The notes under the pieces are model-generated. The model saw only the letters and a list, made by a program, of their open reading frames with translations, was not told where the DNA came from and ran no database searches. From Curvibacter sp. (lineage in GTDB: Bacteria > Pseudomonadota > Gammaproteobacteria > Burkholderiales > Burkholderiaceae_C): 55,215 nucleotides of DNA. The position numbers and the translations under genes are program-made. Below are positions 1 to 55,215 of this stretch, piece after piece. The stretch lies in the NCBI GenBank assembly GCA_020248905.1, contig JADCGR010000044.1, positions 1-55,215 on the forward strand, given 5' to 3'. Within the stretch, counting starts at the first letter, position 1. The number at the start of each line of letters is the position of its first letter.

Positions 1-65
1 CGACACTCACCATTGCGTACTTTGACCGGCTGGGGGTACCAAGACTGTCCTGACCTCAAACTCTC

Positions 66-141
66 GAACCGCCCGGTGCGGACCCGCATGCCGGGTGGTG
101 TGGCAGGGGTGCCTCCTACAATGGAGGCCCCCTATGCCGAT
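66..141 (+). mobile_element. 3' end of a group II intron (domains V and VI)
   Basis: Positions 66-101 fold into a hairpin with the shape of group II intron domain V: a lower stem (68-77 with 90-99), a two-base bulge on the 3' side (88-89), a three-pair upper stem (78-80 with 85-87) and a four-base loop. A CGC triad lies on the 5' side of the lower stem. A second hairpin at 106-132 (GCCTCC with GGAGGC, extended by G/C pairs) fits domain VI and is followed by a pyrimidine-ending segment that could be the 3' splice site near 141. The intron body and any reverse transcriptase would lie outside the window to the left. The fold is seen; the assignment comes from memory of the motif. A plain terminator hairpin is the alternative for 106-132. 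Confidence 0.55.
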
Positions 142-155
142 CGTCGCGCAGCGCG

Positions 156-1283
156 TCAGGCGCGGCCCCACACGTCCTGGGCAGTCTCCACCACCAGGCG
201 CAGCTTGGCGCGCTGGTCTTCCACTGCGATGTCATTGCCGTGCACCGTGCTGGAAAAACCGCATTGCGGCGACAGGCAGAGCTGTTCCATGGGTACATAC
301 TTGGCGGCCTCGTTGATGCGGCGTTTGAGTTCGTCCTTGGATTCCAGTTTGCCGAACTTGGTGGTCACCAGGCCTAGCACCACGATCTTGCCCGGTGCCA
401 GGAAGCGCAGCGGGCGGAAGTCACCACTGCGGTCGTCGTCGTACTCAAGGAAGTAGGCGTCGAGGTTCATTTCCTTGAGCAGGGCCTCGGCCACCGGCTC
501 GTAATTGCCCGACGCGGCGTGCGTGCTCTTGAAATTGCCGCGGCACAGGTGCATGGCCAGGGTCATGCCGGCAGGCTTTTGCGCCACGACCTTGTTGATG
601 AACTTGGCGTAGCGATGCGGCAGCTCGTTGGGATCATCGCCGCGTTGCCGCGCCGCTTCGCGCATCTTCTCGTCGCACAGATAGGCCAGGTTGGTGTCGT
701 CCATCTGCACATAGATGCAGCCGGCGGCGGCCAGCGAACGCAGCTCGTCGCCATAGGCCTGGGCCACGTCGTCGTAGAAGCTGGGCTCGAGCTCGGGATA
801 GTGTTCCTTGCTGATGCCCGCGCGGCCACCGCGGAAGTGCAGCATGGTGGGGGAGGGGATGGTCACCTTGGCCACGCTGCCGCGGCCCGGGGCGATCTGG
901 CTCTTGAGGTACTGAAAGTCAGCGAGCTGGATGTCCTTCACGTGGCGCACCTTGTCAATCACTCGCATCACGGGCGGGGCCAGTTCCTTGGTCCCATCGG
1001 GCTTGACGATGGTGACCGGGATATCGGTCTTGACGCCGCCGATCTGCTCCAGGAAGTCGATGTGGAAGTAGGTACGGCGGAATTCCCCATCCGTGATGCT
1101 CTGCAGGCCCAAGTCTTCCTGGAACTTCACGATCTCGGTGATGGCCTTGTCCTCCACCTTGCGCAGCTGCTCGGCCGTGATTTCGCCTTTGGCCTTTTGC
1201 TCACGAGCTTGCAGCAGGTACTTGGGACGCAGAAAGCTGCCGACGTGGTCGGCGCGAAAGGGCGGGGTGGCGCGGCTGCTCAT
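156..1283 (-). CDS. MetE-like cobalamin-independent methyltransferase (C-terminal domain type)
   Basis: The 375-residue product matches stand-alone proteins related to the catalytic C-terminal half of cobalamin-independent methionine synthase (YxjG/YxjH type). The expected zinc ligands are visible: His245 and Cys247 in HLCRG, a Glu near 280 and Cys341 in SPQCGF. It starts with DHVGSFLRP, typical of this family. It lacks the N-terminal folate-binding half of full MetE (about 750 residues), so the methyl donor and acceptor cannot be named; folate- or corrinoid-linked methyl transfer to a thiol is likely. It is transcribed away from the importer operon, with a 190-bp shared upstream region. A role in recycling methyl groups from methoxylated aromatics would fit the neighbourhood but is only a guess. 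Confidence 0.85.
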   Translation of the reverse strand: MSSRATPPFRADHVGSFLRPKYLLQAREQKAKGEITAEQLRKVEDKAITEIVKFQEDLGLQSITDGEFRRTYFHIDFLEQIGGVKTDIPVTIVKPDGTKELAPPVMRVIDKVRHVKDIQLADFQYLKSQIAPGRGSVAKVTIPSPTMLHFRGGRAGISKEHYPELEPSFYDDVAQAYGDELRSLAAAGCIYVQMDDTNLAYLCDEKMREAARQRGDDPNELPHRYAKFINKVVAQKPAGMTLAMHLCRGNFKSTHAASGNYEPVAEALLKEMNLDAYFLEYDDDRSGDFRPLRFLAPGKIVVLGLVTTKFGKLESKDELKRRINEAAKYVPMEQLCLSPQCGFSSTVHGNDIAVEDQRAKLRLVVETAQDVWGRA

Positions 1284-1408
1284 GGGGTTCTCGTGGGATG
1301 TTGTTTGTGTGGCACTGCCAAGCAGTCATTCAGGGAACGACTTATGAATTATCAACCAGTTCCGGTTCTGGAGTTGCGATGGTTGCTATATTCCGGGAGT
1401 GGGTGCCG

Positions 1409-1430
1409 CAGTTCGCGGCGACGCGAACTG
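1409..1430. promoter_or_regulatory. Perfect inverted repeat upstream of the first binding-protein gene
   Basis: CAGTTCGCG and its exact complement CGCGAACTG are separated by four bases, 44 bases before the ATG at 1474. A related half site, CCAGTTC, is at 1356-1362, and a TATATT hexamer at 1387-1392 could be a -10 element. An operator or a 5' leader hairpin for the 1474 gene would fit. The cognate regulator is unknown. Confidence 0.4.
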
Positions 1431-1473
1431 GTGTCGGTCTAGCGATTCACAGCAAAAGAGAAGGAGCTAATCC

Positions 1474-2622
1474 ATGCATACACACCGCTTGCTGGCCAGA
1501 AGTGGCAGCGTCTTGCTGGTCGGCCTGGCGCTGCTGCTGGGCCTGGCACCGGCAGCTCGGGCGCAGGACATCGTGATCGGACAGATCGGTCCCTTCACGG
1601 GGCTGCCAGCGCCCGACGCCCACCAGATCAACCACGGCGCCAAGGCCTATTTCGCCCAGCTCAACAAGGCCGGCGGCATCAATGGCCGCAAAGTGGTTTT
1701 TTTCGAACTGGACGACACCTACAAGCCCGACGGCTACGTGGCGGCTTTCGAGCAGGCCATGCAGCGCAAGCCCCTGGCCCTGCTGTCCCCTGTGGGTTCG
1801 GTCGCGCTCCAGCGCATGTTTGCTGACAAGCTGCTGGACAAGCACGATCTGGTCATGATGAACGCAGTCCCCGGGGCCGAGTCGTTCCGTAACCCGGGTC
1901 ATCCCCGGCTGTTTCATGTGCGCGCGGGCGACAAGCAGCAGATTGAAAAGATCGTGAACCACGCGCGCACTCTGGGTATCGTCAAGCTGGCGGTGATGCA
2001 TCAGGACATTCCCATGGGTGTTTCGGGCATCAAGGTGGTGACGGACGAGGCCGTCCGGCTTACGGGGATGGAGGTCCAGGGCGTTGCATCTGCTTTCAAA
2101 CCCGAAGATCAGGCCCGAGTGGCTGCGGAGATCTTCAAGCTCAATCCCCAGGGTGTGTTGGTCATCGGCGCGCCGCCTTTCACCGCCAATGGCGTGGCCG
2201 CTCTGCGCAAGGCAGGGGTCATGCAGCCCGTCTTCGTGCTGGACTACACTGCACCGGGCATGCTCGCCAAGGTGGCCACCCTTGAGCTTGCACGCGGCGT
2301 GGGCATCGCCCAGGTCTATCCCAATCCCAACGGCAAGACCAAGGGCGTGGTGCGCGACTTCCGGCTTGCCATGAAGGCCGCCTATCCGGATCTCGAAAGC
2401 TACGCAGCTTTCCATATGGAAGGCTACTTGTCGGCCCGCATCCTTGCCGAGGGCCTTAAGCGCGTTCGCGGCGAGATCACGCCGGCCGCGCTGGCCAAAA
2501 GCCTGCAGAGCATGGGTGAGCTCGACTTCGATGGCTACCGTATAGACTTTTCCAAGGGCAACGCAGGCAGCCGCTTTGTCGACATTGCGGTGATGGACCA
2601 GGAAGGCCGCCTGCGCTACTGA
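1474..2622 (+). CDS. Periplasmic branched-chain amino acid-type ABC substrate-binding protein
   Basis: The 382-residue protein belongs to the Leu/Ile/Val-binding (Peripla_BP_6) family. A signal peptide with a basic start, a Leu-rich core and an ARAQ cleavage site near residue 31 is followed by the usual first strand DIVIGQIGPFTG. An AAGGAG-like ribosome binding site lies just before the ATG. Proteins of this family in aromatic-degrading betaproteobacteria often bind aromatic acids rather than amino acids, and the neighbouring pathway makes that plausible. It is followed by a 444-bp gap, so it may be a separate transcription unit from the second binding protein at 3067. Confidence 0.9.
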   Translation: MHTHRLLARSGSVLLVGLALLLGLAPAARAQDIVIGQIGPFTGLPAPDAHQINHGAKAYFAQLNKAGGINGRKVVFFELDDTYKPDGYVAAFEQAMQRKPLALLSPVGSVALQRMFADKLLDKHDLVMMNAVPGAESFRNPGHPRLFHVRAGDKQQIEKIVNHARTLGIVKLAVMHQDIPMGVSGIKVVTDEAVRLTGMEVQGVASAFKPEDQARVAAEIFKLNPQGVLVIGAPPFTANGVAALRKAGVMQPVFVLDYTAPGMLAKVATLELARGVGIAQVYPNPNGKTKGVVRDFRLAMKAAYPDLESYAAFHMEGYLSARILAEGLKRVRGEITPAALAKSLQSMGELDFDGYRIDFSKGNAGSRFVDIAVMDQEGRLRY

Positions 2623-3066
2623 GCTTCCCAGTTTTGCACTTGCCTGCGACCGCTCACGTGCCGCCCTACTTGGTTTTGTGTGTCAGTTGGGCCCGGGCAA
2701 GTTCTGAACAAGTCCCGCCATGGGCGTTCGAGTCAAGAACGGGATGATTTAGCCGTCCACACCGCGCGTCGTGTGCCCGTTGGCACACGCAAGCGATTGG
2801 GTGGGCAAATGGCTCGTTTATCGGCCGAACCCTTTCGGGGGCGCGGTTTTGCGCCTTGCGGCTCATCCCGAGAAATCCGCGCCGCGCACGGCGCGAGCTG
2901 ATCAGACCTTCCCTGGATATCTCAGTTTGCTATATCTCGCAGTCGGGAAATGGGCTTGCGCCTGCTGCGAATTCGTACCAAAGTGGAGAACCCTCACGAA
3001 TTTGGGGGCATCCCCGCAGACGGTTGAACGGGATGCGTCGAGTGACAACACCTCTAGGAGCGTTTC
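2623..3066. other. Long intergenic region between two binding-protein genes
   Basis: No convincing gene is present. Short reading frames on both strands have no recognisable domain. A small hairpin, TGTGCC-cgtt-GGCACA, lies near 2772-2787, and a looser one joins TCCCG with CGGGA around 2714-2745. The segment 2815-2900 is GC-rich and looks like remnant or repeat sequence. The part after 2930 is more AT-rich and is the likely promoter region of the 3067 gene, whose ribosome binding site (AGGAG) sits at about 3056-3060. Confidence 0.5.
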
Positions 3067-4242
3067 ATGAACAAGCGAGTGTTTTTTGGTGCGTGCGCGC
3101 TGGCGCTGGCCGCGCTCACGTCCACGACTGTGCTGGCCCAGGACAACACCTTTAAGATCGGCCTGATCCTGCCCATGACGGGCCAGCAGGCGTCCACCGG
3201 CCGCCAGATTGAGGCAGCCGTCAAGCTTTACATGGCGCAGAATGGCGACACCGTTGCGGGCAAGAAGGTCCAGGTCATCCTCAAGGACGACACCAGCGTG
3301 CCCGACGTGACCAAGCGCCTGGCGCAGGAGCTGGTGGTCAACGACAAGGTCAATGTGCTGGCCGGTTTCGGCATCACGCCCTCGGCCTTCGCCACCGCCC
3401 CGATTGCCACCCAGGCCAAGACGCCGATGGTGGTGATGGCGGCCGGTACATCGACCATCACGCAGTCCTCGCCCTACATCGTGCGCACCAGCTTCACGCT
3501 GGCGCAGTCCTCGGTGGCCATGGCCGACTGGGCGCCGGCCAAGGGTGGCATCAAGAAAGTGGTGACCATGGTAAGCGACTACGGTCCAGGCCATGACGCC
3601 GAGAAGTTCTTCCGCGACCGTTTCATCTTCAACGGCGGCACGGTCATCGAATCCCTGCGCGTGCCCATGCGTAATCCGGACTTCGCCCCCTTCCTGCAGA
3701 AGGTCCGTGACCTCAAGCCCGATGGCCTCTTCGTCTTTGTGCCCTCGGGCACCGGCGCTGCCGTGATGAAGCAGTTCCTGGAGCGTGGCATGGACAAGGC
3801 TGGTATCAAGCTCATCGGACCTGGCGACATCACGGACGATGACCAGCTCAACGACATGGGCGATGGCGCCCTTGGCGTGGTCACGGCGCACTTTTACTCG
3901 GCCGCGCACCCCTCTGCGACCAACAAGAAGTTCGTCGAGGCCTTCAAGAAGGCCAACAAGGGCATGCGCCCCAACTTCATGGCCGTCGGCGGCTATGACG
4001 GCATGCGCGTGATCTACGAAGCCCTCAAGATCACCAAGGGCCAGGGCGGCGGCGATGCGCTGCTGCAAGCCATGAAGGGACAGGTCTGGGAAAGCCCGCG
4101 CGGCCCGATGTTCATCGACGCGCAGACGCGCGACGTCGTCCACAACATCTACCTGCGCAAGGTCGAGAAGCAGGGCGGTGAGCTGTTCAACATCGAGTTT
4201 GACGCGATCAAGGACGTCAAGGATCCGGGCAAGAACAAGTAA
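3067..4242 (+). CDS. Periplasmic branched-chain amino acid-type ABC substrate-binding protein
   Basis: The 391-residue protein is a second LivJ/LivK-type (Peripla_BP_6) binding protein. Its signal peptide ends at VLAQ (about residue 25), followed by NTFKIGLILPMTGQQAS. It heads the importer operon: permeases follow at 4312 and 5338 and ATPases at 6300 and 7144. A strong stem-loop with a T run sits between it and the first permease, a usual arrangement for making more binding protein than membrane subunits. The substrate cannot be read from sequence; aromatic carboxylates are plausible given the catabolic operon nearby. It differs clearly from the 1474 protein, so this is not a recent duplication. 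Confidence 0.92.
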   Translation: MNKRVFFGACALALAALTSTTVLAQDNTFKIGLILPMTGQQASTGRQIEAAVKLYMAQNGDTVAGKKVQVILKDDTSVPDVTKRLAQELVVNDKVNVLAGFGITPSAFATAPIATQAKTPMVVMAAGTSTITQSSPYIVRTSFTLAQSSVAMADWAPAKGGIKKVVTMVSDYGPGHDAEKFFRDRFIFNGGTVIESLRVPMRNPDFAPFLQKVRDLKPDGLFVFVPSGTGAAVMKQFLERGMDKAGIKLIGPGDITDDDQLNDMGDGALGVVTAHFYSAAHPSATNKKFVEAFKKANKGMRPNFMAVGGYDGMRVIYEALKITKGQGGGDALLQAMKGQVWESPRGPMFIDAQTRDVVHNIYLRKVEKQGGELFNIEFDAIKDVKDPGKNK

Positions 4243-4252
4243 GCCGATCCTC

Positions 4253-4290
4253 ATGGGCGCCACCCGCCCCGGTGGTGCCCATGTATTTTT
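4253..4290 (+). terminator. Attenuating terminator between binding protein and permease genes
   Basis: A 12-pair stem (4253-4264 with 4271-4282, one G-T wobble) with a six-base loop is followed by GTATTTTT. This is a standard intrinsic terminator. Because the liv permease gene follows 22 bases later in the same direction, partial read-through probably sets a high ratio of binding protein to transporter core. Confidence 0.75.
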
Positions 4291-4311
4291 CCGAGGCGGA
4301 CTCCAGACTTC

Positions 4312-5184
4312 ATGCTGACCATCCTTTTCGACGGCATTGCCTACGGCATGCTGCTTTTCATCCTGGCGGTCGGACTGTCCGTCACGATGGGCCTGATGAA
4401 CTTCATCAACCTGGCCCACGGTGCCTTTGCCATGGTGGGCGGTTACGTCACCGTCATCCTGATGCAGCGCTATGGCGTGCCCTTCCTCATCTGCCTCCCC
4501 GTGGCCTTTGTCATTGTGGCCCTACTGGGCGCCGTGCTGGAGCGCACGCTGTACCGGCCCATGTACCACCGTACCCATCTGGACCAGGTGCTGTTTTCCA
4601 TCGGCCTGACCTTCATGGCAGTCGCGGCGATGGACTACTTCATGACCTCCAGCCAGCAGATCATCCAGCTGCCGGAGTGGTTGCGTGGCCGCACCGAGCT
4701 TGGCAGCGATCCCTGGACGCTGGGCATGGGGCATTACCGGCTCTTGATCATCGCCATCTGCGCGGCGCTGACCATCGCCCTGCAGTACGTGCTGACGCGC
4801 ACGCGCTTTGGCAGCCGCCTGCGCGCCTCGGTGGACGACCAGCGGGTGGCGGCAGGCCTGGGCATCAACGTCGATGTCGTGTTCCTGCTCACCTTCGCCG
4901 CAGGCTCGGGTCTGGCCGGCCTGGGCGGCGCGCTGGGCGCCGAGGTGATGGGGCTGGACCCGCACTTCCCGCTCAAGAACATGATCTATTTCCTGATCGT
5001 CGTGGCCGTCGGCGGCACCTCGTCCATCACCGGGCCGCTGCTGGCCGCTCTGCTGCTGGGCATCGCAGACGTCGCGGGCAAGTACTACATTCCGCGGTTC
5101 GGTGCCTTCATTGTCTATTTCCTCATGATCGTCATCCTGATCTGGCGCCCCCAGGGCCTGTTCGTGCGCAAGGGGGGCAAGTGA
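4312..5184 (+). CDS. livH: Branched-chain amino acid-type ABC transporter permease, LivH family
   Basis: The 290-residue inner-membrane protein is hydrophobic throughout, with about eight predicted membrane segments and the LivH opening (DGIAYGMLLFILAVGLSVTMGLMNFINLAHGAF). The NLAHG motif and the C-terminal GPLLAALLLG region are typical of BPD_transp_2 permeases. It pairs with the LivM homologue at 5338 to form the channel. The symbol reflects family membership, not proven amino-acid transport. The frame starts with ATG at 4312, inside the downstream flank of the terminator hairpin. Confidence 0.92.
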   Translation: MLTILFDGIAYGMLLFILAVGLSVTMGLMNFINLAHGAFAMVGGYVTVILMQRYGVPFLICLPVAFVIVALLGAVLERTLYRPMYHRTHLDQVLFSIGLTFMAVAAMDYFMTSSQQIIQLPEWLRGRTELGSDPWTLGMGHYRLLIIAICAALTIALQYVLTRTRFGSRLRASVDDQRVAAGLGINVDVVFLLTFAAGSGLAGLGGALGAEVMGLDPHFPLKNMIYFLIVVAVGGTSSITGPLLAALLLGIADVAGKYYIPRFGAFIVYFLMIVILIWRPQGLFVRKGGK

Positions 5185-5188
5185 TGAA

Positions 5189-5334
5189 ACACCCCCAGGC
5201 TGCGCGCACTGCGTGTCGCTGCGCCACCCCCCTTGCAGGGGCAACACCAGTGGCCCGGCAAAGCCGGCTCCACGGTGTTCTCGGCCTAGGCCATTTCGTG
5301 CGTTGCCAGCCTTGCGAGGCGCGCAGGAGTCCCT
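5189..5334 (+). repeat. Dispersed intergenic repeat, family A, copy 1
   Basis: This roughly 145-bp segment fills the livH-livM gap. It matches 17455-17600 in the same orientation, with near identity in blocks such as ACCCCCAGGCTGCGCGCACT, CCCCCTTGCAGGGG and GGCAAAGCCGG, and weaker similarity in the last 60 bases. It contains a CCCCTTGCAGGGG hairpin. It separates two genes whose homologues are usually adjacent, so it is probably an insertion. Confidence 0.75.
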
Positions 5335-5337
5335 GAC

Positions 5338-6303
5338 ATGAAACGATCATTTGAATCCTTGCGCGAAACCCAGCGCTGGAAGCTCTGGGAGCCCCTGTTC
5401 TGGCTGCTTGCACTGGCCTCGCCGTGGCTGGCCGGCAACCACGCGCTCATCATCAACGAGATCGCTATCGTCGCCCTGTTCGCGATGTCGCTGGACCTGA
5501 TCCTGGGCTACGCGGGCATCGTGTCGCTGGGCCATGGCGCCTTCTTCGGCATGGGAGCTTATGCCGCAGCCCTGTTTGCCAAACACCTGCATCCGGATCC
5601 GCTGGTGGGTCTGGCTTTTGCCATCGCCGTCTCGACGGCGCTGGGTGCCGTGGCCTCGCTGGGCATCATGCGCGGTTCCGACCTCACGCGTCTGATGGTC
5701 ACGGTCGGCGTGCTCATGATCCTGATGGAGCTGGCGAACAAGCTTGACTGGCTCACCGGCGGTGCCGACGGCCTGCAAGGCGTCGTGATGGGCCCGCTGC
5801 TTGGCACGTTCGAGTTTGATCTGTACGGCCGCGTCGCCGCGTGGTACTCGCTGGCAGTGCTGCTGGTGTTCTTCCTCCTCTCGCGCCGTCTCGTTCAGTC
5901 TCCGCTGGGCTCCACGCTGGTGGCGCTGCGTGACAACCGCCTGCGCGCCATGGCCATCGGCATACCCGTGACCTCGCGCCTGGTGGTGGTCTACACCATC
6001 GCCGGTGGCATGGCGGGCGCCGCCGGGGCGCTGCTGGCGCAGACCACCAGCTTCGCCTCGGTCGAGGTCTTCGGTTTCGACCGCTCGGCCGATCTCGTGC
6101 TGCTCGTCGTCATGGGTGGCACCGGCTGGCTCTATGGCGGCGTGATCGGCGCCGTGGTCTTCAAGCTGCTGCAGGACTGGATCTCTTCCATCACCCCGCA
6201 GTACTGGACTTTCTGGATCGGCCTCTTCCTCGTTGTGCTCATGCTCGTCGGTCGGGAGCGCCTGATCCGGCCCTGGATGTGGTTTGGAGGGCGCAAGTCA
6301 TGA
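5338..6303 (+). CDS. livM: Branched-chain amino acid-type ABC transporter permease, LivM family
   Basis: The 321-residue inner-membrane permease carries the LivM hallmark around residues 50-75 (LDLILGYAGIVSLGHGAFFGMGAY) and several further hydrophobic segments. It is the partner of the LivH homologue. Its stop codon overlaps the ATG of the ATPase gene at 6300 (ATGA), indicating translational coupling. The ATG at 5338 directly follows repeat family A copy 1, which contributes the sequence upstream of the start. Confidence 0.92.
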   Translation: MKRSFESLRETQRWKLWEPLFWLLALASPWLAGNHALIINEIAIVALFAMSLDLILGYAGIVSLGHGAFFGMGAYAAALFAKHLHPDPLVGLAFAIAVSTALGAVASLGIMRGSDLTRLMVTVGVLMILMELANKLDWLTGGADGLQGVVMGPLLGTFEFDLYGRVAAWYSLAVLLVFFLLSRRLVQSPLGSTLVALRDNRLRAMAIGIPVTSRLVVVYTIAGGMAGAAGALLAQTTSFASVEVFGFDRSADLVLLVVMGGTGWLYGGVIGAVVFKLLQDWISSITPQYWTFWIGLFLVVLMLVGRERLIRPWMWFGGRKS

Positions 6304-7151
6304 GCACCTCTGACATCGTTCTTTCCGCGCAGAACCTCGTCAAGCGCTTTGGCGGTATCACCGCCACGGGCAACGTGTCGCTGGACCTGCACAAGGGCGC
6401 GCGCCATGCCCTGATTGGGCCCAATGGCGCTGGCAAGACCACGCTCATCAACCTGCTGACGGGCGTGCTGGAGCCCACCGAGGGTCGCATCGTCCTGCAA
6501 GGCCAGGATATCACCCGCCTGGCCCCGCACCAGCGCGTACGGCGCGGCATGGTCCGCACCTTCCAGATCAATCAGCTGTTTGACACGCTCACGCCTGTGC
6601 AGACCCTCGCCATGGCAGTGTCCCAGCACATGGGGCTGGGCCGTCGCTGGTGGCAACCGCTGGGCCGCAATGACGCCGTGACCGAGCGCTGCGACATGCT
6701 GCTGGAGCAGTTTCACCTGACCGAGGTGATGAACCAGAAGACGCAGGTGCTTGCGTATGCCAAGCGCCGCTTGCTGGAGATTGCCATTGCCCTGGCCTGC
6801 GAGCCGCGTGTGCTGCTGCTTGACGAGCCGGTGGCTGGCGTGCCCGCCGGTGAGCGCGAGGAACTGTTGCGCACTGTGGCCGCCTTGCCCGCCGATGTCT
6901 CGGTGCTCCTGATTGAACACGACATGGATCTGGTTTTCAGTTTTGCCAGGCGCATGACCGTGCTGGTCAACGGCACCGTGCTCACCGAGGGTGACCCCGA
7001 CACCATTGCCAACGACCCGCAGGTCAAGGCCGTCTACCTCGGGCATGGCGAGGAGGCCAGCGCCGCCGGGCCGTCCCAAGGCGCGAGCGCCCCCTCGGGA
7101 GGCAGCGCAGCACACGAAGTGGCAAGCGTGGGGGTCAATCATCATGGCTGA
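6300..7151 (+). CDS. livG: ABC transporter ATP-binding protein, LivG family, with repeat-encoded C-terminus
   Basis: The 283-residue ATPase has Walker A GPNGAGKTT at about residues 40-48 and Walker B VLLLDEP. The signature segment reads LAYAKRRLLEI where LivG proteins usually have L-S/P-Y-G; the missing Gly is notable. The ATG at 6300 was chosen because it overlaps the livM stop and gives the normal N-terminus. Family members end soon after the segment VKAVYLG. Here about 30 more residues follow, encoded by a 76-bp dispersed repeat (7059-7134), and the gene runs 8 bases into livF. Confidence 0.92.
   Translation: MSTSDIVLSAQNLVKRFGGITATGNVSLDLHKGARHALIGPNGAGKTTLINLLTGVLEPTEGRIVLQGQDITRLAPHQRVRRGMVRTFQINQLFDTLTPVQTLAMAVSQHMGLGRRWWQPLGRNDAVTERCDMLLEQFHLTEVMNQKTQVLAYAKRRLLEIAIALACEPRVLLLDEPVAGVPAGEREELLRTVAALPADVSVLLIEHDMDLVFSFARRMTVLVNGTVLTEGDPDTIANDPQVKAVYLGHGEEASAAGPSQGASAPSGGSAAHEVASVGVNHHG
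7059..7134 (+). repeat. Dispersed repeat, family B, copy 1, inside the livG 3' end
   Basis: This 76-bp segment matches the reverse complement of 31452-31527 at 71 of 76 positions by direct comparison. It encodes SAAGPSQGASAPSGGSAA plus HEVASVG at the LivG C-terminus. The copy in ybgC is read in the same frame. It is GC-rich, with a short CCCCCTCGGG-type hairpin core. Confidence 0.9.
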
Positions 7152-7848
7152 TCTGCTGCAGGTCGAAAAGCTCAGTGCCGGCTACGGCGAGGCTGTGGTG
7201 CTGCACGATGTGTCGGTGGCCCTGCCCCAGGGCCAGACACTGGCGCTGCTGGGGCGCAACGGCACCGGCAAGACCACCTTCATGAACACCCTGGCGGGTG
7301 TGACGCGCCAGCACGGCGGCACCATCACCTTCGATGGTATCGCCTTGCACAAGGTGCCGCTGCACCAGCGTGCCGCCGCAGGTATCGGCTGGGTGCCACA
7401 GGAGCGCAACATCTTCAAGTCGCTCACGGTGGACGAGAACCTCACCGCCGTGGCCCGCCCGGGCCCGTGGACGCCGGCGCGCGCCTACGAGATGTTCCCT
7501 CGCCTGGCCGAGCGCAAGACCAACCTCGGGACCCAGCTCTCGGGCGGAGAGCAGCAGATGCTGGCGGTGGCGCGGGCCCTGGTGCTCAACCCCAAGCTGC
7601 TGCTGCTGGACGAGCCGCTGGAAGGACTGGCGCCCATCATCGTGCAGGAGCTGCTGCGCGCGATTCGCCGTATCACGCGCGAGGAGGGCCTGTCGGCCAT
7701 CATCGTCGAGCAGCACCCGCAAGCCATCCTCGCCATTTCGGATGTGGCCGCTGTGCTCGACCGCGGTACCGTCGTCCACACCGGCACGGCACAATCGCTG
7801 CGCGAGCAGCCCGAACTGCTGGACCGTTTGCTGGGGGTAGCGCGCTGA
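7144..7848 (+). CDS. livF: ABC transporter ATP-binding protein, LivF family
   Basis: The 234-residue ATPase has an intact Walker A (GRNGTGKTT), signature LSGGEQQMLAVARAL and Walker B LLLLDEPLEG. The LEGLAP segment and WVPQERNIF are typical of LivF. The ATG at 7144 (MADLLQVEKLSAGYG) is the standard family start and lies inside the end of livG, so the start falls just past repeat family B. With LivG it powers the permease pair. Confidence 0.93.
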   Translation: MADLLQVEKLSAGYGEAVVLHDVSVALPQGQTLALLGRNGTGKTTFMNTLAGVTRQHGGTITFDGIALHKVPLHQRAAAGIGWVPQERNIFKSLTVDENLTAVARPGPWTPARAYEMFPRLAERKTNLGTQLSGGEQQMLAVARALVLNPKLLLLDEPLEGLAPIIVQELLRAIRRITREEGLSAIIVEQHPQAILAISDVAAVLDRGTVVHTGTAQSLREQPELLDRLLGVAR

Positions 7849-7881
7849 GCGCCACCACCGTTTTTTTCGAGGAGACCCTTC

Positions 7882-8850
7882 ATGAATCTGCTCAATCGCC
7901 GTGTCCTCGTGGTGCTGCTTGCGGCCACGCTCGCCGGCACCGGCTGGGCGCAGACCTATCCCAACAAGCCCCTGCGCATCGTCGTTCCCTTCGGGGCCGG
8001 CGGCGTGGCCGATCTGACGGCCCGCACCGTGGCCCAGAAGTTGTCGCAGAACCTCGGTCAGCCCGTGGTTGTGGAGAACCGCCCGGGTGCGGGGGGCGTA
8101 GGCGCTTCGGAGACCGTGGCCAAGTCTGCGCCGGACGGCTACACGCTGCTGCTGATGTCCAACGCGAGCGCAGTGAGCGCAACGCTGTTCAAGTCTCTGC
8201 CCTACGACACGGTGAAGGATTTCATCCCGGTCAGCACGCTGGGCTTTTTTGACATTGCGGTCGTCACGGCTACCGAATCGCGCTTTAAGACCCTGGGCGA
8301 GGTGCTGGCCTATGCGCGCGCGAATCCAGGCAAGCTCAATGTGGGCAGCATCAACATCGGCAGCACCCAGAACCTGGCGGCCGAGCTGTTCAAGGCCAAT
8401 GCCGGCGTGGACATGCAGATCGTGCCTTTCAACGGCACGCCTGCCGTGGTCAACGCGCTGCGCGGCGGCCAGATCGACGTGGCGGTCGAGATCGTCTCGC
8501 CCATCATGGGGCAGATCAAGGGCGGCGCCCTGCGTGCGCTGGCCGTGACCGACACGGAGCGCTCGGCCATGCTGCCCGAGGTACCCACCACCAAGGAGGG
8601 CGGCCTGCCGAACTACCAGGCCTCGTCGTGGAACGCGCTGGCCCTGCCAGCTGGTACGCCGCGCGATGTGGTCATCCGCCTGCACCGCGAGATCGTCGCA
8701 GCCGTGAGCGACCCGGAGGTCAACAAGAAGCTGCGCGAGCTCAATATCGAGCCGCGCACCCAGACGCCCGAGCAGACCGCTGCGTGGCTGCAGAGCGAGA
8801 TCAAGCGCTGGGGTGATGTGATCGTCAAGGCCAACGTGCCGCGGCAGTAA
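7882..8850 (+). CDS. Bug/TctC-family tripartite tricarboxylate transporter binding protein
   Basis: The 322-residue secreted protein has a signal peptide ending near GWAQ and the Bug-family opening PNKPLRIVVPFGAGGVADLTAR, followed by VVENRPGAGG. Bug proteins are greatly expanded in Bordetella, Cupriavidus and Comamonadaceae and bind carboxylates such as aromatic acids or dicarboxylates. No TctA or TctB membrane partner lies nearby, which is common for these orphans. It is 33 bp after livF and has its own AGGAGA ribosome binding site, so it probably belongs to the importer transcript. Confidence 0.92.
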   Translation: MNLLNRRVLVVLLAATLAGTGWAQTYPNKPLRIVVPFGAGGVADLTARTVAQKLSQNLGQPVVVENRPGAGGVGASETVAKSAPDGYTLLLMSNASAVSATLFKSLPYDTVKDFIPVSTLGFFDIAVVTATESRFKTLGEVLAYARANPGKLNVGSINIGSTQNLAAELFKANAGVDMQIVPFNGTPAVVNALRGGQIDVAVEIVSPIMGQIKGGALRALAVTDTERSAMLPEVPTTKEGGLPNYQASSWNALALPAGTPRDVVIRLHREIVAAVSDPEVNKKLRELNIEPRTQTPEQTAAWLQSEIKRWGDVIVKANVPRQ

Positions 8851-8946
8851 GCGGCGATCCATCGTCATGCAGCCGGCGCTGCCCACGAGGTGGCGCTTGC
8901 TCATGGGCGTCCCAGAGCGGTGTCGCGTGTGCTCTTCGGGTCGACC

Positions 8947-9789
8947 CTAAAGCGTCGCCTCAACGGCGCGCCGCAATTCGGGCGTGATCTCGGGCATCAC
9001 GCCAAACCAGCTTAGGAAGGCGGGCCTCGCCTGGTTGAGTAGCATGCCCAGGCCGTTGACGGTCGGGTTGCCTCGCTGTCGTGCGGCCGCGAGCAGCGGC
9101 GTCTCCATTGGCACGTAGATGATGTCGGAAACGAGGGCATGGCCGGGCAGGCGCTCCAGCGGCAGATCCAGCGGCTCCTGCCCCTTCATGCCCAGGCTCG
9201 TGGTATTGACCAACAGGGCGCAGCCCTCCAGCGCCTCGGCGCGTTGCTCCCAGAGGTAGGCGCGTATCGGGCCGCCCAGCTCGGCGGCCAGAGCCTGCGC
9301 CTTGTCCAGGCTGCGGTTGCACAGTCGGATGTCCTGTGCGCCCCGCTCGGCCAGCGCCACCAGAATGGCGCGAGCGCCACCGCCCGCGCCCAGCACGGTG
9401 ATGGGCCCTGCATCGGCACGCCAGCCGGGCTGCGCATCGAGCAGGCTCTGGATGAAACCATAGGCATCGTTGTTGTAGCCGGCGAGCGTACCGTCGGGCT
9501 CGACCACGATGGTGTTGATGGCGCCGATGCGCTGCGCCAGCGGATCGACGCGGTCCACCAGGGCCATGGCCGCCACCTTGTGCGGAATGGTGATGTTGCA
9601 GCCCGCAAAACCCAGGGCCAGCAGTCCGCGCACTGCCTGCGGCAGTCGGGCTGGCGGCACCGGCAGCAGCACATAGTCACCGCGCAGGCCGTGCTGCCGG
9701 ATCCAGTGTCCGTGGATGGCGGGGGAGCGCGAATGTGCCACGGGCCAGCCCATCACGCCAGCCAGGATGTAGTGCTTGTCTTGGGTCAT
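8947..9789 (-). CDS. aroE: Shikimate dehydrogenase family protein (AroE-like, possibly catabolic)
   Basis: The 280-residue protein has the shikimate dehydrogenase layout: SRSPAIH substrate loop (residues 20-26), NITIPHK with catalytic Lys71, NNDAYGF with Asp108, and a GAGGGARA dinucleotide loop. It would interconvert shikimate or quinate with the 3-dehydro forms. Its position beside a LysR regulator and a protocatechuate operon suggests a role in using shikimate/quinate, whose dehydroshikimate is a protocatechuate precursor. A biosynthetic role cannot be excluded. It lies 14 bp downstream of the LysR gene on the same strand. Confidence 0.88.
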   Translation of the reverse strand: MTQDKHYILAGVMGWPVAHSRSPAIHGHWIRQHGLRGDYVLLPVPPARLPQAVRGLLALGFAGCNITIPHKVAAMALVDRVDPLAQRIGAINTIVVEPDGTLAGYNNDAYGFIQSLLDAQPGWRADAGPITVLGAGGGARAILVALAERGAQDIRLCNRSLDKAQALAAELGGPIRAYLWEQRAEALEGCALLVNTTSLGMKGQEPLDLPLERLPGHALVSDIIYVPMETPLLAAARQRGNPTVNGLGMLLNQARPAFLSWFGVMPEITPELRRAVEATL

Positions 9790-9803
9790 GTGTCGTTGTC
9801 TTT

Positions 9804-10718
9804 TCAGGCGGACCCAGCCTCGCTGAAGATCTCTTGGGCGACCTGCTGGATGAGTTCGATCATGGCCTGCTGGGTCATGGTCGTTGTGCGACCTGCGGCC
9901 GTGGCCAGGGCCAGGCGGCTGATGAGGTGGGGCTTTTCGATGCTGCGGGCGACGAAGGTCTGCGGCCGCGTGCTGTTGGCCAGCGCATAGCGCGGCAGCA
10001 CGGCGTGGCCGACGCCGTCGGCCACGAGGTCCAGGATGGCTGCCACGCCATCGATCTCCAGCGCAATGTCCGGTTTGCAGCCGATGCCGGCCATCTCGGT
10101 TTCCACCACCATTCGGATGGCATTGGGCCGGCTGGGGATGACCAGGGGCATGGCGCTGAGTTCTTTCAGGCTGATGGGCTGGGCGGCGGCTTTGCCCGCC
10201 GACGTCCTAGGGCCGATGAGGTAGAGCTGCTCCTCCAGCAGGGGTCGGGTCTCAAGCTCGGTGCTGGCCGGCGGGTTGTAGAGCAGCGCCACGTCGAGTC
10301 GGCCCGTCTGCAGGGCTTCCTGCATCGAGAGGGTCAGCCCCTCGCTGATGGACAGGGCCGCGCTGGGCAGGCGCTTGCGGAAGGCGCGCGTGAGCGGCAC
10401 GGTCATCATCTTGGCGATGCTGGGCGGCAGACCCAGAGCCACGCGGCCGGCCAGCGCGCCGCGCACGCGGCCCAGGTCTTCGCGTGCACGGGCCACCTGG
10501 TGCAGGATGCCGCGGCCGTGCTCCAGCATGAGCTTGCCGGCCTCGGTGGTGGTGACGCCGCGCCCGTTGCGCAGCAGCAGGTTCTGGCGCAACTCCACCT
10601 CCAGCAGCCGCACCTGGCGGCTCAGCGCCGGCTGGGCAATGTTGAGCACCCCGGCCGCGCGCGTGAAGCTGCCCAGTTCAGCGACGCGCACAAAGTACTC
10701 AAGCTGCTTCAGGTCCAT
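9804..10718 (-). CDS. LysR-family transcriptional regulator, probable regulator of the protocatechuate operon
   Basis: The 304-residue protein has the LysR helix-turn-helix in the first 60 residues (LEYFVRVAELGSFTRAAGVLNIAQPALSRQVRLLE) and a PBP-like effector domain. It is transcribed divergently from the ModA-like gene and the lig genes, the classical arrangement in which a LysR protein controls the facing operon with a pathway intermediate as coinducer. A T-N11-A dyad lies 10 bases upstream of its start. By position it corresponds to the LigR/PmdR type, but this is inferred from context. Confidence 0.9.
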   Translation of the reverse strand: MDLKQLEYFVRVAELGSFTRAAGVLNIAQPALSRQVRLLEVELRQNLLLRNGRGVTTTEAGKLMLEHGRGILHQVARAREDLGRVRGALAGRVALGLPPSIAKMMTVPLTRAFRKRLPSAALSISEGLTLSMQEALQTGRLDVALLYNPPASTELETRPLLEEQLYLIGPRTSAGKAAAQPISLKELSAMPLVIPSRPNAIRMVVETEMAGIGCKPDIALEIDGVAAILDLVADGVGHAVLPRYALANSTRPQTFVARSIEKPHLISRLALATAAGRTTTMTQQAMIELIQQVAQEIFSEAGSA

Positions 10719-10728
10719 GGTTTGCGGG

Positions 10729-10747
10729 ATAACAGACGCTGGATTAT
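10729..10747. promoter_or_regulatory. Candidate LysR-binding site (T-N11-A dyad)
   Basis: ATAA, eleven bases, then TTAT form a symmetric site of the LysR-box type in the 127-bp divergent gap between the regulator gene (starts at 10718) and the operon (first ATG 10846). Its closeness to the regulator start suggests autoregulation as well as operon control. Confidence 0.5.
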
Positions 10748-10845
10748 GCCGAAATGAGATACCTGTTAGTGGGCGGCCCGGCTAGATGCGGGCGCGCTCC
10801 GTATCGACAATCGGGAACTGTTCCATCCGTGGCCCTGTCTTGCAC

Positions 10846-11535
10846 ATGAGCACTCCCCTGATCGGCATTTCTTCCATGGCCACGCGTCTGCTTCTGGCGG
10901 AACTGGCCCAGGCTTGGCGGCAGCACGGCGGGGGCGAGGTTCGCATCGAGTCCGTGGGCGGCGTGGATGCCGCACGGCGCGTGGCCAGCGGCGAGGCTTT
11001 CGACGTGGTCTTTCTGGCCTCGGACGCCATCGACAAGCTCATCGCTTCCGGCCACGTGCTGGTTCGCAGCAAGGTCGATCTGGTGCATTCGGGTGTGGCT
11101 GTCGCCGTGCGTGCCGGTGCACTGCGGCCAGACATCAGCACGGAGGACGCGGTGCGTCGCGCGGTGCTTGCCGCCCACAGCCTCAGCTATTCCACCGGGC
11201 CCAGCGGCGTTGCCCTGGCGCGCCTGTTCGAGCGCTGGGGCATCGCCGCGCAAATCCAGAATCGCATCGTCACGCCGCCGCCCGGCATCCCTGTGGGCAG
11301 CCTCGTCGCGCGTGGCGAGGTCGAGCTGGGCTTGCAGCAACTCAGCGAGCTGCTGCCGCTGCAAGGCATCGAGGTGCTGGGTCCACTACCCGAGCCCATC
11401 CAGATCGTCACCACGTTTTCAGCCGGCGTGTGCGCCACCAGCCGTCAGGCGGCGGCGGTGGCCGACATGCTGGCTTACATGGCTTCGCCCGCAGCGGCTG
11501 AGGCCAAGCGTCGCCACGGCATGGAGCCGGCCTGA
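10846..11535 (+). CDS. ModA-like substrate-binding-fold protein without a signal peptide
   Basis: The 229-residue product resembles the molybdate/tungstate binding-protein (PBP type 2) fold, with segments such as VIFLASDAIDKL-like and STGPSGVALARLFERWGI. The ATG at 10846 was chosen because it gives the compact domain. Neither it nor the upstream ATG at 10786 provides a hydrophobic signal sequence, so the protein is predicted to be cytoplasmic. It is the first gene of the 4,5-cleavage operon. In related operons this place can hold an oxalomesaconate tautomerase gene, which is absent here. Function unknown. Confidence 0.75.
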   Translation: MSTPLIGISSMATRLLLAELAQAWRQHGGGEVRIESVGGVDAARRVASGEAFDVVFLASDAIDKLIASGHVLVRSKVDLVHSGVAVAVRAGALRPDISTEDAVRRAVLAAHSLSYSTGPSGVALARLFERWGIAAQIQNRIVTPPPGIPVGSLVARGEVELGLQQLSELLPLQGIEVLGPLPEPIQIVTTFSAGVCATSRQAAAVADMLAYMASPAAAEAKRRHGMEPA

Positions 11536-11562
11536 ACGCTGATTTGCATCGAGGAGAACCCC

Positions 11563-12603
11563 ATGAAGAAACCCCTGATCATCGACATCCACGGCCACTA
11601 CACCACGGCCCCCAAGCAGCTGGAGGCATGGCGCAATCAGCAGATTGCCGGGATCAAGGAGCCGGCCGTCAAGCCACGCGTTGCCGATCTGAGGATCAGC
11701 GACGACGAGCTGCGCGAGTCCATCGAGACCAACCAGCTGCGGCTCATGAAAGAGCGCGGTTCGGACCTCACCATCTTCAGCCCGCGCGCCAGCTTCATGG
11801 CGCACCATATCGGCGACTTCGAGGTGTCAAGCACCTGGGCGGCGATCTGCAACGAGCTTTGCTACCGCGTGAGCCAGCTTTTCCCCGAGCATTTCGTGCC
11901 CGCCGCGATGCTGCCGCAGTCGCCTGGTGTGGACCCGAAGACATGCATTCCCGAGCTGGAGAAGTGTGTCAAGGAGTACGGCAACGTCGGCATCAACCTC
12001 AATCCTGATCCCTCTGGCGGCCACTGGACCAGCCCGCCACTGACCGACCGGCACTGGTACCCTATCTACGAGAAGATGGTGGAGTACGACATCCCGGCCA
12101 TGATCCATGTGTCGACCAGCTGCAATGCCTGCTTCCACACCACGGGCGCGCATTACATCAACGCCGACACCACGGCGGTGATGCAGCTGATCCAGGGCGA
12201 CCTGTTCAAGGACTTCCCCACGCTGAAGTTCATCATTCCCCACGGCGGCGGCGCGGCTCCCTACCACTGGGGCCGTTACCGGGGCCTCGCGCAGGAGATG
12301 AAAAAGCCCCTGCTCTGCGAGCACCTGCTCAAGAACATCTATTTCGACACCTGCGTCTACCACCAGCCAGGCATTGATCTGCTGACCAGGGTGATCCCGG
12401 TCGACAACATCCTCTTCGCCTCCGAGATGATCGGTGCGGTGCGCGGCATCGACCCGGAGACCGGCGCGTACTACGACGATACCAAGCGCTACGTGCAGGC
12501 CACGCCTCACCTCAACGACGAGCAACGCTTCAAGGTCTACGAGGGCAACGCCCGCCGCGTGTTCTCGCGCCTGGACGCCCGGCTGAAGGCCAAGGGCAGG
12601 TAA
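11563..12603 (+). CDS. ligJ: 4-oxalomesaconate hydratase (LigJ/PmdE)
   Basis: The 346-residue amidohydrolase-2 family protein has an N-terminal metal site (DIHGHYTT) and a PHGGGAAPYHWGRYRG segment characteristic of LigJ-type hydratases. It adds water to 4-oxalomesaconate to give 4-carboxy-4-hydroxy-2-oxoadipate, the substrate of the aldolase encoded 32 bp downstream. The GAGGAG ribosome binding site just before the ATG supports the start. The assignment is strong because all other enzymes of the pathway surround it. Confidence 0.92.
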   Translation: MKKPLIIDIHGHYTTAPKQLEAWRNQQIAGIKEPAVKPRVADLRISDDELRESIETNQLRLMKERGSDLTIFSPRASFMAHHIGDFEVSSTWAAICNELCYRVSQLFPEHFVPAAMLPQSPGVDPKTCIPELEKCVKEYGNVGINLNPDPSGGHWTSPPLTDRHWYPIYEKMVEYDIPAMIHVSTSCNACFHTTGAHYINADTTAVMQLIQGDLFKDFPTLKFIIPHGGGAAPYHWGRYRGLAQEMKKPLLCEHLLKNIYFDTCVYHQPGIDLLTRVIPVDNILFASEMIGAVRGIDPETGAYYDDTKRYVQATPHLNDEQRFKVYEGNARRVFSRLDARLKAKGR

Positions 12604-12635
12604 TCAAGCATCACCATACACACTGAGGAACGACC

Positions 12636-13328
12636 ATGAGCGTCAACGCACCCCTGGGTATCGTCAAGCGTAGCATCGTGCGCGCCGATGCCGCCGCCGT
12701 CGAGAAAATGGGCAAATACGGTGTGGCCACCGTGCACGAGGCACAAGGCCGCGTCGGCCTGATGCAGACCTATATGCGCCCCATCTACCCGGGTGCCCGC
12801 ATTGCCGGCCCTGCCGTCACCGTGCTGCTGCACCCGGGCGACAACTGGATGCTGCACGTCGTGGCCGAGCAGATCAAGCCGGGCGATATCGTCGTGGCGG
12901 CGCTCTCGTCGCCTAATACCGATGGCTTCTTCGGCGACCTGCTGGCAACGTCTTTCAAGGCGCGCGGCGCCAAAGGCCTCATCATCGACGGCGGCTGCCG
13001 CGACATCGCCGAACTCAAGTCCATGGACTTCCCGGTCTGGAGCCGCGCCATCAGCGCCAAGGGCACCATCAAGGCCACGCTGGGCTCGGTCAACATTCCT
13101 GTGGTTTGCGCCGGCATGATCGTGAACCCGGGTGACGCCATCGTGGCCGATGACGACGGCGTGGTAGTCGTGAATGCCGCCGATGCGCAGAAGGTGGCCG
13201 ATGCGGCTGCGGCGCGCGAGGCCAACGAAGGCGAGAAGCGCGCCAAGCTGGCCGCTGGCGTACTGGGCCTGGACATGTACAAGTTCCGCGAGCCGCTGGA
13301 AAAGCTCGGCCTGAAATACATCGACTGA
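12636..13328 (+). CDS. ligK: 4-carboxy-4-hydroxy-2-oxoadipate aldolase / oxaloacetate decarboxylase (LigK/PmdF)
   Basis: The 230-residue RraA-fold class II aldolase contains [24 protein letters not shown], the metal and pyruvate binding region of HMG/CHA aldolases. It splits 4-carboxy-4-hydroxy-2-oxoadipate into pyruvate and oxaloacetate, ending the protocatechuate 4,5-cleavage route. The length matches the family. It lies between ligJ and the lipoprotein gene in one transcription direction. Confidence 0.93.
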
Positions 13329-13362
13329 ATCTCACTCAAGCCATATCAAACAGGGATCTGCC

Positions 13363-14178
13363 ATGAAGCTGCACCGCCGCAGCTGTTTTGTTGCCTTGCT
13401 CGCCGCGGCTGCGCTGCTGGCAGGCTGTGCCGTCACGCGGCCGGTGGGGCCCGCGCCCACGCCCGAGGCGCGGGTGGCGCTCACGCCCACAGGCGCGCTG
13501 CGCGTGGGCGTCTACGCGGGCAGTCCGACCTCGCTGGTGGTGGACAAGCACGGGCGCAACGCCGGCGTGGCCCATGACCTCGGCAAAGAGCTGGCCCGTT
13601 GGCTCAATTCGCCCTTCGAGCTGGTGGAGTTCAACCGTATCGCCGAGGTGATCGAGGCCATGAAGGCCGGCCAGATCGACTTCACTCTTACCAATGCGAC
13701 CGAAGCACGCGCGCGCGACGTGGACTTCACCCTGCCGCTGGTCAGCCTGGAGCTGGGCTACCTGGCGCCACCGGGCAGCAAGCTGCGCAACGCTAACGAG
13801 ATCGACCGCGCCGGCCTGCGCGTGGGTGTCAGCGAGGGCAGCACCTCGCAGGGCCTGCTAAGCCGTACTCACCGACAGGCGCAGGTCGTACCTGTGTCTT
13901 CACTCAAGGCCGCCATCGAACAGCTAAGACTGGGCCAGCTGGATGTCTTTGCCACCAACAAGGGCATCCTCCACGAGATGGCCGACAGCCTCCCGGGCGC
14001 CCGCGTGCTGGAGGGCCGGTGGGGGCTGGAGAAGCTGGCCATCGCCATCCCCAAAGGGCGCCAGGCCGCCTTGCCCTATCTGAGCCAGTTCGCGCTGAGT
14101 GTGCGGCGTGACGGCACGCTGCAATCTGCCACCGAGCGGGCCGGGCTGCGCGGCACGGTCGAGCCTGCATTTCGCTGA
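13363..14178 (+). CDS. Substrate-binding lipoprotein (SBP_bac_3 type)
   Basis: The 271-residue protein has a lipoprotein signal peptide with lipobox LLAGC (Cys22), then an amino-acid-type periplasmic binding domain (GALRVGVYAGSPTSLVVDK, later IDFTLTNATEARARDVDFT). It should be anchored to a membrane facing the periplasm. No permease or ATPase of the polar amino acid family is beside it, so it may work with another importer or as a sensor. Placement between ligK and ligI suggests a ligand linked to protocatechuate breakdown. Confidence 0.85.
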   Translation: MKLHRRSCFVALLAAAALLAGCAVTRPVGPAPTPEARVALTPTGALRVGVYAGSPTSLVVDKHGRNAGVAHDLGKELARWLNSPFELVEFNRIAEVIEAMKAGQIDFTLTNATEARARDVDFTLPLVSLELGYLAPPGSKLRNANEIDRAGLRVGVSEGSTSQGLLSRTHRQAQVVPVSSLKAAIEQLRLGQLDVFATNKGILHEMADSLPGARVLEGRWGLEKLAIAIPKGRQAALPYLSQFALSVRRDGTLQSATERAGLRGTVEPAFR

Positions 14179-14199
14179 CACAGGAAACCAAAGAGAACC

Positions 14200-15135
14200 A
14201 TGAGCAAATCCACGACAGGACCTTTTGAGAAAACCGCCGGCTGGCTGGACTGGTACAGCGGCCCGAGCAAGCCGCGCTTTACGCTGCCCTCCGGTGCTGT
14301 GGATGCGCACTGTCACGTCTTCGGTCCGGGCGCCGAGTTTCCCTACGCGCCCGAGCGGAAATACACACCCTGCGATGCCAGCAAGGCCCAGCTCTTCGCT
14401 CTGCGCGATCATCTGGGCTTCGCGCGCAACGTCATCGTGCAGGCCACCTGCCACGGCGCCGACAACCGCGCCCTGGTGGACGCCTGCCTCTGCAGCAACG
14501 GCAAGGCGCGTGGCGTGGCCACCGTCCGGCGCAGCGTGACCGATGAAGAGCTGCAGAGGCTGCATGCGGCTGGCGTGCGCGGCGTGCGCTTCAACTTCGT
14601 CAAGCGTCTGGTGGACTTCACCCCCAAGGACGAGTTGCTGGAGATTGCCAGCCGCATCCGCACGCTGGGCTGGCATGTGGTGATTTACTTCGAGGCCGTG
14701 GACCTGCCCGAGCTGTGGGACTTCTTCACCGCACTGCCCACCACGGTGGTCGTCGACCACATGGGCCGGCCCGACGTGACGAAACCGGTCGAAGGCCCAG
14801 AGTTCGCGCTTTTCCTGAAGTTCATGCGAGAGCACCAGAATGTGTGGAGCAAGGTCAGCTGCCCCGAGCGCCTGTCGGTGACCGGCCCGAAGGCACTGAA
14901 CGGAGAGCAAACCGCCTACAGGGATGTGGTGCCTTTCGCTCGAAAGATCGTGCAGGAGTTCCCCGACCGCGTGCTCTGGGGCACCGACTGGCCGCATCCC
15001 AATCTCAAGGACCACATGCCCGACGACGGCCTGCTGGTGGACTTCATCCCCCACATCGCCCCCACGGCTGAGTTGCAGAAGAAATTGCTGGTGGACAATC
15101 CGATGCGCCTGTACTGGCCTGAGGAAGTGAAGTAA
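14200..15135 (+). CDS. ligI: 2-pyrone-4,6-dicarboxylate hydrolase (LigI/PmdD)
   Basis: The 311-residue amidohydrolase superfamily protein has the DAHCHVFGP metal motif near residues 30-38, HxH-like, and WGTDWPHPN near the C-terminus, both characteristic of LigI. It opens the lactone ring of 2-pyrone-4,6-dicarboxylate to 4-oxalomesaconate. LigI enzymes are known to work without a tightly bound divalent metal. It is followed 10 bp later by ligA, with an AAGGAGA ribosome binding site between them. Confidence 0.93.
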   Translation: MSKSTTGPFEKTAGWLDWYSGPSKPRFTLPSGAVDAHCHVFGPGAEFPYAPERKYTPCDASKAQLFALRDHLGFARNVIVQATCHGADNRALVDACLCSNGKARGVATVRRSVTDEELQRLHAAGVRGVRFNFVKRLVDFTPKDELLEIASRIRTLGWHVVIYFEAVDLPELWDFFTALPTTVVVDHMGRPDVTKPVEGPEFALFLKFMREHQNVWSKVSCPERLSVTGPKALNGEQTAYRDVVPFARKIVQEFPDRVLWGTDWPHPNLKDHMPDDGLLVDFIPHIAPTAELQKKLLVDNPMRLYWPEEVK

Positions 15136-15145
15136 GGAGACCGCC

Positions 15146-16491
<1,346 letters not shown>

Positions 16492-16500
16492 GGATCCGAC

Positions 16501-17448
16501 ATGACAATCAAAGTCGCACTCGCCGGTGCCGGCGCCTTCGGCATCAAGCATCTGGACGGCATCAAGAACATCAAGGATGTGGAAGTCGTTTCCCTGGTCA
16601 GCCGCGATCTGGAGAAGACCCGGGAAGTGGCGGACAAGTACGGCATCCAACACGTCACGACCGATCTGGAAGACAGCCTCAAGCTCAAGGAAGTGGATGC
16701 CGTCATCCTGTGCACGCCCACCCAGATGCACGCGGCGCAAGCCAAGGCCTGCCTCGAAGCCGGCAAGCACGTGCAGGTGGAAATTCCCCTGTGCGATGTG
16801 CTCAAGGAGGGCGAAGAGGTCGTCGCCCTGCAGAAGAAGAAAGGCCTGGTCGCCATGTGCGGCCACACGCGCCGTTTCAACCCTAGCCACCAGTACGTGC
16901 ACAAGAAGATCCAGGCCCGCGAGTTCAACATCCAGCAAATGGACGTGCAGACCTATTTCTTCCGCCGCACCAATATGAACGCCCTGGGCCAGGCGCGCAG
17001 CTGGACCGACCACCTGCTGTGGCACCACGCCGCGCACACCGTGGACCTGTTCGCCTACCAGGCGGGCAGCCCCATCGTGAAGGCCAACGCCATCCAGGGC
17101 CCGATCCACCCGAACCTGGGTATCGCGATGGACATGAGCATTCAGCTCAAGGCTGCCAACGGCGCGATCTGCACGCTGTCGCTGTCGTTCAACAACGATG
17201 GCCCGCTGGGTACCTTCTTCCGCTACATCGGCGACACCGCCACCTACATCGCGCGCTACGACGACCTTTTCAACGGCAAGGACGAGAAGATCGATGTGTC
17301 GAAGGTCGATGTCTCCATGAACGGCATCGAGCTGCAGGACCGCGAGTTCTTCGCCGCCATCCGCGAAGGTCGTGAGCCTAACGCCAGCGTGGCCCAGGTG
17401 CTCCCCTGCTACCAGGTGCTACACCAGCTGGAACAACAGCTGAAATAG
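16501..17448 (+). CDS. ligC: 4-carboxy-2-hydroxymuconate-6-semialdehyde dehydrogenase (LigC/PmdC)
   Basis: The 315-residue Gfo/Idh/MocA-family oxidoreductase starts with the Rossmann motif GAGAFGIKHLDGI and has the family EIPLCDVLKEG segment. It oxidises the hemiacetal form of the ring-cleavage product to 2-pyrone-4,6-dicarboxylate with NAD(P). It begins 9 bp after ligB and is the last pathway enzyme before dispersed repeat A copy 2. Confidence 0.94.
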   Translation: MTIKVALAGAGAFGIKHLDGIKNIKDVEVVSLVSRDLEKTREVADKYGIQHVTTDLEDSLKLKEVDAVILCTPTQMHAAQAKACLEAGKHVQVEIPLCDVLKEGEEVVALQKKKGLVAMCGHTRRFNPSHQYVHKKIQAREFNIQQMDVQTYFFRRTNMNALGQARSWTDHLLWHHAAHTVDLFAYQAGSPIVKANAIQGPIHPNLGIAMDMSIQLKAANGAICTLSLSFNNDGPLGTFFRYIGDTATYIARYDDLFNGKDEKIDVSKVDVSMNGIELQDREFFAAIREGREPNASVAQVLPCYQVLHQLEQQLK

Positions 17449-17454
17449 TGTTGA

Positions 17455-17600
17455 ACACCCCCAGGCTGCGCGCACTTCGTGTCGCTACGTCGCCGCCCCC
17501 CTTGCAGGGGGCAACGCCAGTGGCCGGGCAAAGCCGGTTCCACGGCGTTTCCCGGCTTGAGCCCTCCATGCGCTGCCGGGCGCGCATACCGCAGTGGAGC
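17455..17600 (+). repeat. Dispersed intergenic repeat, family A, copy 2
   Basis: This segment matches 5189-5334 in the same orientation along its whole length, best in the first 90 bases. It lies directly after the ligC stop codon and ends a few bases before the ribosome binding site of the 17608 gene. It contains a CCCCTTGCAGGGG stem. A diverged third copy in the opposite orientation may lie within 37925-38025. Confidence 0.75.
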
Positions 17601-17607
17601 AACTGAT

Positions 17608-18612
17608 ATGCAAACCCGTCCCATCGGTCCCTTCCAGGTCTCGGCCCTCGGCCTTGGCTGCATGAGCCTGAGCTACGCCTATGGCCAGCCGCCGGCTGCT
17701 GAACACAGCGAGCGCGTGCTGCTCGCGGCCCTCGATGCGGGTGTCACCATGTTCGACACCGCTGCCCTCTACGGCTTTGGCGCCAATGAAACCCTGGTGG
17801 GCCGGGTGCTCAAGGCGCATCGCAGCCGCATCACCCTGGCGAGCAAGGGTGGCATGGCGGGCGTGGACGTCGCGGGTGACGGCAAGCTGGTCCGCGTGAT
17901 CGATGGCCGGCCCGACGTCATCCGCAAAAACTGCGAGGACAGCCTGCGCCGCCTGGGCACCGACGTGATCGATCTCTACTATCTGCACCGCTGGGACAAG
18001 AAGGTACCGATCGAGGACAGCGTGGGCGAGCTCTCGCGTCTGGTCGAGCGCGGGCATGTGCGCGCCATTGGCTTGTCCGAGGTATCGGCCGACACCCTTC
18101 GCAAGGCCCATGCCGTCCATCCCATTGCCGCCTTGCAGACGGAATACTCGCTCTGGACGCGCAACCCCGAGATCGCCGTGCTCGATGCCTGCCGCGAGAT
18201 CGGGGCCGCCTTCGTGGCCTTCAGCCCGGTGGCCCGCGGCTTTCTCAGCGGCAAGCTGCTCGACGTGAAGGCGCTGGACGCCAAGGACATCCGCCACGGC
18301 ATGCCACGCTTTGAACCCGCCCATTACGCGGGCAATCTCAAGCTGCTGCCCGCCTACGAGGCCGTGGCGCGCGAGGCGGCTTGCACCCCCGCGCAGCTGG
18401 CCCTGGCCTGGCTGCTGCACAAGGCGCCGCACATCATTCCCCTGTTCGGGACGACGAATCCGGAACATCTGGCCGAGAACCTTGCCGCAGCCAGCGTGCC
18501 GCTCACGCCCGCCCTCATCGCCCGGGTGGAAGCAGTGATCAACCCGCAGACCGTGGTGGGCGATCGCTACAGCGAACAGAGCAAGCGCGAAGTCGATACC
18601 GAGGTGTTCTGA
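17608..18612 (+). CDS. Aldo/keto reductase
   Basis: The 334-residue protein is a complete AKR-superfamily TIM barrel. The catalytic set is visible: Asp and Tyr in FDTAALYG, Lys in ASKGGM and His in LYYLHRWD. It is of the YajO/AKR13 type and would reduce aldehydes or ketones with NADPH. The ATG at 17608 gives the family start and avoids translating repeat family A. It follows the lig genes and abuts the hydrolase gene by one base, so the two may be cotranscribed; the substrate is unknown. Confidence 0.9.
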   Translation: MQTRPIGPFQVSALGLGCMSLSYAYGQPPAAEHSERVLLAALDAGVTMFDTAALYGFGANETLVGRVLKAHRSRITLASKGGMAGVDVAGDGKLVRVIDGRPDVIRKNCEDSLRRLGTDVIDLYYLHRWDKKVPIEDSVGELSRLVERGHVRAIGLSEVSADTLRKAHAVHPIAALQTEYSLWTRNPEIAVLDACREIGAAFVAFSPVARGFLSGKLLDVKALDAKDIRHGMPRFEPAHYAGNLKLLPAYEAVAREAACTPAQLALAWLLHKAPHIIPLFGTTNPEHLAENLAAASVPLTPALIARVEAVINPQTVVGDRYSEQSKREVDTEVF

Positions 18613-18613
18613 C

Positions 18614-19321
18614 ATGACCACTCTGATGCTTCTGCCCGGCCTGAACTGCGATGCGGCCGTCTGGGCGCCCCAGGTTGCGGCCCTTCAGGGCCAGGCCCGC
18701 TGCGTCGTCCCCGCCTGGGGCCTGCGCGACAGCCTCACCGCGATGGCCGAGCAAGTGCTGGCTGAAGCGCCCACCGAACGCTTTGCGGTGGCGGGCCACT
18801 CCATGGGCGGACGCGTGGCCTTGGAGGTGATGCGCCTGGCGCCCCAGCGCGTGGAACGCCTGGCCCTGCTGAGCACGGGCACGCATCCGCTGCCCGCGGG
18901 CGAGGCGGGCGAGAAAGAGAAGGCCGGCCGCATGGCGCTGCTCGGGATGGCGCGTGAGCAAGGCATGCGCGCCATGGCCCGGGAATGGGCCAAGGGCATG
19001 GTGCATCCTGCGCGGGTTGGCAGCGCCATCTTTGAGCAGGTGCTCGACATGTTCGAGCGCGGCAGCGCGGATCAGTTTGCCGCGCAGATCCAGGCCTTGC
19101 TTCAGCGCCCCGACGCCGCGCCGCTGTTGCCCGCCATCCCCTGCCCCACGCTCGTGCTCACCGGGCGACAAGACAGCTGGAGCGGCCCAGCCCAGCACGA
19201 AGCCATGGCTGCCGCTATCCCCGGCGCGCAGTTAACCATCGTGGAAGACAGCGGACACATGTGCACCCTGGAGCAGCCGCAGGTGGTGAGTGAGGCCTTG
19301 GCAGGCTGGCTGCGGCGCTGA
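18614..19321 (+). CDS. Alpha/beta hydrolase
   Basis: The 235-residue serine hydrolase has nucleophile elbow GHSMGG, an acid residue in TGRQD and a His in DSGHMCTLEQP, so the triad is complete. The family includes esterases, lactonases and carboxylesterases such as BioH-like proteins. It ends 72 bp before hsdR, making it the last gene of the catabolic block before the defence island. Confidence 0.88.
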   Translation: MTTLMLLPGLNCDAAVWAPQVAALQGQARCVVPAWGLRDSLTAMAEQVLAEAPTERFAVAGHSMGGRVALEVMRLAPQRVERLALLSTGTHPLPAGEAGEKEKAGRMALLGMAREQGMRAMAREWAKGMVHPARVGSAIFEQVLDMFERGSADQFAAQIQALLQRPDAAPLLPAIPCPTLVLTGRQDSWSGPAQHEAMAAAIPGAQLTIVEDSGHMCTLEQPQVVSEALAGWLRR

Positions 19322-19392
19322 TCGCCCTAGTGCCCCTGAAAATGGGGGCCAGCCGCTCACGGCTTCCCTAGAATGCGCCCAAGGGGAGACCG

Positions 19393-22167
19393 ATGACGCC
19401 AGAAGCCCGCGCCCGTCAGAACATTGATGCGCTGCTCACCGCAGCGGGTTGGCATGTGTGCGGCATGGCGGATGCCGACATCCACGCCGCCCCAGGCGTG
19501 GCCATCCGCGAGTTTCCCCTCAACACCGGCTTTGGCTTTGCCGACTATCTGCTGTACGTCAACGGCAAGGCCTGCGGCGTCATCGAGGCCAAGAAGGAGG
19601 GCGCCACCCTCACGGGCGTGGAAGTGCAGTCGGCCCGCTACGCCCAGGGCCTGCCCAACAGCTTGCCCGCCTGGGCGCGCCCACTGCCCTTTTTGTTTGA
19701 GTCCACCGGCGTAGAAACCCATTTCACCAATGGGCTCGACCCGCAGCCCCGCGCCCGCAGCGTTTTTGCCTTCTTCCGGCCCGAGCTGCTGGCCCAGTGG
19801 TTGACCTATTTGCCCGCACCGGCGGCTTCCGGTTCGGCTGTGGAAGAGCCCGGCGCCTCCACTACCTTTTTGGCCCGCCTGCAGCACATGCCCCCGCTGG
19901 TGACCGAATGGGGCGCTGGCGGCGCGAGCTACAAGCTCTGGCCCGCGCAGATCAAAGCCGTGAGCAATTTGGAAAAGAGCCTGGCCGCCAACAAGCCGCG
20001 CGCCCTGATTCAGATGGCCACCGGCAGCGGCAAGACCTTCACCAGCATCAGCTTCATCTACCGGCTCATCAAGTTTGCCGGTGCGCGGCGCGTGCTGTTT
20101 CTGGTGGACCGGGGCAACCTGGCCCGCCAGACCAAAAAAGAGTTCGACGCCTACGCCTCGCCGCACAACAACTTCAAGTTTGGTGAGGAATACATCGTCC
20201 AGCACCTGCAGGGCAACCAGCTCGACACCAGCGCCCGCGTGGTCATCTGCACCATCCAGCGCATGTTCAGCATGCTCAAGGGCCGAGAACTGGCCGAGGA
20301 CGCAGACGAAGAATCCACCGAGGGCATGGAGAGCCTGTTCAAAGACCCCCAGCCCATCCAGTACAACCCGCGCATTCCCATCGAGAGCTTCGACATCGTC
20401 GTCACCGACGAAGCCCACCGCAGCATCTACAACCTGTGGCGCCAGGTGCTGGAGTATTTCGACGCCTACCTCATCGGCCTCACCGCCACCCCCAACAAGC
20501 AAACGTTTGGCTTTTTCAACCAGAACCTGGTGATGGAATACGGCCACGCCCAGGCTGTGGCCGACGGCGTGAACGTCAACTACGACGTCTACCGCATCAA
20601 GACCGAAGTCACCGAAGCCGGGGCCAAGGTCGACAAAGGCTACTGGCTCGAAACCATGGACCGCGCCACGCGCCGCCGCGCCGCCTGGCAGCTGGACGAA
20701 GACTTTGAATACGACCCCGCCGAGCTGGACCGCGCCGTACAAACGCCCGACCAGATTCGCACCGTCGTCCGCACCCTGCGCGACCGCTGGCAGACAGACC
20801 TTTTCCCCCAGCGCGAGGAGCTGCCCAAAACCCTGGTCTTTGCCAAAGACGACAACCACGCCGAAGCCATCGTGCAGATCCTGCGCGAGGAGTTTGGCCG
20901 CGGCAACGAGTTTGCGCAGAAGATCACGTACAGAACGACGGGCACCACGCCCGAGCAGCTCATCAAAGACTTCCGCACCGCCTATTACCCGCGCGTGGCC
21001 GTCACGGTGGACATGATCGCCACCGGTACCGACATCAAGCCCGTGGAGATCGTCGTCTTCATGCGCTCGGTCAAAAGCCGCAGCTTCTTTGAGCAGATGA
21101 AGGGCCGGGGCGTGCGCGTGTGCAACCCCACGGATCTGGCCGCCGTCAACCCCGGCAACGGGGTGCGCAAAGACCACTTCGTCATCGTCGACGCCGTGGG
21201 CGTGTGCGAGCGCGACAAGACCGACAGCCGCCCCATGGACCAGAAAAAGACGGTGCCGCTGGACAAGATGCTGCAAGCCGTGGCCCTGGGCAATGTGGAG
21301 GACGAAGTGCTGAGCAGCGTGGCTGCGCGCCTGGCCCGCTTGGACAAAGACCTGGGCGAAGCCGACCATGCGAAGATTTTGGAGGCCAGCGGCGGCCACA
21401 CCCTGCAAAGCCTGGCGCGCGGCATCGTGGAAGCGCTCAACATCGACCCCACGCAAGACATGCCCCCCGCGCAGGCCGAAGAACGCCTACGCCAGGCCGC
21501 CAAACCCTTCAGCAACCCCAAACTGCGCGACCTCATCCTGCAAATGCGGCAAAAGGCCGACCTGGTGCTGGATACCGTTACACAAGACAGCTTGATTGCC
21601 GCCGGCTTCGCCGAAGGCTCTGACCGGGCCAAGGATCTGGTGCAGAGCTTCGAGGCCTTCATCCAGCAGCACAAAGACGAAATCACCGCGCTGCAAATCC
21701 TCTACAAGCGCCCCACACGCGCGCCGCTCAAGTTTGAAGACATCAAGGCCCTGGCCGATGCCCTGCACGCCCCGCCACACCTGCTGGATGAAACCGCGCT
21801 CTGGCAGGCCTACGCCGCGCTGCAAAAGGGCAGGGTCAAAGGCGCCAGCCAGCGCCGGCTGCTCACAGACCTGGTCAGCCTGGTGCGCTTTGCCATGCAG
21901 CAAGACAACGAACTGGTGCCTTACCCCGAGCGCGTGCAGGCCAACTTTAAGGCCTGGCTGGCGCAGCACGGCCAACCCTTCACCCAAGAACAACAACACT
22001 GGCTAGAAATGATCCGCGACCACATCGCCGCCAACCTCGGCATTGAAATCGACGACTTTGAGTACGCCCCCTTCAACAGCGAAGGCGGACTGGGCAAGGT
22101 GCACCAGCTGTTTGGGGCGCAGCTGCCCAAGGTGATTGAAGAGCTAAATCGGGAGTTGGCGGCGTGA
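19393..22167 (+). CDS. hsdR: Type I restriction endonuclease subunit R
   Basis: The 924-residue protein has an N-terminal PD-(D/E)xK nuclease domain (Asp51 and EAK at 65-67), then a superfamily 2 translocase with Walker A ATGSGKT near residue 210 and a DEAH box near 336, and a C-terminal EcoEI-type helical domain. It pumps and cuts DNA lacking host methylation in complex with HsdM and HsdS. All motifs are intact. The ATG at 19393 is preceded by AAGGGGAG. A possible -10 box TAGAAT lies at 19369-19374. It is the first gene of the island, and its stop overlaps the hsdS GTG start. Confidence 0.95.
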   Translation: MTPEARARQNIDALLTAAGWHVCGMADADIHAAPGVAIREFPLNTGFGFADYLLYVNGKACGVIEAKKEGATLTGVEVQSARYAQGLPNSLPAWARPLPFLFESTGVETHFTNGLDPQPRARSVFAFFRPELLAQWLTYLPAPAASGSAVEEPGASTTFLARLQHMPPLVTEWGAGGASYKLWPAQIKAVSNLEKSLAANKPRALIQMATGSGKTFTSISFIYRLIKFAGARRVLFLVDRGNLARQTKKEFDAYASPHNNFKFGEEYIVQHLQGNQLDTSARVVICTIQRMFSMLKGRELAEDADEESTEGMESLFKDPQPIQYNPRIPIESFDIVVTDEAHRSIYNLWRQVLEYFDAYLIGLTATPNKQTFGFFNQNLVMEYGHAQAVADGVNVNYDVYRIKTEVTEAGAKVDKGYWLETMDRATRRRAAWQLDEDFEYDPAELDRAVQTPDQIRTVVRTLRDRWQTDLFPQREELPKTLVFAKDDNHAEAIVQILREEFGRGNEFAQKITYRTTGTTPEQLIKDFRTAYYPRVAVTVDMIATGTDIKPVEIVVFMRSVKSRSFFEQMKGRGVRVCNPTDLAAVNPGNGVRKDHFVIVDAVGVCERDKTDSRPMDQKKTVPLDKMLQAVALGNVEDEVLSSVAARLARLDKDLGEADHAKILEASGGHTLQSLARGIVEALNIDPTQDMPPAQAEERLRQAAKPFSNPKLRDLILQMRQKADLVLDTVTQDSLIAAGFAEGSDRAKDLVQSFEAFIQQHKDEITALQILYKRPTRAPLKFEDIKALADALHAPPHLLDETALWQAYAALQKGRVKGASQRRLLTDLVSLVRFAMQQDNELVPYPERVQANFKAWLAQHGQPFTQEQQHWLEMIRDHIAANLGIEIDDFEYAPFNSEGGLGKVHQLFGAQLPKVIEELNRELAA

Positions 22168-23528
22168 GCGCGACAGAGATGCTCGAGGAGATGACGGAGG
22201 CTGTTCGCGAGCAGACGGGTTGGCGGTCTATTCCATTAGGGGAGACAGGAAAGTACATCAACGGTCTGGCGTTTAAGCCAACGGACTGGGGTGATGATGG
22301 GCTTCCGATCATCCGAATTCAGAATCTTACCGATCCGACAAAACCTCTCAATAGAACGACGCGGGCGGTTGACCCTGCTTATGTGGTGAATCCTGGAGAC
22401 ATCCTTGTCAGTTGGTCGGCGACCTTGGATGCTTTCATCTGGAATCGTGAGCCGGCCCTGCTAAATCAGCACATCTTCAAGGTCATTCCCGATACTCGGG
22501 TTGTCACAAAGAAGTTTCTTTTCTACACGCTGAAGAAGGCGATTGCAGAGATGGTGAAGTCGGAGCATTTGCACGGCTCAACCATGAAGCACATCAACCG
22601 TGGGCCATTTCTGGCACATCGTGTTGACGTTCCATCCCTAGAAATCCAAGAGGTCGTTGTCGCCGAACTCGAAAAACAGTTCTCCCGCCTCGACGAAGCC
22701 GTCGCCAACCTCCAGCGCGTCAAAGCCAACCTCAAACGCTACAAAGCCGCCGTCCTCAAAGCCGCCGTCGAAGGCCGCCTCGTCGAAACCGAAGCCGAAC
22801 TCGCCCGCCGCGAAGGGCGCAGTTACGAGACCGGCGAGCAGCTATTGCAGCGGATTCTTGAGGAGCGACGGGCGAAGTGGGCAGGTAAGGGAGAGTACAA
22901 AGTGCCGGTAGCTCCCGTTACCTCCGACCTCCCAGTGTTGCCTGAGGGGTGGGTGTGGGCCACGCTGCCGCAGCTAGGTGAGCTGAATAGAGGCAAGTCA
23001 AAGCATCGTCCGCGTGATGATGAAGCACTCTACGGCGGACCGTACCCGTTCATTCAGACAGGCGATGTGCGCCGTTCGGACGGTTCGATCACCGAATTCA
23101 CCCAGACCTATAGTGAGTTTGGTCTGGCTCAAAGTAGGCTTTGGCCAGCCGGAACCTTGTGCATCACTATTGCTGCCAATATCGCAGAGACCGGGATTCT
23201 GAAATTGGAAGCCTGCTTCCCTGACAGCATCGTTGGATTCATTCCTAGCCTTGGCTCCCCAACTGTCGAGTACGTAGAGTGCTTCATCAGAACGGCGCGT
23301 GAAGGATTAGATCGTTACGCGTCTGCGACTGCGCAGAAGAACATCAATTTGGAAGTGCTGGAGGCCGTTGCGATCCCCGTGCCGCCTTTTACTGAGCAAG
23401 TTCGCATCGTCGCCGAAGTCGACCGCCACCTGTCCATCAGCCGAGAAGTCGAAGCCGAGGTCGACACCAACCTCCAGCGCGCGCAGTCGCTGCGACAGGC
23501 GACTTTGGCCAAGGCGTTTACAGCGTAG
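22164..23528 (+). CDS. hsdS: Type I restriction-modification specificity subunit S
   Basis: The 454-residue protein has two target recognition domains (about residues 20-165 and 255-420), each followed by conserved helices (EKQFSRLDEAVANLQRVKANLKRYKAAVLKAAVEGRL and the C-terminal copy ending in LRQATLAKAF). It sets the bipartite DNA sequence recognised by the complex. The GTG start overlaps hsdR. Composition is mosaic: the conserved central helices are GC-rich like the chromosome, while both recognition domains are clearly richer in A and T, as expected if they are exchanged by recombination. Confidence 0.94.
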   Translation: MSATEMLEEMTEAVREQTGWRSIPLGETGKYINGLAFKPTDWGDDGLPIIRIQNLTDPTKPLNRTTRAVDPAYVVNPGDILVSWSATLDAFIWNREPALLNQHIFKVIPDTRVVTKKFLFYTLKKAIAEMVKSEHLHGSTMKHINRGPFLAHRVDVPSLEIQEVVVAELEKQFSRLDEAVANLQRVKANLKRYKAAVLKAAVEGRLVETEAELARREGRSYETGEQLLQRILEERRAKWAGKGEYKVPVAPVTSDLPVLPEGWVWATLPQLGELNRGKSKHRPRDDEALYGGPYPFIQTGDVRRSDGSITEFTQTYSEFGLAQSRLWPAGTLCITIAANIAETGILKLEACFPDSIVGFIPSLGSPTVEYVECFIRTAREGLDRYASATAQKNINLEVLEAVAIPVPPFTEQVRIVAEVDRHLSISREVEAEVDTNLQRAQSLRQATLAKAFTA

Positions 23529-23532
23529 TCGC

Positions 23533-24726
23533 ATGCAACATTTTCAGGATACAGAGACGGGCCAAATCCACGGATTTGACGATGGTGTAGACCCAATGAA
23601 GTTGGGCTATCGCTCAATCCCAAAGACACTTTCATCCGTCGTCAAGCAGAAGCCAAGTGAAGATCATGTTTGGCTTGATGGTGATTGGGTTCATAAGGCG
23701 GACGCTCCAGCAGGTTACGCTGCTCCGGTTTCGAGTGTTCTGTCGTATGACCCAGCTTGGCACGCCTTTTTGCAGCCATACACCTGGGTGCTGCAGGACG
23801 AGGAAGTGTTTTCGATCACTCTAGAACAGATCAACACGAACGCCTATGCGGGTGAAAGACTGGGTGAGCCGGTCTTTTCATTGGTTGAGTTTGGTATTCC
23901 CGCGCTCCTTTCGCGTGACGGTGCCATTGCTTTACCGATGCGAGATGGATTTCTCCAACAACATGCCGCTGTAGATGCGCTGAACCGGATTTTTTGTGCG
24001 CTGCTGATTGGGGGGATACATGCAGAGTTTGTTTCGCACAACGAGGCTTTGCCCGGTTGTCTTGGCGAGGATAAACGCCTGATTGTGTATACGCCGACAC
24101 AGCATGGTCGATATCGGCACATGGATGCTGCCATTTCAGAACGGATGAACCTTTTGCACCCACGTGTGATCCGGGTGGCGCAATTGCGGAGTGCACTTGG
24201 GTTTGGGTTGGCTGCGCTTTCAAATGTAAAAAACCTCTCTCCGGCGTTCTTGCTTCACGGGTACACCGCCGTGCAGCATCAGAGTGCCAGTGAAGCACTG
24301 AGTAGCCTGTGGATAGTTGTTGAGCAGGTGACATCGTTTCTGTGGGAAGAGCGAGTTCTGAAAGATTCAAACTTGAATCTTCCTGACATGAAGAAGCAAC
24401 TTAGGGACGTGGGAAAAAGCGCAGACACAGCAAAGACCGCTGTTAAGCATGAGCTGCTTTCGAGAGCCACAGTGATTTCTACGGACTGCTATTCAAGACT
24501 CAGCAGCGCACGCGATGAGCGCAATTATTTGGTGCACGAAGGTCGTGTACCGGACATGGGCGCTGTAACAGGACTTTGGCCGGCACTTTGTGAAATTCTG
24601 GAGACCGCTTCCGGTGTGTCGATGGAGCAACTCGAAAGTCTGGGGCAATGGAATCACCAGCCATCGGTACTGGTTGGAAAAGCCAACTTTGGCTGTTGGG
24701 ATGCGACTGTTAAGAATTTGGCTTGA
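23533..24726 (+). CDS. HEPN-like protein (ApeA-type motif), island gene 1
   Basis: The 397-residue protein starts at the ATG four bases after hsdS; the longer frame upstream only overlaps hsdS. No full-length family is recognised. The C-terminal third has an R-x4-H motif, R330-N-Y-L-V-H335, in ARDERNYLVHEGR, preceded by an amphipathic helix (ASEALSSLWIVVEQVTSFLWEE, given here by position 252-273). This fits HEPN ribonuclease domains of the ApeA-like kind. The first 55 residues (FQDTETGQIHGFDDGVD, later DHVWLDGDWV) resemble N-termini of phage tail-fibre assembly proteins, an inference from memory. GC is lower than in the flanking genes. An effector linked to the restriction complex is likely. 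Confidence 0.65.
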   Translation: MQHFQDTETGQIHGFDDGVDPMKLGYRSIPKTLSSVVKQKPSEDHVWLDGDWVHKADAPAGYAAPVSSVLSYDPAWHAFLQPYTWVLQDEEVFSITLEQINTNAYAGERLGEPVFSLVEFGIPALLSRDGAIALPMRDGFLQQHAAVDALNRIFCALLIGGIHAEFVSHNEALPGCLGEDKRLIVYTPTQHGRYRHMDAAISERMNLLHPRVIRVAQLRSALGFGLAALSNVKNLSPAFLLHGYTAVQHQSASEALSSLWIVVEQVTSFLWEERVLKDSNLNLPDMKKQLRDVGKSADTAKTAVKHELLSRATVISTDCYSRLSSARDERNYLVHEGRVPDMGAVTGLWPALCEILETASGVSMEQLESLGQWNHQPSVLVGKANFGCWDATVKNLA

Positions 24727-24735
24727 GGGTGTCGC

Positions 24736-25431
24736 GTGAATAGACTCAGTCCAGCCGATCAGTTGCGTAGTGCTGACAAGGCGTTGTTGCCGGACGCTAG
24801 GTCAGTGTCGACGGTAGCGCTGCGTCCTAATGGCTCGACTTCAATGGTTGCTTTGGCGGAGCGCCACGAGGACGTTGCGCAGTTCGAGTTGTTGCCGACG
24901 GTCCCTGCGGATATACGGATTCACTTTGAGACGGCGAAGAACCTGTATCTCTATGCTTGGTTTGTGTATCGGTTCTATCCGGTCGCTGAACAACAAGCGC
25001 TCATATCACTGGAATTTGGGTTGCGGGAGCGGTTAGCCATGACTTATCCCGAAAAATATGGCCCAGCATCCACGTGGATTCCTTCCCTGACAAAAATGCT
25101 TGAAACAGCTCGCAAGGATGGGCTGGTTTCAAACGCTGGGATGCGGGCGACCGAGCGATGGGCAATGCGACGAGCGCGCAATCGAGTGTCGGATGAAGCA
25201 AGTCGTCGGTTGATTGAAAGCGGAGCGGAGTTCATTGAGTTTGACCCCGATGGCGCTGTGCCTGCGCCCGGAGACTATTGCGATGATGCGCTGGGCATTT
25301 TTATAGAGACGCTGCCTGAAATTCGTAACACTTACGCGCACGGAAGCGCAATGCTCCATTCCTCAGTACTTGGAACTTTCGAAATCGTCACGGATTTGAT
25401 TAACCAGTTGTTCTCGGATTCATCCAAATGA
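24736..25431 (+). CDS. HEPN-like protein, island gene 2
   Basis: The 231-residue protein starts with GTG at 24736, 9 bp after the previous gene. It shows ALISLEFGLRERL at residues 88-100 and R197-N-T-Y-A-H202 in PEIRNTYAHGS, which together match the two-helix layout of HEPN domains with a catalytic R-x4-H. No transmembrane segments are seen. HEPN pairs usually act as RNases or as structural partners. The stop overlaps the ATG of the GIY-YIG gene (ATGA), so the genes are translationally coupled. Low GC suggests transfer. No named family was recognised beyond the motif. Confidence 0.65.
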   Translation: MNRLSPADQLRSADKALLPDARSVSTVALRPNGSTSMVALAERHEDVAQFELLPTVPADIRIHFETAKNLYLYAWFVYRFYPVAEQQALISLEFGLRERLAMTYPEKYGPASTWIPSLTKMLETARKDGLVSNAGMRATERWAMRRARNRVSDEASRRLIESGAEFIEFDPDGAVPAPGDYCDDALGIFIETLPEIRNTYAHGSAMLHSSVLGTFEIVTDLINQLFSDSSK

Positions 25432-26294
25432 TGCCTCCCTTCTCCCTCCGCATCTTCGTCGCCGACGGCGACCCTGACGGCTTGCGCATCGTCGACAAGT
25501 CCAACTGGATCGGCAAGGCGTTGGTGTTTCCGCGTGCGTTGCTGCCGCAGGTGAAGGCCCGTCCCGAGCTGGCGCAGACCGGCGTATACCTGCTGCTGGG
25601 GCCGCGCCCGGATGGGGAAGGCGACATGCTCTACGTGGGCGAGGGCGACCCCATCCGCCCCCGGCTGGAGAGCCACTATGCGCAAAAGGATTTCTGGACC
25701 CGCGCCATCGGCTTCACCACCACGACGGCCGGGCAGCTGAACAAGGCGCATGTGCAGTTTTTGGAGTCGCGCCTCATCGCCCTGGCCCGCGCCGCCAAGC
25801 GCATGCCGCTAGACAACGCCAACCAGCCCGCCGAACCGTCCCTGAGCGAGGCCGACCGTGCCGATATGGAAGTTTTTCTGGGCCACATGCTGGGCATGCT
25901 GCCGGTGCTGGGTGTGCATGCGTTTGAGCAGGCGGCCAAGGTGCAGGCGCCTATGGCACCTGTGCTGACATGCAAGGGCAAGGGGGTGGCGGCCACGGGT
26001 TACGAAGCCAGCCAGGGCTTTGTGGTCAAGGCGGGTTCGCAGGCGGTGCCTGAGGCAGTGCCGTCCATGCAGCAGCATGTGCGCGGCATGTACGATTTGC
26101 GGCAGGAGCTGATTGCGAACGGGGTATTGGCGCAGGACGCTACGGGCTACCGCTTTACTCAGGACTATCCCTTCAGCTCCCCCAGCACTGCGGCGGCGGT
26201 GGTCTTGGGGCGCAGTGCCAATGGGCGCATCGAGTGGAAAGACGCCCAAGGGCGGACGCTGAAAGAGTTGCAGGCAGCGGAGGCCAGCCAGTAG
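25428..26294 (+). CDS. GIY-YIG nuclease-like protein with C-terminal DUF4357
   Basis: The 288-residue protein carries a GIY-YIG fold at about residues 50-125: GVYLLLG (52-58), MLYVGEG (67-73), a conserved Arg near 77-79 and Glu113 in FLESRL. The C-terminal region (about 185-280, KGKGVAATGYEASQGFVV and TAAAVVLGRSANGRIEW) matches DUF4357. This pairing is common next to type I restriction loci and in stand-alone genes of unknown role. It could nick or cleave DNA, or recognise modified DNA. GC rises back to chromosomal level in this gene. Confidence 0.85.
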   Translation: MMPPFSLRIFVADGDPDGLRIVDKSNWIGKALVFPRALLPQVKARPELAQTGVYLLLGPRPDGEGDMLYVGEGDPIRPRLESHYAQKDFWTRAIGFTTTTAGQLNKAHVQFLESRLIALARAAKRMPLDNANQPAEPSLSEADRADMEVFLGHMLGMLPVLGVHAFEQAAKVQAPMAPVLTCKGKGVAATGYEASQGFVVKAGSQAVPEAVPSMQQHVRGMYDLRQELIANGVLAQDATGYRFTQDYPFSSPSTAAAVVLGRSANGRIEWKDAQGRTLKELQAAEASQ

Positions 26295-26349
26295 TCGCAC
26301 ACGCAATAGAGAACGGGCTGCTGCCCGATCTGAAGAAGGGGGGAGCGGC

Positions 26350-27234
26350 ATGAAAGAACTACACGTCCTGGTGGATTTCGAGAACGTTCAGCCGTCGCTG
26401 GCGGAGCTGGCCGAGCGGGCCCCCGGTTTCACTGATGTCTGGCTGTTCCATGGCCCGCACCAGGAGAAGCAAGCTCAGCAACTGGCGGCGGCGCATGCGC
26501 GGTTGACGCCCGTGCCGCGCTCGGGCAAGGGCCCGAATGCGCTGGACTTCCACCTTTCTTTTTACCTGGGTTACGTGTTGGCCAAGCATCCAGACGCGCA
26601 GCTGATAGTCATTGCCAATGACCAGGGCTACGACCCCATGATCGAGCACGCGGCCGAGGTGCTGGGCTTCCACGTGAAGCGCGTGGGCTTCAGGAACGGC
26701 AAGGCGCCTGCGGCCAAGAAGGCTGTTGCGGCCAAGACGCCTAAGGCGGCGCAGCCCGCTCCGGCCAAGAGGGCGTCGGCAAAGGCCGTCGCGCCTGCCA
26801 AGAAGGTACCTACCGAGAAGGCCGCTGCAAAGAAGGCGCCAGCGAAGAAGGTGCCAGCGCAAAAGACCCCGGCGAAGAAAGCAGCGGTGAAAACTGCGGC
26901 CGCCAAACAGGCCACGCCGCCAGCACCGGCCAAGAAAGTGGCTACCAAGACGGCGCCGGCGAAGAAGAAGCCTGCGGCCCAAGCTAAGGCACCCGCCAAA
27001 AAGGTCACACACAGCGCAAGCCCGGCCAGCCATGATGCCAAGGAGTTCGAGCGCATCAAAAAAGGGCTGGCAAAGATGGGTGACAAGCGGCCGCAGAAGC
27101 TCAAGCCTTTCCTGCGCCATCTGGAGTCCATGCTCGGGCAGGCCAGTAGCTCGGCGGCGCTGGACGCGTTGGTCAAGAAGCTGGAGCAGCAGAACGTGGC
27201 GCACGTCGAGGGCGATCGAGTGCGGTATAGCTGA
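26350..27234 (+). CDS. PIN/NYN-like domain protein with histone-H1-like Lys/Ala/Pro linker
   Basis: The 294-residue protein has three parts. Residues 1-115 look like a PIN/NYN-type nuclease domain, with acidic residues Asp9 and Glu11 (VDFENV), Asp66 (NALDFHL) and Asp91 (NDQGYDPM). Residues 118-226 are a low-complexity chain of AKK, APAKK and PAKK units like histone H1 or bacterial nucleoid proteins. Residues 230-294 form a small C-terminal domain. The middle should bind nucleic acid by charge. Similar PIN-like proteins occur in Burkholderiales outside restriction loci, so island membership is not certain; the 126 bp to hsdM leaves room for a separate promoter. Confidence 0.8.
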   Translation: MKELHVLVDFENVQPSLAELAERAPGFTDVWLFHGPHQEKQAQQLAAAHARLTPVPRSGKGPNALDFHLSFYLGYVLAKHPDAQLIVIANDQGYDPMIEHAAEVLGFHVKRVGFRNGKAPAAKKAVAAKTPKAAQPAPAKRASAKAVAPAKKVPTEKAAAKKAPAKKVPAQKTPAKKAAVKTAAAKQATPPAPAKKVATKTAPAKKKPAAQAKAPAKKVTHSASPASHDAKEFERIKKGLAKMGDKRPQKLKPFLRHLESMLGQASSSAALDALVKKLEQQNVAHVEGDRVRYS

Positions 27235-27360
27235 ACCAGTATGGCTCAAAGTGCTGGAGGCACAGGCATGGTGAGTAGCGGGTGCCTATGGTGGGCTTGC
27301 GACAATAGAGCTAGTTATTCTCCTGAATGAGGCCACAAGCGCCTCACTGAACTGGTCTTC

Positions 27361-28899
27361 ATGAACACATCTACCCTTGTCCAGAAGCTCTGGAACTACT
27401 GCAACGTGCTGCGCGACGACGGCATGAGCTATGGCGACTATGTGGAGCAGCTCACCTACCTGCTGTTCCTCAAGATGGCCGATGAGCGCGCGCAGCCACC
27501 CTACAACCAGACCAGCATCGTGCCCGGTGCCTACTCTTGGCCGTCGTTGCTGGCCAAAGACGGTGACGAGCTGTTTGACCACTACCGCCATGTGCTGGAG
27601 GCCCTGGGGCAGCAGAAGGGCACGCTGGGCCTGATCTTCGGCAAGGCGCAAAACAAGTTTCAAGACCCGGCCAAGTTGCGCCGCGTGATCGTGGATCTGA
27701 TCGACGCCGAGACCTGGACCATCCTGGGCGCCGACGTGAAGGGCGATGCGTATGAGGGCTTGCTGGAAAAGAACGCGCAAGACACCAAGAGCGGCGCGGG
27801 GCAGTATTTCACACCGCGTGCGCTGATCCAGGCCATGGTGGATGTCATTGCTCCGCAGCCGGGTGAGCGCATTGCAGACCCGGCCTGTGGCACCGGTGGC
27901 TTTCTGTTTGCCGCGCATAACTACATGGTGGCGCACAACAAGAACCTCACGCGCGATCAGCTCAAGCACCTGAAGGAAAAAGCTTTCACCGGTTACGAGC
28001 TGGTGCAGGCCACGGCGCGGGTATGCGCCATGAACCTGCTGCTGCACGGCATTGGCTCCGAAAAGTCGGTGCCGGTGGTGGTGGGCGACGCGCTGGGGGC
28101 GGACCCTGGCGAGCGCTATGAAGTGGTGCTGGCTAACCCGCCCTTTGGCAAGAAAAGCAGCACTGTGATTGTGGGCGAAGACGGCCGCAGCAGTACCGAG
28201 AAAGACACCATCGAGCGCGATGATTTCTGGGCCACCACCAGCAACAAGCAGCTCAACTTTGTGCAGCACATCAAGACCCTGCTTGCCACCCACGGCCGCG
28301 CGGCGGTGGTGCTGCCGGACAACGTGCTGTTCGAGGGTGGGGCGGGCGAAACCATCCGCCGCAAATTGCTGCACGAGTGTGACGTGCATACGCTGCTGCG
28401 CCTGCCCACCGGTTTGTTCTATGCCCAGGGCGTGAAGGCCAATGTGCTGTTCTTCGACAAAAAGCCGGCCAGCGAAACGCCCTGGACCAAGCAGCTCTGG
28501 ATTTACGACCTCCGAACCAACAAGCACTTCACGCTCAAGACCAACCCGCTGCGGCGCGAGGATCTGGATGAGTTTGTTGATCTGTACTGCGTGGGCCAGC
28601 GTCAAAAGCGCAAACCGACCTGGAGCGCCGAGAACCCGGAAGGGCGCTGGCGCGTGTATAGCAATGACGAGCTGGTGGCACGCGACAAAGCCAGCTTAGA
28701 TATCTTCTGGCTCAAGGACGAATCACTGGCCGACAGCGACAACCTGCCGCCGCCCGATGTGATTGCCCAGGAGATTGTGGAAGACCTGCAGGCCGCGCTG
28801 GAACAGTTCCGATTGATTGCGGCGGATCTGGGGGCGGATGGGGAAGCCGCAGGTGGTGAGAGCGGCGTTGGCAGGCTGGCTGTCTCGCTAATGAGCTGA
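27361..28899 (+). CDS. hsdM: Type I restriction-modification DNA methyltransferase subunit M
   Basis: The 512-residue N6-adenine methyltransferase has the HsdM N-terminal helical domain, AdoMet motif I DPACGTGGF (173-181) and catalytic motif IV NPPF (259-262). With HsdS it protects host DNA and is required for restriction. It is encoded four genes downstream of hsdS, although hsdM normally precedes hsdS directly. It may have its own promoter in the 126-bp gap after the PIN-like gene. All motifs are intact, so the locus is probably functional. Confidence 0.95.
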   Translation: MNTSTLVQKLWNYCNVLRDDGMSYGDYVEQLTYLLFLKMADERAQPPYNQTSIVPGAYSWPSLLAKDGDELFDHYRHVLEALGQQKGTLGLIFGKAQNKFQDPAKLRRVIVDLIDAETWTILGADVKGDAYEGLLEKNAQDTKSGAGQYFTPRALIQAMVDVIAPQPGERIADPACGTGGFLFAAHNYMVAHNKNLTRDQLKHLKEKAFTGYELVQATARVCAMNLLLHGIGSEKSVPVVVGDALGADPGERYEVVLANPPFGKKSSTVIVGEDGRSSTEKDTIERDDFWATTSNKQLNFVQHIKTLLATHGRAAVVLPDNVLFEGGAGETIRRKLLHECDVHTLLRLPTGLFYAQGVKANVLFFDKKPASETPWTKQLWIYDLRTNKHFTLKTNPLRREDLDEFVDLYCVGQRQKRKPTWSAENPEGRWRVYSNDELVARDKASLDIFWLKDESLADSDNLPPPDVIAQEIVEDLQAALEQFRLIAADLGADGEAAGGESGVGRLAVSLMS

Positions 28900-29090
28900 T
28901 TCGTTTGGCGACCCTCAGCCACACTCGATAGCGTTACGTGCCTTTTGGGGCACATCACAAGTGTTCGATACCGGCCAAACGCTACAAGGCCTCGAGCTCC
29001 TTTTGGGCCTCAGCGCGCCTTGTACTCGCCAACGAAAGGTAGCAGGTTCCGGCAGGCAGCGTCGCTGAACAGGGCGCCCGGTGAGGTCAA
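28900..29090. other. Convergent gap between hsdM and tolA
   Basis: A short hairpin, GTGCC-ttttgg-GGCAC, at 28938-28953 could end hsdM transcription, though no T run follows. On the minus strand, directly after the tolA stop codon, the same frame stays open for 26 codons (29013-29090) and ends with TGA; it reads as a plausible protein end (FSDAACRNLLPFVGEYKAR). It may be a remnant of a gene cut off when the island arrived, or chance. Confidence 0.4.
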
Positions 29091-29933
29091 TCAGTCTTTC
29101 GGACGGAAAACCAGATCTATCGGCGTTGGAACCACACCGTCCTCATTCAGCGGAAGCCGGTCAGTTTTGATGATCGCTTTGAGCACCGCTTCGTCCCATG
29201 CTTTGTTGCCGCTGCTCGTGATCAGTCGGGGACCATTCGAGTCTCCCACAAGGATCGTACCGTCGGGAGAGGTGCGGATTCTGACGACAGCCTCAGGATT
29301 ACCTACCACGTCGTCGTTAAAGGCGATGTTAGGCTTCACTCGAGCTTTTATTCGAGCAGCGTAGCTCGCCGAAGGCCCGGACGACTGCGTGGCCGTGCCG
29401 CTGGCGGTCGGTGCGCCGCTGGCGCCCGCCAAGCCAGCCATGCGCTTGATGTTCTCCTGGCGCAGCTTCTCGCGTTCGGCGGCTTCCTGTTGCTCCTTGC
29501 GCTTGGCCTCGGCTTCCTTGCGGCGCTTTTCCTCGGCCAGCTTCTTGTCGCGCTCCTGCTTCTCCTGGCGCTCGCGTTCGAGGCGCTGTTTCTCGCGATG
29601 TTCTTCCTCAGCTCTCTGCTTCGCCTGCTGCTCGCGCTCGCGCTGCAGCGCAATCTCGGCTTCGCCGGGGTCGGCGACTTTGGGTGGAGCGGGAGGCGGT
29701 GGCGCGGGCTCAGGCTGAGGCGCGGTTTCGACGGCCCTGGGGGCCGCTTGTTGCGGCATCGCAGACCAGAGCTCGGCTTCGATCGCCAGGCTGGTGTCGC
29801 TGCGGCGCCAGCTCACGCCCCAGGTCAGCGCGGCCAGCAGCAGACCGTGGACCAGCAACGCCAGGGCGTAGGAACGCAGCAGGCCCTGGCGCGGCTGCAG
29901 CGCGCTGTCGTCGAAGGGGCTCGCCGCTTGCAT
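29091..29933 (-). CDS. tolA: Cell envelope integrity protein TolA
   Basis: The 280-residue protein has the three-part TolA plan: one N-terminal membrane helix (LALLVHGLLLAALTWGV, residues 27-43), a long charged Glu/Lys/Arg-rich helix (about 85-185), and a TonB-like C-terminal domain. It links TolQ/TolR in the inner membrane to TolB-Pal and the outer membrane during cell constriction. The start codon is 13 bp downstream of tolR. tolB and pal, which often follow, are not in the window; the hsd island lies there instead. Confidence 0.92.
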   Translation of the reverse strand: MQAASPFDDSALQPRQGLLRSYALALLVHGLLLAALTWGVSWRRSDTSLAIEAELWSAMPQQAAPRAVETAPQPEPAPPPPAPPKVADPGEAEIALQREREQQAKQRAEEEHREKQRLERERQEKQERDKKLAEEKRRKEAEAKRKEQQEAAEREKLRQENIKRMAGLAGASGAPTASGTATQSSGPSASYAARIKARVKPNIAFNDDVVGNPEAVVRIRTSPDGTILVGDSNGPRLITSSGNKAWDEAVLKAIIKTDRLPLNEDGVVPTPIDLVFRPKD

Positions 29934-29946
29934 CTTGCCCGGGCGT

Positions 29947-30375
29947 TCAGTTGACCATCTGCACCGACAGGCCCAGGCGTTGCACGCCCGCGCGCTGCAG
30001 CGTGTCCATGACCTTGACCACGGTCTCGTACTTCACGCTTTTGTCCGCGCTGATGACCACGGCCGTGCTGCTGTCCTTGCCCGCAGCGTCCTGTGCGCGG
30101 CTCACGCTGGCGGCCAGCTCGGTCAGCTTGATGCGCCGTGTGTCGTCGTCAATGCGCACACTCAGGGTTTCGTCCTTGCCGACGATGACCTCGATCACGC
30201 GGTCGGGCTTGCGCGCAGCTTTGCCCATGCTGGGCAGGTCCACCACGCTGGGGGTGATGAGCGGTGCCGTGACCATGAAGATGATGAGTAGCACCAGCAT
30301 CACGTCGATGAAGGGCACCATATTGATTTCGTTGATGGTGCGGCGTCTGCGACTGCGGCTGACCAGGGTGGGCAT
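29947..30375 (-). CDS. tolR: Tol-Pal system protein TolR (ExbD family)
   Basis: The 142-residue protein has one N-terminal membrane helix (MVPFIDVMLVLLIIFMV) containing the Asp needed for proton-motive-force use, and a periplasmic ExbD domain. It assembles with TolQ. The ATG at 30375 is preceded by AAGGAG (30382-30387), which lies outside the inserted element and is the original ribosome binding site. The distance to tolQ is about 270 bp because of that insertion; without it the genes would be 10 bp apart. Confidence 0.94.
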   Translation of the reverse strand: MPTLVSRSRRRRTINEINMVPFIDVMLVLLIIFMVTAPLITPSVVDLPSMGKAARKPDRVIEVIVGKDETLSVRIDDDTRRIKLTELAASVSRAQDAAGKDSSTAVVISADKSVKYETVVKVMDTLQRAGVQRLGLSVQMVN

Positions 30376-30388
30376 GTCGGGCTCCTTA

Positions 30389-30653
30389 GGGTCTGCTCAC
30401 ACGGATTTCTCCAGTGCGAATGTGTTTCAAACCGCGCCAATCTAGGCGCGCGACGACGCCCAGGCTAGCCGCCTGGGCGAGGAGTGCAACAACGAGTGGT
30501 GCGGTTTAACCACGGTCCCTTCGGGTTGCGGCCAAAAACGCCATGCGGGTTGTTCAGCGGACTTGCCGGGGATTACCCCGGCGGCGTCCACGCGCCTACC
30601 GCATGACTTTTTTGATCCGCAACGCATCTGGAGAAATCCGTGTGAACAGACCC
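30389..30653. mobile_element. MITE-like element inserted between tolQ and tolR
   Basis: The 265-bp element has terminal inverted repeats of 26 bp (30389-30414 and 30628-30653) differing at one position, starting GGGTCTG. A TA duplication flanks it (30387-30388 and 30654-30655). It encodes no transposase; inside are two clean hairpins (30457-30479 and 30565-30582). The size, ends and TA target suit a miniature element mobilised in trans, perhaps by an IS5-type transposase. It supplies the last base of the tolQ TAG stop codon. Confidence 0.85.
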
Positions 30654-31350
30654 TAGTGGACAGACGCTGGCGCCGCCGGCTGGGCGCTGACATTGCGCTG
30701 CAGGATGTTGGAGAATTCCTCGATGAAGGTCTCCATCATGATGGCCACTCGGTCGATTTCGCGCGCAAAGCGGTTGTAAGCCACCACCGCCGGGATGGCG
30801 GCAAAGAGGCCGATGGCCGTGGCCACCAGGGCCTCGGCAATGCCCGGTGCGACCGTGGCCAGCGTGACCTGCTGCAGGGAGGCCAGGCCGGTGAAGGCGT
30901 GCATGATGCCCCAGACCGTGCCAAAGAGGCCGACGTAAGGGGAAACCGAACCGACCGAGGCCAGGAAGGACAGGTGGGTCTCCACCGTGTCCAGCTCGCG
31001 CTGGAAGCTCGCGCGCATGGCCCGGCGGGCTCCGTCAAGCAGGGTGCCTGCATCGGTGATGCGCCGCTCGCGCAGCTTCTGGTACTCGCGCAGACCCGCC
31101 ACAAAGATGCGCTCCATGGGGGCGCTGTCGTGGGTCTTCCGCGCGGCCTGCGCGTACAGCGTGTTGAGATTGGTGCCGGACCAGAAGTCGCGCTCGAACT
31201 TTTCGTTGAGTTCACGCACGCGCTTGAGGCCAAAGAGCTTGCTGAAGATGGCGGCCCAGCTGGCGATGGAGACCAGCACCAGCAGCAGCATGACAGCCTG
31301 CACCACGAAGCTGGCATGCAGCACGAGCTGGACGATGGAAAGATCTTGGT

Positions 31351-31354
<4 letters not shown>
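30653..31354 (-). CDS. tolQ: Tol-Pal system protein TolQ (MotA/TolQ/ExbB family)
   Basis: The 233-residue inner-membrane protein has the N-terminal helix, a cytoplasmic loop and two C-terminal helices with the conserved VSPYVGLFGTVWGIMHAF and AIPAVVAYNRF segments. With TolR it forms the proton-driven motor. The ATG overlaps the ybgC stop (ATGA). The coding region is complete, but the stop codon TAG is formed by the last tolQ bases plus the first base of the MITE; before insertion it would have been TAA. Confidence 0.95.
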
Positions 31355-31830
<476 letters not shown>

Positions 31831-31837
31831 GGTGGCC

Positions 31838-33022
31838 TCAGGTGAGCAGCTGGCGCAGCCGCTCCACTGCAGCCCGCAGCTGCGGCAGGGCGCTGGCTGT
31901 GGACAAGCGGATGTAGCGTTCTGTGCCGGCGCGGCCGAAGTCGCGGCCCGGCGTGACCGCCACATGCGCCTGCTGCATCAAAGCGAAGCTCAGGCGCCAG
32001 CTGTCCTTCAGCCCCAGCTTGTCGCAGGCGGCGCTGCAGTCGGCCCAGGCGTAGAAGGCGCCATCGGGCATCACGGGGACGGTCAGGCCGATCTCGTTGA
32101 GCGCCGGGATGAACCAGTCGCGCCGCTCCTTGAACTCGGCGCGCCGCCGCTCGTACTCAGCAAGGCTTTCAGGCTCGAAACAGGCCAGGGCTGCATGCTG
32201 CGCCAGGGTGCTGGGGCAGATATAGAGGTTCTGTGCCAGCCGCTCCACCACGGGCACCAGCGGCGGTGGCAGCACCAGCCAGCCCAAGCGCCAGCCCGTC
32301 ATGCTGAAGTACTTGGAGAAGCTGTTGATGGAAATGATGTTCTCGTCCAGCGCCAGCGCGCTGTGGCCGTAGCGCTCCTCATAGCTCAGGCCGAGGTAGA
32401 TCTCGTCGACCAGGGTGATGCCACCACGGCCTTGCACGACCTCATGGATGCGGCGCAGTTGCGCGGGGTCGATGGACGTCCCGGTGGGATTGGAGGGCGA
32501 GGCCAGCAGCACGCCGCGCGTGCGCGGGCCCCAGGCCGCGCGCACCTGCTCCGCGCTGAGCTGGAAGCGCTGCGCCGGCCCGCAGGGGATGAGCCGGGCC
32601 GTGCCTTCGGCCGCACTCACGAAGTGCCGGTTGCAGGGGTAGCTCGGGTCCGGCATCAGGATTTCGTCCCCGGCGTCGATCAGGGCGAGGCAGGCCAGCT
32701 GCAGCGCAGCCGATGCGCCAGCCGTGACCACAATGCGGGCGGCCGCAATGTCGAGGCCATGGCGCTGCCGGTACCACGCGCTGATGCGCTCGCGCAGGGC
32801 CGGCAGGCCGGTGGCGTCGGTGTACTGGCTGCGGCCGGCGCGCACGGCACGCTCGGCGGCCTGCTGTACCAGCGGCGGTGCGGTGAAGTCCGGCTCGCCG
32901 ATGTTGAGGAAGATCATGGGCGCCGCGCCGCCAGCGGCCTCCCGCGCAAGGGCCGAGGCGGCCTTGGCGACCTCCATCACATAGAAGGGTTTGATCTTTT
33001 GCGCGCGTTGGGCGATCTTCAT
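31838..33022 (-). CDS. Class I/II pyridoxal-phosphate aminotransferase
   Basis: The 394-residue enzyme is a fold-type I aminotransferase close to aspartate/aromatic aminotransferases: LNIGEPDF near the N-terminus, SPSNPTGT, VDEIYLGLSY and the PLP lysine in SFSKYFSMTGWRLGW. The exact amino donor cannot be told from sequence. It lies between nusB and ybgC on the same strand, 7 bp from ybgC. Confidence 0.9.
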   Translation of the reverse strand: MKIAQRAQKIKPFYVMEVAKAASALAREAAGGAAPMIFLNIGEPDFTAPPLVQQAAERAVRAGRSQYTDATGLPALRERISAWYRQRHGLDIAAARIVVTAGASAALQLACLALIDAGDEILMPDPSYPCNRHFVSAAEGTARLIPCGPAQRFQLSAEQVRAAWGPRTRGVLLASPSNPTGTSIDPAQLRRIHEVVQGRGGITLVDEIYLGLSYEERYGHSALALDENIISINSFSKYFSMTGWRLGWLVLPPPLVPVVERLAQNLYICPSTLAQHAALACFEPESLAEYERRRAEFKERRDWFIPALNEIGLTVPVMPDGAFYAWADCSAACDKLGLKDSWRLSFALMQQAHVAVTPGRDFGRAGTERYIRLSTASALPQLRAAVERLRQLLT

Positions 33023-33046
33023 GCGCTGCGCGTGAGATCTGAGCGA

Positions 33047-33541
33047 TCAGGCCCGGGCCTTGCCCGCGGCGCGGTCAGCCTCGACTTCGGCAGCGCGCAG
33101 CTTCGGTGCCAGGCCACCAAGCACGCCATTGACATACTTGTGGCCGTCTGTACCGCCAAAGGCCTTGGCGAGCTCGATGTACTCGTTTAGCACCACGCGC
33201 CAGGGTACGTCCGGGCAGTGCTGGAACTCGTAGGCGCCCATCCACATGACGGCATGTTCGATGGGCGAGAGCTCGGCGAGCTTGCGGTCCAGCAACGGGG
33301 TGATCAGGCGGTCCAGCGCCTCGGCTTCGGCGACGCAGCCGTGCAGCAGGGCGTCGTAATGCGCGGCATCGGCCTTGTTGAAGCCGGAGAGGTCGCGCGT
33401 GAAGGCGTCAATCGCGCCGGTCTCGTTGCGGCCCACAAGGTGCTGGTACAGCGCCTGTAGCCCGAACTCACGCGCACGGCTGCGGCCGGACTTTGCAGCC
33501 GATTTGCGCGGTTTGCCAGATGGCTTGGGGGCCTCGCTCAT
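33047..33541 (-). CDS. nusB: Transcription antitermination factor NusB
   Basis: The 164-residue helical protein has the NusB domain ([16 protein letters not shown] to [27 protein letters not shown]) after a basic N-terminal tail. It binds boxA RNA with NusE for rRNA antitermination. The ATG overlaps the ribH stop (ATGA), the classic ribH-nusB coupling. Confidence 0.95.
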
Positions 33542-34014
33542 GCGACTTTTTCCAACAGATTGACCATTTCTACGGCCACGCGCGCCGCATCGCGCCCTTT
33601 CTCGATCTGGCGGGCAATGGCCTGCTCCAGGGTGTCCACAGTGAGGATGGCATTGGCAATGGGGATCTGGTAGTCGAGCGACACCCGCATGACGCCCGCG
33701 CCCGATTCGTTGGCGACGAGCTCAAAGTGGTAAGTCTCGCCGCGGATGATGCAGCCCAGCGCGATCAGCGCGTCGTAGCTGTTCTTCTCGGCCAGGGCCT
33801 GCAGGGCCAGCGGCACTTCCAGAGCGCCGGGCACCATGATGTGATCAATGTTCTTGACCGCCACGCCCAGTGCGGCCAGTTCGGTGCGGCAGGCCTGCGC
33901 CAGCGTGCTGGTGATAGGTTCGTTGAAGCGCGCCTGCACGATGCCAATGGCCAGCTTGCGGCCGTCGAGCCTAGCGTTGGTGGGTTCGAGATGGCCTTTG
34001 TCGGCACCAAACAT
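33538..34014 (-). CDS. ribH: 6,7-dimethyl-8-ribityllumazine synthase
   Basis: The 158-residue enzyme joins 3,4-dihydroxybutanone phosphate with the ribitylaminopyrimidine to give lumazine. The family segments [25 protein letters not shown] (with the catalytic His nearby) and [11 protein letters not shown]-like [10 protein letters not shown] are present. The ATG at 34014 (MFGADKGHL) has AAAGGA upstream and avoids overlap with ribBX; a start at 34053 would add 13 residues without similarity. Confidence 0.94.
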
Positions 34015-34024
34015 GGGAGATCCT

Positions 34025-35155
34025 TTATTTCTTGAGGTAGCCAGTGACTTCAAGTCCGTGGCCGGTCATGCTGGGCAGGCGGCGCGGGTTGCCCATGAGC
34101 GTCATCCTGTGCACGCCGCAGTCGCGCAATATCTGCGCGCCCACGCCGTAGGTGCGCAGGTCCATGCGGCCGCGTTCGGGCGCCTGGCTGGCGCGGGCCG
34201 TGCCTTCGAACTGGGCCAGCAGCTGCGCGGCGCTTTCGCCCGCATTGAGCAGCACCACCACGCCCTGGCCCTCGTCGGCAATGCGCTGCAGGCAGGCGTC
34301 CAGGCTCCAGGAGTGCAGAGTGCGGCCCACCTCCAGCGCGTCCAACACGGACAGCGGTTCGTGCACCCGGGCGATCACGTTGTCCTGCGGGCTCCACTGG
34401 CCCCGCACCAGGGCCAGGTGCAGGCCCTGGCTGGCCTTGTCGCGGTAGGCGTGGGCCGTGAAGCCACCGAAGGCGGTCTGCAGCGGGCGGCTGCCGATTT
34501 TCTCGATCAGTGATTCGGTACGGCTTCGATGTTCAATCAGGTCGGCGATGGTGCCGATCTTGAGGCCATGTTCCGCTGCGAAGATCTGAAGATCGGGCAG
34601 CCGGGCCATGGTGCCGTCGTCCTTCATGATCTCGCAGATCACACCAGCCGGCGAGCAGCCCGCCATGGCCGCGAGGTCGCAACCGGCCTCGGTGTGGCCG
34701 GCGCGCATGAGCACGCCGCCGTCCACCGCCTGCAGCGGGAAAATATGGCCGGGCTGCACCAGGTCTTCGGGGCGCGCCTGCGGCGCCACGGCTGCCCGCA
34801 CGGTGCGCGCGCGATCCGCGGCCGAGATGCCCGTGGTCACGCCGCTGGCGGCCTCGATGGAGACGGTGAAGGCTGTGCTGTAGACCGTGCCGTTACGCGC
34901 CGCCATGGGCGGCAGGCGCAGGTATTCGCAGCGCTCGCGCGTGAGGGTCAGGCAGATCAGGCCGCGGCCAAAACGGGCCATGAAATTGATGGCCTCCGGG
35001 GTGACATGGTCGGCGGCGAGCACGAGATCGCCCTCGTTCTCGCGGTCTTCCTCGTCGACCAGGATGACCATGCGGCCGGCGCGCAACTCGGCCACGATCT
35101 CCTCGACCGGGGATATGGCGACCGGGGATATGGCGAGTGGGGAATTGCTGCTCAT
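34025..35155 (-). CDS. ribB: 3,4-dihydroxy-2-butanone-4-phosphate synthase fused to an inactive GTP cyclohydrolase II-like domain (RibBX)
   Basis: The 376-residue protein has an intact RibB half ([27 protein letters not shown], later [16 protein letters not shown]). The second half resembles GTP cyclohydrolase II, but the zinc-binding Cys region is replaced by [28 protein letters not shown]. This matches the RibBX variant described in many Proteobacteria, so a separate ribA is expected elsewhere in the genome. The ATG at 35155 overlaps the ribE stop; the longer frame to 35308 is antisense-like overlap with ribE. The N-terminus has a duplicated AISPV from a 15-bp tandem repeat. Confidence 0.9.
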
Positions 35156-35790
35156 GCGCTGGCTTTCTCTGCGGCGCCCGCGGCGAGCATGCGCTCGACG
35201 TAACGCGCCACGGTATCGATTTCGAGGTTGACGCCCGTGCCCGCCTTCAGCAGGCCCAGCGTGGTGTTCTGCATGGTGTGCGGAATGAGGTTGATGCTGA
35301 TTTCGCAACCTTGCGCGTTGTCCATCACTCGGTTGACCGTGAGGCTCACGCCGTTGACGGTGATTGATCCCTTGTAGGCTACGAAGCGGGCGAGGTCGGC
35401 CGGCGCCTGGATGCGCAACTCCCAGCTTTCGCCAACCTGTGAGAGGGCGCTGACCGTGCCCACACCATCCACGTGACCGGACACAATATGCCCGCCCAGC
35501 CGATCGCCGGCACGCAGGGCTTTTTCGAGGTTGACCTGCGCGTCCAGCGCGAGGCCGGTGGTCCGGGCCAGCGATTCAGCCGAGATGTCGACGGTGAACT
35601 GCTGGCGTGGCAGGTCCAGGCTGGTGACGGTCATGCAGGCGCCATTGAGCGCGATGCTGTCGCCCAGTCCGGCGTCGTCAAGGTAGGAGGGAGGGCAGGC
35701 GATGGCGAGGCGCTTGCCATGCTGCAAAGAACTTCCGAGGTCGTGGCTGGCGACGATGCGCCCCACGCCGGTGATGATGCCGGTGAACAT
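35152..35790 (-). CDS. ribE: Riboflavin synthase, alpha subunit
   Basis: The 212-residue protein has two lumazine-binding repeats: the first begins [12 protein letters not shown] and contains [16 protein letters not shown]; the second contains [17 protein letters not shown] and [14 protein letters not shown]. It dismutates two lumazines into riboflavin plus the pyrimidine. It lies between ribD and ribBX in the order ribD-ribE-ribBX-ribH-nusB. Confidence 0.95.
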
Positions 35791-35848
35791 CTGCGTATTT
35801 TCGCAGGATTGGCGGACCCGCCCGGCTCGGGTGTGAAAAAAGCCCGGG

Positions 35849-36976
35849 TCAGAAGCGCTCGCAGCCCGGAATTCGGGCCAGGAGGCGCAGGTCGGGGCCT
35901 ACGGGAACGGCCTCGCGAAACACCAGCGGCACCCCCTGCGAAAGCTCGGTCAGCGGCCCGATGTTCACCATGCCACGGCCTGCTCCCAGCAGTCGCGGCG
36001 CCAGATAGACGAGGAACTCGTCCACCAGACCCTCGCGGACCAGCGAACCGTTGAGCTTGTGACCGGCTTCCACGTGGAGTTCATTGATCTCTCGGCTGGC
36101 GAGGTCGCGCAGCATGGCAGCCAGATCCACCTTGCCATCGGTGCCGGGCGCCTGGCCGGGGCAATGGATCACGGTGGCACCCCGCTGCTGCAAGGCCTGA
36201 CGCCGTGTCTCGTCCGGCACAGCACCGTATATGAGGACCGGGCGGTCCGGCAGCCACAGGGCTGCATCCAGCGGGGTCTCCAGCCGGCTGTCCACTACCA
36301 CCAGGCGGGGCTGGCGCGGGGTGTCGACCAAACGCACGTCGAGGCGTGGGTTGTCTTCCAGCACGGTGCCGATGCCCGTGAGTACGGCGCAGGCCCGGGC
36401 CCGCCAGGCATGGCCGTCGGCCCGCGCGGTTTCCGAGGTGATCCACTGGCTGTGGCCATTCTCCAGTGCGGTCTGACCGTCCAGAGAAGCGGCGACCTTC
36501 ATTCGCACCCATGGGGTGCCGCGAATCATGCGGCTGAAAAAACCAATGTTGAGCTCGCGCGAGGCTTCGGCACCTGGGCCGACCTCCACCACGATGCCCG
36601 CGGCCCGCAGCCGGGCAAAGCCCTGACCTGCCACCTTGGGGTTGGGGTCCTCGACCGAGGCCACGACCTTGCCGACACCGGCGACGACCAGCGCATCGCA
36701 GCAGGGTCCGGTGCGACCCTGGTGCGCGCAGGGCTCCAGCGTCACGTACACGGTGGCGCCCTTCACCGACGCGCCGCGTGCCTGCGCATCGCGCAGGGCC
36801 ATGATCTCCGCGTGCGGTCCGCCGGCCTGCTGCGTGTGGCCCTCGCCCAGCACCCGCCCGCCGGCATCGACGATGACGCAGCCCACCCGCGGGTTGGGCG
36901 ACGTCAGACGCAGGCCGCGAGCGGCCAGGGCAAGGGCGGACGGAATCACTGTATGAAAAAGTTCACGGTTGCACAA
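35849..36976 (-). CDS. ribD: Bifunctional pyrimidine deaminase/reductase RibD
   Basis: The 375-residue enzyme joins an N-terminal cytidine-deaminase-like zinc domain (HAE at 55-57, PCAHQGRTGPC with Cys83 and Cys92) to a C-terminal reductase domain (MKVAASLDGQTAL and later VEAGHKLNGSLV). It deaminates then reduces the riboflavin pyrimidine precursor. The start at 36976 gives MCNRELFHTVIPSALALAARG; family members often begin a few residues before ALALAARG, so the exact start is uncertain. No FMN riboswitch was recognised upstream. Confidence 0.93.
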   Translation of the reverse strand: MCNRELFHTVIPSALALAARGLRLTSPNPRVGCVIVDAGGRVLGEGHTQQAGGPHAEIMALRDAQARGASVKGATVYVTLEPCAHQGRTGPCCDALVVAGVGKVVASVEDPNPKVAGQGFARLRAAGIVVEVGPGAEASRELNIGFFSRMIRGTPWVRMKVAASLDGQTALENGHSQWITSETARADGHAWRARACAVLTGIGTVLEDNPRLDVRLVDTPRQPRLVVVDSRLETPLDAALWLPDRPVLIYGAVPDETRRQALQQRGATVIHCPGQAPGTDGKVDLAAMLRDLASREINELHVEAGHKLNGSLVREGLVDEFLVYLAPRLLGAGRGMVNIGPLTELSQGVPLVFREAVPVGPDLRLLARIPGCERF

Positions 36977-37059
36977 AGAGTCTACCGTTCAGCCGGTTCT
37001 TGCGCCCACATGTCGGGCATCGGTTGCCCAGGCGGCAGGCGCTGCCTAGGCTTGCGGGT

Positions 37060-37329
37060 ATGAGAATGCGTCTAACCGGGCTGACGGCACTTGAGTTGAT
37101 GATCGTGCTAGTCATCATCGGGGTGCTGGCTACGATCACCGTTCCATCGTTTATCAGGCTGCGGAAATACTCCATGCGTGAGCGCGTGGGCAGGTGGCCG
37201 CTGGGCGTTTGCCGGCTGCTAAGTGCCGAGCAGGAAGCCGAAGTGCGGCGGCGGATCGTCGACAAGACGCCGGATCAGCTGAAGATACCCTACGCGCTGT
37301 GGCCGCGTACGGCGGTCGCGCAACTGTAA
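37060..37329 (+). pseudogene. Chimeric remnant: prepilin-like N-terminus joined to an IS630-family transposase fragment
   Basis: One 89-residue open frame combines two unrelated parts. Residues 1-40 are a type IV prepilin or pseudopilin start: short basic leader MRMRLTG, then LTALELMIVLVIIGVLATITVPSF with Glu5 of the mature form and a hydrophobic helix. Residues about 52-89 (LSAEQEAEVRRRIVDKTPDQ and on to ALWPRTAVAQL) match the N-terminal linker of IS630-family transposases. The frame then stops. Both source genes are truncated. It is probably not functional, though the first half could still be membrane-inserted. Confidence 0.7.
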
Positions 37330-37455
37330 GCGGTCCGACGGGCCCGGCGAGGCGCGCGAGCTGATCATCGCCAACTCGGGGCGGGTCCGCACCCAGCGGA
37401 CTACCATTGCCGCCTGCTGATTGGAGTCAACGGTCCGGTGTTCAGCGCTGGAGAC

Positions 37456-37905
37456 TCAACGCCGCACCTCGTCCACGAGCGTCTTGAACTCGTCAATGTC
37501 CTCGAAGCTGCGGTAAACGCTGGCAAAGCGCACGTAGGCGACCTTGTCAAGCTTCCTCAGCTCGCGCATGACCAGCTCGCCGATGCGTGTGGAAGGTACT
37601 TCGCGCAGCCCCAGGTTGTGCAGTCTCTCCTCGATGCGTTCGATGGCGCTGTCGATCTGCTCGGTGCTGACGGGGCGCTTGCGCAGAGCCAGTTGCATGG
37701 ATGCCATGAGCTTGCTGCGCTCGTAGTCAATACGCCGGCCGTCCTTCTTGACGATGGAAGGAAAACTGACGTCGGGCCGCTCGTAGGTGGTGAAGCGCTT
37801 CTCGCAGGCGCCACATTGGCGGCGCCTGCGTATGAAGTCACCGTCCTCGGAAATGCGGGTTTCGACAACCTGGGTTTCCGAGTGGCTGCAGAAAGGGCAC
37901 TTCAT
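37456..37905 (-). CDS. nrdR: Transcriptional repressor NrdR
   Basis: The 149-residue protein starts with a zinc ribbon (Cys3, Cys6, Cys31, Cys34 in CPFC and CGAC) and continues with an ATP-cone domain. It senses nucleotides and represses ribonucleotide reductase genes by binding NrdR boxes. The glyA-nrdR neighbourhood is common in betaproteobacteria. The length is standard. Confidence 0.96.
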
Positions 37906-38122
37906 GGGTGGCTAGTCTGTTCCGCGAGCGCCGGGGCTTCATCGCGGGCACCCCTGGAACCGGCTATGCCGGGCCACCGGGTGCGTGCCCCCCGCCACCG
38001 AAGGGCGGCGTGCAGGGGGCTGAGGGCTGTGGCTCCAAGCCTGCCTTCGCAGGCTTGGACAGCCCGAAGAACCATTGCCTCTGGCAATTGGTACCGGGGC
38101 GCGTAGCGCCTCAGGGGGGCGT
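37906..38122. other. Hairpin-rich gap between glyA and nrdR
   Basis: An 11-pair perfect hairpin (38034-38044 with 38049-38059, loop CTTC) and a smaller one (ATTGCC-tct-GGCAAT, about 38074-38088) lie downstream of glyA on the minus strand. They could stop or stabilise the glyA transcript, although no T run follows. The stretch 37925-38025 read on the minus strand resembles part of repeat family A (a GGCATAGCCGGTTCCA-like block), so it may be a diverged third copy. Confidence 0.5.
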
Positions 38123-39367
38123 TCACTTGTAAACCGGGAAACGCGCCGTCAGTGCCGCGACCTTGGCTCGAACGCTGGCGAGGTTGGCCTCGTCACGGGG
38201 CTTGTCCAGCACGTCGGCAATCAGGTTGGCTGTGAGGCGGGCCTCCTCGTCCTTGAAACCGCGGGTGGTCATGGCCGGGGTGCCCACACGCACGCCGCTG
38301 GTCACCATGGGCTTTTCCGGGTCGTTGGGGATGGCGTTCTTGTTGATCGTCATGTGCGCCGCACCCAGCACGGCCTCCGCTTCCTTGCCCGTGATGCCTT
38401 TGCTGCGAAGGTCCACGAGCATGAGATGGCTTTGCGTGCCGCCGCTGACGATGCGCAGGCCACGCTGCGTGAGCGTCTGTGCCACGATCTGCGCGTTCTT
38501 CGCGACCTGCTGCTGGTAGGCCTTGAACTCGGGCGAGAGGGCTTCCTTGAAGGCCACGGCCTTGGCCGCGATGACGTGCATGAGGGGCCCACCCTGGAGG
38601 CCGGGGAAGATGGCGCTGTTGATCGCCTTTTCGTGCTGCGCCTTCATGAGAATGATGCCGCCGCGCGGGCCGCGCAGCGTCTTGTGGGTGGTCGACGTCA
38701 CGATGTCGGCGTGCGGTACCGGACTCGGATAGACGCCCGCTGCGATCAGGCCCGCGTAGTGCGCCATGTCCACCAGGAATACAGCGCCCACGTCCTTTGC
38801 CACTTTGGCGAACCGTGCGAAGTCGATGTGCAGGCTGTAGGCGGATGCGCCAGCAATGATGAGCCGGGGCTTGCTCTCGTGCGCCTTCTTTTCCATGGCG
38901 TCGTAGTCGATCTCCTCCTTCGCGTTGAGACCATAGGACACCACGTTGAACCATTTGCCACTCATGTTGAGCGGCATGCCGTGCGTAAGGTGACCGCCCT
39001 CGGCCAGGCTCATGCCCATGATGGTGTCGCCGGGCTTGAGAAAGGCGAGGAACACAGCTTCGTTGGCCGAAGCACCGCAGTGCGGCTGCACGTTGGCAGC
39101 CTCGGCGCCGAACAGGGTCTTGACGCGCTCGATCGCCAGCTGCTCGGCGACATCCACGTGCTCACAACCACCGTAGTAGCGTTTGCCGGGATAACCCTCA
39201 GCGTACTTGTTGGTCAGCGTCGAACCCTGCGCGGCCATGACGGCCGGCGAGGCGTAGTTCTCGCTGGCGATCAGCTCGATATGGTCTTCCTGGCGGATGT
39301 TTTCGGCCTGAATGGCGGCCCAGAGTTCGGGATCGGTCTGTTCGACGAGGATGTTGCGGTTGTACAT
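38123..39367 (-). CDS. glyA: Serine hydroxymethyltransferase
   Basis: The 414-residue PLP enzyme interconverts serine and glycine with tetrahydrofolate. The PLP lysine is in [14 protein letters not shown], and the N-terminus has [14 protein letters not shown]. The ATG at 39367 ([14 protein letters not shown]) is the family start; the extra 30 upstream residues of the longer frame have no similarity. It supplies one-carbon units for nucleotide and methionine synthesis. Confidence 0.97.
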
Positions 39368-39563
39368 GGCAGTCGTGATAAACGCTGGTCCCCCGAAGAA
39401 GAGGGGGCTGCCCAGGCGAACGGCGGAACACCAGGTCCCCTGCGGACCCTGTGGCACGCTTCCCGGTGGTGGTCCACGTCAGCTCCATCCGCCTTGGGGC
39501 GGTGGGCCTATCGCCAGTCGCGTGCCCACCTAGTGTAGCGGAGAGCGGGTAAGCGCAGCCTGC

Positions 39564-40364
39564 TCAGGAATTGAGCAGGGCCAGCGCGGCCTCGGCCGGC
39601 TTGGACGGGCCGTTGACCGGAAGCGGCTGCGCCGACTGGGTGGGGACGGCCTGGCCACCGGCAACCTGCGTCAATCGCAGGTGCTCGGCCAGCACCTTGG
39701 CCACATAGCCGCCGTCGTCGGGCAGGTGCGCAGCTCCGACGTAACGGCGCAGGCCACCCTCGACCGAGCCGTCGCGCTGAATGTACTCTTGAAGCACGCG
39801 GGCACCCACGCGCAGGTTCGCCACCGGATCGAAGGCTGCCAGCTTGCCACCGAAGGATTCGTACTTGTCGCTGTGCACACGGGTCATGACCTGCATCAGG
39901 CCCTGTGCGCCCACGGGGCTCTGGGCAAAGGGGTTGAAGCCCGATTCGATGGCCATGACCGACAGCAGCAGCAGGGGATCGATCTCTGTGCGGCGACCGA
40001 TCTCGTAGGCTTCCAGTACCAGTGCCGACAGCGGCTCGGGCGCGACCCGGTACTTGCGGCTGAGCCAGAACGCGACGGCCGCCTGCTGCTTGCTCAGGTC
40101 CTGCGGATGGGCTGCGGTGGCGCGTTCCACCGCCTCGGGAGCAGCCTCCAGGCCCACACTGCTGATATGGCGGTCCTGCAGCCAGCCCATCAGGCGGGCT
40201 TCACCGGCTTTGCGCAGATCGGGACGTGCCACCAAGGCGATCGTCGTGAACATCAATGCCAGCCCCAGCAGCGCAAAGCTGCTGTGGATCATTGAAAAAA
40301 AGATCTGGGACATCCGGCGTGCGACGGATCGCAGGCTGTGGCCCATTTGCTGAAACGCTGTCAT
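39564..40364 (-). CDS. Membrane-anchored lytic transglycosylase (SLT domain)
   Basis: The 266-residue protein has one N-terminal hydrophobic segment (SSFALLGLALMFTTIALVA, about residues 28-46) and a lysozyme-like SLT domain with catalytic Glu in MAIESGFNPFAQSPVGAQGLMQVM. It would cleave peptidoglycan between MurNAc and GlcNAc in the periplasm. The C-terminal 40 residues are Pro/Ala/Gln-rich. It is the first minus-strand gene left of the 750-bp gap. Confidence 0.88.
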   Translation of the reverse strand: MTAFQQMGHSLRSVARRMSQIFFSMIHSSFALLGLALMFTTIALVARPDLRKAGEARLMGWLQDRHISSVGLEAAPEAVERATAAHPQDLSKQQAAVAFWLSRKYRVAPEPLSALVLEAYEIGRRTEIDPLLLLSVMAIESGFNPFAQSPVGAQGLMQVMTRVHSDKYESFGGKLAAFDPVANLRVGARVLQEYIQRDGSVEGGLRRYVGAAHLPDDGGYVAKVLAEHLRLTQVAGGQAVPTQSAQPLPVNGPSKPAEAALALLNS

Positions 40365-40702
40365 AGCACTTCCTCATCTCGCGCGGCCATCGGCCGTCAG
40401 GTGCTGCGGATGGCTGCACGCCGGGGCTTCAGGTCACGTCTGGGTTGGTACGCCATCTGGATCGGCCCGGCGACGTGGTGCAGGCTGTGGATCCGATGTG
40501 CCGGGTTCGGCAGCGGATTCGGGAATACCCCGATTCATGGTGAAACGAATTGTAAGACTCCACATATAACCAGTCAATAATATATAAATGTTTCAAAGGA
40601 TAAATTTGATATATCAGAGGCTTGGCTGTGCTGATATTTTTTGAGAATATCCATATGAATCAAAGACTTGCTTCTATCGTATGAGTGATGACATGAGCTG
40701 CA

Positions 40703-40718
40703 CTGTATTTTGTAACAG
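40703..40718. promoter_or_regulatory. LexA-type SOS box (CTGT-N8-ACAG)
   Basis: CTGTATTTTGTAACAG matches the LexA consensus of gamma- and betaproteobacteria, and symmetry extends outward to GCACTGT/ACAGTGC (40700-40721). The AT-rich spacer is also typical. No SOS gene is adjacent: the nearest starts are the transglycosylase (40364, minus), the candidate RNA (about 40846, plus) and a possible 26-codon minus-strand peptide. Confidence 0.55.
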
Positions 40719-40815
40719 TGCCAGAGGACGGCCGGATGGGGTGGCCTCAGGCCCCTGCCCGAATTGCTGACCCCGCTGAGGCAATCGCCAATGGCGCCTC
40801 CATATAGAAAGACAG

Positions 40816-40843
40816 TTGATTTGCGTACGGCGATGGCTAGACT
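40816..40843 (+). promoter_or_regulatory. Sigma-70 type promoter of the candidate structured RNA
   Basis: TTGATT at 40816-40821 and TAGACT at 40838-40843 are separated by 16 bases, a good -35/-10 pair. Transcription would start near 40850, at the 5' strand of the closing stem of the RNA. Confidence 0.55.
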
Positions 40844-40845
40844 GC

Positions 40846-41007
40846 GCAAGCCTGCCATATCAGGCACGCAAGGCCGGGAGTCGCCGGCCCCCACCTGCAG
40901 GGTGTCGGGGTTCGCGCAAAACTGGCACTTTCGGGGGCAATCCCTTGCCCCCTCGCGACGTGGGACCTGACTCTCCCCGCCGCGATCCCCAGACGGCATG
41001 GGCTTGC
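40846..41007 (+). ncRNA. Candidate rod-like structured RNA, possibly 6S RNA
   Basis: The 5' segment GCAAGCC (40846-40852) and next TGCC (40853-40856) pair with GGCTTGC (41001-41007) and GGCA (40995-40998). Further pairing inward is GGGAGTC (40876-40882) with GACTCTCCC (40969-40977), CCCAC (40890-40894) with GTGGG (40960-40964), and an 8-pair apical hairpin (40933-40952). The result is one long rod broken by bubbles, about 160 nt, as in 6S RNA. A promoter precedes it and an intrinsic terminator follows. There is no open reading frame that fits. The 6S identity is an inference from shape; exact ends are uncertain. Confidence 0.45.
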
Positions 41008-41020
41008 AGCCCGCCGTCAG

Positions 41021-41058
41021 GCCCGGCGGGCCGGCCTGAGCCGACCTGCCGGGCTTTT
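41021..41058 (+). terminator. Intrinsic terminator after the candidate RNA
   Basis: GCCCGGC (41021-41027) pairs with GCCGGGC (41048-41054), with further inner pairing CGGC/GCCG, and TTTT follows at 41055-41058. An alternative stem GCCCGCC/GGCGGGC overlaps it. It lies 54 bp before the DUF349 gene and points to a separate short transcript upstream. Confidence 0.65.
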
Positions 41059-41111
41059 CACGTGAAGGTCGCCACGATTAGCAGCAGGGCGGGCATGTTC
41101 GCTCCGGCGAA

Positions 41112-43709
41112 ATGGCGGCGACAATCTGCGTTTTGCATTTGCCTGCCGAACACATCGTGTCTTCCTCCCCAACCAGCAGTTCCCGCCCTGATCTCCAGTC
41201 CCTCGACGAAATGACCGGGGGCGCCTTCACGGCAACGACTGCGGGCGAACGTGCCGCCCGGCTGCGCGCCTGGCTGCAACAGGACCCGGCGGTGGAGCTG
41301 ATCCAGAAGGTCCACCGGGAGCTGAGCGCCAAGGACAAGGGAGCAGCCAAGCTGCTGCGCGGGCGGCTTGACGAGCACAAGCGACAGCGCAACCAGGAGG
41401 GCATGGCCCACGAATGGGCTGACAAGGCGCAAGCCCTGCTGGACCTTCCCCGGCTCAACCTGGCCGATGCGCTGGCCTGGCAGCGTGACGCCGCCAAGGC
41501 GGGTGCCCCTTTGAGTCGCGAACCCCTTCTTGGGCTCAAGACCCTGCTCGCCGAGCGCGTCAAGGCAATTGAGGATCTCCAGCATCGCGCACAGGTTCAC
41601 CGAGAGGCGGCCGTGTTGCTGGCTCAGCGCATCGAGGTTCTCTCGACTAAATCATGGCGGGACGCCCAGACGGCCCATGAGGGCCTCGCTGCCGATGTCA
41701 CCCGCTGGCTGGCCGAGGCCGATACCCTGCCGGGCGATGCGCATTGGGCCAGCCTGGATTTGCGCTTTGCGCCGCAGCTCGAGGCCTCGCGCGCCCAGCT
41801 GAGTCTGGTCTGGGAGGCATTCAGCGCCGCCCTGGCCCAGGCCCGCGCCGCAGTGGCGGACCCTGCAGCCGTCCTGCCCCAGGTGCCGGTCTGGGCTGAT
41901 GAACTGCGTCAGGCGCGCGCGGATGCCGCCGAGGCGGCTGCACCCGCGAAGCCGAAGGTCGATCCGGAGCTGCGGGCCCAGGCCAGCGCGGTCGTGCGGC
42001 AGGCGCTGGCCCAGCTGGAGCGGGAGATATCGCAGGGGCACGGCAAGGCGAGTGCAGGCGCGGCCAATGCCTTGCGCCAGGCGCTCAAGGAGCAAGGGCG
42101 TCATATCGACAGCCGGCTTGACCGACAGGCCCATGCGGCGCTGGCAGCAGCCGGCGAACTGGAAGGCTGGCAGCGTTGGCGCGCGGATCAGTTGCGGGAG
42201 GAACTCGTGGGCAAGGCCGAAGCGCTGCTCAAACGGCCCGAAGGCCAGGCCCTGGGCGGACGCAAGATGCAGGAGTCCCTGCGCGAACTGCGGGAGCAGT
42301 GGAAACAGACAGACCAGGGAGGCGTGCCCAACCATGCTCTATGGAAGCGCTTCGATGAGGCCTGTAACCAGGCCTACAAAGTAGTCGAGGGCTGGCTCGA
42401 AAAAATCAAGACCGAGGCGGCCGAGCACAGGGCGCGCCGACTGGAACTGATCGAAGAACTGAAAGCCTGGGCGGCTGCGCGGGACGCCAGCGAGAATCCC
42501 GACTGGAAAGCCGTTAACCGTGATTTGCACCAGTTCTCCGAGCGCTGGCGTGAGGCGGGCCATCTGAGCGAGAAGGTCTACGCGGAACTGCAGCCCATGT
42601 GGAAAGCGGCCATGGCTGCCGCCGGTGCGCCGCTGGACGCCGCGCAGGGGGACAGCCTGCAACGTCGGCAGGCCATGATTGACGAAGCCACTCAACTGGG
42701 GGCTGCGGCTCAGTTGCGGATAGACGCGGTCAAGGCCCTGCAGCAGCGCTGGCAGGCCGAGGCTCATGCCGTGCCGCTGGATCGACGCCAGGAGCAGAAG
42801 CTGTGGGATGCCTTTCGCAAGCCCATCGACGAGGCGTTCGCCCGCAAGGGCGCGGCGCGCGAGCAGGCTGCGGCTGCGATGACTGCGCATGACCGCGCCG
42901 TGCTTGATGCTGCGGGTGTGCTGGAAGCCGCGAGTGCCGCAGGCGAGGCGCGCGCCATCCGTGCGGCCATGGCGCAGATGGAGGCGGCGCTCGCCGGCGA
43001 GCGTGCCGCAGTGCCGGCCGCCGAGGTGCCGGCGTCGGCAGCGCCCCCGACAGAGGCCGGTGCTGAACCGGTGGCCCCAGCGCCTTTGCCGGTTGCGCCG
43101 CGCAAGCCCGTGGTCGCTGTACGGGGTGACGACCGGCCTGGGATGAAGCGGTCCGAACCCGCTGCACCCTCGGGCCGGGCGCGTCCCGGCGAACGCCGCG
43201 AAGGCCCGCGCCGCGAGGAGCACCGACCTGATCGCCCGCTGCGCGAAGCCCCGCGCCTGGGCGATGCCGCGTTCCGCGCACAGCGCGATGCGCTGGAGCA
43301 CGCGCAGAGCGCACTGCGCAAGCTGGCGGCCCAGGCCCACGGCGAGGCTTTGATCCAGCTACTGGCGGCATGGGAGCAGCGGGATGCAGCCCGCCTGCCC
43401 GCCTTGGCCGAGCTGGGCGGGCGGGTGAACGCCTCCCTGCGCACACTCTGGTCTCAGGCCTTGTCAGCGCCTGCCACAGCGGATGCGACCGATGCGTTGC
43501 TTCGGATCGAGATGGCCGCGGACGTTCCCACGCCGGCTGAACACATCGAAGCGCGACGCGCTCTGCAACTGCAGCTCCTCACGCGCCGCAACGAGGCGGG
43601 CCCAGCGCAGACTTGGGGCCAGGACGCAGCGCGAGTGCTGGCGTCGACCTACGACGCGGCGCAGGCGCGCCGGCTGCAACAGGCACTCAAGGTCCTGCTG
43701 CGGCGCTGA
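41112..43709 (+). CDS. DUF349-domain helical protein
   Basis: The 865-residue protein is rich in Ala, Glu, Arg and Gln and mostly helical, with several DUF349 repeats (recognisable as W-x-x-F-x-x-A-C/ LWKRFDEACNQAYKVVEGWL and LWDAFRKPIDEAFARK). Residues about 640-710 form a Pro/Ala/Arg-rich disordered linker. Function in bacteria is not established. The ATG at 41112 is used, but GTG at 41157 (MSSSPTSSSRPDL) is an equally likely start because conserved sequence begins near LDEMTGGAF. Confidence 0.85.
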   Translation: MAATICVLHLPAEHIVSSSPTSSSRPDLQSLDEMTGGAFTATTAGERAARLRAWLQQDPAVELIQKVHRELSAKDKGAAKLLRGRLDEHKRQRNQEGMAHEWADKAQALLDLPRLNLADALAWQRDAAKAGAPLSREPLLGLKTLLAERVKAIEDLQHRAQVHREAAVLLAQRIEVLSTKSWRDAQTAHEGLAADVTRWLAEADTLPGDAHWASLDLRFAPQLEASRAQLSLVWEAFSAALAQARAAVADPAAVLPQVPVWADELRQARADAAEAAAPAKPKVDPELRAQASAVVRQALAQLEREISQGHGKASAGAANALRQALKEQGRHIDSRLDRQAHAALAAAGELEGWQRWRADQLREELVGKAEALLKRPEGQALGGRKMQESLRELREQWKQTDQGGVPNHALWKRFDEACNQAYKVVEGWLEKIKTEAAEHRARRLELIEELKAWAAARDASENPDWKAVNRDLHQFSERWREAGHLSEKVYAELQPMWKAAMAAAGAPLDAAQGDSLQRRQAMIDEATQLGAAAQLRIDAVKALQQRWQAEAHAVPLDRRQEQKLWDAFRKPIDEAFARKGAAREQAAAAMTAHDRAVLDAAGVLEAASAAGEARAIRAAMAQMEAALAGERAAVPAAEVPASAAPPTEAGAEPVAPAPLPVAPRKPVVAVRGDDRPGMKRSEPAAPSGRARPGERREGPRREEHRPDRPLREAPRLGDAAFRAQRDALEHAQSALRKLAAQAHGEALIQLLAAWEQRDAARLPALAELGGRVNASLRTLWSQALSAPATADATDALLRIEMAADVPTPAEHIEARRALQLQLLTRRNEAGPAQTWGQDAARVLASTYDAAQARRLQQALKVLLRR

Positions 43710-43712
43710 CGC

Positions 43713-44519
43713 TCACGCCCAGTTCCGGTAGTACGCATCGAACAGTCCCAGCAAGGCGGGGAAGTCGACGCCGAAGCGTGAGCGGTTGACGAAGTAGGCC
43801 TCGCTGGCCACGGCGTAGAACTCGGCGATATTCTCCGCGCCATAGGGATCAAGCCAGGTGGGTGCCGCGCCGAAGCGCTCGGCCCGTATCACGGCTTCGC
43901 GGAAGTCCTGATAGGCCGACTGCATCACGGACAGCCAGTGGTCGTGGGCGCCGCGCAGCGTGTTCTGACCCATGAAGCCGGCGGGCAGCGGAGGGCAGCC
44001 GTCGGCCTGGCCGTCCCGCAAATCCAGCTTGTGGACGAACTCGTGAATGACGACGTTGTAGCCACTCTCGCTGGAGGCTGCGTCCACGTCCCGCCAACTG
44101 AGCATGACAGGTCCGCCGGGCATGGCCTCGCCTGCCAGGGTTTCTTCCCAGGCGTGCACGACACCGGTTTCGTCGACGAATTCACGTTGCGCGACCACTT
44201 CATCCGCATGCACCACGATACCGACGAAATCGTCGTACCAGCGCAGCGCTTGTGCTCCCGGGCCGAAGTGCAGCACCGGCAGGCAGGCTTGCGCAGCAAT
44301 AGTCACCGCCATCTCGTCCGTGATGAGAAGGCCCTGGGCGCCATGGAACTCCTTGTCTTCCAGGAACAGGGCGGTGAGCCCGCGCAGCCGGGACTGCTGC
44401 GGAGGGGTGAGCTCCGTCAGATAGGGGCAGCGCGCCAGCGTGGTTTGCCAGAGTGCATCAGGCAGAGGCCGCAGCGGCTGTCGAGCTCGGCCCCTCACGC
44501 GGTCCAGCCAGCGCCGCAT
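43713..44519 (-). CDS. mtfA: MtfA-type zinc metallopeptidase (M90 family)
   Basis: The 268-residue cytoplasmic protein has the HExxH zinc motif in VIHEFVHKLDLRDG and the family segment NIAEFYAVASEAYFVNRS near the C-terminus. In E. coli MtfA binds the glucose regulator Mlc and has aminopeptidase activity. The gene ends 3 bp from the DUF349 gene (convergent) and begins 4 bp after lpxH. Confidence 0.9.
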   Translation of the reverse strand: MRRWLDRVRGRARQPLRPLPDALWQTTLARCPYLTELTPPQQSRLRGLTALFLEDKEFHGAQGLLITDEMAVTIAAQACLPVLHFGPGAQALRWYDDFVGIVVHADEVVAQREFVDETGVVHAWEETLAGEAMPGGPVMLSWRDVDAASSESGYNVVIHEFVHKLDLRDGQADGCPPLPAGFMGQNTLRGAHDHWLSVMQSAYQDFREAVIRAERFGAAPTWLDPYGAENIAEFYAVASEAYFVNRSRFGVDFPALLGLFDAYYRNWA

Positions 44520-44522
44520 GGC

Positions 44523-45332
44523 TCAGCGGGCGCCAGCCAGAGGTAGCCGCTCCACGCTCACGGTCGCGCAGGACGCTGATCGCTGCAGGCGTAGTACCTC
44601 TGCACGCGGAATGCTGGCGTAGAGATCCCAGTCGCTCAGCACATGCCGGCGCAGGTTGGGGCCGAGTGCATGGTCTGCGGGCCTGTGGGTATGGCCGTGG
44701 ATCAGGGTGTCGGCGCCGGCTTCCTCCAGCCACTGGCGCGCCAGTGTCGCGTCGACATCGGCATAGCTGGCGCCGCTGCGCTTGCGCTCCTCGCTGCGCT
44801 GGCGTAGCCCGCGCGCGAACTGGCGGCGCTGCGCCAGCGGCTGGGCCAAAAAGCCCCGTTGCCAGGCGTCGGCCCGCACTCGCGCCCGGAAGGCCTGGTA
44901 GTTGCGGTCATCAAGGCAAAGCGCGTCGCCATGACTCAGTAGCCAGCGCCGGTTGCCGAAGACGAAAACCGAGGGATCGCTCAGCAGAGTGCAGCCGGCG
45001 CGCTGCGCAGCCCCGACGCCGAAGAGGAAGTCGCGGTTACCGTGGAGGAAGTACAGGGCGGAGTGCTGTGCCGCGTCGTGCAGGGTCGCGATGCAGTCGC
45101 GCTCGAAAAGCGAATCTCCATCAGCACCGTCCAGCCCGTCGTCGCCGACCCAGACCTCGAAGAGATCGCCAAGGATGAAGACCGCGTCGGCCGGGGTGTG
45201 CTGGAGGTAGCGCGTCCAGGCCTGGACAGTCAGTGGCTCACTGGCCTGTAGATGCAGATCGGAAATGAAATCGACGACCCGCCAGTGCGCCGGAGCGCGC
45301 AGCTCGGCGTACCGGGAGGTCGTCGCGGTCAT
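44523..45332 (-). CDS. lpxH: UDP-2,3-diacylglucosamine diphosphatase LpxH
   Basis: The 269-residue calcineurin-like phosphoesterase has all metal motifs: SDLHL, GDLFEVWVGDD, HGNRDF, SHGDALCLDD and HGHTHRP. It makes lipid X in lipid A synthesis at the inner membrane face. The ATG at 45332 (MTATTSRYAEL) lies 13 bp after ppiB; a start at 45368 would overlap ppiB and is less likely. The C-terminal 30 residues are longer than in E. coli LpxH. Confidence 0.92.
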   Translation of the reverse strand: MTATTSRYAELRAPAHWRVVDFISDLHLQASEPLTVQAWTRYLQHTPADAVFILGDLFEVWVGDDGLDGADGDSLFERDCIATLHDAAQHSALYFLHGNRDFLFGVGAAQRAGCTLLSDPSVFVFGNRRWLLSHGDALCLDDRNYQAFRARVRADAWQRGFLAQPLAQRRQFARGLRQRSEERKRSGASYADVDATLARQWLEEAGADTLIHGHTHRPADHALGPNLRRHVLSDWDLYASIPRAEVLRLQRSASCATVSVERLPLAGAR

Positions 45333-45345
45333 GGGGGCGTCGGGA

Positions 45346-45852
45346 TCAGAGGGCCGTGGCCTTCTCAATCACCACGTCCTCCTTGGGCACATCGCCATGA
45401 AAGCCCCGCGAGCCGGTCTTGACGGCGGCAATGTTGTCAACCACCTCAGTGCCCGCCACCACTTTGCCGAAGACGGCGTAGCCCCAGCCCTGGGCCGAGG
45501 GGGCAGTGTGGTCGAGGAATGTGTTGTCCGCCACATTGATGAAGAACTGCGCCGTGGCCGAGTGCGGGTCATTGGTGCGTGCCATGGCCAGCGTGTACTT
45601 GCCGTTCTTCAGGCCGTTGTTGGCCTCGTTGTTGATGGGCTTGTCGGTGGGCTTCTGGCTCATGCCGGGCGCGAAGCCGCCGCCCTGGATCATGAACCCG
45701 GGGATGACGCGGTGGAACACAGTGCCGTCGTAGTGGCCCTTGTTCACATAGGCCAGAAAGTTGGCGACGCTGTTGGGTGCCCTGGCGGTATCAAGTTCGA
45801 TCTTGATGCTGCCAAAGCCGGTGATATGCAGTTCGACTTGGGGATTGCTCAT
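45346..45852 (-). CDS. ppiB: Cytoplasmic peptidyl-prolyl cis-trans isomerase (cyclophilin B type)
   Basis: The 168-residue cyclophilin lacks a signal peptide and contains the active-site segments [16 protein letters not shown] and FFINVADN. It speeds proline isomerisation in the cytoplasm. Its ATG overlaps the stop of the secreted cyclophilin gene upstream (ATGA). The two cyclophilins are clearly related, suggesting a tandem duplication followed by a change of compartment. Confidence 0.95.
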
Positions 45853-46454
45853 GGTTGCCTGGGCAGCACAGTGGCCGCGTTGATGATGATGGGAGTTTGG
45901 GGCACGTTCTGGTGCATGCCCTGGGTGGCGGTGGGGACGCCAGCGATTCTGTCCACTACGTCCTGCCCCTCGACCACGCGACCGAAGACAGCGTAGCCCC
46001 AGCCCTGCGAGGTGGGGGCGGTGTGGTTCAGGAAGGCGTTGTCATTGACGTTGATGAAGAACTGCGCCGACGCCGAGTGCGGGTGCGGCGTGCGCGCCAT
46101 GGCCAGGGTGTATCTATCGTTCTTCAGTCCGTTGGTAGCCTCGTTCTCGATCGGCTTCTCGGTTGGCTTCTGGTTCATGCTGGCGTCAAAGCCACCGCCC
46201 TGGATCATGAAGCCCGGGATGACGCGGTGGAAGATGGTGCCGTTGTAGTGACCCTTGCGTACATACACGAGAAAGTTCTCCACCGTGCGGGGCGCCTTGG
46301 CCGCATTGAGCTCGACCACGATGTCGCCGGCGCTGGTGGCCAGCTTCACTCGGGGCGCGGTGCTGTCCCTGGCCTGGAGCGGGCCAGCCGCGAGCAGCGC
46401 AGCCGCAGCGAGCAGGAGGCCTCGGCGCAGCGCGGAAACGGGCGTCAGATTCAT
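45849..46454 (-). CDS. ppiA: Periplasmic peptidyl-prolyl cis-trans isomerase (cyclophilin A type)
   Basis: The 201-residue protein has an N-terminal signal peptide ([21 protein letters not shown], residues about 11-31 by position) and a cyclophilin domain with [16 protein letters not shown] and FFINVNDN. It acts in the periplasm. Its start overlaps the L,D-transpeptidase stop and its stop overlaps the ppiB start, so the three genes form a tightly coupled operon. Confidence 0.93.
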
Positions 46455-47695
46455 CCAATGATTCCTTCAAAGAAAATTTTCCATTCGCTGCCCTGACGTA
46501 TCCAGTATTGTCGTTTAGTGGGCCCGCTGCGCTCGCCATCGGCCACCTCGCCAAAGGTGACCACCATGGTGTCGGACGCATCCTTCCAGCGCAGGAAGGA
46601 GAGATCTTTGAGCTGGATCGGCTTGCCGCGCACCTTTTCCACCTCGCTGCGCAGAGCGGGCGTCCACTCGGCCAGGGACTTGCCGAAGCTGTGGAAGTCA
46701 GGGGTGTAGAAACGCAGCAGTTGGTCCAGGTCACCGCTGGATTTCGCGCTGCGCCAGGCGCTCAGGGCGTCCTCGAAGGGCTTGCGCTCGGCCTGTACGC
46801 TGTGGGGGGCCACCCAGTCCAGCCGGGACGAGATGACGACCGGGGTGGTCCGGGGCTCTACGGTGCGGCTGATGAATTCCAGATCAGGATTGGCGAGCAC
46901 GACGCATCCATCCGAGGCCAGCGGCGCGCGCGCGAACTGGTTGGGTGGCGTGCCGTGCAGCCAGATGCCGCGGCCAGTCTTGCCGCGCTTGCTGTCCAGC
47001 ACATTGGGATAGTTGATCGGCAGCGCGCCCGATCCGTAGAAATCGCTCAGCGTCCTGGGATCGAGGTTGCTCACGATGAAGTACACGCCCAGGGGCGTGC
47101 GCGCATCGCCTTCCGCCATCTTCTCGATGCCGGATTTGCCCACTGACATGTAGAAGTCCGCCAGCAGACGCAGCTGCTGGGGTGTGTTCTCGAAGAGGTA
47201 CAGGCGCGAGCGCGAGGCATCGACGGCGATGGCGTGGCGGTTGCGCGGCGACAACGCGAGAAACTGCGAGGGAATAGCGCCAGCGGGAGGACGCTCGCGC
47301 AGGGCCTTTAGCCGCATTTGGGACTCTTGCCGGAGATCAGCCAGCGTCTGGCTTGCGCCGCCTTGGGCCAGACCCGGCGGGACATCACCAAAGTCACGCA
47401 AGGGCCGGGCCTGGGTCATGAGCAGATCGCCGTATACCAGCTGGGCAAGCTGGAAATTCGGATGGTCGCGCACGAGGGTCTCGGCACGCTGCATGGCTTC
47501 ACGCGTGCGACTGGCGCCGGTCAGGCGGTAGATCTCGATCAGTCGGGACTCGGGCGTGGCCTGTGGCGTCGTAGCTATCGCGACCGGCCGCGTCATGTCC
47601 AAGGAGGTTCGCAGGGTCTGGGCATGCGCCGCCGTTGCGCCAAGCAGACTGGCAGCCATTGAGTACATCAGCAGTGGAAAAACGCCTGGGTTCAT
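46451..47695 (-). CDS. L,D-transpeptidase (YkuD domain) with C-terminal NTF2-like region
   Basis: The 414-residue secreted protein has a signal peptide (MNPGVFPLLMYSMAASLLG with AHAQ cleavage), a helical N-terminal part, and a YkuD catalytic domain with HGTPPNQFARAPLASDGCV, where Cys is the nucleophile. The position usually taken by His before Gly-Cys is Asp here (SDGC). The last 110 residues resemble an NTF2/SnoaL-like fold. It would cross-link peptidoglycan or attach proteins to it. The ATG at 47695 gives a clean signal peptide; a TTG at 47734 overlapping the upstream gene is the alternative. Confidence 0.9.
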   Translation of the reverse strand: MNPGVFPLLMYSMAASLLGATAAHAQTLRTSLDMTRPVAIATTPQATPESRLIEIYRLTGASRTREAMQRAETLVRDHPNFQLAQLVYGDLLMTQARPLRDFGDVPPGLAQGGASQTLADLRQESQMRLKALRERPPAGAIPSQFLALSPRNRHAIAVDASRSRLYLFENTPQQLRLLADFYMSVGKSGIEKMAEGDARTPLGVYFIVSNLDPRTLSDFYGSGALPINYPNVLDSKRGKTGRGIWLHGTPPNQFARAPLASDGCVVLANPDLEFISRTVEPRTTPVVISSRLDWVAPHSVQAERKPFEDALSAWRSAKSSGDLDQLLRFYTPDFHSFGKSLAEWTPALRSEVEKVRGKPIQLKDLSFLRWKDASDTMVVTFGEVADGERSGPTKRQYWIRQGSEWKIFFEGIIG

Positions 47696-47730
47696 GTCGT
47701 GACGGGGGGCTCGGTGCGCCGGCGCGGGGT

Positions 47731-48825
47731 TCAATTGCCTGAGAGTTCCTTGACGATAAGCCAGCGACCGCCGTTTCTGGTCAGCTCCAGCGTCTTCCTG
47801 CTCAGCACAGCCAGCGCGTCAGCCTTGTAATCCTGTCGGAATTTTGCCACGGCGCGGTCGCCCTTGACCGTGATCTGCAGTTCGAGCAGATTGACCGAAA
47901 TGCGCGACTTGCCCAGGATGCGGTCCCGCCGGTCCTGCTCCCAGGCACCGCGGCTTTGTCGGCCCGGTGTTTCAAAGCCGGCGTCATAGGCTGCCAGGTA
48001 CTGGCTCATGTTTCGATCAGACCACGCCTTGGCCCAGGCCCGGACGGCCTGCTCAACGTCACGGGACACCTCAGGGCCGGGCGTTGCACCCGTGGCTGCT
48101 GCCGTGGCGGGCGTGGTTGGCGCCGTCGGTGCTTTGACCACGGTTGGTGTGGCTGTTGCCGCCGCCACTGGGGGACCCTGCGCGACGGCTGGCTTGTTCG
48201 GCGGCGCGGGCACAGGAGGCGCGGGGGGAGCCACGGGCGGGACGATGGGTTTGACCGGGACGGTCTGTGCCTGTGCAGTCACCGGCGCGGTCCGCACCGG
48301 GGCGCCGGACGCCAGGGGCAGTTCGCGGATCAGGGCCAGGCGGGCAGGTTCGGCGGGTGGCCCGCCTTCAATCTGCAGCGCCCTGGTGTAGGCCTGGCTG
48401 GCCAGCCGGGCATAGACCTCGGCGAGGTTGTCGTGCGCTGTTGCGTAGCTGGGGTGGGTCCGCAAGGCCTTTTCGAGCGCGATACGGGCCTTGTCGAGCT
48501 GGCCCTGTGCGGCGTAGATCGCAGCCATGTTGTTGTGGGGCTCCGGAAGGTCCGGGTGCTCGTCGCTGAGCCTGGAGAATGTTGCCAAGGCCTCGTTCGG
48601 CCGGCCGAGTTCGCGCTGGATCACCCCCTTGTACAGACGCAGCTGTACGTCCTTGGGCTGGGCCGCAAGCTGGCGATCCACGCGGCTTTGCGCCTCGCCC
48701 AGCTTGCCATCGCGCAGCAGCTGGCGGATCTCGGTGTAGTCGGCGGCCCGAACAGCGCCGGTACCCAGAACGGCGGAAAAGGCCAGCACGAAGAGCGGGC
48801 TCAGTACGAGGAATCGGTGCTTCAT
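47731..48825 (-). CDS. Secreted TPR protein with Pro/Ala linker and C-terminal NTF2-like domain
   Basis: The 364-residue protein has a signal peptide ending in VRAAD, three to four TPR units (about residues 30-150: LQLYKGVIQRELGRPNEAL-like, PHNNMAAIYAAQGQLDKARIALEKAL), a Pro/Ala/Thr/Val linker (about 170-255) and a C-terminal domain (AVRAWAKAWSDRNMSQYLAAYDAGF) of the NTF2/DUF4440 kind. The C-terminal domain resembles that of the neighbouring L,D-transpeptidase. It is paralogous to the 48876 protein in its TPR part. It may scaffold a peptidoglycan-modifying complex. Confidence 0.85.
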   Translation of the reverse strand: MKHRFLVLSPLFVLAFSAVLGTGAVRAADYTEIRQLLRDGKLGEAQSRVDRQLAAQPKDVQLRLYKGVIQRELGRPNEALATFSRLSDEHPDLPEPHNNMAAIYAAQGQLDKARIALEKALRTHPSYATAHDNLAEVYARLASQAYTRALQIEGGPPAEPARLALIRELPLASGAPVRTAPVTAQAQTVPVKPIVPPVAPPAPPVPAPPNKPAVAQGPPVAAATATPTVVKAPTAPTTPATAAATGATPGPEVSRDVEQAVRAWAKAWSDRNMSQYLAAYDAGFETPGRQSRGAWEQDRRDRILGKSRISVNLLELQITVKGDRAVAKFRQDYKADALAVLSRKTLELTRNGGRWLIVKELSGN

Positions 48826-48875
48826 GGACGGGCCGATTGTAGGGCGCCGCCTGCCCGTCTGGCCGGCGCTCCGGT

Positions 48876-49394
48876 TCAGGGGCAGCTCAGGCCCAGACCC
48901 GAGAGCTTGCCCTGCAACTCGGGGCTGGCGCCTTGCTGGCGCAGGGCAGAGCAGTAAGAAAGCCTTGCCAGGCGCACGTAGACATCACCAAGGTTCTCGC
49001 GGGCCGTCGTGTAGCCGGGGTGGGCGCGCAGGGCCTGCTCGAGTGCAACTCGCGCTTCTTCATAGCGTCCCTGGCTGGCATGGATCACGGCCAGGCCGTT
49101 GTACGGCTCGGGCAATTCGGGAAAGTCTTCGGTCAGGCTGTGGAAAGTGGCGAGCGCCTCGTCGACGCGGCCGGTCTCGCGCTGTATCAGTCCTTTAAGG
49201 TAGCGCATCTGCGGATCGCGCGGCTTGGACTTGAGGTGCAGGTCGGCCTGGGCCTCGGCTTCGACCAGTTTGCCGCCGCGCAGCAGCTGCTGTACATCGC
49301 CATAAACATCGGCGTGCGCCACGCTTGCCACAAAGAGGACGCACAGGGCCAGCAAGCTCAGCGATGACAGGAGGGGAGGGCGGCCAGACTTCAT
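48876..49394 (-). CDS. Secreted TPR protein (paralogue of the neighbouring gene)
   Basis: The 172-residue protein starts at ATG 49394 with a signal peptide (LSLLALCVLFVASVAHAD) and consists of TPR units (YLKGLIQRETGRVDEALATF, PYNGLAVIHASQGRYEEARVALEQAL). It aligns along its length with the first half of the 47731 protein but lacks the linker and C-terminal domain. The longer frame to 49652 would run into the cysS coding region and is not used. Both genes point the same way, with 50 bp between them. Confidence 0.85.
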   Translation of the reverse strand: MKSGRPPLLSSLSLLALCVLFVASVAHADVYGDVQQLLRGGKLVEAEAQADLHLKSKPRDPQMRYLKGLIQRETGRVDEALATFHSLTEDFPELPEPYNGLAVIHASQGRYEEARVALEQALRAHPGYTTARENLGDVYVRLARLSYCSALRQQGASPELQGKLSGLGLSCP

Positions 49395-49435
49395 GACAGC
49401 GAGGCAGATCAGGAATCGCCCCGGGTCAGCGTTCG

Positions 49436-49475
49436 GGGCGGGGACTATATACTTCGGGCGATTGTAGCCCCGCCC
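49436..49475 (+). promoter_or_regulatory. Leader dyad upstream of cysS
   Basis: GGGCGGGG (49436-49443) plus CTA pairs with TAG plus CCCCGCCC (49465-49475) and is followed by TGTTT. It lies in the 131-bp divergent gap between the TPR gene and cysS. It could be a leader hairpin of cysS or a bidirectional control element. Confidence 0.35.
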
Positions 49476-49525
49476 TGTTTGCCACCGGTGCCTCGCTCTC
49501 CTGCGTGCCGGTTCCCGACTGATCC

Positions 49526-50901
<1,376 letters not shown>

Positions 50902-50905
<4 letters not shown>

Positions 50906-51546
50906 GCCCGGCGCTGGCGCCCAAGGTTTTCACGCCCGATTACTGGGACGAGGCTTGCCGGCACCTGATGAAGAAGGACCGGGTGATGAAGCGCCTGATC
51001 CCGCAGCACGGCGATGTTGCCTTGCAATCCCGGGGCGATGCCTTCAGCACGCTGGCGCGCAGCATTGTGGGGCAGCAGATTTCTGTGAAGGCCGCGCAAA
51101 GCGTTTGGGAGCGCTTCGCGCAGCTGCCCCGGCGCATGACAGCCGCCAATGTGCTCAAGCTCAAGGTGGATGACATGCGCGGGGCTGGCCTGAGCGCGCG
51201 CAAGGTCGAATACCTCGTGGACCTGGCACTGCACTTCGACAGTGGCACGATCCAAGTCGCCGCGTGGACGGATATGGATGACGAGGCCATCATCGCCGAG
51301 CTCACGGGCATCCGCGGGATCGGTCGCTGGACGGCCGAGATGTTCCTGATCTTCCATCTCATGCGGCCTAATGTGCTGCCGCTCGATGACGTCGGCCTGA
51401 TTAACGGGATCAGCCGCAACTACTTTTCGGGCGAGGCGGTCAGTCGCAGTGATGCGCGGGAAGTGGCCGTGGCCTGGGCCCCGTTTTGCAGCGTGGCGAC
51501 TTGGTATATTTGGCGCTCGCTCGATCCGGTGCCAGTGGAATACTGA
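50902..51546 (+). CDS. DNA-3-methyladenine glycosylase (AlkA-like, HhH-GPD family)
   Basis: The 214-residue protein has the HhH-GPD core: [15 protein letters not shown], the hairpin [18 protein letters not shown], and catalytic Asp in LPLDDVGL. It removes alkylated bases in base-excision repair. The TTG start overlaps the cysS stop (TTGA), the usual coupling here; the sequence from residue 10 on is conserved. It lacks the N-terminal domain of E. coli AlkA. Confidence 0.9.
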
Positions 51547-51602
51547 GGCTGGTGCACTGCGGCGACCCCTGTTGGGCAGGCAAGACAAGAAGGAGGCCCC
51601 TG

Positions 51603-52580
51603 ATGGCCAAGAAGACTTTTCTCGATTTCGAGCAGCCGATTGCCGAACTCGAGGCCAAGATCGAGGAATTGCGTTACGTCCAGACCGAGTCGGCTGTCGA
51701 CATCAGCGTAGAGATCGACCAGCTCAGCAAGAAGAGCCAGCAGCTCACAAAAGATGTCTACAGCAACCTGAATCCCTGGCAGATCACCAAGATCGCCCGC
51801 CACCCCGAGCGTCCTTACACACTAGACTACATCAGCGAGCTGTTCACCGACTTTGTCGAGATGCACGGCGACCGCCACTTTGCCGACGACCTGAGCATCG
51901 TTGGCGGTTTGGCGCGGTTCAATGGCACGCCATGCATGGTGCTGGGCCAGCAGAAGGGCCGTGACACCAAGGAACGTGCCCAGCGCAACTTCGGCATGAG
52001 CAAGCCCGAGGGTTACCGCAAGGCCCTGCGCCTGATGAAGACCGCCGAGAAGTTCGGCTTGCCGGTGTTCACTTTCGTCGACACACCGGGCGCCTATCCG
52101 GGCATCGATGCCGAGGAGCGTGGCCAGTCCGAGGCCATCGGTCGCAACATTTTCGAGATGGCGCAACTGGAAGTACCCATCATCACCACCATCATCGGCG
52201 AAGGAGGCTCCGGCGGTGCGCTGGCCATCTCGGTCGCTGACCAGGTTCTGATGCTGCAGTACTCCGTGTATTCGGTGATCAGTCCCGAGGGCTGCGCCTC
52301 CATCCTATGGAAGACGGCTGAGCGGGCGCAGGACGCCGCCGAGGCCCTGGGCATTACCGCGCACCGTCTCAAAGCCCTGGGCCTGGTGGACAAGATCGTC
52401 AACGAGCCTGTGGGTGGCGCACATCGCGATCCCAAGCAGATGGCGGCTTTCCTCAAGCGTGCCCTGGTCGACGCCCACCGCCAGGTGGCCGATCTCAAGG
52501 CCAAGGAACTGCTGGATCGCCGTTACGAGCGCTTGCAGAGCTATGGCCGCTACACCGACACCAAAACCAGCGGCAAGTAA
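51603..52580 (+). CDS. accA: Acetyl-CoA carboxylase carboxyltransferase subunit alpha
   Basis: The 325-residue protein starts at ATG 51603 ([23 protein letters not shown]) and contains [22 protein letters not shown] and [13 protein letters not shown], hallmarks of AccA. With AccD it transfers the carboxyl group from biotin to acetyl-CoA to start fatty acid synthesis. The AAGGAGG ribosome binding site lies at about 51589-51595. Confidence 0.97.
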
Positions 52581-52595
52581 GCCGTCGATGCGGCC

Positions 52596-53540
52596 GTGAG
52601 CCATACGCTGGATCAGGCCATGCAGCGTTTCCGGCCCGGTCTTCCCCTAGCGGTGGCTTACAGCGGCGGCGCCGATTCCACAGCACTGCTGCAGGCCTGC
52701 GTTGAGCGCTGGCCGGCTCAGGTTCACGCTATTCACGTCCATCACGGGCTGCAGGCTGCGGCCGACGGCTTTGAGCAGCACTGCCGCGACGCCTGTGCCC
52801 GATGGGCTGTTCCCCTGCACGTGGTGCGCGTGGATGCCCGGCCTTCGTCCGGTCAGAGCCCCGAGGACGCAGCCCGCACGGCGCGCTACGCGGCCTTGCG
52901 GCAGGCCGCCTTCGCCGGCGACCCACCGATTCGCCACATTGCCCTGGCCCAGCACGCGGATGACCAGGTCGAAACACTGCTGCTGGCGCTGAGCCGCGGC
53001 GCCGGCCTGCCCGGCCTGAGCGCCATGCCTGCGCGGTGGGAGAGCGACGGTCTCTGCTTTTACCGCCCGCTGCTCGGCGTGAGCGGCGCCGCACTGCGCG
53101 AGGACCTGAACTTGCGCGGGGTGGGCTGGGTGGAGGACCCGAGCAACAGCGACGAGCAGTACGCGCGTAACCGCATCCGCGCGCGTGTGATGCCTGCGCT
53201 GGAGGCGGCGTTTCCCCAGCTGCGGGATACCTTTTCGCGCAGCGCCGCGCATGCGGCCCAGGCCCAGCGCCTGCTTGATGAACTGGCCACGCAGGACCTG
53301 GCGCAGACAGGGCTGCCGCCCCAGATTACACCTCTGCGCGCGTTCGGGCGCGACCGCCAGGCCAATCTGCTGCGGCACTGGCTGCGCACCGCCCATGGCA
53401 CTGCCGCGAGTACTGCCCAGATGAATGAGCTGCTGGACCAGATCGCCGCCTGCACCACACGCGGCCACGGCATCTGCCTGAAGGTGGGCGGCGGGTTCGT
53501 GGAGAGGCGCGGGCCTGTCCTGGCTTGGTACAATCCCTAG
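52596..53540 (+). CDS. tilS: tRNA(Ile)-lysidine synthetase
   Basis: The 314-residue protein has the PP-loop SGGADST (residues 23-29) and the family segments HHGLQ and HADDQVETLLLALSRGAGLPGL. It converts C34 of the CAT-anticodon tRNA-Ile to lysidine with ATP and lysine. The GTG start at 52596 is used because the P-loop lies 20 residues in, as in homologues. It is shorter than E. coli TilS and lacks the far C-terminal domain. Confidence 0.94.
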   Translation: MSHTLDQAMQRFRPGLPLAVAYSGGADSTALLQACVERWPAQVHAIHVHHGLQAAADGFEQHCRDACARWAVPLHVVRVDARPSSGQSPEDAARTARYAALRQAAFAGDPPIRHIALAQHADDQVETLLLALSRGAGLPGLSAMPARWESDGLCFYRPLLGVSGAALREDLNLRGVGWVEDPSNSDEQYARNRIRARVMPALEAAFPQLRDTFSRSAAHAAQAQRLLDELATQDLAQTGLPPQITPLRAFGRDRQANLLRHWLRTAHGTAASTAQMNELLDQIAACTTRGHGICLKVGGGFVERRGPVLAWYNP

Positions 53541-53640
53541 TCTTGCTCCTCCGGAAACCCGGCTGAGGGCAGGGTAAATGACCCTCCAGACATCGGTCGC
53601 CGCGGAACACGCCAGCGGGGCCGCCTATCCTGTTTCTTCA

Positions 53641-54909
53641 ATGGCACTGATTGTTCACAAGTACGGCGGCACGTCCATGGGCTCGACCGAGCGCATCCGC
53701 AATGTAGCCAAACGCGTCGCCAAATGGGCTCGCGCCGGCCACCAGTTGGTGGTGGTGCCCTCTGCGATGAGCGGCGAGACCAATCGCCTGCTCGGCTTGG
53801 CCAAGGAACTCGCACCCGCGAAGTCCAGCGACGCCACCAACCGCGAACTCGACATGCTGGCTGCCACCGGCGAGCAGGCCTCCAGCGCGCTGCTGGCCAT
53901 TGCCTTGCAGGCCGAAGGCATGGGCTCGGTCAGCTACGCCGGCTGGCAGGTGCCCATTCTGACCAACAGCGCCTACACCAAGGCCCGTATTCAATCCATC
54001 GACGACCAGCGCATCCGCGCCGACCTGGCAGCCGGCAAGGTGGTCATCGTCACCGGCTTCCAGGGGATCGACGGTGAGGGCCACATCACGACCCTCGGGC
54101 GAGGCGGCTCGGACACCTCTGCCGTGGCTGTCGCGGCCGCCATGAAGGCCGACGAGTGTCTGATTTACACCGATGTCGACGGCGTCTACACCACCGACCC
54201 GCGCGTCGTTCCCGAGGCACGCCGGCTGCACACCGTGAGCTTCGAGGAGATGCTGGAGATGGCCTCCATGGGCTCCAAGGTGCTGCAGATCCGCTCGGTC
54301 GAGTTCGCCGGCAAGTACAAGGTGCCGCTGCGCGTGCTTTCCAGCTTCACGCCCTGGGACATCGATATCAACGAGGAAGCCCGCTCCGGCACCCTGATCA
54401 CCTTTGAGGAAGACGAAAAAATGGAACAAGCCGTTGTTTCCGGCATCGCGTTCAACCGTGACGAAGCCAAGATCTCCGTGGTTGGCGTACCTGACAAGCC
54501 CGGCATCGCCTACCAGATCCTTGGTGCGGTGGCCGAGGCCAACATCGAAGTCGACATGATCATCCAGAACATCAGCAAGGATGGCAAGACCGACTTCAGC
54601 TTCACCGTCAACCGCAACGACTTCGCCCGTGCCCTCGATCTTCTGAAAGACAAGGTTGCCCCTGCGCTGGGCGCCAAGGAAGTCATTGGCGACACCAAGA
54701 TCTGCAAGGTCTCCATCGTTGGCATCGGTATGCGCAGCCATGTGGGTATCGCGAGCAAGATGTTCCGCGCACTCAGTGAGGAGGGAATCAATATCCAGAT
54801 GATCTCGACCAGCGAGATCAAGACGTCGGTTGTGATCGACGAGAAGTACATGGAACTGGCCGTGCGGGCCCTGCACAAAGCCTTCGACCTAGATCAGCCG
54901 GCGGCGTGA
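53641..54909 (+). CDS. lysC: Aspartate kinase
   Basis: The 422-residue enzyme starts at ATG 53641 (MALIVHKYGGTSMGSTERI) and ends in two ACT regulatory domains (about residues 265-420). It phosphorylates aspartate at the head of the lysine, threonine and methionine pathway and is normally inhibited by lysine and threonine through the ACT domains. An internal start for a beta chain near residue 250-260, with ATGGAACAAGCC at 54421, fits the alpha/beta arrangement of some LysC enzymes. Confidence 0.96.
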   Translation: MALIVHKYGGTSMGSTERIRNVAKRVAKWARAGHQLVVVPSAMSGETNRLLGLAKELAPAKSSDATNRELDMLAATGEQASSALLAIALQAEGMGSVSYAGWQVPILTNSAYTKARIQSIDDQRIRADLAAGKVVIVTGFQGIDGEGHITTLGRGGSDTSAVAVAAAMKADECLIYTDVDGVYTTDPRVVPEARRLHTVSFEEMLEMASMGSKVLQIRSVEFAGKYKVPLRVLSSFTPWDIDINEEARSGTLITFEEDEKMEQAVVSGIAFNRDEAKISVVGVPDKPGIAYQILGAVAEANIEVDMIIQNISKDGKTDFSFTVNRNDFARALDLLKDKVAPALGAKEVIGDTKICKVSIVGIGMRSHVGIASKMFRALSEEGINIQMISTSEIKTSVVIDEKYMELAVRALHKAFDLDQPAA

Positions 54910-54939
54910 AGTGCGGCGGGTCGAGGTCGCGATTCGTGA

Positions 54940-54945
54940 CATAAT
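54940..54945 (+). promoter_or_regulatory. Possible -10 box for tRNA-Ser
   Basis: CATAAT lies 15 bases before the mature tRNA 5' end, a fitting -10 position for a tRNA promoter with a short leader. The -35 region (about 54917-54922) is weak. Confidence 0.3.
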
Positions 54946-54960
54946 CGTCCCTGACCTTCC

Positions 54961-55053
54961 GGAGACGTGACCGAGTGGCCGAAGGTGCTCCCCTGCTAAG
55001 GGAGTATGGGGTGTAGAGCCTCATCGAGGGTTCGAATCCCTCCGTCTCCGCCA
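54961..55053 (+). tRNA. tRNA-Ser (anticodon GCT)
   Basis: The sequence folds as a long-variable-arm tRNA: acceptor stem GGAGACG with CGTCTCC, anticodon stem CTCCC with GGGAG around anticodon GCT at 54995-54997, a variable arm, a TTCGAATCC T-loop, discriminator G at 55050 and encoded CCA at 55051-55053. It reads AGC/AGT serine codons. A transposase gene lies immediately beyond its 3' end. Confidence 0.97.
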
Positions 55054-55084
55054 GGAATGTGTTTCGGCTAGTCCGACTAAGAAC

Positions 55085-55215
55085 TTATCCGTAAATAAGG
55101 TTCACTGAGAGCGGAACTTTGCGGAAGGCGATGATGGCGGCGGCAAGATGGTTCAGAGCGGTAAAGCTTCGATCTAGCTTCTCGTAGCGAACCAGCAGTT
55201 TACGGAAGCGGTTGA
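55085..55215 (-). mobile_element. C-terminal end of an IS5-type transposase (cut by window edge)
   Basis: On the minus strand 42 codons plus TAA are open: NRFRKLLVRYEKLDRSFTAL, then NHLAAAIIAFRKV and a short tail. This is the usual C-terminus of IS5-type DDE transposases. The rest of the gene lies beyond 55215. The right end of the insertion sequence should fall between the stop (55085) and the tRNA (55053), about 30 bases; its inverted repeat cannot be confirmed without the other end. Confidence 0.75.

Follow-up and report, generated by a model that had tools for sequence, protein, structure and literature searches.

Does a type I restriction-modification (RM) locus with four nuclease-like genes between hsdS and hsdM carry a single defence cassette, or do these genes have separate histories? 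The question is raised by a locus of Curvibacter sp. (GCA_020248905.1, contig JADCGR010000044.1) contained in the DNA analysed here, positions 1 to 55,215 of the forward strand, a stretch of 55,215 nucleotides hereafter called the window. The original prediction, made from the letters and open frames, described two HEPN genes, a GIY-YIG/DUF4357 gene and a PIN/NYN-like gene as one insert.

A complete type I locus with four genes between hsdS and hsdM

Coordinates and open frames of this type I locus, including the nuclease-like genes between hsdS and hsdM, were verified (Table 1). The gene order is hsdR-hsdS-orfA-orfB-orfC-orfD-hsdM, all on the + strand as predicted and with internal stops in none. 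The three subunits of a type I system, HsdR, HsdM and HsdS, are all present and intact by sequence. Genes hsdR and hsdS overlap by 4 bp. Three further junctions overlap or are shorter than 10 bp, also as predicted: orfA begins 4 bp after hsdS, orfB begins 9 bp after orfA, and orfB overlaps orfC by 4 bp. The remaining gaps measure 55 bp (orfC/orfD) and 126 bp (orfD/hsdM); in the window the latter could be roomy enough for a promoter. The mechanical ORF of orfA begins upstream of the ATG used for the 397-aa protein.

Table 1. Features of the RM island in the window.
Feature	Positions	Strand	Description
RM island, approximate extent	19322..29090		between alpha/beta-hydrolase gene and tolA
hsdR	19393..22167	+	type I restriction subunit, 924 aa; Pfam EcoEI_R_C, ResIII, HSDR_N; PADLOC REase_I
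hsdS	22164..23528	+	specificity subunit, 454 aa, GTG start; Pfam Methylase_S; PADLOC Specificity_I 3.5e-100
hsdS-hsdM cargo slot	23529..27360	+	3832 bp
orfA	23533..24726	+	397 aa from ATG; N-terminal alpha/beta part, C-terminal HEPN-like domain (about 237-360)
orfB	24736..25431	+	231 aa, GTG start; HEPN-like by motif, R197-N198-x2-A201-H202 and E93-x3-[RK]97
orfC	25428..26294	+	288 aa; GIY-YIG-type nuclease, C-terminal DUF4357; PADLOC candidate PDC-S14
orfD	26350..27234	+	294 aa; PIN7/NYN-like nuclease domain (about 1-115), Ala/Lys-rich histone-H1-like linker
hsdM	27361..28899	+	adenine methyltransferase subunit, 512 aa; Pfam N6_Mtase 1.3e-69, HsdM_N; PADLOC MTase_I 1.3e-199

The two genes flanking the island adjoin each other in one of three same-genus stretches examined (genome G229, 66 bp between the aligned ends). 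Other DNA lies between the flanks in G145, and no hydrolase flank gene was found in the stretch from G014. Within the locus, a dip in GC and GC3 is confined to hsdS-orfA-orfB: GC3 is 0.51 in orfA, 0.55 in orfB and 0.64 in hsdS, against 0.78-0.84 in hsdR, orfC, orfD and hsdM. Genes orfA and orfB are compositionally foreign, low-GC newcomers, and hsdS looks foreign as well.

The hsdS-hsdM gap is a cargo slot with rapid turnover

We surveyed 61 hsdM loci from the window's family and order: 44 had hsdS before hsdM, 8 were ordered R-M-S and 9 were unscored. An hsdS-hsdM gap of 951-7089 bp (median 2218.5) was present in all 44 scored loci, and a closed gap was never found among them. The R-S junction measured at most 14 bp in 36 of 43 loci. 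In the 8 R-M-S loci, which form a sister clade, hsdS overlaps hsdM by 4 bp; a single branch of the hsdM tree (support 100/100) separates these rows from the other 50. When the 9 unscored loci and locus L090 were inspected, a known cargo family was found within 9 kb upstream of hsdM in 7, and 3 stayed undecided.

The 86 cargo ORFs, a set that leaves out the window's orfA, fell into 50 BLAST families. Of the 52 locus pairs with an hsdM identity of 85% or more, just 11 had any cargo in common, and L220 and L221, at 97% hsdM identity, had none. Alignment of 23 close loci showed that DNA conservation ends at the hsdM start. The relatives' cargo includes SLFN-AlbA, Fic, YhcG, AbiEi/AbiEii, PIN, Mrr, GmrSD_N, HipA_2 and SMODS proteins, with PADLOC matches to SoFic, PDC-S02, PDC-S04, PDC-S24, PDC-M21B and PDC-M32A. 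Numerous cargo proteins matched defence or toxin-antitoxin models, as counted in the slots alone. Counting against co-transcription through the slot, more than 150 bp separate hsdM from the end of the last same-strand ORF in 7 of 27 placed loci (the misplaced window row among them), and the opposite strand carries 11 of the 60 ORFs that are 150 aa or longer within 2.5 kb upstream of hsdM. Since relatives usually hold different likely defence genes, the gap resembles a repeatedly refilled cargo bay. Collectively, the data indicated that the locus is a member of a type I clade carrying a built-in cargo slot with rapid turnover.

The slot could also be a neutral landing site, its cargo transient and largely non-functional. 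The 50 families among 86 ORFs, the scored slots L233 and L154, where same-strand ORFs of at least 120 aa are absent, and the broken orfC copies in two relatives (see below) are all consistent with this. We nevertheless consider it unlikely: none of the 44 slots is closed, many cargo proteins fit defence or toxin-antitoxin models (again as counted in the slots alone), and catalytic-type residues are intact in all four window genes.

orfA and orfB represent HEPN-like families

The predicted HEPN residues R330/H335 are present in orfA, and the R330-N331-x3-H335 motif (RNYLVH) is invariant at R330, N331 and H335 in 13 of 13 orfA sequences (alignment A6, which leaves out the fragment L126). No Pfam, NCBIfam or PADLOC family matched orfA. 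Its profile matched a 13-row DUF4145 set at 82.7% with the motif in register, the controls Fic, AlbA and hsdM reaching at most 0.6%; no match was obtained to Swt1 (0.3%) or to the orfB profile (2.0%). When single orfA members were compared with Pfam, DUF4145 scored just 0.071, and the unrelated models CCB2_CCB4 and Forkhead gave better E-values. The AlphaFold model (pLDDT 81.6) has helices at 252-275, 300-311, 317-336 (bearing the motif) and 342-360. Of the first 14 PDB rows from Foldseek, 10 were MntA-HepT type toxin-antitoxin entries, the matched chains presumably being the HEPN ones, and an entry titled HEPN (2hsb) came at rank 18, all with E 0.18 or worse; the best E of any row, 0.17, belonged to the unrelated SecDF. 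By motif and profile, and by a confident model whose fold matches have weak E, the C-terminal domain of orfA is HEPN-like, in keeping with the prediction.

The evidence for orfB is of a different kind. Residues R197, N198, A201 and H202 (RNTYAH) are invariant in 12 of 12 sequences, as is E93, with R or K at position 97. No Pfam HEPN model scored over threshold and no NCBIfam or PADLOC family was matched; sub-threshold Pfam matches came from one homologue each, to HEPN_Apea (0.035) and HEPN_Swt1 (0.037). The orfB profile reached 55% to DUF4145 but off the motif region, and 7.7% to Swt1 against 13.6% to the AlbA control. The model had a pLDDT of 58.5 and the structural search found no match. The predicted R197/H202 motif was recovered but the four-helix fold was not, and orfB appears HEPN-like mainly by its conserved motif. 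An R-x4-H motif is informative because it is invariant among homologues; by itself it is weak, and the loose pattern R-[N,D,H,E,K,Q]-x3-H gave 17 matches in 15 of the 86 cargo proteins, orfB among them.

orfC and orfD carry nuclease signatures

The GIY-YIG/DUF4357 assignment of orfC was borne out. Pfam called DUF4357 (1.9e-24) and PADLOC matched PDC-S14 over the full length (2.2e-104, residues 2-286); the GIY-YIG part was not called by Pfam. The catalytic set of GIY-YIG enzymes comprises GxY...YxG, R, H/Y, E and N. The corresponding residues Y54, Y69, G71, R79, H83, E113 and N130 occur in 14 of 14 full-length orfC sequences, and G52 in 93%. For orfD, the PIN/NYN-like assignment held, with a Pfam PIN7 match above cut-off (2.9e-25) and conserved acidic residues: D66 and D91 are found in 22 of 22 sequences and D9 in 95%, and D9, N12, D66 and D91 are all at 91% or more. 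The nucleic acid-binding linker also proposed for orfD is less certain, its histone-H1-like match falling short of curated cut-offs. PADLOC gave no meaningful match to orfD (best 0.13).

Linkage separates orfA and orfB from orfC and orfD

If the four genes formed one cassette linked to RM, their homologues should sit together and near hsd genes. Linkage to hsd was seen for orfC (9 of 22 genomes) but was rare for orfD (2 of 22 places examined) and, within the stretches examined, nearly absent for orfB (1 of 16 other loci) and absent for orfA (0 of 15). Five genomes have orfC inside the slot or next to RM stubs and two have orfD there, with orfA and orfB in the window only. Broken copies of orfC occupy the slots of G141 and G040 and further copies adjoin RM stubs in G025 and G088, all without orfA or orfB; an orfD relative (73%) sits in the slot of G042 unaccompanied by the other three. 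We conclude that orfC is an older slot occupant and that orfD probably belongs to the same older layer. Elsewhere, orfA adjoins housekeeping or prophage-type genes, which says little on defence.

The shared strand, the three tight junctions and the 4-bp orfB/orfC overlap had suggested one co-adapted multi-nuclease cassette. This is very unlikely given that orfA and orfB differ from orfC and orfD in base composition, that orfC and orfD turn up without them in further slots of this RM family, and that no gene family recurs beside orfA or orfB homologues, each mostly a lone gene.

HEPN RNases usually act as dimers, and orfA and orfB, 9 bp apart and similarly low in GC3, might have been acquired as a single unit acting as a heterodimer or as an effector with its inhibitor. 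We regard such a pair as improbable, since the 15 other orfA loci yielded no orfB relative and the 16 other orfB loci no orfA relative.

Alternatively, orfA and/or orfB could be silenced on the HsdR-M-S complex and set free as an RNase once a phage inhibitor has blocked restriction. A HEPN-like domain within a type I operon, 4 bp past hsdS, recalls PrrC, which passages in PMC3710099, PMC3874165 and PMC2610378 describe as lying within a type Ic operon and as kept silent by EcoprrI. According to the PMC2610378 passages, however, PrrC orthologues are invariably type Ic-linked, and with hsd genes beside none of the 15 other orfA loci and one of the 16 other orfB loci, the two proteins cannot generally need an RM partner in cis. 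Nor did either protein match any ATPase family (Pfam, NCBIfam, PADLOC), and a guard of this kind seems unlikely here.

Working model

The reading that we favour, with a probability of roughly 0.6, is that of an R-S-[cargo]-M clade with an exchangeable slot, in which an older orfC/orfD layer has been joined by the recent single-gene effectors orfA and orfB. It builds on the gene architecture, on how the slots are occupied and how their content turns over, on the foreign composition, on the conservation of active-site residues and on the HEPN-like domain of orfA (profile and model); RNase activity, trigger, target, co-transcription and an anti-phage effect are its predicted parts. In a clade spanning the window's family and order, the slot would serve as an exchangeable site for genes of defence and toxin-antitoxin type, and the low-GC layer would have come with or after the foreign-looking hsdS. 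The RM enzyme would cut unmodified invader DNA. Cargo would be transcribed together with the RM genes, because hsdM lies beyond the cargo and the relatives share no conserved sequence ahead of hsdM; it is probably co-expressed with hsdM. orfA, and probably orfB, would be latent RNases, independent of metal and acting on tRNA or mRNA upon infection, which each protein would detect through a sensing part of its own (the N-terminal part in orfA); cleavage would stop phage growth or the cell in an abortive defence. orfC and orfD may contribute DNA or RNA cleavage. On this model, orfA and orfB are probable RNA-cutting enzymes of yet unnamed families, and the layered DNA and RNA defence originally proposed, its RNA part predicted, is still the likeliest use of the locus.

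A stronger version is possible but doubtful: the S-M bay may be selectively maintained, with RM forcing captured genes to stay transcribed and hsdS-plus-cargo blocks being swapped by recombination between the conserved hsdR and hsdM. Because hsdM comes last, beyond the cargo, the host would lose protection from its own HsdR if an insertion, a terminator or a frameshift arose in the bay. The window would then show a capture still under way, with two new HEPN RNase families, each a single gene, added to an older nuclease layer.

If the favoured reading is true, the S-M gap is a trap for unknown defence genes, holding one to several candidates at a fixed place in most genomes with the system, orfA and orfB being two of them here. 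It raises the question of why cargo precedes hsdM, and whether expression through the cargo retains it.

Comparison with known systems

Defence genes embedded in type I loci are already known, from Campylobacter rlo/mlo genes and from 'guilt by embedding'. Passages in PMC5183652, PMC2610378 and PMC4619093 describe Campylobacter jejuni type I loci (Miller et al. 2005) with varied ORFs between hsdS and hsdM (mlo) or hsdR and hsdS (rlo), including RloC nucleases and the GmrS-like RloF. The likeness lies in ORFs embedded in type I loci, and variable ORFs between hsdS and hsdM, as in mlo, are found in the present clade. Here, by contrast, R-S is mostly closed (36/43), the slot is mainly S-M, the bacteria are others and the orfA and orfB families are unannotated.

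Embedded defence candidates also make up the PADLOC PDC series (Payne et al. 2024 preprint, as cited in a passage of PMC12988326), with PDC-S14 appearing in a passage of PMC10855318. orfC is a strong PDC-S14 match and relatives' cargo matches PDC or SoFic, whereas orfA, orfB and orfD have no meaningful match.

The DarTG2 toxin is a DNA ADP-ribosyltransferase. According to the PMC12255303 passages, the DarTG2 genes of E. coli lie between hsdS and hsdR in a type I RM island (RRDM) that is phage-protective, and they have their own dedicated repressor. It likewise places toxin-antitoxin genes within a type I operon, but differs in its hsdS-hsdR place, its repressor and a toxin that is not HEPN.

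Among HEPN proteins, PMC3710099 in the passages available lists several of the DUF4145-like, ApeA and Swt1/Abi2 families in or beside R-M operons, and gives R-x4-6-H with a polar residue after R, and HHpred probabilities of 75-98%, as typical of the superfamily. orfA and orfB share the motif but match no Pfam HEPN model over threshold, and orfA adds its own N-terminal part. PrrC/EcoprrI and RloC likewise place an RNA-cleaving HEPN-type effector in or near a type I locus, the activity of orfA and orfB being predicted. PrrC and RloC fuse an ABC ATPase to the nuclease, whereas none was detected in orfA or orfB. Linkage to RM is consistent for PrrC but not for the orfA and orfB homologues; RloC is itself linked in just 8 of 73 cases in the PMC2610378 passages. 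Against this background, what is new is the pair of unannotated HEPN-like families, orfA and orfB, and the measured slot that holds them.

A type I restriction locus with four genes between hsdS and hsdM

The type I restriction-modification (RM) genes of the window are intact and enclose orfA to orfD (see table). Read from the window sequence, the coordinates, the junctions and the R-x4-H positions of the original prediction were correct, with spacings of +4, +9, -4, +55 and +126 bp along the series hsdS, orfA, orfB, orfC, orfD and hsdM. The genes flanking the island, encoding an alpha/beta hydrolase and tolA, adjoin in one of three same-genus genomes (G229), with 66 bp between the aligned ends. 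Because these genes are neighbours in G229, sequence comparison indicates that the RM locus as a whole was most likely inserted into the genome of the window. In G145, from the same genus, other DNA separates the two flanking genes, and in the stretch from G014, also of this genus, the alpha/beta hydrolase was not found.

Features of the type I restriction-modification locus in the window
Feature	Position	Strand	Context
hsdR, intact	19393-22167	+	type I restriction-modification locus
hsdS, intact	22164-23528	+	type I restriction-modification locus
orfA	23533-24726	+	between hsdS and hsdM
orfB	24736-25431	+	between hsdS and hsdM
orfC	25428-26294	+	between hsdS and hsdM
orfD	26350-27234	+	between hsdS and hsdM
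hsdM, intact	27361-28899	+	type I restriction-modification locus

No closed hsdS-hsdM interval among the scored loci of one RM clade

hsdM was detected in 36 of 200 family genomes (37 places, E values up to 1e-100) and in 30 of 300 order genomes (26 places new to the set, E values up to 1e-150). We scored 61 of these 63 places, excluding locus L090 and the place in G471, where hsdM starts 276 bp from the contig end. hsdS lay upstream of hsdM in 44 of the 61, and all 44 had a gap of 951-7089 bp between the two genes (median 2218.5); hsdM starts were set mechanically and in a few loci precede the real start by 24-47 codons, making some gaps slightly too small. The hsdR-hsdS junction measured 14 bp or less in 36 of 43 measurable loci. 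Eight more distant loci (hsdM 44-45%) had the order R-M-S, hsdS overlapping hsdM by 4 bp. The S-M gap was unscorable in the other nine; when these were taken together with L090, known cargo families were found within 9 kb upstream of hsdM in seven, and three allowed no assignment either way. A member of a cargo family overlaps the hsdM start by 4 bp in L106, L219 and L090. The tree built from 58 hsdM proteins had a single branch (100/100) that split the eight R-M-S rows from the other 50, a number that includes unscored loci; the long branches of L163 and L111 may distort joins. An S-M slot that was never found closed distinguishes this RM clade from the related loci of R-M-S order.

When 23 close loci were aligned, no column 5' of the hsdM start codon was conserved throughout; a few pairs, such as L110 and L228, were alike upstream of hsdM. 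A promoter and terminator scan returned matches at chance level. Seven of the 43 loci (L109, L120, L152 and L226-L229) have hsdR and hsdS 445-3901 bp apart, and a second hsdS-like gene accounts for part of this distance in L229.

Slot content is diverse and changes quickly

Counting cargo ORFs on the same strand with a length of 120 aa or more, the slots yielded 86, which fall into 50 BLAST families. The picker favoured the same strand; in this set the orfA of the window is replaced by an antisense frame, its mechanical ORF overlapping hsdS, and some other slot ORFs (for example in L151 and L153) may be in the wrong frame. The slot of L223 is filled by an 870-aa ORF, which the picker missed because the mechanical hsdM start was too early. 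No same-strand ORF of 120 aa was present in the slots of L233 and L154, and of 60 ORFs of at least 150 aa within the 2.5 kb upstream of hsdM, 11 lay on the opposite strand. These antisense genes, together with L233 and L154, speak against a uniform picture of the slot.

Slot content was shared in 11 of 52 locus pairs with hsdM at least 85% identical. L220 (G434) and L221 (G464), with hsdM 97% identical, had no slot content in common: one carries a SMODS nucleotidyltransferase gene and the other a DEAD-type helicase gene with AbiEi/AbiEii relatives. Among the best 25 of 38 Pfam families matched by the 86 proteins, SLFN_AlbA_2 (8), HATPase_c_4 (8) and Fic (6) were the commonest, followed by YhcG/DUF1016, AbiEi, AbiEii and PIN (3 each). 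Among the best 25 of 184 PADLOC models, Aga_SIR2 came first (7, weak matches), then SoFic (6), PDC-S04 (6), PDC-M32A (5), PDC-M21B (4), PDC-S24 (4) and PDC-S02 (3).

A cargo protein of 307-386 aa recurs in five loci, including L107 (4274-5197, a copy without a Pfam match), L218 (10610-11533) and L111 (10132-11055). In L111, L218 and L248 its gene is followed by a seemingly PIN-like gene of 134-138 aa, and the two could possibly form a new toxin-antitoxin-like pair. In the G117 slot, a D12-class adenine methyltransferase gene (L105, 10324-11259) adjoins two SLFN-AlbA genes.

The four genes do not behave as a single cassette

orfC contains DUF4357 and matched PADLOC PDC-S14 at 2.2e-104. Residues G52, Y54, Y69, G71, R79, H83, E113 and N130, the GIY-YIG catalytic set, were conserved across 14 full-length sequences. 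orfD has a PIN7 domain, in which D9, N12, D66 and D91 are conserved, and an Ala/Lys-rich linker that resembles bacterial histone-H1-like proteins below curated cut-offs. PDB sequence searches with orfC and orfD gave no match.

orfC was present in 22 of 200 family genomes, nine of which, the window included, had hsd-like genes in the surrounding stretch; in G164, G128 and G122 the hsdM similarity was only 25-28% and the genes may encode other methyltransferases. The hsd genes belonged to the RM family of the window in five of the 22 (the window, G141, G040, G025 and G088). orfC is broken in G141 and G040, and an hsdM stub lies downstream of it in G088. G025 retains stubs of hsdR (residues 1-69) and of the hsdS C-terminus (382-453), followed 0.6 kb on by an intact, 88% orfC. 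orfD was present in 27 of 200 genomes and sat in an hsd locus only in the window and G042 of 22 places examined, six of the 28 match places falling outside this count.

Outside the window, orfA and orfB mostly stand as lone genes. Within 250 family genomes the only orfA was that of the window; nine genome-contig loci, two plasmid records and four viral contigs held relatives elsewhere, the nearest named one from Rhodoferax (66%). orfB relatives occurred in seven of 250 family and eight of 300 order genomes, the window counted in both, as well as on three viral contigs and as one truncated plasmid copy. In stretches of up to about 10 kb per side (5 kb for viral contigs, shorter at contig ends), BLAST with the hsd proteins of the window (E 1e-4 to 1e-6, a setting that may overlook strongly diverged hsd genes) detected hsd genes near orfA at 0 of 15 other loci and near orfB at one of 16, that of G133; two orfB places on short stretches (G503 and G336) were left out. 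The G133 locus (L012, 7947-17174, one strand) comprises a divergent hsdM, an S-like gene, an AAA_5 gene, McrBC, the orfB homologue and DUF4747, a content that reads as a multi-layer defence cluster. Comparing neighbours across the orfA and orfB loci, we found no gene family that recurs beside either; the few families common to two or three loci lay at varying distances or came from the same genome or stretch.

GC3 was 0.84 in hsdR, 0.64 in hsdS, 0.51 in orfA, 0.55 in orfB, 0.83 in orfC, 0.78 in orfD and 0.80 in hsdM, a drop that extends from hsdS through orfB. The proposal that the four genes form one cassette was not borne out: the GC3 split, the linkage counts, the occurrence of orfC and orfD without orfA and orfB, and the lack of recurring neighbours all argue against it. 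Because composition differs and orfC and orfD are found in other hsd loci, orfC (and orfD) look like an older layer and orfA and orfB like a recent one.

The orfA relatives of L252 and L253 sit on contigs classed as viral, which suggests prophage carriage; a umuC-like polymerase gene adjoins the one in L253. On a further viral contig (L255) the surroundings of the relative are the same as those of an Azospirillum plasmid match. A search of viral contigs with orfA alone was fruitless. In G309 the orfB homologue occurs twice (L241 and L242), each copy adjoining the same 280-aa and 342-aa genes, and this pair looks like a duplicated mobile unit.

orfA and orfB as candidate HEPN proteins

An R-x4-H motif was ruled out as evidence by itself, with 17 loose matches in 15 of the 86 cargo proteins. 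Neither protein matched a family in Pfam, NCBIfam or PADLOC, orfB giving one meaningless sub-threshold viral match, and PDB sequence searches produced one chance-level match for each.

In orfA, R330, N331 and H335 were invariant across 13 sequences. Its profile aligned with DUF4145, which PMC3710099 assigns to the HEPN clan, at 82.7% (hhalign) with the motif in register; 14 of 18 DUF4145 match rows were extracted, and an off-frame row (L264) was left out before alignment. Three control families reached at most 0.6%, and there was no match to the Swt1 set (0.3%) or to orfB (2.0%). The AlphaFold model (pLDDT 81.6) combines an alpha/beta N-terminal part with a C-terminal helical bundle, the motif lying near the end of helix 317-336. 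In a PDB fold search the lowest E value (0.17) went to SecDF, which is unrelated; the 13 rows after it comprised ten toxin-antitoxin entries of the MntA-HepT type, in which we take the matched chains to be the HEPN ones, and three rows for a Sulfolobus protein. The entry 2hsb, titled HEPN, ranked 18th. Over the search as a whole, the best probability was 0.99, with a TM by target of 0.64. Foldseek against BFVD returned nothing meaningful. Taken together, motif, profile and model put the probability that orfA is a HEPN protein at about 85%.

For orfB, R197, N198, A201 and H202 were invariant across 12 sequences, as was E93, with R or K at position 97. Single homologues reached HEPN_Apea (E 0.035) and HEPN_Swt1 (E 0.037). 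The profile gave 55% with DUF4145 outside the motif region, 7.7% with Swt1 and 13.6% with the AlbA control. The model, built from four sequences only, was poor (pLDDT 58.5) and had no meaningful Foldseek match. A single-sequence scan of genome contigs gave 91 pattern matches and zero relatives; a PF18739 scan of 90 genomes had no match, its controls also giving none. Mainly on the strength of the invariant motif, orfB is somewhat more probably a HEPN protein than not.

A proposed working of the locus

We infer every functional step of the following scheme from sequence. The RM complex would restrict DNA that lacks its modification. hsdM and the cargo genes are probably transcribed together: a strand-neutral picker placed the hsdM start in 27 loci only, and in 15 of these the last same-strand cargo ORF overlaps hsdM or ends within 30 bp of it (the window's own value in that survey, 1066 bp, is wrong as orfD was dropped; orfD and hsdM are in fact 126 bp apart). 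As latent RNases, orfA and orfB would provide a second, abortive layer. They probably carry their own trigger, because both live alone elsewhere. This makes it less likely that they depend on the RM enzyme as PrrC does, being held inactive by the RM complex until restriction is inhibited, and the linkage counts led us to reject an obligate partnership of this kind. The observation behind the original prediction is confirmed and its interpretation supported in part: layered DNA and RNA defence is kept as the likeliest use, the single cassette is not.

Comparison with known systems

Literature searches that combined type I restriction with HEPN proteins, embedded genes, cargo or hotspots largely came back empty, and no account of an hsdS-hsdM slot that is always filled in this clade was found; most subscription papers and preprints lie outside their coverage, so prior publication is possible. 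The embedding of such genes in type I loci is already known in kind, and several sources provide precedents: PrrC is encoded within a type Ic operon (PMC3710099, PMC3874165, PMC2610378), a type I island contains DarTG2 (PMC12255303), ApeA is among the HEPN families recorded as embedded in R-M operons (PMC3710099), the PADLOC PDC candidates derive from 'guilt by embedding' (PMC10855318, PMC12988326), and C. jejuni type I loci hold the intervening ORFs rlo and mlo (PMC5183652). Within the literature searched, and as far as the searches go, two features are new: two unnamed HEPN-like families in tandem, and a measured, never-closed and fast-changing S-M slot. The seven loci with separated hsdR and hsdS resemble the Campylobacter rlo slots.
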